The notes beneath the pieces are model-generated. The model was not told the DNA's origin and made no database searches. It worked only from the letters and a program-made list of their open reading frames with translations. The position numbers and the translations under genes are program-made. From Gemmatimonadaceae bacterium (GTDB lineage: Bacteria > Gemmatimonadota > Gemmatimonadetes > Gemmatimonadales > Gemmatimonadaceae): a stretch of DNA of 64,000 nucleotides. The first letter of the stretch is position 1. The number at the start of each line of letters is the position of its first letter. Of this stretch, positions 1 through 64,000 are shown in pieces. The stretch lies in contig JBBJNV010000018.1 of the NCBI GenBank assembly GCA_037721215.1, positions 1 to 64,000 of the forward strand. Direction: 5' to 3'.

Positions 1-1021
1 TGTCGCGGACGCGGCAGACGAGGTCACGCCCGTTCTGTCCGTGCGCGCCGGCCACGGCATCGGTGCCATACACCACCTTGAGCCCGGGCGTCGCGCGGTA
101 GCGCTTCACGAGCGCCTTTCGCAACACGAGCGCGTTCTCCATCGCCGCGAACCCCGCGTCGTTGTAGTTGCCGATGCCGCGGAAGCGTTCCTTGTGATCG
201 AGGTAGTTGCGGTTCACCAGCTCGCATTGCGGCTCGAACCAGGTGCCTGCCGCCGCCATCATGCGAAGCGCTTCGTCGTCGACGAGCACGCCGTGGACCA
301 CTTGTGTGCATCCTGCGCGCACCGCCGCCTTCGCGGCCGAAGCGGCATGGGCGTGGACGATGGAACGAAGGCCCAGCGCCTTCGCCTCGCCGCACGCCGC
401 GTCGAGCTGCTCCTGGGTCATCGTCTGTCCGCCGCCATCGCGGATACTCTTCGACGCGAAGATCTTGATCACGTCGGCGCCCTGCTCCTTGAATCGCCGC
501 ACGATCATGCGCACGGAGTCGGGCGGACCGGCGCGCTCACTGAGCGAACCGAGCGAGGTGACGATCCGGGGGCCCGCGAGCACCCCGCGTGCAACGGCGT
601 CGCGTACCGGTGCGTCCTCCGGCCCTCCGACGCTCTGCACCGTGGTGAAGCCCGCCTGCAGCATCCGCTGCGCGTTGCCGGCAGCGTTCAGGATCGCGGT
701 GCGTTCGTCGTCTCCGTCATTGGCCTGATGCAGCTTGCCTTTCGCCGTCACGTACCAGCCCAGATGCACATGTGTGTCGATCAGTCCCGGCGCCAGCACT
801 CGGCTGCCGAGGTCGATGTCGGCGCGTCCGGCGCGGGCGCGCACCGCCTCGATGCGGCCGTCGCGCACGACCACATCCATGTTGCGACGAACGGCGCCCG
901 TGCCGTCGATCAGCGTGGCCGTGCGGATGACAACCGTCCCAGCGCTGGTGGACTGCGCCGGTGCAGGGAGCGCGACGATTGACAGGAGGCTCGCGGCGAT
1001 CAGGATACGAGAACGGGTCAT
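1..1021 (-). CDS. Amidohydrolase family protein, secreted (C-terminus beyond window)
   Basis: The minus frame is open from an ATG at 1021 to the window edge (340 residues seen). An N-terminal signal peptide (hydrophobic to about residue 20, ending PAPAQ) points to export. The metal-dependent hydrolase pattern follows: a His-x-His pair at 84/86 after APGLIDT, a Lys at 186 in DVIKIF that can carry the bridging carboxylate, His 223/225/243, and Asp 321 in YGTDAVAG. This is the layout of the imidazolonepropionase-like branch of the amidohydrolase superfamily, often acting on dipeptides or cyclic amides; the substrate cannot be read from the sequence. Its start overlaps the upstream region of the divergent DUF5916 gene. 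The window edge removes the C-terminus. Confidence 0.88.
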   Translation of the reverse strand, partial: MTRSRILIAASLLSIVALPAPAQSTSAGTVVIRTATLIDGTGAVRRNMDVVVRDGRIEAVRARAGRADIDLGSRVLAPGLIDTHVHLGWYVTAKGKLHQANDGDDERTAILNAAGNAQRMLQAGFTTVQSVGGPEDAPVRDAVARGVLAGPRIVTSLGSLSERAGPPDSVRMIVRRFKEQGADVIKIFASKSIRDGGGQTMTQEQLDAACGEAKALGLRSIVHAHAASAAKAAVRAGCTQVVHGVLVDDEALRMMAAAGTWFEPQCELVNRNYLDHKERFRGIGNYNDAGFAAMENALVLRKALVKRYRATPGLKVVYGTDAVAGAHGQNGRDLVCRVRD

Positions 1022-1145
1022 GGGAGCTCGATGGGCGGCAGGAGAATCACGGGCGGTTCCCAAAATCGCCCACGCATGTGAAAAGCGCGAGGAGCCGTCT
1101 AGGTTTCGCCCTTCCCCCGTCGTCCCCCGCCGCACGCTGATCGCC

Positions 1146-3404
1146 TTGCCTACGCCCACCACACTGACCCTCCCCGCGCTGCTCACGATGCTCTTACTGG
1201 GCGCAGCCACCCTTCCGGTGGCAGCCGGCGCCCAGCAGGGCGATGAAGTTGTGGCGTCGCCGGTGCGCGACTACCCCATCGATCCGGAGCGTGCACCGAG
1301 GCCGACGATGCACGCGGTGCGCACGTCCCTCCCTCCCGTGATCGACGGTCGGCCCGACGAGCTGGAATGGCTGCGCGCCGATTCGGCGACCGACTTCGTG
1401 CAGCAGCTGCCCACTACGGGCGCAAAGGCGCTCTACCGCACGGTCGTTCGCGTGCTGTACGATGCCGACCATCTGTACGTGAGCTCGATCAACTACGACC
1501 CCACGCCGGGCCGCGCCATCACGGCGGGGATTCAGCGCGACTTCGCGTCGTCGAACAGCGACGTATTCGCCGTCGCACTCGACACATACGGGGACCGGCG
1601 GAATTCCTTCCTCTTCATCGTCAACCCGAAGGGCGCAGTTCGCGATGAGCAGACCTACGACGATTCGCGGACGATCGTTGAGGCATGGGAAGGTGTGATC
1701 GACGTGCGTACGGCGAACGTACGCATGCCCTCTGGCGATTCGGCGTGGACCGTGGAAATGGCGATCCCCCTGCGCACCCTGCGCTTCGACGGCACGCGCG
1801 ATGTGCAGGACTGGGGACTCAACTTCCTGAGACGCGTGCGGCGGGTGAACGAGTCCTCGTACTGGTCGCCCCTGGAGCGACAGTATCGCGTGCATCGCAT
1901 GTCGAAGGCGGGTACCCTCACCGGCCTTCAGGGGCTGCGGCAGGGGCGCAATCTCCAGATCAAGCCGTACATCGTGGCGTCGAATGCGCAGGGAGCACAG
2001 GTGCTGCCCGGCGCGTACGGCACGAAGTCCGACGTGGGCGGAGATCTCAAGTATGGTGTGACACCGGCACTGACTCTCGATCTCACGTACAACACCGATT
2101 TCTCCCAGGTGGAGGTCGACCAGGAGCAGGTGAATCTCACTCGCTTCTCCCGTTTCTTCCCCGAACGGCGCGACTTCTTCATCGAGAACGCCGGCGCGTT
2201 CACTTTCGGCGACGTGGAGGAGCGCAACTTTCGCACGGGCGCCACGCTCCGCGACTTCACCCTCTTCAACTCGCGGCGCATCGGCATCACGCCCGACGGC
2301 CGTCCCGTCCCCATTGTTGGAGGAGGACGCTTGTCGGGTCGGGCCGGCGAGTGGAACGTGGGACTGCTGGGCATGCAGACCCGCTCGCTCGACACGATTC
2401 CCGGCGAGCAGTTCGCCGTGGGCCGTGCGCGCCGCAACGTGTTCGGCAATTCCGACGTTGGCGTCCTCGTCTCGAGCCGATCCGGTAACGGGAGCTACAA
2501 TCGCAGTTACGGCGCCGATGCCAACCTGCGCCCCATCCCGAACATGGTGATCAACTCGTACGTCGCCGCCAGCGATGCGCAGGGTGACAGCGCGGACGGC
2601 TACGCGGCTCGCACATCGCTGGGCTATCGCGGCCGGCTGTGGAACAGCTCGGCGATGTGGAAGCGCGTGTCCGACCGATTCGATCCCGGTCTCGGCTTCG
2701 TGCGGCGACGTGGCATGCAGCAGTTCTTCGCCACCACCGGCGTGCACGCACGCCCCACGCTGCCGCTCACGCAGGAGGTGAATCCGTATGTGCAGGCAGA
2801 CTACATCACCGACCTGTCGAACGAGATGCAATCGCGCTCGCTCCAGGCCGGCCTGAACCTCTCCTTTCGCCCGGAGGGTCAGGTAGGGGTGGAGCTGTCG
2901 GATGAGTTCGACCGGCTCGACGCCCCGTTCACCATCTATCCGGGACAGGTGATCACGGCCGGGAGCTATGCGTGGCGCGACGCGACGGCGCACTACAGCA
3001 CGGGCGACGGTCGGCCGCTGTCCGCCACCCTCAGCGCGACGGCGGGCGGCTTTTACGACGGCACGCGGCGCGCGGCGACGACGAGCCTCGTCTGGCGGGT
3101 GCTATACAACCTCAGCCTCGAAGGCTCGGCTCAGCGCAACGACGTGACGCGCGGTGCGGGCGCGTTCACTGCTGACTTGGCCAGCCTGCGTGTACGATAC
3201 GCATGGTCCACGAGCCTGTTCGGCAGCGCGTACACGCAGTACAACAGCCAGACGCGGGCCTTCGTGACGAACGCGCGCATCAACTTCCGCTATCGTCCGC
3301 TGAGCGATGTCTACCTGGTGTACACCGAGCGGCAGGACACCAGGAGCTGGGTGCGCAACGAGCGCGTGCTGGCGCTGAAGGTCACGCACATGACTGCCTT
3401 CTGA
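1146..3404 (+). CDS. CBM9-like/DUF5916 domain envelope protein
   Basis: The 752-residue product starts with a signal peptide (hydrophobic LLTMLLLGAA stretch, cleavage near AGAQ). Residues about 50-215 resemble a carbohydrate-binding family 9 fold (IDGRPDELEW, then SDVFAVALDTYGD). The rest matches the DUF5916 type, with alternating aromatic and polar strands as in an outer-membrane barrel (FSRFFPERRDFFIEN). DUF5916 proteins are common in Gemmatimonadota and Bacteroidota and have no firm function. The open frame extends further upstream, but that would run into the divergent amidohydrolase; TTG 1146 gives a normal signal peptide, and ATG 1188 is a shorter alternative. No clear Shine-Dalgarno sequence is visible, so the start is uncertain. 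Confidence 0.85.
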   Translation: MPTPTTLTLPALLTMLLLGAATLPVAAGAQQGDEVVASPVRDYPIDPERAPRPTMHAVRTSLPPVIDGRPDELEWLRADSATDFVQQLPTTGAKALYRTVVRVLYDADHLYVSSINYDPTPGRAITAGIQRDFASSNSDVFAVALDTYGDRRNSFLFIVNPKGAVRDEQTYDDSRTIVEAWEGVIDVRTANVRMPSGDSAWTVEMAIPLRTLRFDGTRDVQDWGLNFLRRVRRVNESSYWSPLERQYRVHRMSKAGTLTGLQGLRQGRNLQIKPYIVASNAQGAQVLPGAYGTKSDVGGDLKYGVTPALTLDLTYNTDFSQVEVDQEQVNLTRFSRFFPERRDFFIENAGAFTFGDVEERNFRTGATLRDFTLFNSRRIGITPDGRPVPIVGGGRLSGRAGEWNVGLLGMQTRSLDTIPGEQFAVGRARRNVFGNSDVGVLVSSRSGNGSYNRSYGADANLRPIPNMVINSYVAASDAQGDSADGYAARTSLGYRGRLWNSSAMWKRVSDRFDPGLGFVRRRGMQQFFATTGVHARPTLPLTQEVNPYVQADYITDLSNEMQSRSLQAGLNLSFRPEGQVGVELSDEFDRLDAPFTIYPGQVITAGSYAWRDATAHYSTGDGRPLSATLSATAGGFYDGTRRAATTSLVWRVLYNLSLEGSAQRNDVTRGAGAFTADLASLRVRYAWSTSLFGSAYTQYNSQTRAFVTNARINFRYRPLSDVYLVYTERQDTRSWVRNERVLALKVTHMTAF

Positions 3405-3506
3405 CGCTTCCCAGCGTAGCTGCACCACCGCCCAATGTTTCATGTGACGTAAACTGGTGCGTCATTATTCCAGTTCGCGGCATATCATCCGATTCGTATT
3501 GCAATC

Positions 3507-4622
3507 TCATCGCACCGGCCCCTGCATGCCGGGAGCAGTGAGAATGTCGTAGAGCGCCATGTTGAGGTAGAAGCTCGAACGCCCCGCTTTCTCCTTCACG
3601 AGGAATCCTGCGGCGGAGAGCTTGTCGAGATACTTCGTCGCCGTCAGTCGCGAGACGCCGAGGTCATCTTCAACAAACTGGATCTTCGTGTATGGATGCG
3701 AGAAGATGTTGTTGATCAAATCCTGGCTGTAGATCTTCGGTAGCTCCTGACGGATTCGATGCTTGTAGTCGAGAAGCAGGCTCTTGATGTCTGCCACGGT
3801 CCTGATGCCATCGCGTGCAGACTCCGCCACTGCAGTGAGCATGTAAGTCACCCACTCCTCCCACGCATCGTGTTCCCGCACAGATTGAAGGAGCCGGTAG
3901 TATTCATCCTTCGTGCGGATGATGTACCGGCTCATGTAGAGAACCGGCACATCGAGCAGGCCTTCCTTCACCAGGTAGAGCACGTTGATGATTCGCCCTG
4001 TGCGACCATTCCCGTCGTAGAAAGGGTGGATGGTCTCGAACTGGTGGTGAATGAGCGCCATTCGGATCAACGGATCGACGGCTAGCCGCTCCTCATTCAT
4101 GAATCGTTCGAGGTCGGACATCATGGGCAGGATGCGGTCCGGCAGAGGCGGAGTGTAGACCACTGCGCCGCGTTCGTTCTTGAGTGTGGTTCCTGGCACT
4201 TTTCGGAAACCAGCCTCGTTCATTTCCAGTGCTGCCTGGATGCGGAGGATGTGGTTGTTGCTGAGCACGCCTGTTTTTCGCACTTCTTCGAAACTAACTA
4301 CCAGCGCCTGACGGTAGCGGAGGACTTCCTTCACCGCCGGGCTCGCACCGCTTTCGGGCATGAGAGCATCCCGGAAAAGCTCGTCATGAGTAGTGACAAT
4401 GTTCTCGATGGCCGAGGAGTCTTTTGCCTCCTGCATGCCGAGGGTGGCTACGAGGATGTTCTGGTTGGGGATCGACGCGGAGACCCCTTTCAGCTCAGCG
4501 AGCTGCCGGTTAGCTCCCGCCAGCGCCTTGAGCACGCCGACTGTTTCGAAGCGCTCCGGCTTCAGGTGATGGAGCGGTTGAGTTGGCACCCGTGTCTTGG
4601 TCAAAGGTCTATGCATATCCAT
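3507..4622 (-). CDS. Fic family protein (class II, with winged-helix C-terminus)
   Basis: This 371-residue protein carries an intact Fic active-site loop at residues 199-210 (HPFYDGNGRTGR), which transfers AMP or a related nucleotide group to a target hydroxyl. An inhibitory-helix motif of the S-xxx-E-N type (Ser69, Glu73, Asn74) lies N-terminal to it, so this is a self-inhibited class II Fic. The last ~70 residues (DLGVSRLTATKYLDKL) look like a winged helix, suggesting DNA binding or target recognition. Start is ATG 4622 or 4616; no Shine-Dalgarno sequence is seen. An 11-bp perfect inverted repeat lies 5 bp upstream, which fits autoregulation. It stands alone with no antitoxin next to it. 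Confidence 0.93.
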   Translation of the reverse strand: MDMHRPLTKTRVPTQPLHHLKPERFETVGVLKALAGANRQLAELKGVSASIPNQNILVATLGMQEAKDSSAIENIVTTHDELFRDALMPESGASPAVKEVLRYRQALVVSFEEVRKTGVLSNNHILRIQAALEMNEAGFRKVPGTTLKNERGAVVYTPPLPDRILPMMSDLERFMNEERLAVDPLIRMALIHHQFETIHPFYDGNGRTGRIINVLYLVKEGLLDVPVLYMSRYIIRTKDEYYRLLQSVREHDAWEEWVTYMLTAVAESARDGIRTVADIKSLLLDYKHRIRQELPKIYSQDLINNIFSHPYTKIQFVEDDLGVSRLTATKYLDKLSAAGFLVKEKAGRSSFYLNMALYDILTAPGMQGPVR

Positions 4623-4626
4623 AATG

Positions 4627-4659
4627 ATATGTATAGAAAATCAAAAAATCTATACATAT
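4627..4659 (-). promoter_or_regulatory. Perfect inverted repeat upstream of the Fic gene (putative operator)
   Basis: The arm ATATGTATAGA at 4627-4637 is matched by its exact complement TCTATACATAT at 4649-4659, separated by an 11-nt A-rich spacer. The repeat begins 5 bp before the Fic start codon, where the promoter and ribosome-binding region should be. It is AT-rich in otherwise GC-rich surroundings. The Fic protein has its own winged helix, so autorepression is a reasonable inference. Confidence 0.6.
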
Positions 4660-4774
4660 TGTGAGAGACATGCATAGTATCGGCGTCTTTTCGATATCAA
4701 TCGACCGTCGATCAGCCATCGGTACTCCAAAAACGCCCACCGACCGCCCCATGCTCCCAGGTTGTTCACGCCCG

Positions 4775-4824
4775 GGGCCCAGACGCAGATGCGTAATCGC
4801 GTCTTCTGGTGTGATCGGCGGGAG
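4775..4824. repeat. 50-bp direct repeat, copy A
   Basis: This 50-bp stretch (GGGCCCAGAC at the left end, GATCGGCGGGAG at the right) recurs in the same orientation at 9626-9675 with 2 mismatches. The two copies bracket the HepT/MntA, HicB, kinase and XRE segment. They may be target or attachment-site duplications of a mobile segment, or copies of one decayed element. The rest of 4660-4890 has no convincing gene. Confidence 0.75.
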
Positions 4825-4890
4825 GTCCATTGAGACCGGCGTGTTAACGGTTGGTGGTCTGTCAGCCTAACGCCCGAGTGGCAGCCATCG

Positions 4891-5229
4891 TTAGCTCGCG
4901 TCCAGAATCCGCCGTACTTGATCTCGGAGCGCCGGAATCTTGGTTTGTAACACATCCCAGACGATGTCGAGGTCGACCCCGAAGTAGTTGTGGACGAGGC
5001 GATCCCGCATCCGCGCCATGGAGCGCCACTGCACATCCGGATTCGCTTCGCGAATGTCCGCCGGCACCCGCTTGGTGGCCTCGCCGATGATCTCGATACT
5101 TCGCACGACGGCGCGTTGGACCGTGGGGTCCTCCTCCAACTGCGCGCGTGACAACCCGGCGCTCACGCCGACGAGATAGTCTGCCTCAGCAAGAATGTGC
5201 CGCAGGAACTCACGCGGCTCGTACGACAT
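4891..5229 (-). CDS. hepT: HepT-like toxin (HEPN/DUF86 family)
   Basis: A helical 112-residue HEPN protein with the RX4HXY motif (RDRLVHNY) near its C-terminus. In this family, HepT is an RNase-type toxin neutralised by its partner nucleotidyltransferase MntA, which attaches AMP residues to the Tyr of this motif. The start overlaps the end of the mntA-like gene by 20 bp, so the two are translationally coupled. Size, motif and gene order all match the family; only activity is untested. Confidence 0.88.
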   Translation of the reverse strand: MSYEPREFLRHILAEADYLVGVSAGLSRAQLEEDPTVQRAVVRSIEIIGEATKRVPADIREANPDVQWRSMARMRDRLVHNYFGVDLDIVWDVLQTKIPALRDQVRRILDAS

Positions 5230-5545
5230 CCATGGCTTCCGCGAGGATGTGCGGCTTCAGGAAGGGGGACAACGACTCCGGGGTCACCAGCTCGACGCGA
5301 TGGCCAAGCACGCGCTCGAGGAGGTCGCCGAGCGCAATGAGGTGGTCGTAGGACTTCTGACCGGGGACGAATTCCACCAACAGGTCGACGTCGCTGTCGA
5401 GGCGCGCCGCGTCGCGTCTAACCGACCCGAATAGCGCCAGGCGCTGCACCCCCAACCCGAGAATCTCGGCTTGGGCGCTCGTCAGGCGGGCCTGCACATC
5501 GGAGCGGGAGGGCACGGACGCGATCATACCCAAATCTAGCCCCAA
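5210..5545 (-). CDS. mntA: MntA-like nucleotidyltransferase antitoxin
   Basis: This 111-residue minimal nucleotidyltransferase has the GSX10DXD motif (FGSVRRD...SDVDLLVEF), with both catalytic aspartates present. Family members adenylylate the partner HepT toxin. The gene precedes and overlaps hepT, the usual order for this type VII toxin-antitoxin pair. An internal ATG at 5527 (MIASVPS) is an alternative start that would trim six residues. Confidence 0.88.
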   Translation of the reverse strand: MGLDLGMIASVPSRSDVQARLTSAQAEILGLGVQRLALFGSVRRDAARLDSDVDLLVEFVPGQKSYDHLIALGDLLERVLGHRVELVTPESLSPFLKPHILAEAMDVVRAA

Positions 5546-5570
5546 GCGTCAGGAATCTGGGGGCCCCGGG

Positions 5571-5786
5571 TTACGCCGCGACGTCCACGTAAGTCGCGCT
5601 TGATCGCGGTGGAGGCACCGGCTCGCCTGATTCGCGCAATCCTTCAAGGTGAAATGCAACGCCTTCGCGCATCGTCTTCTCTACCTCTTCGCGAGTAAAT
5701 CCGGTTGCAATGCAGCCGGGAAGATCAGGAAGAAATGCGGAGTACCCCGTTGCTGATTCCTCGATGATTACTAGATATCGGCTCAT
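5571..5786 (-). CDS. HicB-like (UPF0150) antitoxin, orphan
   Basis: A 71-residue protein with the partial RNase H fold signature of HicB/UPF0150: YLVIIEESATGYSAFLPDLPG, then GVAFHLEGLRESGEP. Start ATG 5786 is chosen for its strong Shine-Dalgarno (GGGAGG about 8 nt upstream) and because the open frame before it runs into an insertion-element end. No HicA toxin is visible on either side, and no DNA-binding domain follows the core. It may be an orphan antitoxin or part of a pair broken by the adjacent insertion. Confidence 0.82.
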   Translation of the reverse strand: MSRYLVIIEESATGYSAFLPDLPGCIATGFTREEVEKTMREGVAFHLEGLRESGEPVPPPRSSATYVDVAA

Positions 5787-6105
5787 AAGTCGTCCTCCCG
5801 TGAGCACTCGATGCGCCTGCGTGAGTATGCTCTTCAATGTACGTGGCGCAACGTCATCGTTGCCAGATGTCAACGTTCAGTAGAAATGTCCTCTGGTGCG
5901 TTCAGTAGACGTGTCCTCTTGGTTAAGAGAGTAATTCCCAATAGGGGCGGGGTGTGCAGCTTGTCCGGCTCACGGATTCGTGGTGACTATGCGTCTCTTC
6001 TTCCGGACAGAATTGCGAAGCACCTCAGCGACGCGGTCGTGAGCGGGGTTGTCGTTGTCGACGAGCGGAAATCACCCGCTGGTATATACGTCATGAGGCA
6101 GGGAA
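5787..6105. other. Gene-free stretch with insertion-element remnants
   Basis: About 320 bp between the HicB and kinase genes. It contains the repeat at 5866-5917, described separately. I found no convincing coding sequence; the overlapping open frames show no recognisable motif. Confidence 0.6.
5866..5917. repeat. Transposon-end-like repeat, copy A, plus a tandem variant
   Basis: Positions 5866-5893 (core GTTCAGTAGAAATGTCCTC) are identical to 9152-9179 in the same orientation. A variant, GTTCAGTAGACGTGTCCTC, follows at 5899-5917. Closely spaced repeats like these occur at the ends of IS21-type elements, but no transposase remains here, so the identity is an inference. Confidence 0.65.
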
Positions 6106-9087
6106 TCAAGCCGTCGGTCGCGCTCCCCCGGAGCTCAGCCGCACTGCCGCGGCGACTGCCTCCTCGAACCCCAGGCTGGCTCCCTCTGCCGAGGCAGGTT
6201 GGACATTGCCCTCGTCGAGCGAGGGGTTTCCGATATAACGGTCGAGAAGAACATTCCAGAAAGTTCCCTGCACCTCGACGCCGATTCGCTGCCATTCGGA
6301 TTTCGCCGCAGCAACGAGAGGCAGAGAATCAGGATTGTAACCAAGCCCGGCCAACGACATCCCGACTCCCTGAACATCGAAACTCATCTCCAGCCTGTCG
6401 CCGAGTGCTTGTGCGAGCACGAGGCTTTTCCCATACAAGCCGAGGCTCTTCGCGCAATCACCCTCGATGAGCGCGCAGTCCGCGAGGAAATGCCATCCGA
6501 AATGTTCGCTCCTCTGGTCGCTGTGCGCGCTGGCGAAAGCCAGAATTTCCTTGGAAAGGCGACGGGCTTCGCCAACCTTCGACAGGGCGACCTTCACCTG
6601 CGCGAGCGCTACCTTTGCGCGGACGATCATGGCCGGATCCTTCTGCTCCTCCTGAGTGCGCAGGCATTCAATGAGAGTGACTTCGGCTGCATCGTAATCG
6701 TTCGCCAGGAATTGCGCCCAGCCAATCCCTTCGAGCGCGAGCGAAACTTCCCCGGGATCGCCGGCCGAGCTCCACATCTCGACCGCCTCGCGCATGAATC
6801 TCAGCGAGCCGGCTCCGTCTCCCTGCCATCCAACCATCAATGCCATTCCCCATAGTGCGCGGGCGCGCGAGCGCGATGGAGGACCCGGCTCAGCCAGCGC
6901 CGCCGTCATGTGCTCACGGCCTTCGCCCAGATGAGAGCGTGCCCACCAGAACCATCCGAGAGCCCCGGCCAGCCTGAGGTGTGTTTCGGGCCCGCCATCC
7001 CGTGCGGAATCAAGCGCGTTCCGCAGGTTGTCATGATCCGCCTCGAGTTTCGGAGCCCAGAAACTCTCTCGCGTATTCCGCTCAGCATACGCCGCCTCAG
7101 CGAGCGCGGTGAAAACTGCGAGATGCCGTGCGCGCGCATTCTCCAGCTCGCCGGCATCGATGAGACGCTCGCGCCCATATTGGCTCACCGTCTCGAGCAT
7201 CCCGTAGCGGGTTTCGTCGGACCCTTCCTCAGGCTGGACGATCACGAGTGACTTGTCGACAAGTCGTCCGACCGTCTCGAGTACCGCAAACTCGTCGGCG
7301 CCCGGTTCGCACATGCCCATCCCCGCCGAGAGAGTCCAGCCCCCGGCGAAGATCGAGAAGAACCTGAAAAGGCGCCGCTCGTCTTCGGGGAGCTGCTCGT
7401 AACTCCACCGGATTGTCGCGGTAAGCGTCTGGTGCCGCGGCATTACGCCGCGGCTTGAGCCGGAGAGGAGCCGGAACCTGTCGTCGAGACGCGCCCTGAT
7501 CTGTTCGGCGCTGAGCACTCTAGTGCGCGCGGCAGCAAGCTCGATCGCCAGAGGAATTCCATCCAGCCGCCTGCAGATCTCCGCGATCGCTTCCGCGTTT
7601 GCTTCCGTTAACGAGAATCCTGGGGAGGCCATTACTGCGCGGTCCGTGAAGAGCCTGACGGATTCAACGTTCGACAGCTGTGCCGCATCGATCGTCTTCC
7701 CGCGCGGCGGGAGCGCAAGCGGCTTCACCGCCACAATCCGCTCGCCACTTATTCCGAGCCCTTCGCGACTTGTCGCAAGGATAGCCACCGATGCGGACGA
7801 GGCGAGAAGCGTGTCCGCGACGTCAGCGCACGCATCGATCAGATGCTCACAGTTGTCGAGGACGAGGAGTGTTTTTCTTCCTGCCAGATGCTCGCGGACG
7901 ACATCGAGAGACTCCTTGCCCGGAGTTTCGGGCAGCCGGAGCATCGATGCGATCGTCGCGGGTAGAAGCACAGCTTCGCTCAACGGGGCGAGATCGACTA
8001 CCCAGACACCGTCGGGAAAGTCGGGAAGCAGGCTTTGCGCGATTGCGAGGCCGAGCCGGGTTTTACCTGAGCCACCGATGCCCGTCAGGGTGAGCATGCG
8101 CGTCTCGCGCAGCATGTCGGCGCACTCCCGAATTTCCTTCTCCCGACCGATGAAACGTGTCCGCTGGTGAGGGATGTTGTTCGGCGGCCGGCCGACCATG
8201 GCCAGCGACTCGGGCATAGTCGAATAACGTGCCGTCGCTGCCGCCGACAATGCTTCGGCGAATCGCACTGCTGTTGCCTGACGATCGTCCGGGTTTTTCG
8301 AGAGCGCTCTCGCGATAGTGTCTGAAACCGCTCCCGGGACCGACGGAGTGAGGTCCGTGATGGCGGGAGCCGGCGTTGCGACGTGCGCCGCGAGGACTGC
8401 TATACCCTGTGTTCCGGGGAAAGGTGGCCTGCCGGCGAGCATCTCGAAGAGGACGCAAGCCAGGGAATAGATGTCCGAGCGACCATCTACCGTGTCTCCC
8501 GTCGCCTGCTCCGGGCTCATGTAGTGCGGGGTGCCGACGACGAGTCCCGATTTAGTGAAGCCGGCAGCCTCGGGCTCTACTGCCGCTGTCATTGCTCTGG
8601 CGATTCCGAAATCGGCGACGACGGCGATGCCGTCGGCGAGCAGGATGTTCTCCGGCTTTATGTCGCGGTGGACGATTCCGTGCCGGTGAGCGTGCGCGAG
8701 CGCGCTGGCGATCTCGCGCGTTAGACGCAGCGCTTCGTCGAGCGGAAGGGTTTTCAGCCGGTTGAGGTGCGCCCGGAGTGACTCGCCTTTGATGTATGGC
8801 ATCACGTAGAAGAGCGTGTCGCCCTCGACACCCGAGTCGAACAGCGCGACGATGTGCGGGTGGTTCAGTTGTGCCGCGATCTCGATCTCGAGCAGGAAGC
8901 GGTCGTGGGCGATCGCGGCAGCGACATCGGGTTTGAGGACCTTTATTGCGACATCACGCCGGTGCTTGAGGTCCTTCGCCAGGTAGACCGTGGCCATGCC
9001 GCCGCGCCCGAGCTCGCTTTCGATCCGGTAGCGGTCGGCGAGGAGGCTTGCGAGTCTGTCGGGAGTTGCTTGTGACAAGGTGGGCAT
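6106..9087 (-). CDS. Ser/Thr protein kinase fused to STAND ATPase and TPR-like repeats
   Basis: The 993-residue protein begins with a complete Hanks-type kinase: Lys49 (VAIKVLK), the HRDIKPEN loop at 140-147, DFG at 159-161, then TPHYMSPE. A signal-transduction NTPase follows from about 310: FIGREKE, P-loop GIGGSGKT at 337-344, and Walker B TLLVLDNCEHL. The C-terminal ~350 residues are helical, TPR-like repeats. In this architecture ligand sensing by repeats drives NTPase switching and kinase output; some STAND proteins are phage sensors. ATG 9087 is chosen because the longer frame runs into the repeat at 9152. There is no transmembrane segment. It lies between two copies of a 28-bp repeat. 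Confidence 0.9.
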   Translation of the reverse strand: MPTLSQATPDRLASLLADRYRIESELGRGGMATVYLAKDLKHRRDVAIKVLKPDVAAAIAHDRFLLEIEIAAQLNHPHIVALFDSGVEGDTLFYVMPYIKGESLRAHLNRLKTLPLDEALRLTREIASALAHAHRHGIVHRDIKPENILLADGIAVVADFGIARAMTAAVEPEAAGFTKSGLVVGTPHYMSPEQATGDTVDGRSDIYSLACVLFEMLAGRPPFPGTQGIAVLAAHVATPAPAITDLTPSVPGAVSDTIARALSKNPDDRQATAVRFAEALSAAATARYSTMPESLAMVGRPPNNIPHQRTRFIGREKEIRECADMLRETRMLTLTGIGGSGKTRLGLAIAQSLLPDFPDGVWVVDLAPLSEAVLLPATIASMLRLPETPGKESLDVVREHLAGRKTLLVLDNCEHLIDACADVADTLLASSASVAILATSREGLGISGERIVAVKPLALPPRGKTIDAAQLSNVESVRLFTDRAVMASPGFSLTEANAEAIAEICRRLDGIPLAIELAAARTRVLSAEQIRARLDDRFRLLSGSSRGVMPRHQTLTATIRWSYEQLPEDERRLFRFFSIFAGGWTLSAGMGMCEPGADEFAVLETVGRLVDKSLVIVQPEEGSDETRYGMLETVSQYGRERLIDAGELENARARHLAVFTALAEAAYAERNTRESFWAPKLEADHDNLRNALDSARDGGPETHLRLAGALGWFWWARSHLGEGREHMTAALAEPGPPSRSRARALWGMALMVGWQGDGAGSLRFMREAVEMWSSAGDPGEVSLALEGIGWAQFLANDYDAAEVTLIECLRTQEEQKDPAMIVRAKVALAQVKVALSKVGEARRLSKEILAFASAHSDQRSEHFGWHFLADCALIEGDCAKSLGLYGKSLVLAQALGDRLEMSFDVQGVGMSLAGLGYNPDSLPLVAAAKSEWQRIGVEVQGTFWNVLLDRYIGNPSLDEGNVQPASAEGASLGFEEAVAAAVRLSSGGARPTA

Positions 9088-9151
9088 GGCCAGGTGATGA
9101 GGCTGGTCAATTTGCGGCGGGGTTTCCGGGGAAGCCAGCCGCCGGGTGCTC

Positions 9152-9179
9152 GATGTCAACGTTCAGTAGAAATGTCCTC
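9152..9179. repeat. Transposon-end-like repeat, copy B
   Basis: A 28-bp perfect copy of 5866-5893 in the same orientation. It lies just upstream of the kinase gene and forms the last codons of the truncated XRE-like gene, so it marks an insertion junction. Confidence 0.7.
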
Positions 9180-9440
9180 CGCTCGCGACACACCACCTCT
9201 GTGTCCAAGATCCGCCAACGAGCGCCCCGCTTCGTTTCGTGCCTCAGCCAGAAGGTTGCCAACACTGCCGTCGACGACTGCCTGGCTGATTTCTTCCGGA
9301 CTGTAAACTCGAGCGCCCTCCAGCGGCGGTCCACCGACGATATCGCTATCGCCCACCTCAGTTAATAGATGCATAAATGCATCATCAGGAAGGTGAGCAA
9401 GCTTGAGATTCTTCTCGACCTGTCTTTTCGTGCGCCTCAT
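9156..9440 (-). pseudogene. Truncated XRE-family antitoxin-like gene
   Basis: A 94-codon frame whose middle resembles the lead-in to an XRE helix-turn-helix: GNLLAEARNEAGRSLADLGHR. The recognition part of the domain is missing. The last codons (EDISTER) are encoded by the 28-bp repeat at 9152-9179, so an insertion appears to have cut the gene. Upstream residues (RRTKRQVEKNLKLAHLPDD, PPLEGARVYSPEE) look like an antitoxin N-terminus. No partner toxin is seen. Confidence 0.5.
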
Positions 9441-9564
9441 TTCACACTCCCGAAAACAGCGATGCCCGCTTTGTAAGCGACAATGACTTCGAGGCCAATC
9501 CGCAGCTTCTCAATATCCGCGGCGTTGCCCGAAAGTGTTACCTATTGTGAGTTCTCTATAAGAT

Positions 9565-9596
9565 GTCACCCTGTTTCTCTAAATTCTGTCACCCTC
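9565..9596. repeat. Pair of TGTCACCCT direct repeats
   Basis: TGTCACCCT occurs at 9565-9573 and 9588-9596, spaced by 14 nt of T-rich sequence (CTCTAAATTC). Paired short repeats of this kind resemble an insertion-sequence end. The stretch 9441-9722 otherwise holds no gene. At 9601-9623 a short match to the Fic coding sequence near 4440-4460 (GAGGATGTTCTGG) appears. Confidence 0.4.
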
Positions 9597-9625
9597 TGAG
9601 GGGTGGCGACGAGGATGTTCTGGCA

Positions 9626-9675
9626 GGGCCCAGACACAGATGCGTAATCGTGTCTTCTGGTGTGATCGGCGGGAG
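9626..9675. repeat. 50-bp direct repeat, copy B
   Basis: Matches 4775-4824 at 48 of 50 positions in the same orientation. It lies about 50 bp past the stop codon of hsdR and forms the outer right boundary of the repeat-bracketed toxin-antitoxin/kinase segment. Confidence 0.75.
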
Positions 9676-9722
9676 TAAGGGCCTCACCGAAAGGGTCGAA
9701 TAGTCCGGTCGAGGTGCCCGAC

Positions 9723-12700
9723 CTACGCCGCGACCGCTGTCGCCCTCACAGCCGCAAGTGCCGCCAGTAACGCATCAATCTGAGCAGTGCTGAACAGCCC
9801 GTCCGGCCCGTGCGGCGTCAGGTCGGTGAACGGCGACTCGTAGAGCCGCGCGGCCTCCATCACGCCATGCTCGGTGAGGTGGTTTACGATCAGATTCACG
9901 AACTCGATCTGGCTCGCACTCCAGGTCTTACCGTTCAGAAATCCGCCCAGCGCACTCTTCGCCGCCTCGCGATCCATCCCAACAAGCGACCGCACGAACA
10001 AGCCAAGGCCCTGCGATTCGCTCTTCGCGCGACCAATCTCGTCAGCCGCGCCAATTCCGCTCTCGACAAGCATCCGCTCGAGCTCGTCGAGATCCGACAC
10101 CGTGAGTGCCTTGTTCGACCGCAGCTTGTGAATCGCGACGTGATCCTGATGCGCACGCAGAAACGCCTGCGCCTTCGCCCTGAACTTCGCGTAGTCCGTG
10201 CCTTCCCCGAATCCAGGAAGTACCACGTCAGTCTCGCCACCCATCTCATCCGCGAAATCGGTGTAGATCGGCTTGCGCTTCTGCTTGTCGATGAACTTCA
10301 CGAGATCGCGCATCCGCCGGCGAACGATCTCAAGCATCGGGACCGTGACATCCTCCCACCACTCGTCGGTCTGCACCTCCTGAATCAGCGCCATTTGGTC
10401 CCGGACCATGGGAATTGCGGGTCTTTCTTCCAGCAGTTCTGCAATCGCAATGACCTTATCGCGCAACCGCTCGAACCTCGGCTCGGCGCGAAGGCGTGCC
10501 AGTTGCAGGTAGAGTATTAATAGATCGAAGCGCTTCGCCTCTTCGGCCTCTGCTTCACGCTCCGACGGTAGTCCCGCGACTTCCTGCGCAAGCTCCGACA
10601 ACGACTCGGCGGAAAGCACCGTCCACGCCTCCGGCCTGGCGTATTTTTCAACCACCCGGCGCTGCGGGCGAATCACAAAGTTATCGAGGTTCATCGCTGC
10701 CACTTCGTTGTGAAGTCGCTCGCTAACAGACCGCCGCACCTGTGCACCGCTGCGAGGATCCCCGTAGGTGGCCGGCGGTTCCTTCACGAGAATTCGCGAC
10801 GCTTCACCATCGGGGGTCTTGTCCAGCTCGCCGATAAGCTCGAGGCGAGTCGTGAACAGACGCTTGCCAAGTGATGCGCCAACTGACCCGTCGGTGGTGT
10901 CAGGATTCTGGCCGAAATACTCGAGGTTCTGGCAGTAATCGAACAGGTAGAAAAACTGCTTGTGCTGCCCGGGGCCAAACAGGTGCGGGGAGAGCCGTGT
11001 TCCACGGCCGAGCATCTGCCAGAACTTGGTCTTCGACCGAACCAGCTTGAAGAACACGAGGTTCACGACCTCCGGCACATCGATGCCCGTGTCGAGCATG
11101 TCCACCGACAACGCGATGTGCGGCGATTTCTCCCTGTTCGAGAAATTGTCGATCAGGCTTTGTGCATACTCGGTCTTGAACGTGATGACGCGCGCGAACT
11201 CGCCTTTGTAGTGCGGGTAGTTCACATTGAAACGGTCGGCAATGAAGTCGGCGTGGGCCTGGTTCTTTGCGAACAGGATAGTCTTGCCGAGACGGTCGCC
11301 ACCCGCGACCGTCAGACCGCGTGTCATGAGGTGCGCGAGCACCTTGTCCACGGTGTCCTTGTTGAAGAGCCACTTGTTGACCGCCTGGGCCTCAACACGA
11401 TCCGGCACGTCGCCGTCTTCATCCCATTCCAGCGCGTCCCACTGGTCCTTGTCGTCCTCCGACAGCTCGTCGTACATGATTCCTTCACGCTGGAACTTGA
11501 GCGGCACCGAAACAGCTCTTGGCGGAACGAGAAAACCATCGCCCACTGCTTCCCCGAGCGAGTACGCATCTGTAGGTACGCCATCTTCGAGATCGAACAG
11601 CCCGTAGGTATTGCGATCCACTTCGTCCTTTGGTGTTGCCGTAAGCCCGACCAGCAGCGAATCGAAGTAGTCGAAGATCGCGCGGTATTTCTGGAACACC
11701 GAACGATGTGCTTCGTCGATGATGATGAGATCGAAGTGACCGACGCCGAAGCGACGCTGTCCTTCGCGCGTCTCATCGATCCTCCCCATCATCGTCGGAT
11801 AAGTCGAGATGAAGACGCGCCCCTCGCCGTCCTTTTCCGTGACCAGGTTCACGGGTGATGCATCGGGCAGGTGCCGCTTGAATGCATTCACCGCCTGATT
11901 CACCAGTGCTACTCGATCAGCGAGGAACAGCACCCGCTTGGCCCAGTTGCAGCGCATGAGCAGATCGGCGAGCGCGATCACCGTGCGCGTCTTGCCCGCG
12001 CCGGTGGCCATCACCAGCAGTGCCTTGCGGTCGTGATCCTGCTCGAACGACTCGGCGATGCGGCGAATGCCGCGCGTCTGATAGAAGCGCTCGACGATCG
12101 TTGGATTGATATCGGCACCCGCGAGCGGCTTGCGACTCGTGCGCCGCTGGATGACAAGCTCCAGCTCGGCTTTTTTGTAGAAACCCTGCACCGCGCGTGG
12201 CGGGTAGTTGGCGTCGTCCCACAACCAGTGGTCGTAACCGTTGGAGTAGAAGATCAGCGGGCGCTGGCCGAACTGTTTCTCCAGGCAGTCTGCGTAGAGT
12301 TTGGCCTGCTGCTGCCCCGCGCGCGCATCGCGACGCGTACGCTTGGCTTCGACCAAACCCAGCGGTTTGCCGTCGTCACCCCATAGCACGTAATCCACGA
12401 AGCCCTTGCCCTTGTTATTGGGCATGCCGGCGATTTCAAACTCCCGGTCCCGCGGTTGATCGAGCGGCCAACCTGCTTCCTTCAGCAACAGGTCGATGAA
12501 GTAGTCGCGGGTCTCGGCTTCGGAATAGTCGTGCGCATCGGGCTGCGCGGTGGCCGACTTGCGAGCGGCGGCTACCTCCGCGCGCAGGCGCGTCAGCTCT
12601 TCATCGAGCGTGGACTTGTCAGCCAGTAGCGCAGCGAGCTTCTCGTCGCGCTCGCGCAGGGCGGTTTCGAGTTGAAGCAACTGCTCCGCGGTTTGCCTGG

Positions 12701-13139
12701 GCGCCGCAGTCGCTCGGGGCAGCGCGTTCGCGTCGAACACCAGGCCGGGCGCCGGACGCGCCACGCGGCCATAGGTTCGGCCGAGCCAGTATGCCACATG
12801 GAAGAGTTCGCGCACGGCAACCAGCGCGTCGTCCGTTGGGATTGCACGGTGGCTGTGCACTGCGCGATTACCGAGCGAGTTGATCACGCGCGCTTTGCTG
12901 AATACAGCTTCGCCCGCTGCCTGTTTGAAGGTCGGGTCGTGGATCAGCGCCGAGAGGTTGTCCTGGTAGGGGAGCTTAAGCGCGGGGTCGTGCTTGTAGA
13001 CCCAGGCCACTGCCAGCTCGAGCGCGCGACGGGAGTAGAAGCAGGCCGTGCGCGGATCGGCGTGGACTGCGGCTTCCGCCTTGGTGGCGGAGTCGAATAC
13101 AGTCGGCCATTCGCGCTGGAGGAAGGCGAACTGGGTCAC
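9723..13139 (-). CDS. hsdR: Type I restriction enzyme, R subunit (EcoEI-like)
   Basis: Residues 1-120 form a DUF4145-like helical domain, followed by a coiled coil (about 150-195). The nuclease core has Asp249 and Glu264-Ala-Lys266 (VDYVLWGD, LVEAKR). The SF2 motor follows, with Walker A ATGAGKT (378-384) and DEAH box (475-478), then a helicase C-terminal domain and an EcoEI-type tail. The subunit translocates DNA and cuts it away from the unmethylated recognition site together with HsdM and HsdS. GTG 13139 is chosen for the GAGGCGAGG Shine-Dalgarno upstream; an ATG at 13196 adds 19 residues. It is on the same strand as hsdM-hsdS but 1.6 kb away, past a divergent pair. Confidence 0.95.
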   Translation of the reverse strand: MTQFAFLQREWPTVFDSATKAEAAVHADPRTACFYSRRALELAVAWVYKHDPALKLPYQDNLSALIHDPTFKQAAGEAVFSKARVINSLGNRAVHSHRAIPTDDALVAVRELFHVAYWLGRTYGRVARPAPGLVFDANALPRATAAPRQTAEQLLQLETALRERDEKLAALLADKSTLDEELTRLRAEVAAARKSATAQPDAHDYSEAETRDYFIDLLLKEAGWPLDQPRDREFEIAGMPNNKGKGFVDYVLWGDDGKPLGLVEAKRTRRDARAGQQQAKLYADCLEKQFGQRPLIFYSNGYDHWLWDDANYPPRAVQGFYKKAELELVIQRRTSRKPLAGADINPTIVERFYQTRGIRRIAESFEQDHDRKALLVMATGAGKTRTVIALADLLMRCNWAKRVLFLADRVALVNQAVNAFKRHLPDASPVNLVTEKDGEGRVFISTYPTMMGRIDETREGQRRFGVGHFDLIIIDEAHRSVFQKYRAIFDYFDSLLVGLTATPKDEVDRNTYGLFDLEDGVPTDAYSLGEAVGDGFLVPPRAVSVPLKFQREGIMYDELSEDDKDQWDALEWDEDGDVPDRVEAQAVNKWLFNKDTVDKVLAHLMTRGLTVAGGDRLGKTILFAKNQAHADFIADRFNVNYPHYKGEFARVITFKTEYAQSLIDNFSNREKSPHIALSVDMLDTGIDVPEVVNLVFFKLVRSKTKFWQMLGRGTRLSPHLFGPGQHKQFFYLFDYCQNLEYFGQNPDTTDGSVGASLGKRLFTTRLELIGELDKTPDGEASRILVKEPPATYGDPRSGAQVRRSVSERLHNEVAAMNLDNFVIRPQRRVVEKYARPEAWTVLSAESLSELAQEVAGLPSEREAEAEEAKRFDLLILYLQLARLRAEPRFERLRDKVIAIAELLEERPAIPMVRDQMALIQEVQTDEWWEDVTVPMLEIVRRRMRDLVKFIDKQKRKPIYTDFADEMGGETDVVLPGFGEGTDYAKFRAKAQAFLRAHQDHVAIHKLRSNKALTVSDLDELERMLVESGIGAADEIGRAKSESQGLGLFVRSLVGMDREAAKSALGGFLNGKTWSASQIEFVNLIVNHLTEHGVMEAARLYESPFTDLTPHGPDGLFSTAQIDALLAALAAVRATAVAA

Positions 13140-13498
13140 GGTCCTCGCCTCGGGCGCGCACCCTCGGTGTCTGAGCTTGGTGTCACAGCTTGGCACAGCT
13201 CCGTGTCATAGCTTGTCATTGTTTCATGCGGCGACTCGTTGCCGGTCACAACCCGGATTGAACTTGGTGCGTTCCGGCAGTCACCGTGAGCGCCTTGCTG
13301 GCTGCGTTTTTATCAGGCGGTGTCATCCGAAATTAGCGCGACGCGCTATTCCAGGATAACAGTTCTCATAATATCGATACCGAACGGGCCAGGCTGGCGA
13401 ACTGAACATCGCAATAATGGCCAATACAGCGAAGAGTGACACTTGACCTAGATATAGGTCATTTGGCATATTTATAGGCCATCAACCGAGAGGACGCG
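13140..13498. other. Divergent control region between hsdR and the HTH-nucleotidyltransferase gene
   Basis: About 360 bp without a gene. Near 13170-13230 short repeats of AGCTTGG/GTGTCA surround the hsdR start. At the right end lies the palindromic promoter described separately. Both transcription units should start here, on opposite strands. Confidence 0.5.
13443..13474 (+). promoter_or_regulatory. Promoter with palindromic operator for the HTH-NTase/HEPN pair
   Basis: TTGACC (13443-13448) resembles a -35 box and CATATT or TATTTA (13467-13474) a -10 box. The spacer contains a perfect palindrome, TGACCTA-4 nt-TAGGTCA (13444-13461). A GAGAGGA Shine-Dalgarno follows at 13488-13494. An operator inside the promoter of a gene encoding its own winged-helix domain suggests autorepression. 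Confidence 0.5.
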
Positions 13499-14188
13499 CT
13501 GGGACTGCTCACCGACCCCCTGGATACTGCGCTTAGCTCTACCAGTAAGGTGCGGCTGCTTCGTTTGCTGATCCAGCAGGATCGGACAGTGTCCGGTCGC
13601 GAGGCTGCGCGACTTACGGGGATGAGCAGGACAGCCATGCTGGCGGCCATCGACGACCTGTCAAAGCTTCGCCTGATTCACAGAGATGAATCAGGACGAC
13701 AGTTCCTCTGCCGGATCAATCGCGATCACCCTTTGGTCGAGGCAGCGCTTGTGCCTTTGTTCTCCGCGGAATCAACATGGCCGACCATGCTATTCGCGGC
13801 GATTCGCAAGGGACTAGCATCTTTCGGAAAGACCGCCATCAACTCTCCCACCACGAGGAACTTCGGGATAGTCGCGGCATGGATTTTCGGAAGTGCGGCG
13901 AAAGGGACTGACAAGCCCGGGAGTGATCTCGACGTGTTCATACTGATGGAGACGGAAAAGTCCGTCGAGCCGATGGTCGATCATGTTTCCGAATGCCTCC
14001 CGATCTGGCACAGGGAGTTTGGGACAGACGTGCGACCTGTCGTCATGAGTCTCAAGCGGGTGAGAACTGAATTACGCGATCAAAACAACTTCCTCATAAA
14101 CGCGATACGATACAGCCGGATGGTCAGCGGCGAGATACCTTTCGAACTCAAGCATGGTAAAGCGAACAGCGACGCGAAGAGTAGATAG
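13499..14188 (+). CDS. Winged-helix nucleotidyltransferase (putative antitoxin of HEPN pair)
   Basis: The N-terminus is a MarR-like winged helix (KVRLLRLLIQQ, SGREAARLTGMS) and the C-terminus a minimal nucleotidyltransferase with FGSAAKGTDKPGSDLDVFIL, including both catalytic aspartates. In this family the NTase modifies or restrains an adjacent HEPN protein. The start is set at a CTG 5 nt after a GAGAGGA Shine-Dalgarno, since the helix-turn-helix homology begins before the first standard codon; GTG 13550 is the conservative alternative. The end overlaps the HEPN gene by 35 bp. The pair sits between hsdS and hsdR on the opposite strand. Confidence 0.8.
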   Translation: MGLLTDPLDTALSSTSKVRLLRLLIQQDRTVSGREAARLTGMSRTAMLAAIDDLSKLRLIHRDESGRQFLCRINRDHPLVEAALVPLFSAESTWPTMLFAAIRKGLASFGKTAINSPTTRNFGIVAAWIFGSAAKGTDKPGSDLDVFILMETEKSVEPMVDHVSECLPIWHREFGTDVRPVVMSLKRVRTELRDQNNFLINAIRYSRMVSGEIPFELKHGKANSDAKSR

Positions 14189-14585
14189 ATCTCAGGCTGC
14201 GAACTATGCCGAAGCCGGCCGGGTGTTCCTTGCCAGCGCGCAGGCACTGTCGGATGTTGCCGACGAGGGCGCGCCTTATGGGAACGCTATCGCTTTGCTG
14301 GCTATACATGCTTCAATCAGCTACACGGATGCGCTATCGATCGCCTATGGCGAGCGGAAGAGCACCGACGACCACGCGAGAGCGATCGACACATTACGGT
14401 CAATTCTCGGTCCCCGGCTGCCACCTGGTCGAGCGAAACAGCTCGGCAAGGTCCTCCTCGAAAAAGACACCGTTTCGTACCAGGGGTCGTACTACACGAT
14501 TGAAGATGGACGCAGGATTCTGCACACCGCTGAATTGTATTGTCGGTGGGCGAGAGAGCTATTCGAGGAGCGACCCACGGTTTGA
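14154..14585 (+). CDS. HEPN-like small helical protein (putative toxin partner)
   Basis: The 143-residue helical protein contains a HEPN-like core (NAIALLAIHASISYTDALSIAYGER). No clear RX4-6H motif is visible, so an RNase activity cannot be argued from residues. It overlaps the upstream nucleotidyltransferase gene by 35 bp, which supports coupled translation. The arrangement matches NTase/HEPN toxin-antitoxin-like pairs common in defence islands. A role in guarding the type I restriction system is a possibility only. Confidence 0.72.
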   Translation: MVKRTATRRVDRSQAANYAEAGRVFLASAQALSDVADEGAPYGNAIALLAIHASISYTDALSIAYGERKSTDDHARAIDTLRSILGPRLPPGRAKQLGKVLLEKDTVSYQGSYYTIEDGRRILHTAELYCRWARELFEERPTV

Positions 14586-14616
14586 CATTGCGCCGCGGTC
14601 GCGGTCTAAAGGCTCA

Positions 14617-14817
14617 ACGTAAACAAGCGCTTGAAGTCGTGGCCTGACTTCGATGTGGGTGGTGTGATGCGCCTCCAGCAGCAGCGCATGCTGGCTCATG
14701 CGTTCGATCCGCGTATTCGACGAGTTGCCCCCTCGAAAAATCGCGCGCCCGCTCGATGGTGGTGAGTGACGCCGTGATCGGGTGCGAGATTGTGAAGAGT
14801 GGCGCGAGGGCGGGCAC
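14617..14817 (-). pseudogene. Decayed N-terminus of a second Fic-family gene
   Basis: A GTG start follows the hsdS stop by 2 bp. The first frame reads APLFTISHPITASLTTIERA, typical of a Fic N-terminal domain. A second frame then reads RIERMSQHALLLEAHHTTHI, the region leading to the inhibitory TxxxE motif. The two are joined by a frameshift near 14720-14740, and the gene stops before the Fic loop. hsdM-hsdS-fic is a recurrent type I order, so this looks like the relic of a third operon gene. Confidence 0.45.
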
Positions 14818-14819
14818 GG

Positions 14820-16004
14820 CTACAGCTCTCCCCGGAAGGCTCGGTGCTGGAGAGATGAGAAGAGGGTGTCAAGTTCTAGGAGGGAGGCACGGTAAGCAGA
14901 TTTCAGACTGCTAACTCCGCTCGCGCGACTGGCAAACTCATGCTGGAGAGAAACTGGTGGACGTGGGATCAGCAACTCTCGTCCATACTGTTGCGCGTTG
15001 ATATTGGGTTGCGCAACCACGCGCTGGCGCACTGACACCCACGAGCGGTAAGCAGCGGAGCGCGTGAACTCAAATAGGTATTCGGCCGACAACTTGTCGG
15101 CCTTCGGGCGAAACCGAATCATGTAGCCAGCGAAGACACAATCGCCGTGTATTGGCCGATGAATGTACGTCTTGCCAACCGTCGCGCCCGAGCGGGCGAA
15201 CAGGACGTCGCCCGCATCGAGCAGATAGCGCTCCCAGTCCCGTGCATCGCCGGACGGTGACACCTTCTCTGCAGCAAGCTCGCCGCCCTCGGTGACATCG
15301 GTTATCCGCACGTACCGCGGTAAATTTGAATCGTACTCCATCGACGCTACACCCGCACCGTACTCGCCAGACAGGCTGCACATCTCAGCAAGCGGTGCTA
15401 CCGGCCAGCCCTTCGGATTCGTGGCGGGGTCGCCGAACATGTCGAGGAAGATTGATTGGGTGAGGGTGTCAAGTTGGGCGAGAGTGGCGCGGCGCTTGGC
15501 CCGCAGCGCGTCCGCCCGATCTAGCACGTCCGCAATTCGCCGCTGCTCAGGGAGGGAAGGAAGCGGCACCCGAAGAGCTTTTAACGTCGTCGCGTTAACC
15601 CCGGGTTGTGCGAGCCCCCGCGCACTCTTCGTGATCTGTGCCCAGTAGCTTGGGGTTTGAAAGAAACGACTGACGAAGCTCGGCTCTGCGGTATGTCCAA
15701 GTCGGACGCGAATTAAGTAGGACGCGAACACCGTCTGCCTCGGACAGTCGCGGATGAGAAAACTCTTCCCAGTCGTGGCGCCAGTTCGCGTGAACACTAT
15801 GTCGCCCGGCTTGAGCTGCGCATCGGATGCAGATCGCGCGTCGCACTCGCACCATGGCACACTGTCCCAATTCACAGCGCCGTCCTGAATGTCTGTAATG
15901 CGAAGGAACTTTGGGCCGACAGGCCGCTGCGAAGCCGAGGCGGTTACACCATACTCCACAGACTCTGTGAGGTCGCCAAGCGCAATGGTTTTCCACGCAG
16001 TCAC
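14820..16004 (-). CDS. hsdS: Type I restriction-modification specificity subunit
   Basis: This 394-residue HsdS has two target-recognition domains, each followed by a conserved helix: LPSLPEQRRIADVLDRADAL ends the first, and the second ends near LIPRPPVSLQHEF. Recurrent lines such as PGDIVFTRTGATTGKS and AGDVLFARSGATVGKT mark the two half-repeats. It reads the split DNA target and positions two HsdM copies. Its ATG overlaps the hsdM stop by 4 bp, so the two are coupled. The recognition sequence cannot be predicted. Confidence 0.95.
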   Translation of the reverse strand: MTAWKTIALGDLTESVEYGVTASASQRPVGPKFLRITDIQDGAVNWDSVPWCECDARSASDAQLKPGDIVFTRTGATTGKSFLIRDCPRQTVFASYLIRVRLGHTAEPSFVSRFFQTPSYWAQITKSARGLAQPGVNATTLKALRVPLPSLPEQRRIADVLDRADALRAKRRATLAQLDTLTQSIFLDMFGDPATNPKGWPVAPLAEMCSLSGEYGAGVASMEYDSNLPRYVRITDVTEGGELAAEKVSPSGDARDWERYLLDAGDVLFARSGATVGKTYIHRPIHGDCVFAGYMIRFRPKADKLSAEYLFEFTRSAAYRSWVSVRQRVVAQPNINAQQYGRELLIPRPPVSLQHEFASRASGVSSLKSAYRASLLELDTLFSSLQHRAFRGEL

Positions 16005-17551
16005 TTGAGCATCCCCTCCAATTCCTTCATCCCTTGCGTGATCTCCTCCTCCAGCTTCGCGAGCTCAGCAAGGATCTCCTTCGGCGCGCGGTGTTCGATC
16101 ACCTTATGCACCACTTCCTTGTATCGATTGAGCGAGAGGTCGTAGCCCTGCGCAGCGATGTCGGCCTTGGACACGCAGAAGCTCTGCGCAGTGCGCGCCC
16201 GCTCGCGCTCGGCGCCGTCTCGCCGCGCCCAGCGCGCCAGCACGTCGGGAAGGTTGTTCTTCGTCTGCTCGTCCTCAATCAGCGCAGTGCGCGGCGCTGG
16301 ACCAAGTTTGTCTTCTGACAGTAGCGGAGTGCGCTTGTCGTCGAGGCTCCAGCCGTCGGCGTTGACATCGTAGAACCACACCTGATCGGTGCCACCGGAG
16401 TTGGTCTTGGTGAAGAACAGGATCGCGGTGGACACGCCCGCGTAGGGCTTGAATACGCCGCCCGGAAGCGACACCACCGCATCGAGCTTCTGCTCTTCCA
16501 CCAGCAGTCGCCGCAACTCCTTGTGCGCTTTGCTCGAGCCGAACAGAACGCCGTCGGGTACGATTACAGCAGCGCGGCCGCCGGGTTTCAATAGACGCAG
16601 GAACAACGCGAGGAAAAGCAGCTCGGTCTTCTTCGTCTTGACGATCGAAAGCAGATCCTTGGCGGTGTTCTCGTAATCGAGGCTGCCGGCGAAGGGTGGA
16701 TTGGCGAGCACCAGCGTGTAGGCCTCTTCGTCGGCCGCGTGATCCTGCGCCAGCGAGTCGCGGTAGCGGATGCCCGGGTTCTCCACCCCATGCAGCAGCA
16801 TGTTCATGCTGCCGATGCGCAGCATGGTGTTGTCGAAATCGAAGCCGTGGAACATGTGGTGGTGGAAGTGATCGCGCAGCTTCGTGTCGTGCAGAAGGTT
16901 CGGCCGGTGCTCACGCAGATACTCGCCCGCCGCCACGAGGAAGCCCGCCGTGCCGCAAGCCGGATCGCAGATGAGATCGGTCGGTTGCGGCGCCGTCATC
17001 TCAACCATGAGACGGATGATGTGGCGCGGTGTGCGGAACTGGCCGTTCTGTCCGGCGCTGGCAATCTTGCCGAGCATGTACTCGTAGAGGTCGCCCTTGG
17101 TGTCGCGGTCTTCCATCGGCACACCGTCGAGTAGGTCAACCACTCTGGCCAGCAGCGCAGGAGTGGGGATGGTGAAGCGCGCGTCCTTCATGTGGTGCGC
17201 GTAGGTGGAGTCGTCGCCGCCCAGCGTGCGCAGGAAAGGGAAGACATGCTCACCAACGACCGCATACATCTCCGCTGGCGCCTGGTGCTTGAAGCGTGAC
17301 CAACGCAGCTCTTCGTATGGGAGGCCGCCGTTCCTGCCGATGTCGTCCTTGCCCGTGGGGAAGACGCGGCGCTCCATGGGGACCTTGAGCCGGGCGGACT
17401 TGTTCTCCTCCAGCGTGTGCAGGTCGTCGAGACGGCGGAGGAAGAGCAGGTAGGTGATCTGCTCCATCACCTCAAGTGGGTTGGAGATGCCGCCCGACCA
17501 GAAGGCGTTCCAGATCTGGTCGATTTGGGACTTGATGGCGCCGGTGATCAT
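16001..17551 (-). CDS. hsdM: Type I restriction-modification DNA methyltransferase subunit
   Basis: The 516-residue protein has an N-terminal helical HsdM_N domain (about 1-140) and an N6-adenine methyltransferase core: S-adenosylmethionine motif I DPACGTAGF at 196-204 and catalytic NPPF at 284-287. The C-terminus is helical, for contact with HsdS. It methylates adenine at the HsdS-defined site and protects host DNA. It is the first gene of the hsdM-hsdS operon. The 149 bp upstream (17552-17700) hold no gene. Confidence 0.97.
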   Translation of the reverse strand: MITGAIKSQIDQIWNAFWSGGISNPLEVMEQITYLLFLRRLDDLHTLEENKSARLKVPMERRVFPTGKDDIGRNGGLPYEELRWSRFKHQAPAEMYAVVGEHVFPFLRTLGGDDSTYAHHMKDARFTIPTPALLARVVDLLDGVPMEDRDTKGDLYEYMLGKIASAGQNGQFRTPRHIIRLMVEMTAPQPTDLICDPACGTAGFLVAAGEYLREHRPNLLHDTKLRDHFHHHMFHGFDFDNTMLRIGSMNMLLHGVENPGIRYRDSLAQDHAADEEAYTLVLANPPFAGSLDYENTAKDLLSIVKTKKTELLFLALFLRLLKPGGRAAVIVPDGVLFGSSKAHKELRRLLVEEQKLDAVVSLPGGVFKPYAGVSTAILFFTKTNSGGTDQVWFYDVNADGWSLDDKRTPLLSEDKLGPAPRTALIEDEQTKNNLPDVLARWARRDGAERERARTAQSFCVSKADIAAQGYDLSLNRYKEVVHKVIEHRAPKEILAELAKLEEEITQGMKELEGMLK

Positions 17552-17700
17552 GTCATGGTCATTCCTTGTTAGGCACTTGGCCGCACCAATTGTTGGGGAT
17601 GTTAATCAGCGCCTGGCGTCGGGGTCAGCCGTTGTTGATGATCGGGAACCGTGCTAGGTCCGTGGCGCGCATAACTCTCCAAGCAAGTTGCTGCTCAAAT

Positions 17701-18366
17701 TCACATCGCGAATGGATTACCGCATTGCAGAATGATGAGCCCATACTTTATCGCCAAGTTTTCAATCGTCTCGGGATCATTGAATCCCACGTAAGTAAAT
17801 TCAAGCTCCCCGACTCCGTCGGAAACTCTTGTGATGGTTGGGAAAACCCCAATTCGCTTGATAAGTTCTGCCTCGAAAGCACGCACATTACTGTTCACAC
17901 CCTTGACTCGCACTGGGAACCGATACCCCCCGTCCTCGTCTTTCGCTGCGGAGTCCTTGGCTATGCGATACCGATGATAGTTGAGGCGCCGCTCGTAACC
18001 GGCTGGCAGGTTGATGTACTTAGGCCGTTCACCTTTCTCCTCACGTCTGCGAGTTTTCTCCGGTATTAACGGCGATCCGCGATGAATAGGTTCGAGATCC
18101 ACACTGTCCGGACCAATTGTTACTTCGCATCGTAGGATCAAGAAGTCGGGACTACGACGCTCCATTATGTTGTCTGCTTCCAGTTTGAGCTGTTGTCCAG
18201 TTCGTGTGTTGGTGAGCTGGATCCTAGTTGGTTTGTGGATTACGCTGTCGAGTCTCCACTTGTCATCAACCTCAGCTAGAGATTGACCTGGGGAGTCTTT
18301 TCCGAATGGTTTCGGTCGCAACCGAAACAGAAGGCCGACATTCTTGGTTAATTCCTTGGCATTCAT
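17701..18366 (-). CDS. Uncharacterised 221-residue protein
   Basis: I do not recognise this family. The frame is open much further upstream, but residues before MNAKEL belong to decayed neighbour sequence, so ATG 18366 is preferred. The product is soluble and charged, with no signal peptide or membrane segment. It has a strand-rich first half (RIQLTNTRTGQQLKLEADNI, DFLILRCEVTIGPDSVDLEP) and a C-terminal half reading VFPTITRVSDGVGELEFTYVGF. No catalytic motif stands out. It sits between the restriction operon and CBASS, so a defence link is possible by position only. Confidence 0.55.
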   Translation of the reverse strand: MNAKELTKNVGLLFRLRPKPFGKDSPGQSLAEVDDKWRLDSVIHKPTRIQLTNTRTGQQLKLEADNIMERRSPDFLILRCEVTIGPDSVDLEPIHRGSPLIPEKTRRREEKGERPKYINLPAGYERRLNYHRYRIAKDSAAKDEDGGYRFPVRVKGVNSNVRAFEAELIKRIGVFPTITRVSDGVGELEFTYVGFNDPETIENLAIKYGLIILQCGNPFAM

Positions 18367-18469
18367 GAGAATCTGATCCGCGCGTACGTGGCGTACCGCA
18401 TTCAAGGCAGTGCATGGTGTTGAAGGCGTGAGAGACGAAGCAACCAACAGAGTAAGACTCAAGTCAGTT

Positions 18470-18889
18470 TCAGCGCAAGTTGGGGTTATCCACAACACCC
18501 TAAGCCACTTTGCGAAAATCTGCGCTGACGAAAGCCACGAACCCAGCATCGACCTTGGAAGTCCCAAGTACCGCGGCAGTTGTCTATGGCCCTGCGGCGC
18601 ATACAGCTTGTGCTCAATGTTCAGCACCCTTTTCTGACGAACAACGCGCATATCAACGGGCGCTGTTCGATCCTTGAAAGAATGCTGCGTCGAAATTGCA
18701 ATGCAACCGCGAAGATTGCGCAGTCGTGGTGAGTTCGTGGCGATAAGACGCCAATATTCGTTCGCCGCCTTCTTGTCGCTTTGCAAGTGTCGCGGCGAAG
18801 CACTCAGTGAGCAAATCTTCTTGGAGGCGCGTGAAGCCGCCGATGCGGCAGAGCAGCGTATCATTAGAGTCGCGGGCCACACGTGCCAT
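18470..18889 (-). pseudogene. Frameshifted PD-(D/E)XK nuclease-like gene
   Basis: Starting at ATG 18889, one frame reads LQEDLLTECFAATLA, like the N-terminus of PD-(D/E)XK_4 proteins. A shift of one base near 18770-18790 is needed to reach the next frame, which carries the core: an Asp in APVDMRVV, then NIEHKLYAPQ with the E-x-K pair, and QLPRYL. A second shift near 18520 gives AGFVAFVSADF in a third frame, followed by a stop. Two shifts and the stop indicate a decayed nuclease rather than programmed frameshifting. It may once have belonged with the 221-residue gene downstream. Confidence 0.5.
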
Positions 18890-19234
18890 CAACAGGAAGC
18901 TCCTGATGCTGTATAAACGCTTGCGTTGAGCTGCGAACGCTCCAATGAAACGCGGCGGCGGAGCCGCCGGTACCGACAGATCTGCGTTCGACTGCTCCAA
19001 CGCGTTAGACCGCGTGTGCCTCGAGTGCGGACACGAGGTCTTTGGGCAGAAGCAACGGGTAGGCTCATCCGCGGCGAGATGGTCCCGCCTCTTACCCACC
19101 TCTCGAGGCCCAGGTCGATCGCCGAATCTACCTCTCGATGATCTGGTTGACGGGGAGGCTTTACCACAGTGCTGGAAAGTCGTCGACGCGACTGAACCGA
19201 CTTGCCGAGATTTGTGCAAGACCAACGGCCGATC
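18890..19234. other. Gene-free stretch between CBASS and the decayed nuclease
   Basis: About 345 bp downstream of cap3. Open frames here are arginine-rich, lack motifs and look like chance frames. I see no hairpin followed by a T-run. Confidence 0.5.
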
Positions 19235-19726
19235 TCAATTGCGCCTAAGTCGGGTTCGCGTTAGGGAGAGACTCGAGAAGCTCCCGAAACGATCATGGAC
19301 CGAGACGAATAGACCGTCCGGTGGTTCAACTTGGCCAACGATCACTAACAGAAATCCGCTGAGCGCATGTTTAGATCTGCAGACTGAGTCCGAGATGCTG
19401 GCGATGTCGAGGCCAGACGGACCCGGAAGCGCCTCGGGGTGCGTGTGCCAATCGCCCACATAGTGAAGGCCTTCGCCATGGCGGCTATCGATCTCTAGTT
19501 GTTCGGCCGCCCGATCGGGAACGTAACTCGTTCTCGTACGTCTGTCGGTGCGACGTGGTCCCGTCGCCTCCTCGATGATGATGTGGGACAGGGAGAGGCG
19601 AGCAAAAAGCTGTCCGCCCGCTTCCCGTTGACGCCAACGCATCTGTCTATATCTCCGGAACTTCTGGACGACCTTCTCAGGCAAGACGAGAACTTGGCCC
19701 GAACTTCCGATCGGGTATTCGAGCAT
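19235..19726 (-). CDS. cap3: CBASS Cap3, JAB/MPN isopeptidase
   Basis: The 163-residue protein has a complete JAMM zinc site: Glu35 (EAGGQLF), His94-x-His96, Ser104 and Asp107 (WHTHPEALPGPSGLD). In type II CBASS, Cap3 removes the CD-NTase from its conjugates and counteracts Cap2. Start ATG 19726 overlaps the cap2 stop as TGATG, a sign of translational coupling; an in-frame start 12 codons earlier would lie inside cap2. It is the last gene of the CBASS operon. Confidence 0.92.
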   Translation of the reverse strand: MLEYPIGSSGQVLVLPEKVVQKFRRYRQMRWRQREAGGQLFARLSLSHIIIEEATGPRRTDRRTRTSYVPDRAAEQLEIDSRHGEGLHYVGDWHTHPEALPGPSGLDIASISDSVCRSKHALSGFLLVIVGQVEPPDGLFVSVHDRFGSFSSLSLTRTRLRRN

Positions 19727-21492
19727 CACGCACACGTGGGGCAGTCGGGTCGCCGTTCCCATGGCCGCTTAACCAGCGAATTGGCTGTCCCAGGGGTTGC
19801 AGTCCAAGAGCCGCCGCACGCCTTGAGGAATTCCTCCTCGCCGCTCCAGACCACTTCCGAGGATTGCGAGACGTCCTGGGTAAGGTATGTCAGAGTCACG
19901 CCTGCTATCGCAGAAACGACATGCCCAAGCGCGACTGCGCCGTACGGTTGGTAGTTCGCGCCGCAGGCGGGCTCCTGGCGAACCGTTGCAGCGTTCCAGC
20001 TTGTCCTGGTCGATACTGCAACGCCCACGTTGCTCATGCCGCAATTGAAGCAGCCGCCCTCACCGCAGATCGCTACCGCATGTCCCGCGCAAGCAAAAGG
20101 CTCGGTCCATCCGTATACGATAGGAAATCGACGGCCGCTCGCTACGTGCCACTCGTTCAATCCACCCTCTGCCTCCCAATCGCCCATCGCGCTGAAGATC
20201 AGGGTCGCCGTTGAATACACGTCAGGCGACGTACGCATAACGTCTTGCCATCGTCGGGGGTGAGCCGAGATGTCGCCAACGTGGGGATGATCCCTTCGGA
20301 TATGTTCGGTGAGCGCTTCCGCCTTGTTGCGGCCGACGGATGACGCGCCGAGGGGATGTCGCGTCGTGTTGGCCCATTTTAGGCTGTCAGGATCTATCAG
20401 CGTCATGTTCGACACCCCGGCCTGAATCAGCGCCAAGGCCACGGGGGCACCAACAGAGCCGCAGCCGAGAACAACAACGCGGGCGGCGAGCAAGCGCTCA
20501 ATGTGAGCGGATTTATTTCGACCGAGAATCCAGTCGGTGTCGACACGCTCGACCGGCGACCATACAACTTGGCCTCCGGCAACGTAGCGCTGAATAAGCA
20601 TCCGCGCGGGCATCTTGCCTGGCCTAAACCCGTCTTGGACAGGGTTCCGGCTGCGGCCCTTCGGATAGGTTTTGGCAAGCGGACGCCACGCACTCACCAC
20701 GGCAACGCATGGTCCGTTCGACGTGGGAGCGCCGAGCGCGATTACGATCCGATTCGGATTCGCCTTCACCAGCCGCTCGAGAATCTCGATTCCACCTGCG
20801 GACCGGACCAGTTCCAATAGAGCTCCCCCGCTGGCCGGGTACTCCGCGGGCGTCAGCGCAGCATCCAGCCAGAGAAAGAGTCCACCAGACGGCAAGTCGT
20901 CGACATCCTTTTCACCGCGACGGTTTGTGAGCCACCGCGAGATGTCTTGATCCGAATCGGCCAGCAGGGCGAATGGTTTCCCGTTCCACACGCGAATTGC
21001 CCTTGTCGGCTGCGCAGGAGCAAGAAGGCTGTAGAAGGCCTCGTGCTTCTCCGGCAGCGCCCAATTCCAGTACGACAGAAACTCCTGTCGAAAGTCGTCG
21101 GTATTGGAACCTGCAACGCACTCTTCGATCAGCTCACACGCAGAGCCGATGGTCACACGCGCAGCACCCGCAGGATTTGTCGGATCGACTGCGGCCGTAC
21201 CCGGCAGGAGACACAAGACGCCGTCGCGCTCGACGTGTGGCCACGTCAGAAAATCCGGTCGGTCGATGAGTGCCGCGCGAGGGGCGGAGCGCGGGAACCA
21301 TTCATCGACGAGGAGATCAAGCCGCCGTGTGCCGTCGCTGAACTGAATCGTGAACCGCCAGCCAGCGACAAATCCGCGTCCCTCGTATACTCGCAACTCG
21401 GTAGAACCGAGTTGCACGGCCGAACCCGGAAGCTCTCGGAGCCACGCCGAAACAGCAGCCGTCGCGGACTGAAAGCCTCGCGCCCCGCTCAC
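19726..21492 (-). CDS. cap2: CBASS Cap2, E1-E2 fusion conjugating enzyme
   Basis: This 588-residue protein has an N-terminal E2-like domain with candidate catalytic Cys94 (DGVLCLLP). A C-terminal ThiF/E1 domain follows, with nucleotide-binding GCGSVG at 343-348, Asp367/369 (LIDPDS) and active-site Cys510 (EPACGANYQ). Cap2 joins the C-terminus of the CD-NTase to targets in a ubiquitin-like reaction and primes it for signalling. It starts with GTG, 2 bp after the cdn stop, and overlaps cap3. Paired cysteines in CFNC and CPTC may bind zinc. Confidence 0.94.
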   Translation of the reverse strand: MSGARGFQSATAAVSAWLRELPGSAVQLGSTELRVYEGRGFVAGWRFTIQFSDGTRRLDLLVDEWFPRSAPRAALIDRPDFLTWPHVERDGVLCLLPGTAAVDPTNPAGAARVTIGSACELIEECVAGSNTDDFRQEFLSYWNWALPEKHEAFYSLLAPAQPTRAIRVWNGKPFALLADSDQDISRWLTNRRGEKDVDDLPSGGLFLWLDAALTPAEYPASGGALLELVRSAGGIEILERLVKANPNRIVIALGAPTSNGPCVAVVSAWRPLAKTYPKGRSRNPVQDGFRPGKMPARMLIQRYVAGGQVVWSPVERVDTDWILGRNKSAHIERLLAARVVVLGCGSVGAPVALALIQAGVSNMTLIDPDSLKWANTTRHPLGASSVGRNKAEALTEHIRRDHPHVGDISAHPRRWQDVMRTSPDVYSTATLIFSAMGDWEAEGGLNEWHVASGRRFPIVYGWTEPFACAGHAVAICGEGGCFNCGMSNVGVAVSTRTSWNAATVRQEPACGANYQPYGAVALGHVVSAIAGVTLTYLTQDVSQSSEVVWSGEEEFLKACGGSWTATPGTANSLVKRPWERRPDCPTCA

Positions 21493-21494
21493 CC

Positions 21495-22559
21495 CTACGC
21501 GTAGCGTCCGCCGCCCTGCTTCTGGACAGCGTCGCGTGCTCCTTCAGATTGGCCTGACTCGATCAACAGCCCGGCGCTCAGGACTGAAGCAGATCCGGCC
21601 GTCGCGGCTTGCGTGCTCTCCTCGAAGCGATTGCTGAAGAAGTCGGTGTTGAACACGTTGTCCCAGCACTTCACCGCCTTCTCGCGCGTGCAGTTTGCCT
21701 CGATGAGCGGCGCCAGCCAGTTGATCGCATCCGACAGACGGTCCTTCAGGTTCACCGCCTTCGGATCTTTCTCGCCGTTGGTGATCGTCTCGTTCAAGGT
21801 CACCGGATGCTTGACGACCAAGTCGAGGTTCAGACGATCACGAATCGCCTTCATCGTGTCGTAGAGGGCGGCATCTTCTCGGTTGACGTTGCCACGGAAG
21901 CACTCCGCGACCAGCTTCGTGATTCCGAAGCCGCTCAGGAGCCTCCAGCTGTTTCGGCTCTTAGCGAACTTCTTGATCTCGCGCGTAATACGGCGGAGCT
22001 GACGACCGTTACTCGTGTCGCCGCTCTGACGATTGTTCTCTGTGTCGAACCACTTCGTAACATCGCGCGCGTCCGAACGCTTCCACTCGCTGCTCGCGAG
22101 CTCGTAGTGCACGCTTTCCTGCCCGAAGGCATCCCTTGTTACGACCCGTCGATATACCGGAATGTCGATGTGGTACCCAGCGTCGTAGACGACGCGCACG
22201 CAGTTCTTCCGAACCTCAGGTCTTGTCTTGAAGCAACCGTCATCGGCTGCGTCTCGAACCATCTGCCGCGCGTCAAGCGGCGACAGATCGCCCCCCTTCG
22301 GCCCAACGAGATCGGTCATCTCGAAGTAGACGCCGTCGTCGATGTCGTAGTTGTTCTCGGGATGCTGGGTCATCGTCCTCATCGCGTACGATCCCTGACC
22401 CTTGAATTCGATAGGTCTGGGGTTGCTCGCGTTCTTCAGGCCTTCCTTAACGCGGTCGCGGTTGGCGTTGCGCCGGTCGCGCATGGCGGTGCGCTCGGGC
22501 TGCGGGAGCGTAATTTCATCGTCGTGATACGCCAGGATGTCATCTTCGCAATCGAACAT
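21495..22559 (-). CDS. CBASS cyclic oligonucleotide synthase (DncV-like CD-NTase)
   Basis: The 354-residue enzyme has the CD-NTase active site: Gly56-Ser57 (GQGSYAMRT), Asp72-x-Asp74 in YDIDDGVYF and a third Asp132 (YHIDIPVY). On infection such enzymes make a cyclic di- or trinucleotide that activates the effector; the DIDDG context is closest to the DncV type, which makes 3'3'-cGAMP, though the product is not proven here. The tail ends GGGRYA, a short flexible end suited to Cap2 attachment. ATG 22559 is chosen for the TGAGGAG Shine-Dalgarno. It lies 96 bp after capV. Confidence 0.93.
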   Translation of the reverse strand: MFDCEDDILAYHDDEITLPQPERTAMRDRRNANRDRVKEGLKNASNPRPIEFKGQGSYAMRTMTQHPENNYDIDDGVYFEMTDLVGPKGGDLSPLDARQMVRDAADDGCFKTRPEVRKNCVRVVYDAGYHIDIPVYRRVVTRDAFGQESVHYELASSEWKRSDARDVTKWFDTENNRQSGDTSNGRQLRRITREIKKFAKSRNSWRLLSGFGITKLVAECFRGNVNREDAALYDTMKAIRDRLNLDLVVKHPVTLNETITNGEKDPKAVNLKDRLSDAINWLAPLIEANCTREKAVKCWDNVFNTDFFSNRFEESTQAATAGSASVLSAGLLIESGQSEGARDAVQKQGGGRYA

Positions 22560-22655
22560 AGCATTCTCCTCAATACTCAGCGTCCGCGTGCTTGAAGTTC
22601 GGCTCCCACAGCGAACGCGGCATGGGTGCACGACGTGGTTTCGTTACCTGATCCT

Positions 22656-23753
22656 TCAACCGGCCTTCGTCACCTCAGCGGCTGGCGCATCGGCAAACAG
22701 CGCGGTAATGAGCCGTCCCTCGCGACTCCCTGCATCGGCACACCGGCTGTTGGTCATGTCAGCGTCGGTGCGGGCCTGATTAGCGAGCGCATCTATTGCC
22801 TCGGGCCTGGTATCGTCGAGGTCCAAGTACGGAAGCAGAGCCGCAGGCACTTGATCCCGCGGAAACCGCAGGATTTCGCAAGGCCGGTTCAGATGCTTCA
22901 CCAGCATCTTGGCGATGTTGTCGTATGCAAACTCCTGGGCGTCGACCGACAGAGCTGCAGCGGCGCCGCCGAATTTCCAGCCTGCGAGGTCGCGGTGGAC
23001 GTCGGTCCTGGCGACCTGTTCACCTGCCGGGCGCGGACATGTGCCAAGGCAGAAAATCTCGATCGGCTGGTCACGCGGGGACATCGCGAGGGCATCGACG
23101 AGGCCCACGAGCACCGGGTTGTTGGCCCACAAGCCGCCATCGACAAACGCGCGGCAACCTTCAACGCCTCCGTCAACGCAATCGACGATCGCGATTGAGC
23201 GATACACCGGTGCCGCCGTCGTCGCCAGGCAAACATCGACGAGCCGTGTAAGATCATCGCGGTGATTCGTCGTGGCTGAAAGGTGCGGCGTCTTGAACAC
23301 CCAACTCCGGTGCTGACTCAGCTCGACGGCGGCAACCGCAAGAGCGATTCCACGTCGTTCGTAGACTTCGGCGAGCGTTGCATTCCCAAATCGGTCGTGC
23401 AGCGCCGCCTCAAGGGCCTTGGAGCCCGATCGCAAACTGCCTTTACGGGCGAGTAAGTCGATGCCAAGGTCAACGCCAGCACGCTGAGGCAGGCGACGAG
23501 GAAAAATGGCGGGGCCATGCTTCCTGTAGAACTCAACGAGGTCGGCCGGGAAAATTCCAAACGCCAGTGCGCATGCGATGATGCCGCCGGTGCTTGTGCC
23601 AACGATCAGGTCGAACGCGGCGCCCACGTCGATCGCTGGAACATCCCGGCGGCGCGCGAACGTGGCGGCGAGCGACGCGAGGTACGCGGCGGTGTACGTC
23701 CCGCGCATGCCCCCGCCGTCCAGACTCAGTACACGGAACGGCCGGACTGTCAT
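22656..23753 (-). CDS. capV: CBASS effector phospholipase CapV (patatin-like)
   Basis: The 365-residue patatin-like hydrolase has an oxyanion loop DGGGMRG (12-18), nucleophile elbow GTSTG with Ser54, and catalytic Asp205 in FVDGGLWANNP. In CBASS, CapV degrades membrane phospholipids when it binds the second messenger of the neighbouring CD-NTase, killing the infected cell. It leads the four-gene CBASS core. A 30-bp palindrome matching the one at the STAS/HTH gene lies 27 bp upstream of its start codon, so its expression is likely controlled there. Confidence 0.94.
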   Translation of the reverse strand: MTVRPFRVLSLDGGGMRGTYTAAYLASLAATFARRRDVPAIDVGAAFDLIVGTSTGGIIACALAFGIFPADLVEFYRKHGPAIFPRRLPQRAGVDLGIDLLARKGSLRSGSKALEAALHDRFGNATLAEVYERRGIALAVAAVELSQHRSWVFKTPHLSATTNHRDDLTRLVDVCLATTAAPVYRSIAIVDCVDGGVEGCRAFVDGGLWANNPVLVGLVDALAMSPRDQPIEIFCLGTCPRPAGEQVARTDVHRDLAGWKFGGAAAALSVDAQEFAYDNIAKMLVKHLNRPCEILRFPRDQVPAALLPYLDLDDTRPEAIDALANQARTDADMTNSRCADAGSREGRLITALFADAPAAEVTKAG

Positions 23754-23780
23754 GAGTACGACCTATACTGAAGTATTGAC

Positions 23781-23810
23781 TTCTGTTTCGTCGGTTTCAT
23801 TGAAACAGAA
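23781..23810 (-). promoter_or_regulatory. Putative operator 1, upstream of capV
   Basis: Arms TTCTGTTTC (23781-23789) and GAAACAGAA (23802-23810) form a perfect 9-bp inverted repeat around a 12-nt spacer. The whole 30-bp site matches operator 2 at 26 of 30 positions, including spacer bases. It starts 27 bp before the capV start codon, within the 108-bp gap after the STAS/winged-helix gene. Confidence 0.75.
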
Positions 23811-23861
23811 TGTAAGAGGGTGCCCAAGGAAATCAAGCCGAAGATACGCCGAATTGCCTGA

Positions 23862-24431
23862 TCAGCCCGAAACTCGGATTGAGTAGTAACGGTGTTCCCG
23901 CCCCCCGCTGGGCGACGTGCCCTCAACGCGTTCGAGCAACCCAGCCCGCCAAAGGGTCGTGAGTCGGCTTGAGGCCGTGGAGAGGTTAAGGTCCGCAAAA
24001 GTCGTCGATGCGACGCGGCCCTCGGACCATGCCTTCTCCAGCGTTGTGAACTGTTCGGCGGAAAGTCGCTTCCCAAGCACAGTGGGGTGAAAGGGGTCAT
24101 CCGCGACGAGCAACGCCTCCCCTCGTTTTTCGAGCGCGAGGGCGAGGTTTTCGCGAATGTCGGGGTCGGTCAGACCCCTCGCGATGAACAGCAACTTGGG
24201 GCGGTGCTTTCGGAGCGTCTCGACCACGGCCTCACGCTGGAACGAAACATCCGAGCGGGTTAGGCCAGAATAGTCGATCGGCACCAGGGTGCCGTCACTT
24301 TGGTTAAGCAGCTCAAGGTTGATGCGGCCGAACACCCACGCGCCAAACTCTGTGCCCCAGGCGTCTTTTTCGTCCAAATAGGCCTGAAGCACGATAGGGA
24401 ACTCGTGCCGATTCCGTTTCATCGGTTGCAT
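23862..24431 (-). CDS. STAS-like (DUF4325-type) winged-helix protein, putative CBASS regulator
   Basis: The 189-residue protein has a STAS-like first part (about residues 18-105; WGTEFGAWVFGR, then KHRPKLLFIARGLTDPDIRENL). Its C-terminal winged helix (about 118-185) has a helix-turn-helix at ASTTFADLNLSTASSRLTTL and a wing near REHRYYSI. It follows a GHKL ATPase gene by 50 bp and precedes capV by 108 bp, all on one strand. A palindrome overlaps its own start codon and a near copy precedes capV, so it probably binds both. Start is ATG 24431 or 24422, or a GTG further in. Confidence 0.75.
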   Translation of the reverse strand: MQPMKRNRHEFPIVLQAYLDEKDAWGTEFGAWVFGRINLELLNQSDGTLVPIDYSGLTRSDVSFQREAVVETLRKHRPKLLFIARGLTDPDIRENLALALEKRGEALLVADDPFHPTVLGKRLSAEQFTTLEKAWSEGRVASTTFADLNLSTASSRLTTLWRAGLLERVEGTSPSGGREHRYYSIRVSG

Positions 24432-24441
24432 CGAAACAGAA
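24412..24441 (-). promoter_or_regulatory. Putative operator 2, overlapping the STAS/winged-helix start
   Basis: Arms TTCCGTTTC (24412-24420) and GAAACAGAA (24433-24441) pair at 8 of 9 positions around a 12-nt spacer that contains the start codon. The site differs from operator 1 at only 4 of 30 bases. Binding here would block expression of the winged-helix gene, a typical autoregulatory layout. Confidence 0.72.
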
Positions 24442-24481
24442 CCTACGCGAGGTGACTTGGAGCCGCAATGCAGGCGTCGGG

Positions 24482-25483
24482 CTACTTCGTCCGAAATTCG
24501 ATGTAGATGTGAGTCCCCCTAAGGCTTCCAACGGAGTTGTCGATCTCAGCGTTGTGGACGGGTCGCTGAATCGTGGCGGGGTGCAGAACAATGCGCGCGT
24601 TGGGAGTCCGCACGAAGAGGGTCGATTCGTACCGAGCGGCCAGCGCAGCGCACTGAGGAAGACCGCAGCCGCGGCCTGCATGGGCGCCGTGTCGTGAGAG
24701 GCCCTGATTGAACGCCTGAATGACGAGTTCGGCATCGCTTCGCCGGGCTGCTCGTTGATCACGGATGCCTCGAATCGACGCCGGAATCCCGATACCGCTG
24801 TCGGAAACTCCGACTTGGATGCGAGGAGCTCGCGACCTGTGGTACGCTTGGAGGCACACGAATCCCGGCAGCGTGGTTCGACTATGGCTGAAAACATTGT
24901 CGACCAGCTCCCCAAGAACCGTGAAGACGTGATTCCGAAGCCGGCGCGTTTGCTCGTCGTTGCTTGGGTAGAAATTGACGAGGCTGTCGACCACCTGCCC
25001 GACGATCCGTTGCCTCTCCCCGCCCGTGACGCCGGGAATCAGTGGAGCAATCTCAACGAGACCGCTAGCTTGGCCTCTGTGAGAATCGGCACCCGAGATC
25101 GCCGGACGCGGCGGAGAGGTGGTGATTCGCGCGGACAGTAGTTGCAGAAACCCGTTGCGATCCAAGTAGCTGAACAGGCCTTCCGGGGTTGCAAACTCTA
25201 GATGAATCAATCCAGTGCCGACAGCCGCCAACTGGTTGAGGAAGGACAGCAGCCAAAGGCCGACGCCGGCGGGCACGGCGGCTCGCGCGGGGAACGTGAA
25301 AACGACGGCTCCACCAGCGCGGGCATGAGCCACCAATCGATTTCCACGCAGGATGTCCTCGAATTGACCGAGGGAGAGCCACCGAGCGGGAAGCTCCACT
25401 CGAAAAGGCGTGGACGCTGCCGAGCGATATCGGCTGCCAACCTCGGGCTTTGTCATCGGGACGCGCCCAAGCCTTCTGACCAT
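24482..25483 (-). CDS. GHKL ATPase with STAS-like N-terminus (anti-sigma-kinase-like)
   Basis: Residues about 30-120 resemble a STAS fold (VVFTFPARAAVPAGVG, then IHLEFATPEGLFSYLDRNGF). Residues 180-330 form a GHKL ATP-binding domain: N-box ELVDN (192-196), G1 box DSGIG (228-232) and G2 box GRGCGL (270-275). There is no phospho-acceptor His domain or membrane segment, so it resembles SpoIIAB/RsbW-type switch kinases rather than sensor kinases. It precedes the STAS/winged-helix gene and probably acts on that partner. ATG 25456 (MTKPEV) is an alternative start. Confidence 0.8.
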   Translation of the reverse strand: MVRRLGRVPMTKPEVGSRYRSAASTPFRVELPARWLSLGQFEDILRGNRLVAHARAGGAVVFTFPARAAVPAGVGLWLLSFLNQLAAVGTGLIHLEFATPEGLFSYLDRNGFLQLLSARITTSPPRPAISGADSHRGQASGLVEIAPLIPGVTGGERQRIVGQVVDSLVNFYPSNDEQTRRLRNHVFTVLGELVDNVFSHSRTTLPGFVCLQAYHRSRAPRIQVGVSDSGIGIPASIRGIRDQRAARRSDAELVIQAFNQGLSRHGAHAGRGCGLPQCAALAARYESTLFVRTPNARIVLHPATIQRPVHNAEIDNSVGSLRGTHIYIEFRTK

Positions 25484-25603
25484 GAACCTGTGGGCGCGTT
25501 ACGAGCGGCGGACGGTTGGAGCCCGAACCATCCGCGCCTATCACTCCCTCGCCCCCACCGTGGCGAGCAAGCCGTAATCGTTCGGGGCCTCATAGCTCTC
25601 ACC

Positions 25604-25846
25604 TCACATGTAACTCAACGAAGGGTCCGCGTGGCCTTGAAAGCGAACACGGCGTAATTCATCTGTACAGCGTTGAACACCAAGGGACGCATGAGCACGC
25701 GTATAGATCCTTACAGTTCTCAAATCAGGATGACCAACCAGATCCTGAATAGTCTGAATGTCGGCGCCCGACCCCAGGAGGTGTGTCGCAAACGAGTGTC
25801 TCAGTGAAAGGCACGTCGCTCGCTTCAATATTCCGCTGGCGCGCAT
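25604..25846 (-). pseudogene. C-terminal remnant of a tyrosine recombinase (integrase)
   Basis: The 80-codon frame keeps only the end of a phage/integron-type integrase: [20 protein letters not shown] with the catalytic Arg and His, then [15 protein letters not shown] with the second His and the nucleophilic Tyr. The N-terminal and central domains are absent, and no longer frame continues upstream. It sits at the right edge of the defence island. The rest of 25484-25959 holds nothing else that I recognise. Confidence 0.8.
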
Positions 25847-25959
25847 CGCTCACGCAAACTCGCGCTGAACACCGTGTCATGGAGATGGTGTCGCCACCTG
25901 ACACTGTTACTCTTTTCAACATACGGATTGCTCGAGCTTCTCGCCCACCTTACCTCGGT

Positions 25960-26373
25960 TCAACTGTCAGGCACTTTACATATCGGGCAACCCCCCATCC
26001 TCGGCTCCTTCCCATACACCAGCGTCACCGGCCCCAGCACCCGCGCAGTATCAGTCAGCGCAACACTCAACGTCATCGAACTCCCAACGACCCGTCCGCT
26101 AAATCGAGCAGGATGCGTAATCCCGCGGTCCACCGGGTACGCATCGACGTTATACGTCCCGTCTACTTCGAACCGACCATCCCCATCAACCCGTATCGGC
26201 CCGCGCGTTTCACCCAACGTGCACCCGATGTGAACATGAGCCGAGCTGTCAGTTGCGATCAGCCCCGCGTTCTCCCCGCCCCAGGTTCCTGCAATATCCG
26301 AGATTGGCGCAGCAGGTGTCGCTCTGCACGCGAGTACCACGACGACCGACAACGCAGCAGCAATCCTCAGCAT
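25960..26373 (-). CDS. Small putative lipoprotein
   Basis: The 137-residue protein starts with a lipoprotein signal (hydrophobic AAALSVVVVLAC, lipidation at Cys16). The mature part is strand-rich (ISDIAGTWGGENAGL, RFEVDGTYNVD, RFSGRVVGSSMTLSV) and ends with a CPIC pair. Similar small secreted proteins are common in Gemmatimonadota-like genomes. I do not recognise a named family. It is the first non-mobile gene right of the island. Confidence 0.7.
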   Translation of the reverse strand: MLRIAAALSVVVVLACRATPAAPISDIAGTWGGENAGLIATDSSAHVHIGCTLGETRGPIRVDGDGRFEVDGTYNVDAYPVDRGITHPARFSGRVVGSSMTLSVALTDTARVLGPVTLVYGKEPRMGGCPICKVPDS

Positions 26374-26421
26374 GCCAGAACTCCCTTCGGTAGTGGGAAA
26401 CGATACTACCCCCCAACCCCC

Positions 26422-26700
26422 TCACATCGCGTACAGCCCCAGCCACTCCGGCCAGTTCCCGCTCAACTCAAAAAACTCCTCGAAGTACACCAGCCCTTTC
26501 TCTTCGAGATACTCCACCACTTCTCCGATCATATCATCCGACGGCAGCGGCCCCATCACCACCAACGCCCCTTCAACCCTGAACTCGGCATCCGTCAGAT
26601 TGAACCGCTGATCGATCTCCGACCGCGCCAGCCCCGACCGCTCGAACGCTTCCTTCCTGATGAATATCGATGGCAATCCAGCCGGAACGGCGATAGGCAT
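26422..26700 (-). CDS. Hypothetical 92-residue acidic protein
   Basis: ATG 26700 is chosen for the GGAGAG Shine-Dalgarno just upstream. The product has no signal peptide or membrane segment. It contains a helix-rich segment (RSEIDQRFNLTDAEF) and an acidic stretch (DDMIGEVVEYLEEKG), and ends WPEWLGLYAM. I do not recognise the family. It is divergent from mnmG, with 64 bp between start codons. Confidence 0.6.
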   Translation of the reverse strand: MPIAVPAGLPSIFIRKEAFERSGLARSEIDQRFNLTDAEFRVEGALVVMGPLPSDDMIGEVVEYLEEKGLVYFEEFFELSGNWPEWLGLYAM

Positions 26701-26764
26701 CTGCTCTCTCTCCAAACATGATGAAGCCGCCAATTCCTGGCGCAGGCAGCGTTACCTTCAATGT

Positions 26765-28702
26765 ATGCCAGGCAGACCACACTCACAGTCGGTTGAAGCT
26801 CACTTCGACGTCCTCGTAGTCGGCGCAGGACACGCCGGCACCGAAGCCGCCGTCGCCGCCGCCAGACTCGGCGCACGCGTAGGCCTGGTCACCAGCGCGC
26901 TCGAAACCATCGGCCAGATGTCCTGCAACCCGGCCATCGGCGGAGTCGCCAAGGGCACGGTCGTCCGCGAAGTCGACGCACTCGGCGGAATCATGGGCCG
27001 CGCAACAGACATGGCCACGCTCCAATTCCGCATGCTCAACCGCAGCAAAGGGCCCGCAGTGTGGGCACCCCGCGCGCAGTGCGATCGCGGACTCTATCGC
27101 AGAGCGGTACGCACGCTCATCGAACAGCATCAGACGCTGCACACCATCCAGGGCACCGTCGCACGGCTCATGATGTCCGAAGGATCTCGGGTTACCGGCA
27201 TCGAAACCATCGAGGGACGGCGCTTCACCGCAAAGTCAGTCGTGATCACCACCGGCACCTTTCTCCGCGGCCGCATCCATATCGGCACCACGACCAATCT
27301 CGCCGGCGGCCGTGCCGGCGAATCATCGACGACCCATCTCGCCGAGCAGTTGGAAGAAGCGGGACTGACGGTGGCGCGGTTCAAGACCGGAACACCACCG
27401 CGCATCGATGGCCGCTCAGTGAGCTACTCAGCGCTCGAACGCCAGGACAGCGAGATCGACCAGTTCGATTACTCATGGTCGCATTTCCACAACGAACCGC
27501 GCCGGAATGGCACGACGACTCGCCATCCGGAACAGATGCCATGCTGGATTGCCCATATCGACAGGCAAGCGAAGCAGATCATCGAGGACAACATCAACCT
27601 TTCGGCGATGTACGGCGGCGCGATCGCGTCGCGCGGCCCTCGCTACTGCCCCTCGGTCGAAGACAAGGTGGTCAAGTTTCCAAACGCCGAGCGTCACCAG
27701 CTCTTCCTCGAGCCGGAAGGTCACGACACCTCCGAGCTATACGTGAACGGACTGTCGACATCACTGCCCGCTCCCGTCCAACTCGAGATCATGCGCACGG
27801 TGCCGGGCCTCGAAGACGTTCGCATGAACCGCGCTGGTTACGCAATCGAGTACGACTACTACCCGCCCACTCAGCTCGACGCGACGCTTCAGGTGAAGTC
27901 CATCGACGGGCTCTATTTCGCCGGCCAGATCAACGGAACCACCGGGTACGAGGAAGCCGCGGGGCAGGGAGTGGTCGCTGGACTCAACGCTGGCTTGTCC
28001 GCACTCGAGAGGGATCCTATAGTCTTCGGCCGCGAGACTTCGTACATCGGCGTTCTCGTAGATGATCTGGTTACCTGCGGTGTAGACGAACCCTACCGCC
28101 TCTTCACATCCCGCTCCGAGTTCCGGCTCACCGTCCGCCAGGACAACGCACTCGGCCGCCTAGGACATTTTGGAATCGAGCTCGGACTCTATTCATTAAA
28201 GGAGCGCGAGACAATCGACCACCGGCTCGACGAAGAACGATTGATTCGCGAGCTCGCCGAGCAGACGACTATCTCACCGTCGCAGGCGGCGCCGTTGCTG
28301 GCTTCAGCGGGAAGCGCCGCCCTCGATCAACCCGTGAGAATCGTGGAGCTCGCCCGCAGGCCCGGCGTTGCACTGAAAGATCTGCTCGATGCCGCGGCAG
28401 TGAGCAATGATTTCTCCGCGGAGGCGATTCTCACCGCCGATCTGGAGATCAGGTACCAGGGCTATTTCGAGCGGGAGAGAGAGCAGGCCGAGCGTATGAA
28501 GCAGATGGGTGGCTTTCCGCTTTCATCCGATCTCGCGTACGACGGAATGAAGTCGCTCTCTTTCGAGGCACGGCAGAAGCTCGCCACCGTACAGCCGCGC
28601 ACGCTCGCGCAGGCCGCGCGAATTCCGGGCGTCAGTCCGAGCGATATTCAGAATCTGGTGATCGAAGTGGAGCGGGGAAGACGGAAGCCGGCGACTGTTT
28701 GA
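26765..28702 (+). CDS. mnmG: tRNA uridine-5-carboxymethylaminomethyl(34) synthesis enzyme MnmG
   Basis: The 645-residue FAD-binding protein has the dinucleotide motif GAGHAG (20-25), the MnmG signatures MSCNPAIGG and KGPAVWAPRAQCDR, and the C-terminal helical domain ending PGVSPSDIQNL. With MnmE it installs the carboxymethylaminomethyl group at wobble U34 of several tRNAs. ATG 26765 is chosen, since the frame upstream lies outside family homology. Its end overlaps the convergent EamA gene by 71 bp. A diverged partial copy of its 3' end exists at 33928-34444. Confidence 0.97.
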   Translation: MPGRPHSQSVEAHFDVLVVGAGHAGTEAAVAAARLGARVGLVTSALETIGQMSCNPAIGGVAKGTVVREVDALGGIMGRATDMATLQFRMLNRSKGPAVWAPRAQCDRGLYRRAVRTLIEQHQTLHTIQGTVARLMMSEGSRVTGIETIEGRRFTAKSVVITTGTFLRGRIHIGTTTNLAGGRAGESSTTHLAEQLEEAGLTVARFKTGTPPRIDGRSVSYSALERQDSEIDQFDYSWSHFHNEPRRNGTTTRHPEQMPCWIAHIDRQAKQIIEDNINLSAMYGGAIASRGPRYCPSVEDKVVKFPNAERHQLFLEPEGHDTSELYVNGLSTSLPAPVQLEIMRTVPGLEDVRMNRAGYAIEYDYYPPTQLDATLQVKSIDGLYFAGQINGTTGYEEAAGQGVVAGLNAGLSALERDPIVFGRETSYIGVLVDDLVTCGVDEPYRLFTSRSEFRLTVRQDNALGRLGHFGIELGLYSLKERETIDHRLDEERLIRELAEQTTISPSQAAPLLASAGSAALDQPVRIVELARRPGVALKDLLDAAAVSNDFSAEAILTADLEIRYQGYFEREREQAERMKQMGGFPLSSDLAYDGMKSLSFEARQKLATVQPRTLAQAARIPGVSPSDIQNLVIEVERGRRKPATV

Positions 28703-29585
28703 GCGGCGTGGCTCCCTGACGTTGTAGGAGAATCACCGCGCCCGCGATAAGTGCTCCGCCCGCTAACACTTCGAGCCCGAACTGATCCCCCAGAAAAACA
28801 GCTCCGAGTAGTGCGGTAAAGAATGGCTCCACCGTCGCGACGATACCTGTCGTAACGGGGCCCAATACCTTCAACCCCGCCATCAGCGCACCAAATGCGA
28901 TGACGGTGCAGATGAGTGAAAGCATCGCGACGTATCCCCAGAGCTTTGGAGTGTCAGGCACCTGTAGCTCTCCCGTCACCAAGCCGGCGATGAAGAACGA
29001 TGCCGCTACCCCCGCGACCAGATAGAACGTCGCCGTCAGCGCCGGAATTCCCTCCTGCGCGCTGGCAACAGAAGGCAGATACAGCGCGTAGAGTATGGCA
29101 GTGCCGAGCGCGAGGGTTACACCGATCGGGTTGAGCGAGCCGGCGCTGGGGGTGCCTACCATCACGACGATTCCCACCATTGCGATGACGAGCGCAACGG
29201 TCCTCATCAACGTGAGCGATTCCTTCCCGCGTGCAGCTGAAATCGCAGCGAGCCACGCAGGATATGTATAGAAGAGAAATGCCAGCGGCCCAACGGGGAT
29301 GTAGTCGAGCGCAAGCAGCGAAAGGTAGGTGATCGTCGCCTGCGCCAACCCTCCGATGAGAACCAGCCGGAGTGCCTGTCGCCTGGTGATTCGCGCCGGC
29401 GGCGCAAGCTTCATCAAAACGAATAGTGTCAGCGCGCCCAGCAGATACCGCCAGAACATTGCCGCGGCGAGCGGCAGCCCGGCGCGAGAAGTCAACAGTA
29501 CTATTGTAGTGAGCGACCCGAAGCAGCACGCCGACACGACGACGAGAAGTGTCGCTCTTGCAACGGATCTGGGTGGCGAAGTCAT
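28632..29585 (-). CDS. EamA/DMT-family transporter
   Basis: This 317-residue protein has ten predicted hydrophobic segments in two EamA repeats (CFGSLTTIVLLTS in the first; LYALYLPSVASAQ and FTALLGAVFLGDQ in the second). These transporters export small metabolites, but the substrate is unknown. The gene runs convergent to mnmG and its last 71 bp lie inside mnmG's coding sequence. A second, frameshifted copy exists at 34464-35335, also beside an mnmG end. Confidence 0.9.
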   Translation of the reverse strand: MTSPPRSVARATLLVVVSACCFGSLTTIVLLTSRAGLPLAAAMFWRYLLGALTLFVLMKLAPPARITRRQALRLVLIGGLAQATITYLSLLALDYIPVGPLAFLFYTYPAWLAAISAARGKESLTLMRTVALVIAMVGIVVMVGTPSAGSLNPIGVTLALGTAILYALYLPSVASAQEGIPALTATFYLVAGVAASFFIAGLVTGELQVPDTPKLWGYVAMLSLICTVIAFGALMAGLKVLGPVTTGIVATVEPFFTALLGAVFLGDQFGLEVLAGGALIAGAVILLQRQGATPLKQSPASVFPAPLRSPDSEYRSD

Positions 29586-29678
29586 GCCCGAATTTAAGGG
29601 CTTTCTAATGCAGCTTCGCGCCCCTGTTTGCCCGCCATCCCACTACATTGCGATTCCCCCGTATGCCCTACGACCCGT

Positions 29679-31859
29679 TCAACGTCGAACGCAATCGACG
29701 CTCGGAAGCCGATAGACAGGACCACTTTCCAGCCTCACAACTCGTAAAAACCCCTTCCCGACCGCTCGCGTACAGACGCTTGCATCGGTGACCTGGGCTT
29801 CTGTCTGCGAACCCCGTCTGGGACTGAAAAACCCGAACGCGTACTGATCAGTGTAGCCGCACCCTGCGGGAGGCATGCCGTCGATCATCGCCATTCCCGA
29901 GAGTGCGGGTGCGGCCAGCGAAACGATGTTGCACCGTTCCGGCTCAGGCAGGAGGTTCCAGAAAATGCTGTCCGATTGTGGAATGAACAGCGCTGTAATC
30001 CGCTTCTGCGCACGAGGCAGGTCGTCCAGTGTGCGGAGGGCCGAGATGAGTCTGTAGCGGGGAGAATGTTGCAGCCCGGTCCGGAGAATTGCCTCGTCGC
30101 TGGAGTAACCCCAGGCAACGGGCGGTACAACTCCAGCGAGCGCGTAAACGTCACGCCGTATCGTGAGGTTCTGGCGCAACGCCGTTTCCTGCGCGCGTGT
30201 CACGTTGCGCAGAGCAGTACCGAGCAGCGGCAGCGCCAGGAGCACCAGCGCGACATTTGAGAGGCGCATGCCTGCGATCAATTGCGTTTTCGCAGAAATG
30301 CCGGACAGCGCATCCGGGTTCCGTTGGGGCCTGGCGAGCCACCCCGCTCCCATAGCCATGACGAGCGGCAGGGCGATCCAGCGTTGTACGTCGGAGAAAT
30401 AGAATGCCGAACCGCCGTGGATCTCGAGAACGAGACCGGGAATGAAGCCAGCCACGGCAATCGCCGCGACAAGTTCGGCGTCGAGAAGCCGCCGGTCGCG
30501 AAACCGCGCGACGAGATCGCCTGACGTGCGAACGCCCTCCTCCCGCGCACGCGCAACTACATAGACCCACGACCAGAAGAGATGCACGAACGGAAACCAG
30601 ATCCACCAGCCAGGCTCGATGCTCGATCGCATGAATGCGAGAGGCACTACTCCCTGGTTCTGTGACGGCAGCGAGACCACGAAGTACAACCCGACTGCGG
30701 TAATCACCGAGATTCCCGCCGCTGCAACCACGAGCGTATCGCGCCACAAACCCTGACGCAGCGCAGTCCAGCCAACCGCGCCCAGGGTTAGGATCATCAA
30801 CGAGACTTTGAGAAACCCAAGCGCGGCGAGCATCAAGGGCAGCGCTACCAGCAGGAAGAGGGCAGACGGGCGGCGTCTGGAAACGATGGCACCCGAATCG
30901 TGGAACACGAGCAGCACCGCCGCGACAAAGAGGAAAACGGGCAACCCCGTGGTGTACGATTCGGAAATCAGCACGTGTGTATTCCAGATTCCCATTGCCG
31001 TGAGACCGGTGGATGGAATCACCCCGATCGTACCGGCCAGTAGCGCTCCGCCCGCGACATAGTCCAGCTCCAGCGGCTTCACCGGTGCTCTGCCCCTGCG
31101 TCGCAACGCCGCACGCACCTCCACGACGAACAGCAGAAGCGCGAACCCGAATACGGGAATCATTACGACCGTGGGGCCGAGGTTGTAAAAGGACAGGAGG
31201 TCCAGCGCGGCGAGGTCGGCCCACTGAGCGTGCAACCACGAGGCGCCGTAGTGATAGGGTATGTAAGGGACTCCATCCACGCCGGTGCTGGGAATACCGT
31301 ACGCCTGAATCATGTTCCCGACAGCCGAGTTGAACAGCGCGTCGTGATGAACGTTGCCGCTGGTGGCCAGGGCCTCCTGAAACAGCGGATGCTTGTGGCG
31401 CGAGCTCCAGGCGACCCCCCCCGCCCATCCGAAAAAGAGCGACGCGGATCCGATTATTGCCAGCGCCCCGGCCAGTCCGATGGCCTTGAACCAGCGAACC
31501 ATTACCCAGACGGCCGCACTCACTCCAAGCGCCATTATCAGAGTGGAGGGCGCCGCGCCAATCCTGTCGGCACTCGCGCCAGCCAATGACGTCAGCGCGA
31601 TGGCGACAAGAGACAGGAATGGCTGGCATTTCCACCATTCCGGCGTACCGGCTGCGACCCTGTCCATGGACAGGCGAGTGGACGCATACAGCGGAACACA
31701 GATGATAAAGAGCGCGACACCGAGCGTTACGACGACCGGAAAGAGTGGATTGCCGAAACCGGATCGTGCGAGCAGATAAAGAACCGACAGAATCAGCGCG
31801 CCAACTATTCCGAAAACGGCAGCGCTCGCTCGTTCCCTGAACTCGATCGACTCACTCAT
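29679..31859 (-). CDS. Polytopic membrane protein, 726 residues
   Basis: The protein has about twelve hydrophobic segments from residue 12 onward (FGIVGALILSVLYLLA, GVALFIICVPLY, VALVLLALPLLG), followed by a soluble C-terminal domain of about 180 residues (FSPRRGSQTEAQVTDASVC). This layout resembles bacterial membrane glycosyltransferase-like proteins, but I see no diagnostic motif and leave the function open. It starts 1 bp after the FkbM stop, so it is the last gene of the GT2-FkbM operon and may act in surface-glycan or lipid-glycan formation. Confidence 0.75.
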   Translation of the reverse strand: MSESIEFRERASAAVFGIVGALILSVLYLLARSGFGNPLFPVVVTLGVALFIICVPLYASTRLSMDRVAAGTPEWWKCQPFLSLVAIALTSLAGASADRIGAAPSTLIMALGVSAAVWVMVRWFKAIGLAGALAIIGSASLFFGWAGGVAWSSRHKHPLFQEALATSGNVHHDALFNSAVGNMIQAYGIPSTGVDGVPYIPYHYGASWLHAQWADLAALDLLSFYNLGPTVVMIPVFGFALLLFVVEVRAALRRRGRAPVKPLELDYVAGGALLAGTIGVIPSTGLTAMGIWNTHVLISESYTTGLPVFLFVAAVLLVFHDSGAIVSRRRPSALFLLVALPLMLAALGFLKVSLMILTLGAVGWTALRQGLWRDTLVVAAAGISVITAVGLYFVVSLPSQNQGVVPLAFMRSSIEPGWWIWFPFVHLFWSWVYVVARAREEGVRTSGDLVARFRDRRLLDAELVAAIAVAGFIPGLVLEIHGGSAFYFSDVQRWIALPLVMAMGAGWLARPQRNPDALSGISAKTQLIAGMRLSNVALVLLALPLLGTALRNVTRAQETALRQNLTIRRDVYALAGVVPPVAWGYSSDEAILRTGLQHSPRYRLISALRTLDDLPRAQKRITALFIPQSDSIFWNLLPEPERCNIVSLAAPALSGMAMIDGMPPAGCGYTDQYAFGFFSPRRGSQTEAQVTDASVCTRAVGKGFLRVVRLESGPVYRLPSVDCVRR

Positions 31860-31860
31860 C

Positions 31861-32868
31861 TCAGAGAGTCTCTGAATCGGCGCGGGAGAGCACCAGGTCT
31901 ATTCGCCTGTCACGCCGCTCCAGGCCATCGCGAATCCTGCGCGGAGCTCTCACACAGGCAGGCCACATGTAGCGCCAGGGCCAGTAGCTGTTCTCCACCT
32001 TATAGACATTGAAGCCGGAATCAAGAAATGGCCGGAGAACGTCGATCGGGCGCTTCGTCTTGTCGCGCCACCAGCGGGGCGAAAGCTCCAGAAGTATCTC
32101 GAGGCTCGGGGGCGCTTCGCGAAGCATCCTGGTCATTCCCGCGAGCACTTCGTCCTCTCCACCCTCGACATCGATCTTCACGACACGAACGCCGGAGAGC
32201 TCATGCTGCCGGAGAATTTCGTCGAGCGGTAGCGCCTCGACCGTCGCCTGACGCGGCCTCCCCCAGCGGTCGACTGTGCTCGAAAGGCCGGTGTTGTGGC
32301 CCGGACCCCCATAAACCGGAAGCGAGCCGGCCTGTGCAGCCGCCGCCATGTTCACTGTACGAATATTTCCCGGCTCCCCGTTTCGCCGCAACGAATCATT
32401 CAGGTGAGCAAATACTGCTGGCGATGCTTCGACTGCGACCGCCAGTCCCTCCGCACCGATCCTGCCGGAAGCCAGCAGTGTGAAATACCCGATATTCGCC
32501 CCAACATCCACAAACACGTCGCCCGAAGTGAGGCGGCTCCGAACCAGCTGCGTGATGTCCGGTTCCCAGATACCGAAGACCCACAGGTACAATTGAATCA
32601 GGTCCGGAGGATGGCACTCGAACATCAGACCATCAGTCGCGGGCGCATCAACCGTGATCGGCCCCTTCACCGCGTGCCTCAGCCGCAGCAGAAACACGAT
32701 CGCCGAGAAGGGCAGCAGCATCAGGAGAGTGATTCCCACCTTGCGCGCCGTGCTCACCTGCAGATCGTTGGTACGAAGCCGCCGCACTGATGTCCTGAGA
32801 GCGTTCAGCACCCCCGCAAATGCCCGACTGGTCCCTGCGATGCGGGGCGGTGCCAGGTCGTCAGCCAT
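31861..32868 (-). CDS. FkbM family methyltransferase
   Basis: A 335-residue protein with an N-terminal hydrophobic anchor (ITLLMLLPFSAIVFLL) and a Rossmann methyltransferase core: DVGANIGYFTLLAS at the S-adenosylmethionine site, AVEASPAVF, and KIDVEGGEDEVLAGM, the FkbM signature. Such enzymes O-methylate sugars or lipids. ATG 32868 overlaps the GT2 stop by 8 bp and the gene ends 1 bp before the membrane protein start, so all three are coupled. The acceptor is unknown. Confidence 0.9.
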   Translation of the reverse strand: MADDLAPPRIAGTSRAFAGVLNALRTSVRRLRTNDLQVSTARKVGITLLMLLPFSAIVFLLRLRHAVKGPITVDAPATDGLMFECHPPDLIQLYLWVFGIWEPDITQLVRSRLTSGDVFVDVGANIGYFTLLASGRIGAEGLAVAVEASPAVFAHLNDSLRRNGEPGNIRTVNMAAAAQAGSLPVYGGPGHNTGLSSTVDRWGRPRQATVEALPLDEILRQHELSGVRVVKIDVEGGEDEVLAGMTRMLREAPPSLEILLELSPRWWRDKTKRPIDVLRPFLDSGFNVYKVENSYWPWRYMWPACVRAPRRIRDGLERRDRRIDLVLSRADSETL

Positions 32869-33640
32869 GTGATTGGGGAAGCGTCCGGCTCCCTGGTCCA
32901 ATGTACTTCCAGTAGATCCTCGCGAGAGTAGCGGCAACTACGAACCGATCCGTGAGCCGGAGCTTCGAGCCCTTTACGTCGCGCCAAACCATCAACGGGC
33001 ACTCGAATATGACATCGCGCACCGAAGGAAGATCGCTCGCGCGTCGGGCCTGAACCTCCCGTGCGATCATCTCCACGTCGAAGATCCAGCCCCCGATGAA
33101 CGGTTCCTGGAGACGAGACACGAAACCGTCCGTCACACGGAAAAGCTTGGCGCCGCACTGTGTATCGTAGATTCCCACTCCGAGCGTGGCAGCCGCGGCG
33201 GTCGCGAACACCCGACCCATGTAGTGCCGGGCAAGATTCCGGTGGACATGTCTGCCCAGGAGATTGACGCGCGACCCGAATACCATCTCGATGCCCGGCC
33301 GATCATCCATCAGCTTCGTGAACACCGGAATGTCCTCCGCCGGCGTCGCAAGATCAGCGTCCCAGAACCCCACGTAATCAGGGTGAGCGGCGCACGCTTC
33401 GAGCAGACCGTGCCGGACAGCTTCGGCCTTGCCGCGGTTTCCCGGAAGCGATCGCACCAGGAGCTGGGTTGGATTTGATTCCCGGAGCTGCTCAAGGACC
33501 TTCAGGGTGTCATCCGTGCTTCCGTCGTCCACGAACAGAAGTCGAACGTCCGGATTCGCTGCCACGAAAGCGCTGAACGCCGCCGTATCCAGGCGCTGCG
33601 CCTCGTTATAGCAGGGAATCACCACGATTGAGTTTGACAT
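32861..33640 (-). CDS. Family 2 glycosyltransferase (dolichyl-phosphate glucosyltransferase-like)
   Basis: The 259-residue GT-A enzyme has a nucleotide-sugar motif VDDGSTDDT near residue 40 and the metal-site DxD region DADLATP near 115. The C-terminal GIYDTQCGAKLFR and GWIFDVEMIARE match polyprenyl-phosphate sugar transferases such as ALG5-like proteins. It would transfer a hexose to polyprenyl phosphate at the inner membrane. It is first in the operon with FkbM and the membrane protein. Confidence 0.9.
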   Translation of the reverse strand: MSNSIVVIPCYNEAQRLDTAAFSAFVAANPDVRLLFVDDGSTDDTLKVLEQLRESNPTQLLVRSLPGNRGKAEAVRHGLLEACAAHPDYVGFWDADLATPAEDIPVFTKLMDDRPGIEMVFGSRVNLLGRHVHRNLARHYMGRVFATAAAATLGVGIYDTQCGAKLFRVTDGFVSRLQEPFIGGWIFDVEMIAREVQARRASDLPSVRDVIFECPLMVWRDVKGSKLRLTDRFVVAATLARIYWKYIGPGSRTLPQSHG

Positions 33641-33649
33641 GGGATGCGG

Positions 33650-33909
33650 GAGAATGTATGCGCAGCCCGGTCATTTGGCAGCCGGTCAAGGCGCGTCGGG
33701 ACTTTCGCGCCATCCAGAAGCACGGCGATAGTGATTGAGTCCTTGTGCACATCCATCCCGAGCCCCTTGGTTTCATCGGTCTCATCGGTCTCATCGGTCT
33801 CCAGTCCCTTATCGCTGAGCGCGCCAAGCTGCCGCAGCAAGCCTTGGTTCATATTTGTTCTCGCATCGGCCAATTTGCTTTGCTTCGGCACGCCTTTGTG
33901 CCTGTGCAA
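33650..33909 (-). mobile_element. IS110-family transposase remnant (N-terminus only)
   Basis: The minus frame reads GLGMDVHKDSITIAVL, then RLDRLPND, matching the start of the IS110 DEDD transposase, including its first catalytic Asp. The rest of the transposase is missing. The lead-in is a 9-bp unit (TCATCGGTC) repeated three times at 33773-33799, encoding E-T-D repeats. The fragment lies exactly between the GT2 gene and the mnmG-like fragment, at a rearrangement junction. Confidence 0.75.
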
Positions 33910-33927
33910 CCGGGGCCTCCCCGCACA

Positions 33928-34444
33928 TCTCTACGAGCCCGGCGAACGCAGGATCATCGAATACCGTATCGACGAGGGGAAAACAGTACGCGATTTCGCC
34001 GAGCAGCCGCCGATTACCCCGCATGAAGCTGCGCCGTTGCTGGCGGCTGTAGCAAGCTCGGCAATCGATCATCCCGTGACGATCATCGAGCTGGCCCGCA
34101 GGCATGGCGTCGCCCTCGGCGATTTGCTCGAAGCAGCGGGAGCAGGCGAGAATATTTCCAGCGAAGCTGTACTCAAGGCCGATCTGGAAATCAGATATGA
34201 AGGCTATTCCGAGCGGGAGCGAGCGCAGGCCGAGCGGATGAAACAGATGGGGGATTTCGCGCTCACTGCTGAGATTCCGTATGACGGTATGCAGTCATTG
34301 TCGTTCGAGGCCCGGCAGAAGCTGGGGTCCATTCAGCCCCGCACGCTCGGTCAGGCCGCGCGCATTCCGGGAGTCAGTCCGAGCGACATCCAGAATCTGC
34401 TGATCGAGTTGGAGCGGGGAAGACGGAAGGGGGCTGTGGGCTAG
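33928..34444 (+). pseudogene. Partial mnmG copy (C-terminal domain only)
   Basis: From ERRIIEYRIDEG to LIELERGRRKG this frame aligns along its whole length with the last ~170 residues of MnmG at 28190-28700. Blocks such as SFEARQKL and ARIPGVSPSDIQNL are intact. By eye, identity is roughly 70 % in protein. The FAD-binding part is missing, and upstream sequence is IS110-derived. It therefore looks like a relic of duplication or of replacement by a related copy. Confidence 0.85.
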
Positions 34445-34463
34445 GGGTAGGTTTGCCCTGCCA

Positions 34464-35335
34464 TTAGAGCAGAATCACCGCACCCGCGATCATCGCGCCT
34501 CCGGCGAGCACCTCTGGTCCGAGTTGATCGGATAGAAAAACCGCTCCGAGAAGAGTTGTGAAAAAGGGCTCGATCGTTGCGACGATGCCAGTCCTGACTG
34601 GCCCCAGTGTTCTCAGCCCTGCGAGCAACGCCCCGAATGCCATCACTGTGCAGAGGACAGCAAGTAGTACGACGTATCCCCAGAGTGCTGGAGTTTGCGG
34701 CAATCCAAGCTCTCCGGTTGCGACACCAGCGATGAGGAACGACGCCGCAACTCCCGCAACGAGATAGAAGGTTGCCGTAATTGCTGGAACGCCCTTCTGC
34801 GCGCTGGCGATTGCCGGCAGGTAAAGCGCATACAGCAGCGCCGTACCGCCGCGAGCGCCAGACCTGTAGGATTGAGCGAGCCTGCGCTGGGCGCGCCCAC
34901 CATTACTACGATTCCTCCCATGGCGATCGCAAGCGCAATTACTCTTGTTGAAGTGAGTGGTTCCTTGCCCCGGGTGGCTGAGATCGCCGTCAGCCAGGCG
35001 GGATATGTATAGAATAGAAACGCGAGCAGTGCCACCGGCATGTAGTCGAGTGCAAGCAGTGACAGATACGTAATGACTGCCTGTGCCAGTCCTCCGGTCA
35101 GCCTGAGCCAGGCTGCCTGACGTCGGGATATCGCAGCACGGGGCGCGGTTCGCACCAGCATCATCAGAATTAGCGCAGCAAGCAGATAGCGCCAGAACAT
35201 CGCCGTGACGAGCGACATGCCGGTGCGCGTTGCAAACAGAACGATTGTAGTGAGTGAACCGAAGCAGCAGGCAGATACGACTACGAGCAGTGTTGCTCTG
35301 GCGACAGACCTGTCGGTTGATTGCATGTGCACCAA
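34464..35335 (-). pseudogene. Frameshifted second EamA-family transporter gene
   Basis: The first half (SVARATLLVVVSACCFGSLT ... GSLNPTGLALA) and second half (TALLYALYLPAIASAQ ... AGAVILL) both match the EamA protein at 28632-29585, but they lie in different frames. Comparison with the intact copy places a one-base loss near 34850-34856, in a GCGGCGG run. The C-terminal tail is shorter than in the intact copy. Like that copy, it is convergent with an mnmG end. Confidence 0.82.
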
Positions 35336-35470
35336 TGTACCCGCGCTGTGCTACCGAGCCGAAAGCACGCCGGGTTTCTGGCCACGATTGCACGGGTTCG
35401 CCATTATACCGTATCGATCGAAGCAGATGCTGCGTTATATGGCAACGAGTGTAATGAGGATTCGCGTCAC

Positions 35471-36445
35471 TTGAGCTCACCCACCATTACCGATCTGGAG
35501 GCCCTGAAACCTTCGGCGCCCGAGGATCCCTCGAAGGATCTCGGATTTGGATCCGAGGTGGCGAGGGAAAGTCACAAGCGGCTGTTGAACCGTGACGGGA
35601 GCTTCAATGTCGCGAGATACGGGCTCAAGCCGTTCTCGGCGCTGAGCTTCTATCACTGGTCGTTATCGGTAACCTGGCCGCGCTTTCTCGGATTTCTCGC
35701 GGCTGCCTATCTCGTCATCAATCTTGTGTTCGCTGTCGGATACCTGCTTTGTGGACCTGACGCCATTCAGGGGCTGCCCGCAGAAACGATGGGCGGAGAA
35801 TTTCTGCGGGCATTCTTCTTCAGCGTCGAGACTTTTGCGACTATAGGGTATGGCCATATCGCGCCGGTCGGAGTAGCGGCAAACGTGCTGGTGACCATTG
35901 AGGCACTTCTCAATATTGTCGGTGTCGCACTCGCTACCGGAGTAGTGTTTGCACGGTTCTCGCGACCGACGACGAAGATCATTTACAGCCGGAACGCTGT
36001 GGTCGCGCCTTATCGCGGGATATCGGCGCTGATGTTCAGAATTGCGAATGCAAGGAGCAGCCAGATCATCGAAGTCGAGGCGACGCTGATCCTGAGCCGC
36101 ATCGAGCTGACCCAGAAAGGTGTCGCGAGGAAGTTTCACGACCTGAAACTGGAGCGGACACGGGTGGTGTTCTTCCCGCTGAGCTGGACCCTTGTGCATC
36201 CTATTGACGAATCCAGTCCACTCGCGGGGCTGACCGCTGCGGATCTCGAGGGAAGTGATGCCGAGATTCTCATTCTTCTGACCGGCACCGATGAAACTTC
36301 CTCGCAGACCGTCCACTCGCGATCCTCTTACAAGCCAGCAGAAATCATCTGGAACGCCAATTTCGCGAGTATTTTCAGACGGAGTGACAGGGAGGGGATA
36401 ATGGGAATGGATGTCAGCCGGCTCCATGATGTGGAGCGTCTGTGA
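35471..36445 (+). CDS. Inward-rectifier (KirBac-type) potassium channel
   Basis: The 324-residue protein has an amphipathic slide-helix region (FNVARYGL), a first membrane helix (FLGFLAAAYLVINLVF), the K+ selectivity filter TIGYG at 124-128 and a second helix (VTIEALLNIVGVALATG). A beta-rich cytoplasmic Kir domain follows (LMFRIANARSSQIIEVEA, DLKLERTRVVFFPLSWTLVHPI). It should pass K+ under control of its cytoplasmic domain. TTG 35471 is preferred because the family homology begins just after it and GAGGA lies upstream; earlier in-frame codons overlap the divergent EamA pseudogene start. Confidence 0.9.
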   Translation: MSSPTITDLEALKPSAPEDPSKDLGFGSEVARESHKRLLNRDGSFNVARYGLKPFSALSFYHWSLSVTWPRFLGFLAAAYLVINLVFAVGYLLCGPDAIQGLPAETMGGEFLRAFFFSVETFATIGYGHIAPVGVAANVLVTIEALLNIVGVALATGVVFARFSRPTTKIIYSRNAVVAPYRGISALMFRIANARSSQIIEVEATLILSRIELTQKGVARKFHDLKLERTRVVFFPLSWTLVHPIDESSPLAGLTAADLEGSDAEILILLTGTDETSSQTVHSRSSYKPAEIIWNANFASIFRRSDREGIMGMDVSRLHDVERL

Positions 36446-36684
36446 TATTATCGAGCCCCGAGGTATCATGTGGTTTTCCGTGGTGCCGGTACGCACCTGC
36501 AAGCTGCGGGCGCGATGACTCACAAAGCCGTTGACTTGGGAGGTATGGTGGAGTGTGCAAGTCCGGCTGTCCAAACACGTCTTACTCCATGGTGGTGTGA
36601 CGCTCGTTGTTTTGGCGACCACCGAAGACTACGTGCTCTTTGTCTTGTCTGCGTTCGCTCACAATTCTATCAGATCCAAAAACC

Positions 36685-37410
36685 ATGTTGAAAATTGCAC
36701 TTGTCGCTTGTAGTCTTATTTCGGCGCCACTATCAGCACAAAATACCGACATTAATGCGTCATTTCCAAGTACTATTATGGTAGTGGCGCGAGGTGAGGT
36801 AAAAGTTTCGCCGGACCGTGCAGCAATTCAGATCAGTGTGCAAACAAAAGCCCCAACCGCAGCAGCGGCAGCTTCCCAGAATGCTGTCAAGCTGAAGTCA
36901 GTGATCGATGCAATTCGGGCATTGGGTCTCGCTGCCAATCAGGTTACCACCAGCAGCTACAACGTTTATCCCGAGCAGCGTTATCAACCAAACCGAGAGC
37001 CGGTTATCGTAGGCTACAATGTGACCAACACACTTCTCGTCGAAGTTCGGACGTTGACGCAGGTCGGCCCTGTCATAGATGCTGCGCTGGCAAAAGGTGC
37101 GAATATGGTCACATCGCTGCAGTTTTTCGCTTCAAACACCGAAGCTGCCAGGCGCGAAGCCATTGCGCTCGCAATCCAGAAGGCTAAAGCTGAGGCCGAA
37201 GCAGCAGCGCGCGCTGCCGGCGGCACTCTTGGAAGTATTATTGAAATCGGCATTGGGGCTTACCATCCGCCACCGCCGCGCCCGCCGATGATGATGCGTT
37301 CGACAGCGGGTGACGTTGCCGCGATGGCAGATACTCCCATCAGCCCGGGAGAGCAGACAGTGGCTGTGGAGGTTACCACTCGGTGGAGCTTGGTCGGCGG
37401 TACACGCTAG
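36685..37410 (+). CDS. SIMPL domain (DUF541) secreted protein
   Basis: The 241-residue protein starts with a signal peptide (MLKIALVACSLISAPLSA). The SIMPL/DUF541 pattern follows: VVARGEVKVSPDRAAIQIS, SSYNVYPEQRY, VIDAALAKGANMV and the helix EAARREAIALAIQKAKAEAE. A His/Pro-rich loop (YHPPPPRPPMMM) is unusual. The family is periplasmic or outer-membrane and poorly characterised. ATG 36685 is used because the upstream frame lacks a signal sequence. The 239 bp upstream (36446-36684) contain no other gene. Confidence 0.87.
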   Translation: MLKIALVACSLISAPLSAQNTDINASFPSTIMVVARGEVKVSPDRAAIQISVQTKAPTAAAAASQNAVKLKSVIDAIRALGLAANQVTTSSYNVYPEQRYQPNREPVIVGYNVTNTLLVEVRTLTQVGPVIDAALAKGANMVTSLQFFASNTEAARREAIALAIQKAKAEAEAAARAAGGTLGSIIEIGIGAYHPPPPRPPMMMRSTAGDVAAMADTPISPGEQTVAVEVTTRWSLVGGTR

Positions 37411-37437
37411 CAGGGGGCGCCAAATCGATTGCGTTTC

Positions 37438-37453
37438 ATTTTCACGTGAAACA
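37438..37453. promoter_or_regulatory. parS-like centromere site
   Basis: The sequence ATTTTCACGTGAAACA matches 14 of 16 bases of the conserved parS site TGTTTCACGTGAAACA, with both differences in the left arm. It lies 375 bp upstream of parA, where chromosomal parS sites are usually found. It is the only such site I noticed in the window. Confidence 0.72.
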
Positions 37454-37542
37454 ATTTTTACGTGACACATCTGGCGCTCGATTGGCTTGCCTATCCTATC
37501 CTCTTTCGGTATTCGGTCGAGAGGGGTACCCGGCCGTCGTTG

Positions 37543-37624
37543 TGGGTTGCGGGTTGCGGTTAGCGGTTAGCGCGTAGCCATGGAACAGGTAACAGGTAAC
37601 GGGTAACTGGTAAACAGGTGACAG
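37543..37624. repeat. Degenerate short tandem repeats upstream of parA
   Basis: Two adjacent blocks: GGGTTGC and GGTTAGC units at 37543-37571, and AACAGGTAAC-type units at 37584-37624. The units vary in length and sequence. They may come from replication slippage or a decayed dispersed repeat. Confidence 0.5.
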
Positions 37625-37826
37625 ATTACAGTTTACCGGTAACGGGCTGTGCAGCACCCTCTAAGGGAAAATGCGTGCCCGCAAAAGTGAGTCAAAAACG
37701 CTCGACTTACCTAGGATCCCGGTCCTATCTCTACCAGTCGCGAGTCGTGTGTGTGGGCTATCTGCCTGATTCAATGCCAGCTCTCCGTACATTTGCTAAA
37801 ATCAACTTCGAAAAGCGGGCAGGGGT

Positions 37827-38633
37827 GTGGGTCACGTCATTGCAATCGCAAACCAGAAGGGCGGAGTCGGCAAAACCACTACCGCCGTTAACCTCGCGGC
37901 GAGCCTCGCCGTCGCTGAACAGCGAACACTGCTCATCGACGGCGATCCACAGGGAAATGCCAGCAGTGGCGTCGGATTGCGGGTAGCGGAGCCGCGACTC
38001 ACTCTATATGAAGCGCTGATCGGCCAGACGACAATCGACAAAGTTGTAAAAACCGCGATCCAGATACCCGGTCTCGACGTGGTACCCTCAAACTCAGACC
38101 TCGCCGGCGCCGAGATTGAGCTTGTCGATCGTGCCGACCGGAATCTTGCAATGCGCGATGCGTTGTCGACAATCCGCGACAACTACGACTTCATTATCAT
38201 TGACTGCCCGCCATCGCTGGGGCTCATTACGCTCAATATCCTGAGCGCCGCGGACGCTATCCTCATTCCGCTACAGTGCGAATACTACGCCCTCGAAGGC
38301 CTGACCCAGTTGCTGAGCACGGTAACCCGGATTCAGCATGGCGCCAATCCAGACCTTTCAATCGTCGGAGTTCTGCTCACGATGTACGATGCCCGACTCA
38401 ATCTCTCGCGCCAGGTCGCCGCGGATGCGCGCGCCTATTTTGACGCTACGGTTTTTGAAACCGTTATCCCCAGAAACGTTCGGCTCGCCGAGGCGCCGAG
38501 CTTCGGTAAACCGATTATTCTCTACGATATTACATCGATTGGTGCGAAAGCCTATCGGTCACTCGCAACCGAGCTGATGGCAAGAACCGCAACGGATAAA
38601 CATCATTTAACAACTGAAAAATATGGCAACTGA
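37827..38633 (+). CDS. parA: Chromosome-partitioning ATPase ParA/Soj
   Basis: The 268-residue protein starts with GTG and carries the deviant Walker A motif KGGVGKTT (11-18), then LIDGDPQGNASSG and DFIIIDCPPSLG. It binds DNA as an ATP dimer and moves ParB-parS complexes during chromosome segregation. It overlaps parB by 11 bp. The parS-like site upstream supports a chromosomal role. Confidence 0.96.
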   Translation: MGHVIAIANQKGGVGKTTTAVNLAASLAVAEQRTLLIDGDPQGNASSGVGLRVAEPRLTLYEALIGQTTIDKVVKTAIQIPGLDVVPSNSDLAGAEIELVDRADRNLAMRDALSTIRDNYDFIIIDCPPSLGLITLNILSAADAILIPLQCEYYALEGLTQLLSTVTRIQHGANPDLSIVGVLLTMYDARLNLSRQVAADARAYFDATVFETVIPRNVRLAEAPSFGKPIILYDITSIGAKAYRSLATELMARTATDKHHLTTEKYGN

Positions 38634-39531
38634 CAAATCTACTCAGCGACTCGGCCGCGGCCTGGACGCGCTGTTCAACGCGAAGCCGAGCGACGATGTA
38701 ACCAGTGAGGGAACGAGCGCCCTCCGCGAGATCGCAGTCGCCAACATCAGCAGCAACCCATTCCAGCCGCGAAAAAACTTCGCTGCCTCCGAGCTGGGTG
38801 AACTTCAGGAAAGTCTCAAGGCCACCGGCCTGCTGCAACCGATTACCGTCCGTCCCGCACCAAATCAGACAAACAGATTCGAGCTGATAGCCGGCGAACG
38901 TCGCCTGCGGGCTGCGGCCAACATCGGCTGGAAAACGATAACTGCGGTCGTCAAAGATCTCACCGATCAGGAAATCCTGACCCTGGCACTTGTAGAAAAT
39001 CTCCAGCGCTCCGATCTCAATCCCATCGAGGAGGCAGAAGGCTACGATCGGCTGATCAAGGAGTTCGGATATACCCAGCAAACTGTCGCGACGATGGTGG
39101 GGAAGGACCGATCCACGATTGCAAATGTCCTTCGGATTCTCCAGTTGCCTGCCGCCGTACGCCAGCTTCTCCGGGAAAACCGGATCACCCCCGGGCACGC
39201 CCGCCCTCTGCTCGGACTGAAGGACGAAGCAATCATCATCGCCCTCGCAAAAGAAATAGTCAGCAAGGGATTGAGTGCGCGCGACGTGGAACGGCGGGCG
39301 AGAGAAGGAGAGAGCGCCCGAGCGACAGCACGTCGAGGCAGGCCGAAACGGGTTGATTCACGCTCTGCAGAACTGAGGAGCATCGAAGAAAAGTTCAGGA
39401 AATACCTCCAGACAGATGTGACGATAACATTGAAATCCAATGAAAGGGGATCGATCAGTATCCATTTTTATTCCGCTGACGACCTTGAGCGGCTCAGCGA
39501 CCTGATCGGGATAGCCCGTACTCCACAATGA
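38623..39531 (+). CDS. parB: Chromosome-partitioning protein ParB/Spo0J
   Basis: This 302-residue protein starts with the ParA-stimulating N-terminus (RLGRGLDALF). The CTP-binding N-domain has NPFQPRKNF and GERRLRAA; a helix-turn-helix (YTQQTVATMVGKDRSTIANV) and a C-terminal dimerisation tail follow. It loads at parS as a CTP-dependent clamp. Its stop overlaps the start of the BMP lipoprotein gene as ATGA. Confidence 0.96.
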   Translation: MATDKSTQRLGRGLDALFNAKPSDDVTSEGTSALREIAVANISSNPFQPRKNFAASELGELQESLKATGLLQPITVRPAPNQTNRFELIAGERRLRAAANIGWKTITAVVKDLTDQEILTLALVENLQRSDLNPIEEAEGYDRLIKEFGYTQQTVATMVGKDRSTIANVLRILQLPAAVRQLLRENRITPGHARPLLGLKDEAIIIALAKEIVSKGLSARDVERRAREGESARATARRGRPKRVDSRSAELRSIEEKFRKYLQTDVTITLKSNERGSISIHFYSADDLERLSDLIGIARTPQ

Positions 39532-40610
39532 TTCCACAAGCGTGCAACCTCGTGCCATCGCACTACTTACATACCCGGTCAACCAATTTCGACCGTAAGT
39601 TGTCCACATGGATCTGGGTGGCCGGATTAATTATCTTCGGCGCTTGTTCGGGTAACGGGGGCGAAACTCCGCCCAATAGCCAAGCCACACTGAAAGTCGC
39701 CCTGCTGACCCCAGGCCCGATTTCGGATAAATCCTGGAACGGCGGCGCATACGAAGGACTGATGCGCATCAAGGACAGCCTCGGCGCTGAAGTCAGCCAT
39801 ATCCAGACCCGCACACCCGCCGAATTCGAAGAAAACTTCCGGCAGTACGGAGCAAAGGGATTCGACATTGTGTTCGGTCACGGCTTTGAATTTCAGGACG
39901 CAGCGGTCAGAGTCGCACCATCGTTTCCTAAAACGGTTTACGTGACAACCTCCGGAACCCGAGTCGCAAAAAATGTCACTGGAGTGGAGTTCGCATTCGA
40001 GGAAGCATCATACCTTGCTGGAATCGTGGCTGGCGCAGCAACCAAAACAGGCACTATTGGCGTAATTGGTGGCACGGAGCTCCCGCCGGTAAAACGAAGC
40101 TTCGCCGCTTTTGAGCAAGGCGCCAGATCAATCAATCCCGCAGTCAAAGTGATTGTCTCATACATCGGAAACTGGGACGACATCAGCGCCGGAAAGGAAC
40201 AGGCTCTCGCGCAGATTTCACGGAAGGTCGACGTGATCTTCCAGAACGCCGATGCAGCTGGCCTCGGAGTTTTTCAGGCAGTTAAAGAGGCAAACGGCGT
40301 AAGAATCATCGGATCGAACGCCGACCAGAATCAGATCGCCCCTCAACAAACCCTCGGTAGCGTCGTCATTGACCTGCCGCGAGCATTCCTGATGATCGCC
40401 CGGGAAATCAGCGAACCGAACTTTACCTCCCACGTATTTGCACTCGGCATCAAGACCGGCGTCGTGAAACTCGTGCTGAATCCAGTGCTCGCATCCACCG
40501 TGCTGCCTGCAACCAAAGCCGCTATCGACTCCACGACAAAGCTCATGGTTGCCGGCGCATCGACGAGCCCTCTCGATCCTCGTGCCACCAACAGTGAGCC
40601 CGCAAGGTGA
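39528..40610 (+). CDS. BMP-family (Med/PnrA-like) nucleoside-binding lipoprotein
   Basis: The 360-residue frame contains a lipoprotein signal (WIWVAGLIIFGAC), then the BMP fold: VALLTPGPISDKSWNGGAYEGL, DIVFGHGFEFQDA, GTIGVIGGTELPPVK and GSNADQNQIAP. Family members bind nucleosides and feed an ABC importer, encoded by the three genes after Nif3. ATG 39528 is coupled to the parB stop, but it leaves a long N-terminal extension; TTG 39600 gives a canonical signal peptide. Confidence 0.9.
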   Translation: MIPQACNLVPSHYLHTRSTNFDRKLSTWIWVAGLIIFGACSGNGGETPPNSQATLKVALLTPGPISDKSWNGGAYEGLMRIKDSLGAEVSHIQTRTPAEFEENFRQYGAKGFDIVFGHGFEFQDAAVRVAPSFPKTVYVTTSGTRVAKNVTGVEFAFEEASYLAGIVAGAATKTGTIGVIGGTELPPVKRSFAAFEQGARSINPAVKVIVSYIGNWDDISAGKEQALAQISRKVDVIFQNADAAGLGVFQAVKEANGVRIIGSNADQNQIAPQQTLGSVVIDLPRAFLMIAREISEPNFTSHVFALGIKTGVVKLVLNPVLASTVLPATKAAIDSTTKLMVAGASTSPLDPRATNSEPAR

Positions 40611-41380
40611 CAAGCACGGCGGAGATCGTTGACTATCTCGACGAACTCCTTGAAACTGCAACGACGCCCGATTTTCCCAATGCTATCAACGGGCTACAGC
40701 TGGCCAACACCGGAACTGTCAAAAAAATTGCGGCATGTGTGGATCTCTCGACACGATCAGCAACAGCTGCGGTAGCGGCAGGTGCTCAGCTTATGCTCGT
40801 TCATCACGGGATGTTCTGGTCCGGCCTGAGACCTCTCACCGGCGCGGTCTACCACCGCACGAAATTGCTGATCGAGCACAACGTAGCCGTCTATTCGTCG
40901 CATCTACCCCTGGACAAACACCCCGAATTCGGGAATAACGTCCTGCTGGCCAGACATCTTGGACTCAATCCGACTAAGGATTTCGCAAAGTTCAAGACAA
41001 TCAGTATCGGTGTGAGAGGAGTGTCCGACATTCTTACCGCCGACATTGTAGATCGAGCCCGCACGTTTGCGAGAGAAAACGGCGGTGATGTGGTATCGAC
41101 TTCCATTCCGCCTGAAAGACAGACACTTCATTGGGCCATCTGCACCGGCTCCGGCGCGTCTGCCGACACACTTCTCGAGGCGTCAGCACTGGGCGTCGAC
41201 ACCCTCATTGTCGGCGAGGGACCTCACTGGACGGCGATCGAAGGCGATGAATCAGGCATCGCAATCATCTATGCAGGCCATTACGCCACTGAGACGCTGG
41301 GCGTGTTCGTCCTTGCGCGTCATGTTGCCGATCGGTTTCAGCTCGAGTGGACACCAATTCACGCGCCTACCGGACTTTGA
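40607..41380 (+). CDS. Nif3-like dinuclear metal-centre protein
   Basis: The 257-residue protein has the Nif3/DUF34 pattern: NGLQLANTGTVKKI, LVHHGMFW with metal-binding histidines, SSHLPLDKHPEFGNN, and C-terminal YAGHYATETLGV. Bacterial members form hexameric toroids and bind two metal ions; the reaction is not settled. It starts with GTG, overlapping the BMP gene by 4 bp, and its stop overlaps a TTG start of the ABC ATPase gene, placing it inside the transporter operon. Confidence 0.92.
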   Translation: MTSTAEIVDYLDELLETATTPDFPNAINGLQLANTGTVKKIAACVDLSTRSATAAVAAGAQLMLVHHGMFWSGLRPLTGAVYHRTKLLIEHNVAVYSSHLPLDKHPEFGNNVLLARHLGLNPTKDFAKFKTISIGVRGVSDILTADIVDRARTFARENGGDVVSTSIPPERQTLHWAICTGSGASADTLLEASALGVDTLIVGEGPHWTAIEGDESGIAIIYAGHYATETLGVFVLARHVADRFQLEWTPIHAPTGL

Positions 41381-42930
41381 GCGCATCCGCTTGCCCACCG
41401 GCGGCAATTCATGATCCAAGCGACAGCGGTCAGATATCGCTCGACATGCTGGAAATATCGAAAAAGTTCGGGCATCAGGTAGCACTCGACTCTGTCTCGC
41501 TGAGTGTAAAGCCCGGGACCGTCCATGCCCTACTGGGCGAAAATGGCGCCGGCAAGACAACGCTCATGCGGATTGCCTTCGGCCTGATAAAGCCTGACTC
41601 GGGTGCTATCCGAATTCGCGGGCACGAAGCGAAGTTCACGTCCCCGGCTGACGCAATCAAACGGCGAATCGGAATGGTTCACCAGCATCACGCCCTGGTG
41701 CCATCGATGTCGGTTGCGGAAAACATCGCGCTTGGAGGCAGGGGACGATACAGATCGGACCGAACGGCTGAACTTGTACGCGCCGTTGGCGACAGAACCG
41801 GCCTTCGTCTGGAACCCGATAGAATCGTAAGCACACTCACGAGTGCAGATCGCCAGAAACTGGAAATAATCAGGGCATTCGCTCACGATGTTTCCATCCT
41901 CATCCTCGACGAGCCCGCAACCATATTATCGGAGGCTGACGCCCGCGATCTCTTTGTGCAGCTGCGCGTCTTCGCCGGGAATGGGGGCAGCGTAGTGCTG
42001 ATTACCCACAAGTTGCGTGACGCCATGAAACACGCCGACGAAGTGACGGTGCTGCGTCGCGGTCAAAGAGTCCTGAACGCATCGGTTTCGCAACTAACCG
42101 AGGCATCGGTGACAGCAGCGATGCTGGGACGGCCTGTTGCAAGAGCGGTGACGCCCGGCCGCGACAGGCCGGCAACTACACTCGAACCGACGATCGTGCT
42201 AAAGGATGCCGTTATTTCGTCCACCGGCGGAGTTGACAGCTTAAGCGCTATAAATCTCGAGATTCGTGGCGGGGAGATTGTCGGTATTGCAGCACTCGAC
42301 GGGGCAGCCCGATCACTGCTGCGCACAATCGCCGGACGTACCATGGTTGTTTCAGGATCGGTTTCCATTCCCACAGCCGTGGGATTTGTCCCCGAGAATC
42401 GACAGGAGGATGCAATTCTTCCGGATGCATCACTGTTCGACAACATCGCGTTGAAGAACTCGGGACAGCGAAATGGTCTCCTCGACTGGCACCATATCCG
42501 GCAACTTACGATGAACGTCGTACATCAGTTCGATGTGCGAACAGATGACCCTGGCCAGCCGGTAAGCACGCTTTCGGGAGGTAATCAGCAGCGATTCGTA
42601 CTCGGCCGGGAACTCCAGGGAAATCCGGCAGCGATTGTTCTCGAAAATCCCACTCAGGGACTCGACGTTCAAGCGGCTGCCGACATCCACCACCGATTGC
42701 GTACTGCAAGCGACTCTGGCTGCACAGTGGTTTTTTATTCAAGCGATCTCGACGAGATTGCCGAGCTTTCGCATCGGGTCTTTGTCGTCAACAACCGGAA
42801 ACTGCTTTCTGTTGAGCCGGAAAGGTATGCAATCGGCCGGGCACTGCTCGGTGTCGAGGGCGTGAATTCCAGTGACCGTGCCGCGAACAATGGCGACCCG
42901 CGTTATCGATCAGCAGATCAACACCAATGA
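41377..42930 (+). CDS. Nucleoside ABC transporter, duplicated ATP-binding subunit
   Basis: The 517-residue protein holds two ATPase halves. The first has Walker A GENGAGKTT and Walker B ILILDEPAT; the signature motif is weak (TLTSADRQKLE, where LSGG is expected). The second has LSGGNQQRFVLGREL and VLENPTQGLD but lacks a standard Walker A. This asymmetry is usual for RbsA/BmpC-type importers of sugars and nucleosides. TTG 41377 overlaps the nif3 stop; ATG 41446 (MLEISKKFG) is the shorter alternative. Confidence 0.9.
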   Translation: MSASACPPAAIHDPSDSGQISLDMLEISKKFGHQVALDSVSLSVKPGTVHALLGENGAGKTTLMRIAFGLIKPDSGAIRIRGHEAKFTSPADAIKRRIGMVHQHHALVPSMSVAENIALGGRGRYRSDRTAELVRAVGDRTGLRLEPDRIVSTLTSADRQKLEIIRAFAHDVSILILDEPATILSEADARDLFVQLRVFAGNGGSVVLITHKLRDAMKHADEVTVLRRGQRVLNASVSQLTEASVTAAMLGRPVARAVTPGRDRPATTLEPTIVLKDAVISSTGGVDSLSAINLEIRGGEIVGIAALDGAARSLLRTIAGRTMVVSGSVSIPTAVGFVPENRQEDAILPDASLFDNIALKNSGQRNGLLDWHHIRQLTMNVVHQFDVRTDDPGQPVSTLSGGNQQRFVLGRELQGNPAAIVLENPTQGLDVQAAADIHHRLRTASDSGCTVVFYSSDLDEIAELSHRVFVVNNRKLLSVEPERYAIGRALLGVEGVNSSDRAANNGDPRYRSADQHQ

Positions 42931-42977
42931 TGAACTGCTTTGCAATAAGGTGCTGATCCACCAATGATGTCGCAGTC

Positions 42978-43880
42978 ATGATCGAATACGTGCTACTCGG
43001 CGATGCGCTGGTGAGAGCGACCCCGCTGATTATTGCCGGGCTGGCAGTTGCCGTCGCTTTCCGCGCCGGAGTTCTGAATATTGGCGCCGAGGGACAGTTG
43101 CTGGTTGGTGCCGCCACATCAGTCGCTGTCAGTGTGAGCGCAGCCGCTATCGGCATCGCCGTCATTCCACTTGCACTGGTGGCGGGCGCTGTTGCCGGTG
43201 CGCTATGGGCAGGTATTGCCGCTGAGCTCAGAAGGCGATTTCATGTGCTCGAGATCATCAGTACGATCATGCTCAACTTCATCGCGCTGCACATGGTGTC
43301 GTTCCTGGTAAGGGGTCCGCTCCAGGAGCCGTCGCGAATCTATCCGCAAACCGAATCATTACCACTTGCTGCGCAGCTTCCGATCATCGCTCCCGGAACC
43401 CGCCTGCACCTCGGGTTTCTCATAGCGATCGCCATCGCTTGTCTGCTCGCGTGGGTCTTTCGGAGTACCGCCGCCGGCTTTCGCATCCGGGCAGTCGGCT
43501 CTAACCGCAGCGCGGCCGCCAGTGCCGGAATGATCAATGTCGACCGCACCACATATCGCGTCTTCCTCATCAGCGGTTCTCTTGCCGGCCTGGCCGGCGC
43601 TGTTGAAGTGAGCGGGGTGACGTTCGCCCTTTACGAAAATATTTCTCCCGGATACGGCTACACTGCCATTGCCGTTGCGCTGATCGCCGGGTTGAAGCCG
43701 ACACGAGTGATCGCGTCAGGCATCTTCTTCGGAATTCTGGAAACGGGTGCTGGCGCGCTTCAACGCGATTTCGGAATTCCGTCATCTACAGCCCTGGTCA
43801 CCGAAGCGTTACTGATTCTGCTCGCGATTGGCCTCGCCAGCATTCGTGGCCGGTCGACGCATCCGTTCTCAAGCAGGTGA
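42978..43880 (+). CDS. Nucleoside ABC transporter permease 1
   Basis: The 300-residue membrane protein belongs to the BPD_transp_2 family, with LNIGAEGQLLVGA, a loop holding IISTIMLNFIAL, and RAVGSNRSAAASAGM as the ATPase contact. About eight hydrophobic segments are visible; the usual first helix is short or absent compared with longer relatives. It pairs with the second permease to form the channel for the substrate delivered by the BMP lipoprotein. Confidence 0.9.
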   Translation: MIEYVLLGDALVRATPLIIAGLAVAVAFRAGVLNIGAEGQLLVGAATSVAVSVSAAAIGIAVIPLALVAGAVAGALWAGIAAELRRRFHVLEIISTIMLNFIALHMVSFLVRGPLQEPSRIYPQTESLPLAAQLPIIAPGTRLHLGFLIAIAIACLLAWVFRSTAAGFRIRAVGSNRSAAASAGMINVDRTTYRVFLISGSLAGLAGAVEVSGVTFALYENISPGYGYTAIAVALIAGLKPTRVIASGIFFGILETGAGALQRDFGIPSSTALVTEALLILLAIGLASIRGRSTHPFSSR

Positions 43881-43884
43881 CTCG

Positions 43885-44799
43885 TTGAGTGCATTCGAGG
43901 CGTTCATGGAAGGGACGATCCGCACGGCGACACCCCTTGCGTTTGCGGCGCTGGGCGAGACAGTGGTCGAGCGCTCTGGCTTGATAAACATCGGCCTCGA
44001 AGGAGCGATCATTGCTGGCGCATTCGGGGGATTCGTGGCAGCAGGATTCGGGGGAGCGTGGTTTGGGTTTGCAGCCGCCGGAATCTCGGGGATTGCGGTT
44101 GCATTGGTTTTCGCGTTCTTCGCCGTCCGTCTGAGAGCAGATCAGATAATTGCCGGAACCGCCATCAGTCTTCTCGCACTCGGAATAACCGCAACTCTCA
44201 ACCGTCTTCTTTTCGGAAGCGATTCATCCACGGCGGGCATTTCCACCATGGAGACATTGCCCATCCCGGGTTTGTCATCCCTTCCGATCATTGGACGTGC
44301 CCTGTTTTCGCAACCTCCCATTACCTACCTGCTTTACCTTGCCATTCCAGCAACCTGGTGGTGGATGTACCGCACCCATGCCGGCCTTGGCCTCCGAGCA
44401 ACGGGTGAAGATCCGCGGGCCGCGATCGTCGCTGGAGTTCCGGTAAACCGGCTACAGTATGGTGCGGTCCTGTTTGGCGGCTTCATGGGCGGTATTGCAG
44501 GCGGCACTCTCGTGATTGCGCAGGCAGGCAGCTTCGCCGAGGGGATGTCGGCAGGACGCGGCTTCATTGCAGTGGCAATCGTGGTATTGGGGCGGTGGCA
44601 TCCGGTGGGAGCAGCTGGCGCGGCAGTCGTATTCGGCGCAGCCAGTGCACTTCAGTATCTGTTTCAGGCGATGGGGTGGTCACTGCCATATCAGGTATTT
44701 CTTGCCTTGCCTTATGTCCTGACGCTGCTCGTCCTGGCTAGTGTCACTGGCCGCGCGAGCGCACCCGCGGGTCTTGGGAAGTGGGGCACCACCGACTGA
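43885..44799 (+). CDS. Nucleoside ABC transporter permease 2
   Basis: The 304-residue polytopic protein has the second-permease signature: TPLAFAALGETVVERSGLIN, INIGLEGAIIAGA, LRADQIIAGTAISLLALG and LRATGEDPRAAIVAGV. TTG 43885 is chosen for the AGGTGA Shine-Dalgarno formed by the end of permease 1; ATG 43906 is an alternative. It is the last gene of the operon that begins with parA. Confidence 0.91.
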   Translation: MSAFEAFMEGTIRTATPLAFAALGETVVERSGLINIGLEGAIIAGAFGGFVAAGFGGAWFGFAAAGISGIAVALVFAFFAVRLRADQIIAGTAISLLALGITATLNRLLFGSDSSTAGISTMETLPIPGLSSLPIIGRALFSQPPITYLLYLAIPATWWWMYRTHAGLGLRATGEDPRAAIVAGVPVNRLQYGAVLFGGFMGGIAGGTLVIAQAGSFAEGMSAGRGFIAVAIVVLGRWHPVGAAGAAVVFGAASALQYLFQAMGWSLPYQVFLALPYVLTLLVLASVTGRASAPAGLGKWGTTD

Positions 44800-44814
44800 C
44801 CTTTTCCCTCCAGT

Positions 44815-45738
44815 TCAACAGCTCGTGTACGCGCTCTTCCACATCACGCGCCACTGACCTCCGCTGACACGTTCGAGAAGTCCTACTCTCCATCCTTCTC
44901 CGTCCTCGAATGTTACGGCAATCGCCGTCTGTCCTGTCTCCACCAGGTTCATGACTGCCAGTATTTCGTTCGTTCGGACAGAATCCTCGGCGCCCGATGC
45001 GCGTGATTGAAATACTTCACGATACGATCCGCCGGAACGCTCTGCGATTACAAGAAAATGCTCCTGCCTGGGGTTGGCTTCTTCGTTGATCTTTCGCACC
45101 ACGCTGGCGATGAAACCCCTGGTCGACACGACGGGGAAGCGGTATGCCTTCCTTACGGAGAATGGAAGTCCGTGAAAGGCCGAATCGCCTCGTTGGGAGT
45201 AGGGCATGACAATCCGTAAGATTTCCGCAGTAAATGCAGCGGAATCCGCGTCACTCATGCCTTCGATTGAATCGAGTGGTACTCCTTTCATGCGGCCTTC
45301 CTCGAACCCAACCCGCCACGGCCGTTTCGGGCGCTGGGAAATCCTGCCTTGCGGCCATGACTGGCAAGAGTCTGCGCTGGTCGATGCGCCGGCCGCCTGA
45401 AATACTGCTTCCCCTGCGAGCCCGCCAGGACCAAAAAGTTCGACACGCGAGTTCGACAGCACAGAAGAGTCAGACTGTCTCGAGCTGGCGAGCGTGTTAT
45501 CAGTCAGTCCGGGAAGAATCACTGCCGCGCTGAGGGGATCATTCGTCGTGGAAAGAATTAGCGCCGGTCCCGCTGCCTCATCCCAGCCAGTGCTCGGTAG
45601 CACCGGAGCAACAACGGCTGGCGCGCGAGCGCTCATCGCCGCGGAATCCGCTGCTGCCTTTCTGGAGTCGTCATCACATGCGAGAACGGCGGCATACAGG
45701 AGAATGGCTACTGGAACGACAACGCGACGCGAATTCAT
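44815..45738 (-). CDS. Putative lipoprotein of unknown function
   Basis: ATG 45738 starts a lipoprotein signal (VVVPVAILLYAAVLAC, lipidation at the Cys). The ~290-residue mature part has an Ala/Ser-rich spacer and then mixed strands (RVELFGPGGLAGEAVF, FRFPVVSTRGF-like segments, TGQTAIAVTFEDGEGWRVGLL, QWRVMWKSAYTSC). I do not recognise the family. It is convergent with the permease operon and divergent from the acyltransferase gene, with 62 bp between the start codons. Confidence 0.72.
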   Translation of the reverse strand: MNSRRVVVPVAILLYAAVLACDDDSRKAAADSAAMSARAPAVVAPVLPSTGWDEAAGPALILSTTNDPLSAAVILPGLTDNTLASSRQSDSSVLSNSRVELFGPGGLAGEAVFQAAGASTSADSCQSWPQGRISQRPKRPWRVGFEEGRMKGVPLDSIEGMSDADSAAFTAEILRIVMPYSQRGDSAFHGLPFSVRKAYRFPVVSTRGFIASVVRKINEEANPRQEHFLVIAERSGGSYREVFQSRASGAEDSVRTNEILAVMNLVETGQTAIAVTFEDGEGWRVGLLERVSGGQWRVMWKSAYTSC

Positions 45739-45800
45739 AAGTGGTAATTTGCAGTCGCTCATGGAAACCCGAAACCATACATGATCCGGTCTGGTCCTGC

Positions 45801-46772
45801 ATGATGTACCGGTTGATGCACTGGGTCACCGGCATAGCGCTGCACTGGTTTTACTCGAGCGTGCGGGTGGAGGGACGAGACCGGATCCCCGGAGACGCTC
45901 CAGTACTCCTCGCCGCAAGCCATCACAATGCTCTGGTCGATTGCCTGATCGCGGTGTGGCTCGTCCCTCGCCGGGTGACCATTACCGCTAAAGCCACGCT
46001 CGTTGATAATCCGGTAAATGCCTGGCTTTTCCGCATGCTTGGAATCGTTCCCCTCAGACGGGCTGGAGACGAAAAGAAGAAGTCTCCGACTGCCGGGCTC
46101 GACGCTGCGCGCAACGCCGGGGCGTTTGGAAGCCTGCTCGACGTGCTGGGCAAGAATGGGATGGTGCTCATTTTTCCGGAAGGGAAGAGTCACAGCGAGC
46201 CGGCACTTGCGCCCCTCAGAACAGGAATCGCGCGGATCGCACTCGAAGCTCGCGATGTGCGGAAAGTTCGCGGCCTTCAGATCGTTCCGCTTGGGCTCAA
46301 CTTCGAGGAGAAGGGCAATCCCGGAACCGCTGTTCTGGCTGAGGTCGGTGAGCCGATTCTGATGGATTCGATGGGGGCGGTGGATGTTGAGACACTTACT
46401 GCCGAAGTCGCGCGAAGATTGAAGGCCGTGTCCCTCAAGTCACCCGTGGCTTCAAGCGAAGAGGGAGAGATAGCGGGCCGTAGCAGCGGTGCCCGGCCGT
46501 TCGTTACGATCGCGGCTGCGTGGGGAGAGCTGACGCATCGCCACATAATCAACTTTGCACGCGAACAGGCGCAGAAACGGGGGCGGAACGCCGACGACCC
46601 GGCGATGCTCACCATGATATTCGGGCTTCAGCTGATACTGATCTCGTATGTGGTTCAGTTTGCCGTTCTGGCCGCGATGTTCAATGTCTGGGTCGCCGCG
46701 CTGTACGTCGCGACATTGCCCGTTGGCGCATACTGGGCTGCCTTCAAGAATCACCATCGCCCCTCGGAGTAG
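45801..46772 (+). CDS. Lysophospholipid acyltransferase (PlsC-like)
   Basis: The 323-residue protein has the glycerophospholipid acyltransferase motifs: catalytic HX4D in SHHNALVD, then LFRMLGIVPLRR and FPEGKSHSEP. C-terminal hydrophobic segments (FAVLAAMFNVWVAALYV) suggest membrane attachment. It probably acylates lysophosphatidate or a related lipid. ATG 45801 (MMYRL) is chosen over an upstream in-frame codon that would overlap the divergent lipoprotein's leader. Confidence 0.9.
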   Translation: MMYRLMHWVTGIALHWFYSSVRVEGRDRIPGDAPVLLAASHHNALVDCLIAVWLVPRRVTITAKATLVDNPVNAWLFRMLGIVPLRRAGDEKKKSPTAGLDAARNAGAFGSLLDVLGKNGMVLIFPEGKSHSEPALAPLRTGIARIALEARDVRKVRGLQIVPLGLNFEEKGNPGTAVLAEVGEPILMDSMGAVDVETLTAEVARRLKAVSLKSPVASSEEGEIAGRSSGARPFVTIAAAWGELTHRHIINFAREQAQKRGRNADDPAMLTMIFGLQLILISYVVQFAVLAAMFNVWVAALYVATLPVGAYWAAFKNHHRPSE

Positions 46773-46786
46773 CGGTCGAGCAGTAC

Positions 46787-49750
46787 TTACTTCGTTTCGA
46801 CCCAGTTGATGCCTGTACCGACGTCAACCACCAGTGGTACTGAGAGTTCAGCTGCATTCTCCATCTCAGCGCGCACGAGCTCGCTTACTGCTTCGAGTTC
46901 CTCAGGGGGTACCTCGAACACCAGCTCATCGTGTACCTGGAGCAGCATTTTCGCGGCGAGGCCCCGGGATGCAAATGCGTTATGAATCCGGATCATCGCG
47001 ACCTTGATGAGGTCGGCCGCCGATCCCTGGATCGGTGAATTGGCCGCAGTACGTTCGCCGAATGCACGGATGTTGAAATTGCGCTCGCGTAACTCCGGGA
47101 TGTAGCGGCGGCGACCAAGTATTGTCTGTACGTACCCGTGCTCCCGCGCGAATGCGACCATCGAGTCGAGGTAATGTCTCACACCGCTGAACCGCTCGAA
47201 ATACCGAACGATGAACTCCTTAGCTTCTCCGTGCTCGATCTTGAGCTGGCGCGACAATGCGTGCGCACCCTGCCCGTAGATGGTGGCGAAGTTGATTGTC
47301 TTCGCCCGGGACCTCATCTCGGATGTGACATCATCCAGCGGGACATCGAAAATGATTGCTGCTGTCTGGCGATGGATGTCACCACCAGCATTGAATGCCT
47401 GCACGAACGCGGGGTCCTGCGATAGATGAGCAAGAAGCCTCAGCTCGATCTGTGAGTAATCGGCCGCCATCATCACCCATCCCTGTCGGGGAATGAACCC
47501 CCGCCTGATGTCCTTACCCAACTCCCGCCTGATAGGGATGTTCTGAACGTTCGGGTCACTCGACGACAGGCGGCCGGTTGCGGCGACGGTCTGGTTGAAG
47601 GAGGTATGGAGTCGGCCTGTGCGCGGATTGACCAGTTCCGGAAGCGCATCGAGGTACGTGTTCTCGAGCTTGGAAAGCTCTCTGTATTCCATCAAAAAGC
47701 CCGGCAGAGCGTGACCGGCGTCGGCCAGTTCCTGAAGAACGGTGACGTCAGTCGATGGGCCGGTGGTCGTCTTTTTGAGGACCGGAAGGCCGAGCCTGGT
47801 GAATAGGATTTCTCTGAGTTGAGGATTTGAGTTGATGTTGAACTCGGTTCCTGCTGCTGCGTAAATCTCTTTCTCGACCGCCTCTCGCTCCCGCCGAAAT
47901 CGTTCCTTGAGGGATCGAAACCAGGGTATGTCGATCGTTATTCCCGTCCACTCGACTTCTGCCAGCACATGGACAAGCGGGATTTCCATGTCGTCCAGAA
48001 GTGGCTTGAGTTGGGCGCTATTTAGCTGAGGTTCAAAGATCGCGCGGAGCCGGAGAGTCATGTCCGCGTCTTCGCATGAGTAGTCCCGTGCCGCGTCAAT
48101 CGGGCACTCATCGAATGCGACAGCCGCCTTTCCCTTGCCACAAAGATCGGCGTAGGAGGTCATCGTATGATCCAGGAATTCGACAGCAAGGACATCGAGC
48201 CCATGTGACCGACGGCCTGGGTCGAGCAGATAACTGGCGAGCATTGTGTCGAAGTCGAGGCCTTCGAGGCGTACTCCTGCCCGCCTGAGAATGAGCACGT
48301 CATCCTTCGAGTTCTGGGCAGTTTTCTTTACGGCAGGGTCTTCGAGCAGATCTCGCAACGGCCCCATTTCTGGGAAATTGAGGGGTGAAAGGTTTATCAC
48401 TGGCGGGTCACTGTCGCGAGACTGATGCCTCTCTGCCAGTAAACGGCCCGCTTTCCCTGTCCCGACCGGCAGTTTCGGCTGTACCCGACGCGCCGAGAGA
48501 GACGCTTCAGGAAGGTCGTCACCTCCCCTTACCAAACCCCGGTCTTCGCTGGAATCGGTGGGAGATCTGTCTCCGGCGGCATCCATCAGAAGCTCGCCCT
48601 GATGCCCGCGCCACCCTACGTGGCGAAGCGGAAAGTAGTAGGCCTCGCCCGGACCGACCGCAATGGAAATGGACACCAGGGTAGACCGCAATGGATCCGC
48701 TTTCTGCGGACTGTCGAATTCAATGACCGTCTCGGTGTCGACAGCAATGGTACCGACAGTCCTCGCCCGTTCGACGACTTTGACCATCTCTTCAAGGGTA
48801 TCGACCGTGACATACGAGACCGTTTCCCTGACAGCCGCAATCCGCTCTGGCGGAGGCGCAACCGTCTTCACAAGCGTGTGGAACTCGAGCTCTACGTAGA
48901 GCTCTCGCAGTCGGTCATGATCGCTGTCATGGATCTGCATCGATTCCCGGTCAAATTCGACTGGTAAATCGTCGCGTATAGTTACTAATTCCTTCGACAG
49001 CCGGGCATTATCCGCAAACTGCAGCAATGCTTCACGCGGACGTTTTTTCGGGATCTCGCTGGCGTGCTCGAGAATCGATTCAAGACTTCCGTATTTTGCG
49101 ACGAGCTCGCACGCCGTCTTGTCGCCGATTCCTTTCACCCCCGGCACGTTGTCCGACGAGTCGCCGACAAGAGCCAGGTAATCGGTGACCCTCTCAGGGG
49201 GAACGCCAAGCCGTTCGCTGGCGTTCTCTACTCCCACCCAATGCTCTTCAACTCCAGCAGGGCCGCCCCGGCCAGGATTGAGCAGCCATACACCGGGCCT
49301 GATGAGCTGCTGAAAATCCTTGTCACCCGATACCACAACCACATTCAGGTTCTGCTCGAGCCCCTTGACGACGAGTGTGCCAATCACGTCATCAGCCTCG
49401 TAGCCCTTTAGAGCTATGATGGGAATCCGGTAGCCTTCCAGGAGCTGGCAAATGCGCTCCATTCCTCGGTCGAAATCGGCTTGAAGCTCCTCAGTGAGCT
49501 TTTCCCTCGTGGCCTTGTAAGCCGGATACACCTCGTGCCGAAATGAAAGTCCCGAGTCGTGGACCCATGCCAGATATTCTGGCTTGTGAGTTTGCAGCAA
49601 CCGCTGGAGAAAGCTGGAGATGCCCCACACGGCAGAAGTGTTTTCGCCTTTGCTCGTTGTCAGAGGCCGGGAGATGAGCGCATAGAAGGCACGATAGATG
49701 AGCGCATACCCGTCGATCAGGAAAAGCCGCGGAGAGTCGGGAAGGTTCAT
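46787..49750 (-). CDS. polA: DNA polymerase I
   Basis: The 987-residue protein has all three PolA domains: a 5' nuclease (LFLIDGYALIYRAFYAL, GYEADDVIGTL, GDSSDNVPGVKGIGDKTA), a 3'-5' exonuclease with acidic residues in AVDTET, NSKDDVL and YSCEDAD, and the polymerase (ADYSQIELRLLAHLS, RRAKTINF-type O helix, LQVHDELVFEVP). It fills gaps and removes primers. An unusual ~75-residue Ser/Arg/Gly-rich insert lies between the first and second exonuclease motifs, and the protein is longer than the usual ~900-930 residues. Confidence 0.97.
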   Translation of the reverse strand: MNLPDSPRLFLIDGYALIYRAFYALISRPLTTSKGENTSAVWGISSFLQRLLQTHKPEYLAWVHDSGLSFRHEVYPAYKATREKLTEELQADFDRGMERICQLLEGYRIPIIALKGYEADDVIGTLVVKGLEQNLNVVVVSGDKDFQQLIRPGVWLLNPGRGGPAGVEEHWVGVENASERLGVPPERVTDYLALVGDSSDNVPGVKGIGDKTACELVAKYGSLESILEHASEIPKKRPREALLQFADNARLSKELVTIRDDLPVEFDRESMQIHDSDHDRLRELYVELEFHTLVKTVAPPPERIAAVRETVSYVTVDTLEEMVKVVERARTVGTIAVDTETVIEFDSPQKADPLRSTLVSISIAVGPGEAYYFPLRHVGWRGHQGELLMDAAGDRSPTDSSEDRGLVRGGDDLPEASLSARRVQPKLPVGTGKAGRLLAERHQSRDSDPPVINLSPLNFPEMGPLRDLLEDPAVKKTAQNSKDDVLILRRAGVRLEGLDFDTMLASYLLDPGRRSHGLDVLAVEFLDHTMTSYADLCGKGKAAVAFDECPIDAARDYSCEDADMTLRLRAIFEPQLNSAQLKPLLDDMEIPLVHVLAEVEWTGITIDIPWFRSLKERFRREREAVEKEIYAAAGTEFNINSNPQLREILFTRLGLPVLKKTTTGPSTDVTVLQELADAGHALPGFLMEYRELSKLENTYLDALPELVNPRTGRLHTSFNQTVAATGRLSSSDPNVQNIPIRRELGKDIRRGFIPRQGWVMMAADYSQIELRLLAHLSQDPAFVQAFNAGGDIHRQTAAIIFDVPLDDVTSEMRSRAKTINFATIYGQGAHALSRQLKIEHGEAKEFIVRYFERFSGVRHYLDSMVAFAREHGYVQTILGRRRYIPELRERNFNIRAFGERTAANSPIQGSAADLIKVAMIRIHNAFASRGLAAKMLLQVHDELVFEVPPEELEAVSELVRAEMENAAELSVPLVVDVGTGINWVETK

Positions 49751-50092
49751 GGCGGAATATACAAGGCCTCATAACCCGGTTATCTGACATGGTAGCGCCA
49801 AAACTCAAGGATTTCCGGAATCTCGCGACATACGGTTGTCAGGCTCTTTGCCCTGTCTATGATACTATTCCCAAAGAATTCTAGATTGTCCTACTCGGCC
49901 GAGATGGAGCGGGTGATTCCCTGAGCATGTCTTGGCCGCGCTGATGGTGGGAGCCTTTGGAACAGATCGCTCAGATGAATCAACACCGGCCAGCCGTCTT
50001 GTAAACACGCCCAATCCAGCCGGTTCTCTGGGCCTGCCCAGAGTGAGCACATTCGTACCGCCGGTGAATCGCTCGCAACTGCTCGCGCTGCC
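49751..50092. other. Region upstream of polA and of the esterase gene
   Basis: About 340 bp without an annotated start codon. The esterase reading frame continues upstream to about 49979 with family-like residues (HIRTAGESLATARAA) but no start codon. An ATG at 49975 opens a different frame that soon stops. This may be a frameshift in the first codons of the esterase. Confidence 0.45.
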
Positions 50093-50668
50093 ATGATCAT
50101 GGTTCACGGAAGAAGCGCGACTGCGGAGAGCATTCTGACGCTGGTTCCCGCTTTCGATATGGATCGCTTTGCTTTTCTCGCACCACAGGCGTTCGGCAAC
50201 ACTTGGTACCCGAATTCGTTTCTTGCGCCACTTCAGTCCAACGAGCCGGGACTATCGGCGGGTCTTCAGGCAATGGGCAGCGTCATGACAGTTGCGCACA
50301 CGGCTGGTATTTCGAATGAGCGGATCATACTACTTGGATTCTCGCAGGCGCTTGTCTCGCTATCGAGTACTCCGCTCGCAACCGCCGGAATCTATGGCGG
50401 GATCGCATGCCTCAGTGGCGGATTGATCGGACCCGATGGAACTCCGCGCAACTATCCCGGCAATCTGGGAAATACGCCAGTTTTTCTGGGCTGCAGCGAT
50501 GTCGACCCACATGTGCCCGCAATACGCGTGCGGGAATCCGCCGCAGTAATGACGGAAATGGGAGCCAGCGTAACGCTGCGCCTGTATGCAGGCATGGGAC
50601 ATCCCGTAAACGATGACGAGATTACCGCCGTGCACGCCATGATGACCAAACTTATCCGGTCTTCCTAA
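50093..50668 (+). CDS. Carboxylesterase/phospholipase-like alpha/beta hydrolase
   Basis: The 191-residue protein begins with the strand and oxyanion-side motif MIMVHGRSATAESIL, has the nucleophile elbow LLGFSQALVSL and acid/base candidates in CSDVDPHVP and GMGHPV. The elbow is Gly-x-Ser-x-Ala rather than Gly-x-Ser-x-Gly, which may affect activity. Relatives start about 25 residues earlier, so the first codons may be lost or frameshifted. It ends convergently with the GWxTD-like gene, overlapping it by 4 bp. Confidence 0.78.
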   Translation: MIMVHGRSATAESILTLVPAFDMDRFAFLAPQAFGNTWYPNSFLAPLQSNEPGLSAGLQAMGSVMTVAHTAGISNERIILLGFSQALVSLSSTPLATAGIYGGIACLSGGLIGPDGTPRNYPGNLGNTPVFLGCSDVDPHVPAIRVRESAAVMTEMGASVTLRLYAGMGHPVNDDEITAVHAMMTKLIRSS

Positions 50669-52071
50669 CGCACCAGCAAACGGGCATTCAAGTTCTGGAA
50701 CTCCGTCTCACTGGATGGAGTCAGACGCCACCGACCGATTCCGGTTTCATCATAAAAAACGAGTCGCACCCTGTGTTGGGTGTACTCCCAGTATTGAAGC
50801 CGGCCACGCTGGGTAACCGAAGTTCTCGACAGTGGAGCGTTGGTCGTCTGCTCATAAAGCTGGTCCGGCTCTCCAAGCGACACGAAGACCTTGCTGCGAT
50901 CGGCAAGAAAACCGGTCCTGGCGGGCCCGTCTTCCCGAAACCTGACCGCAGCCTGCTGCAGTCTGGCAAAATAGGTCTGAAGGCCTTCATGCTCAGGGGT
51001 AGCCGGCGCGGGATCACTTGAGCGAATGAATTCAGCCCACGCTGCCCCACGGCGGTCGACAGGTGTATCCCGGAGCGATCTGATACGATCTGGTGCCGCG
51101 TAATATCTGAGCTGAGACAGCAGATCCTCGAAAGAAAGAAGCGGAATGTCGCTTCCAAAACTGACAAAGACTGGCGTTCGGACTGTATCCGTGGCATCGC
51201 TACGTGTGAACGTGATATTGGCAATGCCAATACCAACACGCGATATAGGAATTTTCACCGCACCACTCAGAAGATTCCCGTGTCTCAGCAGTACCGTTGT
51301 ATCTCTGAACGTCGCTACGCCACGATCATTCTGAACAACGTACGACACGGGGAGACGCGCCTGTTGGCCGTACCCTTCCAGATACACTGTGACAGAGCTA
51401 TCCCGTCCAAAGACAGCACTGGATCGGGGGCTGGCCAGAATTTTGGGAAGCGAGTCAAGCGCCAGTCTGGGCACAGCTTCGTAAGCAAGCAGCGGTGTCG
51501 ATAACCGGCCACCAGTCATACGTGGAACTGTAACCGCACCGTCCTGAGCAGAATTGCGATTGCTTGCAACGTCTCTGACGAGAAACGAGATGTTGTAGTC
51601 CGATGGGGGAATCCGAAAGTAATGCTGAAAGATCACGCTCTCGTCGGTTCGATTGACTTCCTTGAACGTGGCAACCCGCACCACCTCCATGGTGTTTACC
51701 GATTTTACTTCGGTTCCGCCTTTCGTCAACCTGACCCGCACCTCATAGGGGGCACGATACGTTTCGCCGTCCCTTATGAAGCTGAGCGCCCGGTTGGGTA
51801 TGGATATGCTGACTAGCATCATCGTTGAGTCAGGTGATGCCGTTGCGAAGTAGGCAATCTTCCCGACGTACGAAATCGGAGTGTTCGTGGCGATGAGGCC
51901 CATCTGATGATAGACCGCACTTGGGTCGTTGGGCAGCGACGCCCCAGTGCCAGACGGAAAGGGCGGTGGCGATACTCCCACCGGCGTGTTGGACCGCTGG
52001 CTTGCGCACGCAACCCCCGTCAGGGCCACAGCACACAGCAGGGCAGATCGAATGATTCCAGTAGCAGGCAT
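50665..52071 (-). CDS. GWxTD-domain-like lipoprotein
   Basis: This 468-residue protein starts with a lipoprotein signal (LLCAVALTGVAC). The middle is strand-rich (YEVRVRLTKGGTEVKSV, SVTVYLEGYGQQARLPV). The C-terminal ~130 residues fit the GWxTD type seen in Gemmatimonadota and Bacteroidota: GFLADRSKVFVSLGEPDQLYE, then RLQYWEYTQHRVRLVFYD. The literal GWxTD string is replaced by AAWAEFIRS. Function is unknown; membership is judged from overall pattern. Confidence 0.72.
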   Translation of the reverse strand: MPATGIIRSALLCAVALTGVACASQRSNTPVGVSPPPFPSGTGASLPNDPSAVYHQMGLIATNTPISYVGKIAYFATASPDSTMMLVSISIPNRALSFIRDGETYRAPYEVRVRLTKGGTEVKSVNTMEVVRVATFKEVNRTDESVIFQHYFRIPPSDYNISFLVRDVASNRNSAQDGAVTVPRMTGGRLSTPLLAYEAVPRLALDSLPKILASPRSSAVFGRDSSVTVYLEGYGQQARLPVSYVVQNDRGVATFRDTTVLLRHGNLLSGAVKIPISRVGIGIANITFTRSDATDTVRTPVFVSFGSDIPLLSFEDLLSQLRYYAAPDRIRSLRDTPVDRRGAAWAEFIRSSDPAPATPEHEGLQTYFARLQQAAVRFREDGPARTGFLADRSKVFVSLGEPDQLYEQTTNAPLSRTSVTQRGRLQYWEYTQHRVRLVFYDETGIGRWRLTPSSETEFQNLNARLLVR

Positions 52072-52120
52072 TATGGTATCTACCCTATCCAGGCAAATCG
52101 GTTTCTGTTACCTTCGCCGC

Positions 52121-53050
52121 GTGTCTCAGCAGAGCTTGGTAGGGTCTAAGATAGCCGGGTATACGATTCAGAGTGAGGTTGGCGAAGGCGGTACAGCGAC
52201 AGTCTTCAAAGCCACTCATTCGGTCCACGGCACTGTGGCACTGAAGATACTCCGGGAAAAACTGCGCAGCGACCGCACCGCAGTCGCAAGATTCGTAAGA
52301 GAAGCACAATACGGCACTCGTGTCCAGCACCCCAACGTTGTACGCACGATCGAGATCGGGGAGACTGACGGCCTTCACTTTCTCGCCATTGAATGGGCAG
52401 CGGGAGATCTTCTCGAAAAGTATGCGAAACAGCACGCGCCCCTGCCATCCGAAGAAACGGCCGTCATCATATCCCAGATTGGAGCTGCAGTTCACGCATC
52501 GCACTTGGCTAACATCGTCCATCGCGATCTCAAGCCCGAGAATGTGATGTACGATGCAGGAACCCAACAGGTGAAGCTGCTCGACTTCGGAATTGCAACA
52601 GATGTTGAGTCACCTGCAGATGAAAGACTTACGAGAGCAGGATTTTTTGTTGGATCACTGATGTACATCGCTCCGGAAGCACTATCAGGAGAAATCGTCA
52701 CGCCGGCTGCGGATCAATACAGTCTGGCGACCATTGCATATTACCTGTTGACTCGGTGTCTCCCCTATACCGCAAAGGCGCCACGAGAGATGTTCACTCA
52801 ACTTCTCACTCTTCCGCCGATATCACTCAACGCGGCGAAAGAACGGCTGAAGTTCAGTACAACATTTGAAGCCGTCGTGATGAAAGCACTCTCAAAAGAT
52901 CCTGGCGCTCGTTATCCGGATGTAATGACGTTCGCCGATGCTTTCAGGCATGCGGTTTCATACTCATCCTTACCCGAAAAGCAGGAAACGCCTGCTGATG
53001 ATACCGGCATTTTAGCCAGAATGCGGGGAATTCTTCGCCGCGGATCCTGA
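52121..53050 (+). CDS. Ser/Thr protein kinase
   Basis: The 309-residue Hanks-type kinase is essentially one catalytic domain: glycine loop GEGGTATVF, Lys42 (VALKIL), HRDLKPEN at 135-141 with Asp136, DFG at 155-157, then GSLMYIAPEAL. There is no membrane segment or sensor domain. GTG 52121 is chosen because the kinase homology begins a few residues later. Its last 39 bp overlap the end of the convergent histidine kinase gene. The substrate is unknown. Confidence 0.92.
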   Translation: MSQQSLVGSKIAGYTIQSEVGEGGTATVFKATHSVHGTVALKILREKLRSDRTAVARFVREAQYGTRVQHPNVVRTIEIGETDGLHFLAIEWAAGDLLEKYAKQHAPLPSEETAVIISQIGAAVHASHLANIVHRDLKPENVMYDAGTQQVKLLDFGIATDVESPADERLTRAGFFVGSLMYIAPEALSGEIVTPAADQYSLATIAYYLLTRCLPYTAKAPREMFTQLLTLPPISLNAAKERLKFSTTFEAVVMKALSKDPGARYPDVMTFADAFRHAVSYSSLPEKQETPADDTGILARMRGILRRGS

Positions 53051-53968
53051 CTCCGCACCCATAACAGGAAGCCAGAGTGTAAACGTAGAGCCCTTGCCCG
53101 GCTCACTAATCAGGGAAAGCTCACCGCCCAGCAGTCTGGCCAGACGTCTGGAGATTGAGAGACCCAACCCTGTCCCCCGGTTGGAAGGAGCGGATCGTGA
53201 GGCCGACTCAACTTGCTCAAACTCCTCGAAAACTCTCTGAAAATCCGCACTTGAGATACCTATTCCAGTATCTATAACCTGGACTGAAAGCCAGGAATGC
53301 GGATAGCGTTCAGAATCTGGCAAATCTCGGGATTCAAGGTAGTCGACTGGAAGTCCATCGTTCCTGGCACTTTCCAGCGAAAGCAGGCGTGTTTTGACGA
53401 CAATTGTGCCACTGTGTGTGTATTTCACGGCATTACCCAGAAGGTTGACCAGGATCTGACGTAGATGGGTGGGGTCACTGTGTATCCTCGGCAACGCGCT
53501 GCCCATTACAAGAGACAAAATGAGATTTTTCTCATTCACGAGTGACTCCATCTCGCTTGCGACATCCAGAATAAATGGCCGGATGTCGAGAGTCTCATTG
53601 TGTACCTCCAGTCGTCCAGCTACCATCTTTGCCAGATCCAGAATCTGGTCGACCAAGTGTCGGAGATGATTCGCAGATACTTCGATTCGCTCGACCGGCT
53701 TAACCTGTCGTGGGGAGAGATCACCATATACACCTTCCCGCAAGAGGTCCACAAAACCCACGATTGAGTTCAGAGGTGTTCGTAGTTCATGTGACACATT
53801 CGCCAGAAAGTCATTCTTCATCCGGTTTGACCGGAGGAGCTCAGCAGAGAGTCGTTCGAGCTCCAACGAGCGCTCCACTAACCGAGCTGCCTGGCGGCGT
53901 TCATGCTGCAGCAACAAGGCAAGACCCACAACAATGACGGCGACAATCAGATAGACCAGCGGCTGCAT
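53012..53968 (-). CDS. Membrane-anchored sensor histidine kinase
   Basis: The 318-residue protein has a single N-terminal membrane helix (VYLIVAVIVVGLALLL), a short coiled linker, a HisKA domain with His60 (FLANVSHELRTPLNSIVGF), and a HATPase domain with N-box (LLGNAVKYTHSG), G1 (VIDTGIGIS) and G2 (RGTGLGLSI). It has almost no periplasmic part, so it must sense a membrane or cytoplasmic signal. No response regulator is adjacent; its gene end overlaps the Ser/Thr kinase gene. Confidence 0.93.
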   Translation of the reverse strand: MQPLVYLIVAVIVVGLALLLQHERRQAARLVERSLELERLSAELLRSNRMKNDFLANVSHELRTPLNSIVGFVDLLREGVYGDLSPRQVKPVERIEVSANHLRHLVDQILDLAKMVAGRLEVHNETLDIRPFILDVASEMESLVNEKNLILSLVMGSALPRIHSDPTHLRQILVNLLGNAVKYTHSGTIVVKTRLLSLESARNDGLPVDYLESRDLPDSERYPHSWLSVQVIDTGIGISSADFQRVFEEFEQVESASRSAPSNRGTGLGLSISRRLARLLGGELSLISEPGKGSTFTLWLPVMGAESGSAAKNSPHSG

Positions 53969-54044
53969 CTAACCCCTTGCAATCAATCACGAAATTCAAA
54001 CCCTGTAATGACTGCCATGATACCCGTGAATAACTCGGCACGCC

Positions 54045-54596
54045 ATGAGTGATCGAGACAGCCTCATTCGCCTTCTTGCCGAAAGATCGGTCAAGACAGG
54101 GAATTTCGTACTCGCTTCGGGAAAGACGTCCAGCGTTTATGTCGACGCCCGATTGACGACGATGAGTCCCGATGGGTTGTCCCTGATCGGGCCGCTCGGA
54201 CTCGATACGATGATACGTGCCGGATGGAAAGCCGAGTCGGTTGGTGGTTTGACACTGGGTGCCGACCCGATCGCTTACTCCATCAGTTACGCCAGTGCCA
54301 GACTGGAGAGACCGATTCGAGCGTTCACCGTTCGAAAGCAGGTAAAATCACACGGAGCCGCAAATCTCATCGAAGGGCCCTTTCGCCCAACCGACAGTGT
54401 GGTCATCGTCGAAGATGTAATCACAACCGGAGGATCGGCTTTACGCGCTATTGATGCAGTGGAACAGGCCGGTGGAACTGTCATGGGGGTGCTGGCACTT
54501 GTCGACCGCGAAGAAGGTGGACGGGAAACGATCGAGGCAAGAGGCCTCGATGTTATCACCTTGTCGCGGATTACTGAGATTCTCGCTCTCCAATAA
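54045..54596 (+). CDS. pyrE: Orotate phosphoribosyltransferase
   Basis: The 183-residue protein has the PyrE pattern: LASGKTSSVYVDAR, the flexible catalytic loop RKQVKSHGAANLIEG, and the PRPP-binding motif VVIVEDVITTGGSALRA. It joins orotate to PRPP to give orotidine monophosphate in de novo pyrimidine synthesis. It stands alone between a histidine kinase and an AraC regulator, without other pyr genes nearby. Confidence 0.95.
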   Translation: MSDRDSLIRLLAERSVKTGNFVLASGKTSSVYVDARLTTMSPDGLSLIGPLGLDTMIRAGWKAESVGGLTLGADPIAYSISYASARLERPIRAFTVRKQVKSHGAANLIEGPFRPTDSVVIVEDVITTGGSALRAIDAVEQAGGTVMGVLALVDREEGGRETIEARGLDVITLSRITEILALQ

Positions 54597-54607
54597 CGAT
54601 ACCAGGG

Positions 54608-55525
54608 TCACGTGCCCGAACGTTTTGGTGGCACTTGGCGAAGCTCGTGATTTCTCTGACGAGTGATCCAGCCTGGACTTGTTGAGGCAGGATGGAAATC
54701 ACGCAAAGTTTCGACGTGCGGAATCACTAGTTCCCGACGAAAATACTGAACCATACCAGCTCCATCGTATGCCTCCCGAAAGGCTACCGGCGATATTTTC
54801 ATGACGGTCCTGATATGGCGCCCAAAGCTCTGGGGGGACGAATAGTCAAGATGGTTGGCAACGCTCGCAACAGATAAACCCGGGTTCTCAAAGAGTCTAG
54901 CTGCCCGGATGAGCCGGGCAAGCGAGAGATACCGCTTTGGTGCTGGCAGATGTGCACGAAAAAAACGGCTCATCAGGGTGCTTGGTAGAATGTGAAGTTG
55001 TCGGGAAAGTTGTCGAACAGTATGAATCTGAGGTGTATGGCTGAAGAGCAGCTCAAAGAACCGCCAGCAATCGGTGGGCGCGCCAGTCAGGTCGGAACTG
55101 AGTTGCCCCAATGCCGTTCGCTGCAGATCACTTGAACGCTCAGCGGCAAGAATATCGCGAAGTGCCTGCCAGCCTGAAGGCTGACGAGCATCAATGAGAA
55201 TTCGAACACCGAGTTGACCCAGCTCAAGGACATTATGTGGTGTCGAATAGTGAGTCTCAGTCAACAATGCCATCGCGGGCACACGCGGAAACTCACGAAC
55301 CATTGCTGCCATACGAGCACTACCCTGATGTCCATACCGCGCAATGGAGATCAGAATAGCGCCGGCGCGTCGCTCTCTCAGGTCACAGAGAACCTCTTCG
55401 AGTGACTCCCTGTGAAGCGCGGAGTAGAGACCTTCTGCAGCGGCATCGACCCTGAGCCTTTCACCTGGTGTAAGCATTGTCGAAACAGGCATCAGTTTGG
55501 AGGACAACTTGGGATGAGGTGACAT
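54608..55525 (-). CDS. AraC-family transcriptional regulator with degenerate receiver-like N-domain
   Basis: The 305-residue protein ends in an AraC double helix-turn-helix (LSRQLHILPSTLMSRFFRAH and SVASVANHLDYSSPQSFGRHI, then MKISPVAFREAY). The first ~130 residues alternate strands and helices like a response-regulator fold (GAILISIARYG, VPAMALLTETHYS, VRILIDARQ) but lack the expected aspartate phosphorylation site. It may sense a ligand or partner instead of a phosphate. Confidence 0.85.
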   Translation of the reverse strand: MSPHPKLSSKLMPVSTMLTPGERLRVDAAAEGLYSALHRESLEEVLCDLRERRAGAILISIARYGHQGSARMAAMVREFPRVPAMALLTETHYSTPHNVLELGQLGVRILIDARQPSGWQALRDILAAERSSDLQRTALGQLSSDLTGAPTDCWRFFELLFSHTPQIHTVRQLSRQLHILPSTLMSRFFRAHLPAPKRYLSLARLIRAARLFENPGLSVASVANHLDYSSPQSFGRHIRTVMKISPVAFREAYDGAGMVQYFRRELVIPHVETLRDFHPASTSPGWITRQRNHELRQVPPKRSGT

Positions 55526-55672
55526 TGCTACTCCGACGATAGGTATGTATTCAGCGATGCCAACCAGTATAATCCGTATGCGTCAGTCAGCCGTCAGCGT
55601 ACAATGATCTTGAAAAGTCAGGGATCACTACGTTCTTTCCCTGCGACGTATATATATTCCCATGGAGCTATG

Positions 55673-56050
55673 TAATCAGCCGGACGGTCGCGTTTTTGTA
55701 TCGATATGATACTAAACCGAGGAAAGTCCGGGCTCTGTGGGTAGATCGCCAGATAACACCTGGGCTTCAGAGGAGCGATCCTCCGTTGACGGACAGTGCC
55801 ACAGAAAACAGACCGCCGCTCTTTTGAGCGGTAAGGGTGAAAAGGTGGAGTAAGAGCCCACCGCGTTGGTGGTAACACGAACGGCACGGTAAACCCCGGT
55901 TGGAGCAAGGCCAAGTAAGCGGCGAGAGCACCCACCTCGATTAAGACGCCGCGGGTAGGCTGCTAGAGAGTGCGAGTGATCGCACTTCGAGAGAAATGAC
56001 CGTCACGGTGGTTTATTTCACCGGACAGAACCCGGCTTACAGGCTGATTA
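55673..56050 (+). ncRNA. rnpB: RNase P RNA (class A)
   Basis: Both ends of the conserved core are present: GAGGAAAGTCCGGGCTC on the 5' side and ACAGAACCCGGCTTACAGG on the 3' side, with GGTAAGGGTGAAAAGG and AACGGCACGGTAAACCCC between. Helix P1 is clear: TAATCAGCC at 55673-55681 pairs perfectly with GGCTGATTA at 56042-56050, which sets the boundaries. It is the catalytic RNA that matures tRNA 5' ends with RnpA, encoded about 4 kb away. A TATATT at 55653-55658 may be its -10 box. Confidence 0.96.
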
Positions 56051-56058
56051 CGCACGTG

Positions 56059-56093
56059 ACAACCCTTTGCGGATCTGATCCGTGAAGGGTTGT
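56059..56093 (+). terminator. Strong hairpin after rnpB (possible terminator)
   Basis: ACAACCCTT (56059-56067) pairs perfectly with AAGGGTTGT (56085-56093), and an inner CGGATC/GATCCG stem extends the hairpin. No T-run follows, so termination may depend on other factors, or the hairpin may protect or process the RNA end. Confidence 0.55.
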
Positions 56094-56136
56094 GTGTCAA
56101 GAAAGGATCAATCTTTTACGACTGGGAGAAGACCAA

Positions 56137-57036
56137 TTGATCGCCAGACATATCCTTCGCTGGTGTCCTCTGTTTTTGATCCTTGGTTGCGGCAGAACGA
56201 TATCTCCGGAGCCGACAGTCCCAGACCGGGGCAACGTAACTGTCCCACCACCTGCAACTCCTGCGTCACCTGTGTCTGGAACCACTCGATCCTGGGTGCT
56301 TACGTCCGACGCGAGACCACACGTATACACTGCAGTCACGAGCGTCGTATTGGAGTTGGGAGCTGAAGCAGGCTCAGGTCAGGACTCAATGACCATTTCA
56401 AGCCGATTTGCCCTGAGCTTTGACCGTACCAATCCATCCACACCGATATCCGGTAATGTGGAGCGTTACTCGATTGAGGCCGGAAGCAGAGTTGGATCAA
56501 TACCCAACGTCGTAACCCCGATCGTCTTCTCCGGAAACATCACAAATGGGCAGCTCAGTTTGAAGACAGTGGGACCGATATCGGAAACCACTGCGGCGCC
56601 GGTATGTCCAAATTCAGCATCTACCGCAATTGCCGGAATTCGTCGTATCACATTTCTGCTGCCCACACAAATCTCACGTGACATGACATGGATCGACAGT
56701 ACGTCGTCGACCACTTGCCATGGCCTCACTCCGATTGATGTCACCCTGAGTTCCACCTATAAAGTCATGGGTGACACAAACCATCGAGGCAATGCCGCGA
56801 TACTCATCGAACGAACAGGAGTGATTTCGACAGAAGGACAGGGCTCTGATGGTCAGCACACGGTAGCAGTCACCGGAAATGGGTCGACTGCCGGTCGGTT
56901 TTATGTCGACAGAGTTACCGGCCTGTTGCTGGGATCAGAGGATAGACAGGCAATGAAGATTATTGTCGCTTCGTCGGGCCGGCGACAGCAATTCAGTCAG
57001 ACTGTCGTTGAGCGAGTAAACCTCGACAGCCAATAA
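56137..57036 (+). CDS. Putative lipoprotein of unknown function
   Basis: TTG 56137 is chosen for the GGGAGAA Shine-Dalgarno and because it gives a lipoprotein signal (RWCPLFLILGC, lipidation at Cys18). An ATG-type start further up overlaps the rnpB hairpin. A Pro/Thr-rich linker (PPPATPASPVSGT) precedes a strand-rich domain of about 240 residues (YSIEAGSRVGSIPNVVTPI, GRFYVDRVTGLLLGSED). I do not recognise a family. It is convergent with dnaN. Confidence 0.72.
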   Translation: MIARHILRWCPLFLILGCGRTISPEPTVPDRGNVTVPPPATPASPVSGTTRSWVLTSDARPHVYTAVTSVVLELGAEAGSGQDSMTISSRFALSFDRTNPSTPISGNVERYSIEAGSRVGSIPNVVTPIVFSGNITNGQLSLKTVGPISETTAAPVCPNSASTAIAGIRRITFLLPTQISRDMTWIDSTSSTTCHGLTPIDVTLSSTYKVMGDTNHRGNAAILIERTGVISTEGQGSDGQHTVAVTGNGSTAGRFYVDRVTGLLLGSEDRQAMKIIVASSGRRQQFSQTVVERVNLDSQ

Positions 57037-57043
57037 CGAATCG

Positions 57044-58153
57044 CTAGTCCACCAGGCGGAGAGGCATCACAAGACAAAGATAGGTCGCTGAATCCGACCA
57101 GCCTTCTGGCTCGAGAGTAGCGGCACGCTCTGGTGCTTTGAAGGTGAGACGAACTTCATCCGTCGGGATATACCTGAGGATCTCGAGGAGATAGCTGGCA
57201 TTGAAGCCAATATCGAGTTGGTCTCCCGTGTACTTGATTGGAAGCTCGTCCTGGGCTTCACCCAGATCCGGGGTTTGCACACTGAATTTCAGCATCCCCG
57301 AGTTAAACGACAGACGAATCCGATGCGTCTGATCGGAAGCCACCACCGACATGCGTTTCAGTGCACTGATCAATGATGCCTTGTCGGCAATAGCTACACG
57401 ATCATTATCCCGCGGAATCACCTGATCATACGGTGGGTACGGACCCTCGATGAGCCTGGTGTACACCGCGGTGAAGGGCGATCGAAAAGCGATATGATTC
57501 TCACCTCGTCCGATTTCCAGTTCTTCTTCAGCAGGAAACAGCCGACGCACCTGCTCGAGCGCCTTGGGCGGAATTATCAGATCGTTCGATCCGGCACTGG
57601 ATGTGGCTGGTACATCCATTTTCGCCAGTCGGTGACCATTTGTTGCCACCATGCTCATTCGGTCCGGCCTGAGCTCCCAGAGCACACCATTCAGAATCGG
57701 GCGGCTTTCTTCAGATGACACTGCGAAAGCAGTATGGGAAATCAGTTTTTGCAGATCCCCTGATTTGATACGCCAACTGTCATCGAACTTTACAGTCGGG
57801 AACGTAGGAAACTCGTCCCTTGGAAGGCCAAGCAGTTTGAACTTGGACCGACCGCACTCGAGCGTGATTCTTTGCTCCCCTACCGCAGCCAGGCGGACCG
57901 GCGCCGGCGGCAGCTCACGCGCAATCTCAGATAACTTTTTTGCTGGTATCGTGACCGCACCGCTGGTCTCGACATCCGCGGCTACCTCAGTGCTGACCGC
58001 AATATCGAGATCGGTGCCAGACAGCTTTATCCCTCGATCTGTCGTTTCGACAAGGATATTCGCGAGAACAGGGAGGGTTGTCTTTCCGGGAATGCTTGCT
58101 AGAACTGCGTTAAGACCTTCCTGTAGCTTCTCTCGGGAAATCGTTAGCCGCAT
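57044..58153 (-). CDS. dnaN: DNA polymerase III sliding clamp (beta subunit)
   Basis: The 369-residue protein has the three-domain clamp pattern: MRLTISREKLQEGL at the start, GRGENHIAF, and a C-terminal YLCLVMPLR, typical of the clamp end that binds partners. The dimeric ring tethers polymerase III to DNA. It lies 216 bp downstream of dnaA on the same strand, the usual origin-region order. Confidence 0.96.
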   Translation of the reverse strand: MRLTISREKLQEGLNAVLASIPGKTTLPVLANILVETTDRGIKLSGTDLDIAVSTEVAADVETSGAVTIPAKKLSEIARELPPAPVRLAAVGEQRITLECGRSKFKLLGLPRDEFPTFPTVKFDDSWRIKSGDLQKLISHTAFAVSSEESRPILNGVLWELRPDRMSMVATNGHRLAKMDVPATSSAGSNDLIIPPKALEQVRRLFPAEEELEIGRGENHIAFRSPFTAVYTRLIEGPYPPYDQVIPRDNDRVAIADKASLISALKRMSVVASDQTHRIRLSFNSGMLKFSVQTPDLGEAQDELPIKYTGDQLDIGFNASYLLEILRYIPTDEVRLTFKAPERAATLEPEGWSDSATYLCLVMPLRLVD

Positions 58154-58369
58154 TCAGGGATCCTTAATGTGGACAGTTTATCGGCAGGTTACTACAACTC
58201 TTCTGACTAGATACAAACTCGTAGTCGTAGTAGGTGATGTGGAGATGTTTACGAAGCGGCAGAAGTTATTACATATAATGCACTTCCGCTATTGAAGCTC
58301 GTGTGAATGATGGCGCAGCCAGGCATCATTTATCACCAGGTTTTCGCATTACGACCCGGGAGCTACTTA
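58154..58369. other. dnaA-dnaN intergenic region, possible part of the origin
   Basis: The 216-bp gap has an AT-rich patch (GTTATTACATATAATG) and several sequences two mismatches from the DnaA box TTATCCACA. No perfect box is present. Gene order (rpmH-dnaA-dnaN) makes this or the dnaA-rpmH gap a candidate for oriC, but the sequence alone does not prove it. Confidence 0.35.
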
Positions 58370-59764
58370 CTATCTGAGTGATTCCAACATTACCCGGATT
58401 TTATTCACTCGGGTTTTGAACACAGGATCAACCTTGGTTGCTTCAGTGATCTTTTCAATGCTGTGAATTACAGTGGAATGATCCCTGCCGCCGAAGGCAT
58501 TACCAATCTCCACCAGTTGGGTGCTCAGGAGCTCGCGGGCGAGCAACATTGCTATCTGCCGAGGTAGGGTGAGCGTTTTGGTCCGTGTTTTTGAGCGAAG
58601 CCCTTCAGCGGTAACTCCCCACTCCCTGGCGACAGCCTTCTGGATTGTATTCATCGTGAGAGAAGCCCGACCGTCATCGAACGTGTCGTTCAGGTTGTCA
58701 TTTCCACGAAGCTTGTCTCGTAGTGCCTCCCGGGCAACGTCGACTGATATGTCCTGGTGTTTCAATGAGGCGTACGCAAGCAGCTTTATAACTGACCCCT
58801 CCAGTTCTCGAACGCTCGACCGGACATTTTCCGCGATGAATCGGATGACATCGTCTGGAATGGTGTGCTCGAGATGATCGAGGTGTGACTTCTGCTTGAG
58901 AATTGCAACGCGGTGCTCGAAATCAGGCAACTCAATGTCGGCTACCATTCCCCACTGGAAACGGCTGACGAGTCTGCCTTCGAGGCCAGGGATTTCCGAC
59001 GGCAACCGGTCGCTGGTCAGAACGATCTGCCTCCCGGCCTCATAAAGCGCATTAAAGGTGTGGAAAAATTCTTCCTGTGTTCCTTCCTTGCCCTTGAGAA
59101 AATGGACATCATCGATCAGCAGTAGATCCGTTTCCCGGTATTGACGACGGAAAGCAGCTGTGGTCCTGTTCTGGATCGATCCGATGAGATCGTTGGTAAA
59201 TTGTTCGGTTCCTACAAATGTGATGCGAGTTTGCGGCTCAGTCGTGAGAATCCCATGGGCGATAGCCTGCATCAAATGTGTTTTGCCGAGCCCGGTGTCG
59301 CCGTAAATGAAGAGCGGGTTGTAGACTTTCCCGGGTGCTTGGGAAACAGCATGAGCGGCAGCAGCGGCGAGCTCATTCGATTTTCCAATGACAAAGTGGT
59401 CGAATGTGTACCGAGGGCTTAAAACCCCTTGGTTGTTCTTATTATGTCCCTGTGGTGTCGGTATGACGGCTTTAGGGGCGACAAAGAGATCCATCTGGGA
59501 ACGCTTCCGTCGTTCTTCATGGACACGGAATACGACCTTGAGCGGATGTCCAAGCGCAATTGCGGCATAACCCGCCAGAAGCTCCGCATGTTTTGACTCA
59601 TTCCAATCCGCTGCGAACTGATCAGGCACGCCTACTGACAGAACATTGTTGGTGATGTCCAGAGCCTCACTGGGCTCGAGCCAGGTTCGAAATGTCTGCT
59701 CTGGAATTTCATCTCGAGCGCGGTCGAGTAGTCGCTTCCAGACTTCTGCGGGAGTGAGTGACAT
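58370..59764 (-). CDS. dnaA: Chromosomal replication initiator DnaA
   Basis: The 464-residue protein has the DnaA domains: an N-terminal helical domain (AEVWKRLLDRARDEI), a linker, an AAA+ core with Walker A GDTGLGKTH and Walker B LLIDDVHFL, and the C-terminal DNA-binding domain with GGRDHSTVIHSI. ATG 59764 (MSLTPAEV) is preferred; ATG 59785 would add seven residues. It is divergent from rpmH with a DnaA-box-like sequence in between. Confidence 0.97.
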   Translation of the reverse strand: MSLTPAEVWKRLLDRARDEIPEQTFRTWLEPSEALDITNNVLSVGVPDQFAADWNESKHAELLAGYAAIALGHPLKVVFRVHEERRKRSQMDLFVAPKAVIPTPQGHNKNNQGVLSPRYTFDHFVIGKSNELAAAAAHAVSQAPGKVYNPLFIYGDTGLGKTHLMQAIAHGILTTEPQTRITFVGTEQFTNDLIGSIQNRTTAAFRRQYRETDLLLIDDVHFLKGKEGTQEEFFHTFNALYEAGRQIVLTSDRLPSEIPGLEGRLVSRFQWGMVADIELPDFEHRVAILKQKSHLDHLEHTIPDDVIRFIAENVRSSVRELEGSVIKLLAYASLKHQDISVDVAREALRDKLRGNDNLNDTFDDGRASLTMNTIQKAVAREWGVTAEGLRSKTRTKTLTLPRQIAMLLARELLSTQLVEIGNAFGGRDHSTVIHSIEKITEATKVDPVFKTRVNKIRVMLESLR

Positions 59765-59788
59765 GGGGAGCCAACCGTAGTCCATGAT

Positions 59789-59797
59789 TGTGGAAAA
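59789..59797. promoter_or_regulatory. DnaA-box-like site in the dnaA upstream region
   Basis: TGTGGAAAA is the complement of TTTTCCACA, a known variant of the DnaA box. It lies between divergent dnaA and rpmH, where DnaA commonly regulates its own gene. It is a single 9-mer, so chance occurrence is possible. Confidence 0.35.
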
Positions 59798-59912
59798 GTC
59801 AATCCGCAGCCTTGTTACTTAACAGGAGGTACCTTGATCTATGTCACACTACTGACTACGTTTAGGGCTGTTTTCGTTACAAGATCATTTCGGATATTTG
59901 GAGTAAATTCTT

Positions 59913-60077
59913 ATGGGTAAGCCAACTTACCGTCCTCGGAATAAGCGTCGAGTTCGAACACACGGGTTTCGTGAAAGAATGTCGACGCGATGGGGTCGAG
60001 AGGTTTTGAGCCGTCGTCGCAAGAAGGGGAGAAAGCAGCTCACCGTAAGGTTGCCGAGTAAATACGCCGGCGCCTAG
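59913..60077 (+). CDS. rpmH: Large ribosomal subunit protein bL34
   Basis: A 54-residue basic protein with the bL34 pattern: [20 protein letters not shown], then [27 protein letters not shown] lies about 7 nt upstream of the ATG. It is 10 residues longer than the usual ~44-46, through a C-terminal extension ending KYAGA. It leads the rpmH-rnpA-yidD-yidC operon. Confidence 0.96.
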
Positions 60078-60132
60078 GAAATACGGGTATTCCCGGGTTT
60101 ATCGACTGACCAGGGAATCGGATCTCGAACAG

Positions 60133-60435
60133 GTGAAAAAAGCGGGGAAGCGGCTACGTACCGACCACTTGGAGGTTCGGGCGAGTGGCTCCCCCTTTTT
60201 ACATGCGAGGGTTGCCGTAGTCGTTTCGAAGCATGGCCATAATATTGTGGAACGCAATCGCCTTCGAAGACGTTTGAGAGAATTAGCTCGCATACGAATC
60301 ATTCCAGATGCAGGAGGAGTCGACATCGTCATTCGTTCGCTGTCGAGTGCTTATACGGCCACCTTTGAGCAGCTCAGGAGTGAGATCGACACAGTAAGTC
60401 TGCAACTGAGTAAACTGTCCGTGGGTTCCAGATGA
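60133..60435 (+). CDS. rnpA: RNase P protein component
   Basis: This is the protein partner of RNase P RNA. The RNR signature ([15 protein letters not shown]) and the opening [15 protein letters not shown] are present. GTG 60133 is the first standard start, but family-like residues continue upstream in frame (YRLTRESDLEQ), so translation may start at CTG 60106 or another non-standard codon. The end overlaps yidD by 4 bp. Confidence 0.92.
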
Positions 60436-60641
60436 AAAATCCCGTGGTGACAGGCATTCGTGGCTACCAACTTCTGATCTCGCCTCTCCTTCCACCTTCG
60501 TGCCGTTATTATCCAACCTGCTCTACGTACGCCATCGAGGCTATTGAAAAGCACGGTACAGTTGCAGGTAGCTGGCTTGCGATCCGCCGGATCGCGCGCT
60601 GTCATCCCTTTCGACCGGGTGGATTCGATCCGGTCCCGTAA
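60432..60641 (+). CDS. yidD: Membrane protein insertion efficiency factor YidD
   Basis: The 69-residue protein matches Yid[21 protein letters not shown], then [15 protein letters not shown] and [17 protein letters not shown], with the three conserved cysteines. It is an inner-membrane-associated helper for YidC. ATG 60432 overlaps the rnpA stop, and yidC starts right after its stop codon. Confidence 0.96.
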
Positions 60642-62318
60642 ATGGACAATAAAAGACTTTCTCTAGCGCTGGTGCTGGCTGCTGCTGTTGTGGTGCTTAC
60701 TCAAATTCTCTTTCCCACACCGCGGCGCGTAAATACTGAAGTCACTGCTGTTCGTGATACGGTCAATAAGACACCTGTTCAGGCTGCGGCGTCTGCCGAT
60801 ACCGGGGCCTCCCCGGGAGTCGTGAATTCGTCGCTAAGTGATACTATAAAATCGGTCAATGGTCCTCCGGCTACCGGGCCAGTTCGGCCGGAAATCACGA
60901 CTGTAACCACGAAAAACTCGACATATCGATTTACGAATATGGGAGCAGCTCCTGTTTCTGTAGTGGTCAGCAGCTACAGGAATCTTGCGCCTGCAGGTGG
61001 TCTCGTAGAACTCAAATCAGCAGGTCAACCGCTTCTTCGCTATTCGATTGTCATGCAGGGTGATACTCTCAGCCTTGATCGGGTTCCATTTGCCCTGACG
61101 CGGTCTGACAGTACTGCCGAGTCCCGGTCTCTGAACTACACCGCAACGGTCGCCGGGCTGCCAATACGCATCATCTATGACTTTGTTCCTGGCACATATG
61201 TCGTGAACGTCACTGGCAGGATCGAGGGAGCAAAAGGATCTACCTATCTGTTGACGGAACTGCCCTCGACCCTGCCTGCGGCAGAGTCTGACACGCTGGG
61301 TGATTTGCGAACGCTTGCCTATTCGTTCAAGCCTACACGCGAGAATGCCAGTGGTGTTCCGTTCAGTAAACTGGAGCCCGGTACCCAGAAGCTGGAGCCT
61401 GGGCCTCTTTCATGGGTTGCAGTTCGGAATAAATACTTCGTAGTAGGGCTCATCAATCCACAGGGAAGCAACTTCAGTGAGTTGACCCTGAAGGGCGGAC
61501 CACGCACTTCAAAGACAGCGACAAACGCTTCTGCCACCGTAGTCAAGTCATTACCCGAGGGGCAATTCGCTTTCGAGATGTATGCAGGCCCTCAGCAATC
61601 GACTCAGCTCCTGGCTGTAGGCAGGGACTTCGATAATGTGAATCCCTATGGGTGGAGCTTTCTGCAGGGTGTGGTCAATCCGATTGCAGCGCTTTGTCTC
61701 AAGCTCCTGCTATGGATGCACGATAACCTGAAACTGACATACGGCTGGGTGCTGGTCATTTTTGGTGTTCTGGTACGAATAGCGCTATGGCCGCTCAACC
61801 AGAGTGCGATGCGCTCCAGTCTCAAGATGCAGGAGATTCAGCCTAGACTTGCCGAGGTGCAGAAGCGGTACAAGGACAAGCCTGAAAAGCAGCGGGAAGA
61901 AATGATGAAGGTTTACAAGGAAGCTGGCGCGAGTCCCTTCACAGCGCTGTCGGGATGTCTTCCTGCACTCATCCCGATGCCGGTACTGTTCGCGCTTTTC
62001 TTTGTTTTTCAGAATACCATTGAGTTCCGAGGAGTGCCGTTTCTCTGGCTGCTCGATATCTCGGTGAAGGATCCTTTTTACATCCTTCCTGTTCTGATGG
62101 GTGCATCGATGTTTGTCCTTTCGTGGATCGGGCTCCGGAACGCTCCGCCGAATCCGCAGGCAAAGATGATGGGTTACATGTTTCCTGTGATGATGGTGTT
62201 CTTTCTGGCAAACATGGCTTCTGGATTGAATCTGTATTACACGGCGCAGAACATTGCGGCGTTACCGCAACAATGGCTTCTGGCCCGAGAACGGGCAAGA
62301 AACAAGCGGCCGATTTAG
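60642..62318 (+). CDS. yidC: Membrane protein insertase YidC (Gram-negative type)
   Basis: The 558-residue protein has an N-terminal membrane helix (LSLALVLAAAVVVLTQILF), a large periplasmic beta domain (about 60-340), and the conserved insertase core: LTYGWVLVIFGVLVRIALWPL with the conserved Arg, the cytoplasmic hairpin (EIQPRLAEVQKRYKDKPEKQREE), and LSGCLPALIPMPVLFALFF. The periplasmic domain marks a diderm-type YidC. It follows yidD directly. Confidence 0.96.
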   Translation: MDNKRLSLALVLAAAVVVLTQILFPTPRRVNTEVTAVRDTVNKTPVQAAASADTGASPGVVNSSLSDTIKSVNGPPATGPVRPEITTVTTKNSTYRFTNMGAAPVSVVVSSYRNLAPAGGLVELKSAGQPLLRYSIVMQGDTLSLDRVPFALTRSDSTAESRSLNYTATVAGLPIRIIYDFVPGTYVVNVTGRIEGAKGSTYLLTELPSTLPAAESDTLGDLRTLAYSFKPTRENASGVPFSKLEPGTQKLEPGPLSWVAVRNKYFVVGLINPQGSNFSELTLKGGPRTSKTATNASATVVKSLPEGQFAFEMYAGPQQSTQLLAVGRDFDNVNPYGWSFLQGVVNPIAALCLKLLLWMHDNLKLTYGWVLVIFGVLVRIALWPLNQSAMRSSLKMQEIQPRLAEVQKRYKDKPEKQREEMMKVYKEAGASPFTALSGCLPALIPMPVLFALFFVFQNTIEFRGVPFLWLLDISVKDPFYILPVLMGASMFVLSWIGLRNAPPNPQAKMMGYMFPVMMVFFLANMASGLNLYYTAQNIAALPQQWLLARERARNKRPI

Positions 62319-62330
62319 GGAGCTGAGCGG

Positions 62331-63125
62331 TTGCGAATCACGTATATTGGTCACGCAACGCTACTAATTGAGCTTGGAGACCGGATCTTCCTTACCGATC
62401 CCAATTTCGATTCCCACCTCGGCCGATTCCTACCCAGGGTAAGTGCACCGGGGATTGCCCTTCGTGACCTGCCGCGACTCGATGCAATTCTCGTCACTCA
62501 TGCGCACGCCGACCACTTGTCGTTCGAGTCGCTTGCAGAGCTACCGCGGGATATTCCGGTTTTTGCTCCACCGGTCATCGCAAAGTGGCTGATCCGTCTG
62601 GGCTACCCGGCAGCGCATGGGATTGCTCCTGGCGAGTCGGTATCCAGCGGTGCGGTGGAGATCACTGCTGCCGCGGCCATGCACCAAGGTCACAGATATG
62701 GCGTAGACCGCTGGCGAGGTGCTGCTAATATGTATCTACTTGATACTAAAACGTTATCATGTTTCTTCGCTGGCGACACTGCTCTCAATGCCGAGAGTGA
62801 TGACATGGTCAATAATCGCGTTACAGCGAGGGGCAGGCGATTGGATATGGCTCTGCTGCCTATTGGCCACGCACCATGGTGGAAGCCTGGGTTCAGGAAG
62901 GGCCACCTGACCAGTACCGATGCGCTTACACTGTTTGGTCGGCTGAACGCCAGATATCTCATCCCATATCACTGGGGTACCTTCGACCACGTCACGTCGA
63001 AGGCTCACGATGCCATCGATCGTCTGAAGCAGCAGCTTCCAGCCTATCCGCGGCGTGCTGATGTGCGAATTCTGGAACCGGGAATGACGTTCGATCTTCC
63101 TGTGGACGAGAAGGCAGAACAGTGA
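62331..63125 (+). CDS. Metallo-beta-lactamase-fold hydrolase (NAPE-PLD-like)
   Basis: The 264-residue protein has the MBL metal motif THAHADH near residue 56, further ligands in AMHQGHRYG and FAGDTAL, and a final His in IPYHWGTFDH. The opening RITYIGHATLLIEL and internal WRGAANMYLL match the UlaG/NAPE-PLD-like branch. It starts with TTG, 12 bp after the yidC stop, and may be in that operon. The substrate is unknown. Confidence 0.88.
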   Translation: MRITYIGHATLLIELGDRIFLTDPNFDSHLGRFLPRVSAPGIALRDLPRLDAILVTHAHADHLSFESLAELPRDIPVFAPPVIAKWLIRLGYPAAHGIAPGESVSSGAVEITAAAAMHQGHRYGVDRWRGAANMYLLDTKTLSCFFAGDTALNAESDDMVNNRVTARGRRLDMALLPIGHAPWWKPGFRKGHLTSTDALTLFGRLNARYLIPYHWGTFDHVTSKAHDAIDRLKQQLPAYPRRADVRILEPGMTFDLPVDEKAEQ

Positions 63126-63144
63126 CAGGCCGACTACACCTGGA

Positions 63145-64000
63145 ATGATTCCTGACAGCGGCGGTGATACAATCGTCGCTCTGGCCACTCCTCCTGGTCG
63201 TGGCGCTGTTGCCTTGGTGCGAATCAGCGGGGACAGGGCTCTGGAAATTGCTGCAGTTCATATCACACCCTGGCCTGCCGTACAAAGAGTGGCAACGCTA
63301 TGCCGGCTTTACGGCCAGGCTGATGACGACGTACTCGATCAGGCGCTTGTCACAGTATTCGCAAAGCCGGACTCGTTTACCGGCGAAGACATCGTCGAGA
63401 TCTCAACGCATGGTGGCCAGTATACACCTGCGCGCGTAATGACAGCGCTGATTGCGTCAGGGGCCAGGCCGGCCCTACCGGGCGAGTTCACGCGGAGAGC
63501 TGTTCTGAATGGGAAGCTGGACATCACACAGGCAGAAGCGATTGGCGATCTGATCGATTCGCGCTCGAGTGCGATGCACCGTGCCGCAATGATTCAGTTC
63601 GACGGGGGACTTTCCCGAAGAATGACATCGCTTCGTGAGAAAATCCTCGAAGTGGAAGCTTTGATCGCCTACGATATTGATTTCCCCGAAGAAGACGATG
63701 GCCCTGTTCCGGAACACAGAATCGCCGACGCTGCGTCCGGACTGCTGTCATCTCTCGACATGTTACTTGCTACAGTACCAACGGGCGAGATCATACGCGA
63801 AGGAGCAGTAGTTGTCATTGCCGGTGCGCCGAATGCCGGGAAATCCTCGCTGTTCAACGCCATGCTTGGCCAGGCCCGAGCTATCGTGACCAGTATCCCC
63901 GGCACTACGCGTGATGCTATCGAAGGACAGATCGAGACTCTGAACTGGCCGGTAAGACTCGTTGACACTGCCGGCCTTCGTCACACCGATGATCTGCTCG
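63145..64000 (+). CDS. mnmE: tRNA modification GTPase MnmE (C-terminus beyond window)
   Basis: The frame is open from ATG 63145 to the window end (285 residues). The N-terminal domain reads DTIVALATPPGRGAVALVRISG, then SFTGEDIVEISTHGGQY and LPGEFTRRAVLNGKLDITQAEA. The inserted GTPase domain starts with P-loop GAPNAGKSS, then SIPGTTRD and LVDTAGLRHT. With MnmG it modifies wobble U34 of tRNAs. It starts 19 bp after the hydrolase stop. Confidence 0.96.
   Translation, partial: MIPDSGGDTIVALATPPGRGAVALVRISGDRALEIAAVHITPWPAVQRVATLCRLYGQADDDVLDQALVTVFAKPDSFTGEDIVEISTHGGQYTPARVMTALIASGARPALPGEFTRRAVLNGKLDITQAEAIGDLIDSRSSAMHRAAMIQFDGGLSRRMTSLREKILEVEALIAYDIDFPEEDDGPVPEHRIADAASGLLSSLDMLLATVPTGEIIREGAVVVIAGAPNAGKSSLFNAMLGQARAIVTSIPGTTRDAIEGQIETLNWPVRLVDTAGLRHTDDLL

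What the first reader, a model, noticed from the sequence alone, without database searches (positions are those of the whole stretch)
23781..24441. Two near-identical 30-bp palindromes at the regulator start and the capV promoter
The sites at 23781-23810 and 24412-24441 match at 26 of 30 bases, including the 12-nt spacer, and share the arm GAAACAGAA. One covers the start codon of the STAS/winged-helix gene and the other precedes capV. Identical operators at a regulator and at its neighbouring defence operon suggest one repressor controlling both itself and CBASS.
Basis: seen in the sequence. Interest (0 to 1): 0.82.

Follow-up and report, generated by a model that had tools for sequence, protein, structure and literature searches.

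The report
CapS operators controlling a CBASS operon
Two matching 28-30 bp DNA palindromes mark where a repressor called CapS most likely shuts off both its own gene and a neighbouring anti-phage suicide operon until the partner kinase CapK senses DNA damage; the circuit was published in 2026, and this is a diverged copy of it in a Gemmatimonadota genome.

Summary
The two palindromes match at 26 of 30 bases, and the arm pattern occurs nowhere else in the 3.5 Mb genome. The 189-residue gene is a CapS (STAS + winged helix) and the 333-residue gene before it is a CapK (GHKL kinase): the DNA-damage-responsive pair published for Bub, CBASS and other immune operons (Chambers et al., EMBO J 2026, PMC13373217). 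Here it sits in front of a type II CBASS (capV, CD-NTase, cap2, cap3). Relatives on Vibrio, Acinetobacter, Citrobacter and Enterobacter plasmids and in E. coli carry the same 28-bp frame, TCTGnTT-N14-AAnCAGA, at the same two positions: the capS start and the next operon's promoter. Part of that set was fetched after the pattern was fixed. The window member differs in detail: TTC-type rather than TTAA half-site, both sites wide, no CapK N-terminal HTH, two recognition-helix residues replaced. The kinase serine, kinase asparagine and ssDNA-sensing tryptophan are kept. One testable refinement: capS-promoter sites published as narrow also fit the wide 28-bp frame. Binding was not tested.

The parts
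23781..23810 (-). Operator at the capV (CBASS) promoter; 28-bp core 23782-23809, TCTGTTTC-N12-GAAACAGA
   Evidence: Perfect 9-bp arms; exact match to the 28-bp frame shared by capKS loci
   Evidence: same position as the capS-promoter site of other capKS loci
23862..24431 (-). capS: 189-aa STAS + winged-helix repressor
   Evidence: Only PDB sequence matches are the two solved CapS proteins (9z72/9z73 E 7.8e-7; 9z71 5.2e-6); phospho-acceptor Ser and wing Gly-Gly kept
24482..25483 (-). capK: 333-aa GHKL kinase without the N-terminal HTH
   Evidence: Pfam HATPase_c 6.9e-8; 26-37% identical to CapK of capKS loci, with Trp68 and Asn218 equivalents; in-frame stops upstream
22656..23753 (-). capV: patatin-like phospholipase effector of CBASS
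   Evidence: PADLOC PDLC00758 1.7e-97; NCBIfam CBASS_lipase 2.7e-56, just under its cut-off
21495..22631 (-). CD-NTase (DncV-like cyclase)
   Evidence: Pfam PF21654 5e-23; PADLOC cyclase 1.4e-147
19726..21492 (-). cap2: E1-E2 fusion
   Evidence: PADLOC E1-E2 1.4e-200
19235..19762 (-). cap3: JAB isopeptidase
   Evidence: PADLOC JAB 7.1e-63
23809..23836 (-). Possible weak promoter of capV: TTGATT (23836-23831), 16 bp, TACATT (23814-23809), overlapping the operator's first base
   Evidence: Read from sequence; not found by the consensus scan, so inference only
24440..24468 (-). Possible weak promoter of capS: TTGCGG (24468-24463), 17 bp, TAGGTT (24445-24440), in the same register to its operator
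   Evidence: Read from sequence; not found by the consensus scan, so inference only

Best explanation
The two palindromes are operators of CapS, the STAS/winged-helix repressor encoded between them. A CapS dimer binds each site over the promoter/start region of capS and of capV, and so holds down both its own gene and the capV-cdnA-cap2-cap3 CBASS operon. When DNA is damaged, single-stranded DNA activates CapK, encoded just upstream. CapK phosphorylates the conserved serine of CapS (Ser63 here), the dimer falls apart, and both promoters open. Shown here: the sites, their uniqueness, the gene identities, the kept key residues, and the conservation of frame and position in other capKS loci. Shown elsewhere, for Enterobacter and Vibrio proteins: binding, phosphorylation, ssDNA activation. 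Inferred: that the diverged window proteins do the same.
For: Pair unique in genome. CapS matches only the solved CapS structures in the PDB by sequence. Ser54 equivalent, Asp52, Glu58 and wing Gly169-Gly170 kept in CapS; Asn218, Glu214, His222 and ssDNA-contact Trp68 kept in CapK, while Trp68 is absent from the housekeeping GHKL/STAS pair of Gemmatimonadota. The 28-bp frame was fixed from the first loci and then found at the capS start and at the next operon's promoter in loci fetched later (L060, L061, L065; E. coli L072-L074). Over 20 regions, 27 sites with up to 2 mismatches against 0.12 in shuffles, and spacing 14 stands out from 2-26. L061 encodes WP_001567865.1, the CapS of the published binding work.
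Against: No binding data for this protein. CapS is only 22-27% identical to CapS proteins of Pseudomonadota, and two residues called absolutely conserved DNA contacts, N145 and K151, are Thr here and in L003/L004. The core TTAA half-site is TTC-type here. The closest CapS relatives (L003, L004; 51%, 49%) have no CapK and no 28-bp site; L004 has only a 19-bp palindrome over its start codon. No consensus promoter was found.
Confidence: 0.9

Rival explanations
1. The palindromes are operators, but of another regulator encoded elsewhere in the genome, and CapS acts only through protein contacts.
For: N145 and K151 are replaced in the window CapS; the closest CapS relatives lack the 28-bp site.
Against: The site pair occurs only at this locus; the same frame sits at the same two positions beside capS in distant plasmids and E. 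coli, where CapS itself was shown to bind (PMC13373217).
Confidence: 0.06
2. They are RNA elements: each inverted repeat folds as a hairpin over a start codon and controls translation of capS and of a 16-codon leader coupled to capV.
For: Both lie in or near transcribed sequence and can form a 9-bp stem; each holds an ATG at the same register, and at the capV site that ATG opens a 16-codon frame whose stop overlaps the capV start.
Against: Folding is no better than shuffles (z -0.8 and -1.5); no Rfam match; the frame with fixed 28-bp span recurs in Pseudomonadota at sites where double-stranded DNA binding was measured.
Confidence: 0.03
3. They are remnants of a recombination or duplication event, for example a duplicated 5' end of capS, with no regulatory role.
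For: The two sites are direct repeats 631 bp apart, each with an ATG in the same register; an integrase fragment lies upstream of capK.
Against: Similarity stops at the palindrome edges, and similar sites recur at both positions in unrelated loci.
Confidence: 0.01

Closest known systems
CapK-CapS of Enterobacter roggenkampii and Vibrio cholerae (Chambers et al., EMBO J 2026, PMC13373217)
   Same: Gene order capK-capS-immune operon; STAS-wHTH repressor and GHKL kinase with the key serine, asparagine and tryptophan; a palindromic site at the capS promoter and one at the operon promoter; half-sites in the same 28-bp frame
   Different: Phylum; CapK lacks the N-terminal HTH (deletion had no effect in the published reporter); N145 and K151 are Thr; half-site TTC-type instead of TTAA; capS site is clearly wide; one site before the operon instead of two tandem copies
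CapKS locus of Sphingobium plasmid pSHV1 (L054) before a multiubiquitin/E1 operon
   Same: Also lacks the CapK N-terminal HTH (37% CapK identity); its weak operon site has a TTCA-N10-TGAA core like the window's TTC type
   Different: Controls a ubiquitin-like operon, keeps N145 and K151; outer arms match the frame poorly
VapKSC toxin-antitoxin (same paper)
   Same: CapK-like kinase without HTH plus STAS protein with the conserved serine
   Different: VapS ends after the STAS domain in a short tail and binds a VapC toxin; the window CapS has a wHTH and no VapC follows
CapW and CapH-CapP regulators of CBASS
   Same: DNA-damage-linked repressors next to CBASS and other immune operons (as described in PMC13373217)
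   Different: WYL-domain or HTH-plus-peptidase proteins, not a kinase and STAS pair

Membership tests
CapK-CapS immune-operon controllers | capK immediately followed by capS, upstream of an immune operon | tested here: met
   24482-25483, 23862-24431, then capV-cdnA-cap2-cap3, all minus strand
CapK-CapS immune-operon controllers | CapK GHKL kinase domain with the active-site Asn (N218) | tested here: met
   HATPase_c 6.9e-8; Asn in VDN aligned to N218
CapK-CapS immune-operon controllers | CapK ssDNA-contact Trp (W68) | tested here: met
   ARWLS aligned to W68; absent from core GHKL paralogues
CapK-CapS immune-operon controllers | CapK N-terminal HTH domain | tested here: not met
   Frame starts after it, in-frame stops upstream. 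Not required for induction in the published reporter; also absent in L054, so treated as a variable feature
CapK-CapS immune-operon controllers | CapK middle STAS domain | tested here: inconclusive
   Aligns along its length with CapK, but no Pfam STAS match
CapK-CapS immune-operon controllers | CapS STAS domain with conserved phospho-acceptor serine (S54) | tested here: met
   DVSFQ, Ser63, aligned to S54
CapK-CapS immune-operon controllers | CapS wHTH with N145, K151, G169-G170 | tested here: inconclusive
   Gly-Gly kept; N145 and K151 are Thr. Published N145A weakens binding only 3-5 fold
CapK-CapS immune-operon controllers | CapS-site palindromes at the capS promoter and the operon promoter | tested here: met
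   28-bp frame at both positions, 0 and 1 mismatch; core TTC not TTAA
CapK-CapS immune-operon controllers | CapS binds, represses, and is released by CapK phosphorylation on ssDNA | not testable with these tools
   Needs purified proteins and reporters
VapKSC | vapC toxin gene in the operon; VapS without wHTH | tested here: not met
   capV follows capS; wHTH region present and aligned to CapS
Type II CBASS | CD-NTase + effector + Cap2 (E1-E2) + Cap3 (JAB) | tested here: met
   PADLOC and Pfam matches

The most novel reading that the evidence does not exclude
CapS operators are generally composite. A wide 28-bp pair of TCTGnTT half-sites is present at both promoters, with a third half-site at the narrow 19-bp spacing inside it. 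The published contrast of narrow at the capS promoter and wide at the operon promoter would then be a special case, and two interlocked CapS dimers would nucleate at each promoter. The window, with two nearly identical wide sites each holding an inner half-site, would be the cleanest example.
Probability: 0.4. Interest if true: 0.5.

Novelty: new member of a known kind. Interest (0 to 1): 0.4.

Why it matters
It extends the CapK-CapS circuit to a diverged member in Gemmatimonadota and suggests that what is conserved across phyla is the outer TCTG/CAGA arms and the 28-bp span, not the TTAA core. That gives a sequence rule for finding CapS-controlled immune operons, and a direct test of how CapS reads its two promoters.

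Tried and rejected
CRISPR-like or Rfam RNA element: no Rfam match, only two copies. RNA hairpin: not better than shuffles. Sigma-70 promoters at the sites: none by consensus scan. A second operator in front of capV, as in the Pseudomonadota loci, or one before capK: none with up to 4 mismatches apart from two weak chance-like hits in or near the capK reading frame. A third genomic copy in G351: lies inside an unrelated frame, taken as chance. Virus collections: no relative of the window CapS; one distant wHTH-only relative of Enterobacter CapS (L075). No match among phage records (with the Acinetobacter CapS as query). AlphaFold model of CapS from three sequences had pLDDT 72; Foldseek gave nothing useful, and the second aligner listed STAS proteins (YtvA, stressosome) among its best at Z about 4, not above unrelated rows. 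The PDB copy used for folds may predate the CapS entries. Co-variation of N145T/K151T with the TTC half-site was considered but not claimed: Sphingobium CapS keeps N and K yet has a TTCA core.

Full report
What was checked. The two sites are real and exactly where stated. They match at 26 of 30 bases. The arms are TTCTGTTTC/GAAACAGAA with a 12-nt spacer; the second site has one arm mismatch. The pattern with these arms occurs at no other place in the 3.5 Mb genome. A looser 28-bp form with one mismatch occurs six times, two of them here and four scattered, against four for the reversed control. In 395 Gemmatimonadota genomes the near-strict form occurs only at these two sites and once inside an unrelated frame.

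What the genes are. On the minus strand run a 333-aa GHKL ATPase (24482-25483), the 189-aa STAS/winged-helix gene (23862-24431), a patatin-like capV, a DncV-like CD-NTase, an E1-E2 cap2 and a JAB cap3: a type II CBASS with two extra genes in front. No Pfam, NCBIfam or PADLOC family covers the 189-aa protein.

How the answer was found. Relatives of the pair were sought on plasmids. They lie directly upstream of immune-type operons: multiubiquitin/E1 operons in Sphingobium, Citrobacter and Enterobacter, an E2/E1 operon in Acinetobacter, a CBASS with SAVED and a CD-NTase in Vibrio gigantis, and a type I restriction system a little further on in another Vibrio plasmid. Searching these loci for palindromes gave TCTGGTTAA-N10-TTAACCAGA, TCTGATTAA-N10-TTAATCAGA and similar, each spanning 28 bp from TCTG to CAGA, as in the window. 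The pattern TCTGnTT-N14-AAnCAGA was fixed then. It was tested on loci fetched afterwards: L060, L061 and L065 have it at the capS start and at two places before the next operon, allowing up to two mismatches, and E. coli loci L072-L074 likewise. Over 20 start and gap regions there are 27 sites with up to two mismatches; shuffles give 0.12 on average; among spacings of 2 to 26, only 14 stands out at one mismatch (18 sites, next best 5 for spacing 5). The Enterobacter and E. coli loci are related to each other, so these are not 20 independent cases, and the first loci helped to define the pattern. The Sphingobium locus fits only weakly.

The published system. A literature search then showed that this pair is CapK-CapS (PMC13373217). 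CapS of E. roggenkampii, WP_001567865.1, is the protein encoded in L061. It binds its own promoter and the next operon's promoter, is phosphorylated on Ser54 by CapK, becomes monomeric and lets go; CapK is switched on by single-stranded DNA, which needs Trp68. The authors list 443 loci, 75 before CBASS; their text does not name Gemmatimonadota, and their supplementary tables could not be read here, so whether this phylum is among them is unknown.

Does the window member belong? By sequence, yes. The only PDB sequence matches of the 189-aa protein are 9z71 and 9z72/9z73, taken to be the two CapS proteins of that paper. Ser54 corresponds to Ser63; the wing glycines are kept. The kinase keeps Asn218 and Trp68; the housekeeping GHKL/STAS pair of Gemmatimonadota, a more distant relative, has the Asn but not the Trp. 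Departures: CapK has no N-terminal HTH, as in Sphingobium, and its deletion was harmless in the published reporter; N145 and K151 of CapS, called absolutely conserved, are Thr here and in L003/L004; the half-site core is TTC-type, not TTAA.

A refinement. The paper describes a narrow palindrome (TTAA-N1-TTAA) at the capS promoter and a wide one (TTAA-N10-TTAA) at the operon promoter. In nearly all loci here the capS-start site also satisfies the 28-bp wide frame, including the Enterobacter one (TCTCCTTAAATTAACCATAAGAAGCAGG, two mismatches), whereas the exact narrow TTAA pair within the 28-bp capS site is seen only in Citrobacter, Enterobacter and E. coli. Within 28-bp sites there is an excess of a third half-site at the 19-bp, narrow spacing (z 7.6 against shuffles of the middle; 14-bp spacing also rises, z 6.3). 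Both window sites show it (5 of 6 and 4 of 6 matches). This suggests composite operators with two interlocked dimers. It would also fit the authors' finding that 36-bp narrow and wide DNAs give first complexes of equal mobility, because their 36-mer contains the full frame. This is a post hoc sequence argument and needs binding tests.

Verdict. The finding is correct and its interpretation holds, but the circuit is known. What is new is one diverged member, and a sequence rule for CapS sites that the published data could confirm or reject.

Noticed in passing
L003:2007-6546 and L004:1975-6516: CapS relatives (51% and 49% to the window CapS, serine kept) without CapK, divergent from an SMC/RecF-like ATPase (weakly mad3-like) and an APH/TCAD9 phosphotransferase (weakly mad6-like), beside BREX genes in L004. 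The phosphotransferase could be a substitute CapS kinase.
   Followed up: partly
L016, L017, L018, L020, L022: A housekeeping-looking GHKL + STAS pair between a PfkB-type kinase and a cystathionine gamma-synthase (FtsE-like ABC protein further on) in Gemmatimonadota, distantly related to CapK-CapS but without the ssDNA-contact Trp.
   Followed up: partly
window 23750-23800, minus strand: A 16-codon frame (MKPTKQKSILQYRSYS) starts at the ATG inside the capV operator and its stop overlaps the capV start codon (ATGA); the capS ATG has the same register in its operator.
   Followed up: no
window 25604-25846, minus strand: Fragment of a tyrosine recombinase/integrase (Phage_integrase 2e-12) just upstream of capK, suggesting that the capKS-CBASS block was acquired.
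   Followed up: no
window 33644-34444 versus 26660-28702: A frame whose C-terminal part resembles the end of the MnmG/GidA-like protein encoded at 26660-28702, possibly a partial duplicate.
   Followed up: no
L056:8591-12757: In the Acinetobacter plasmid two ISAba1 copies and the genes between them separate capS from its E2/E1 operon, yet both operators before the operon are intact.
   Followed up: no
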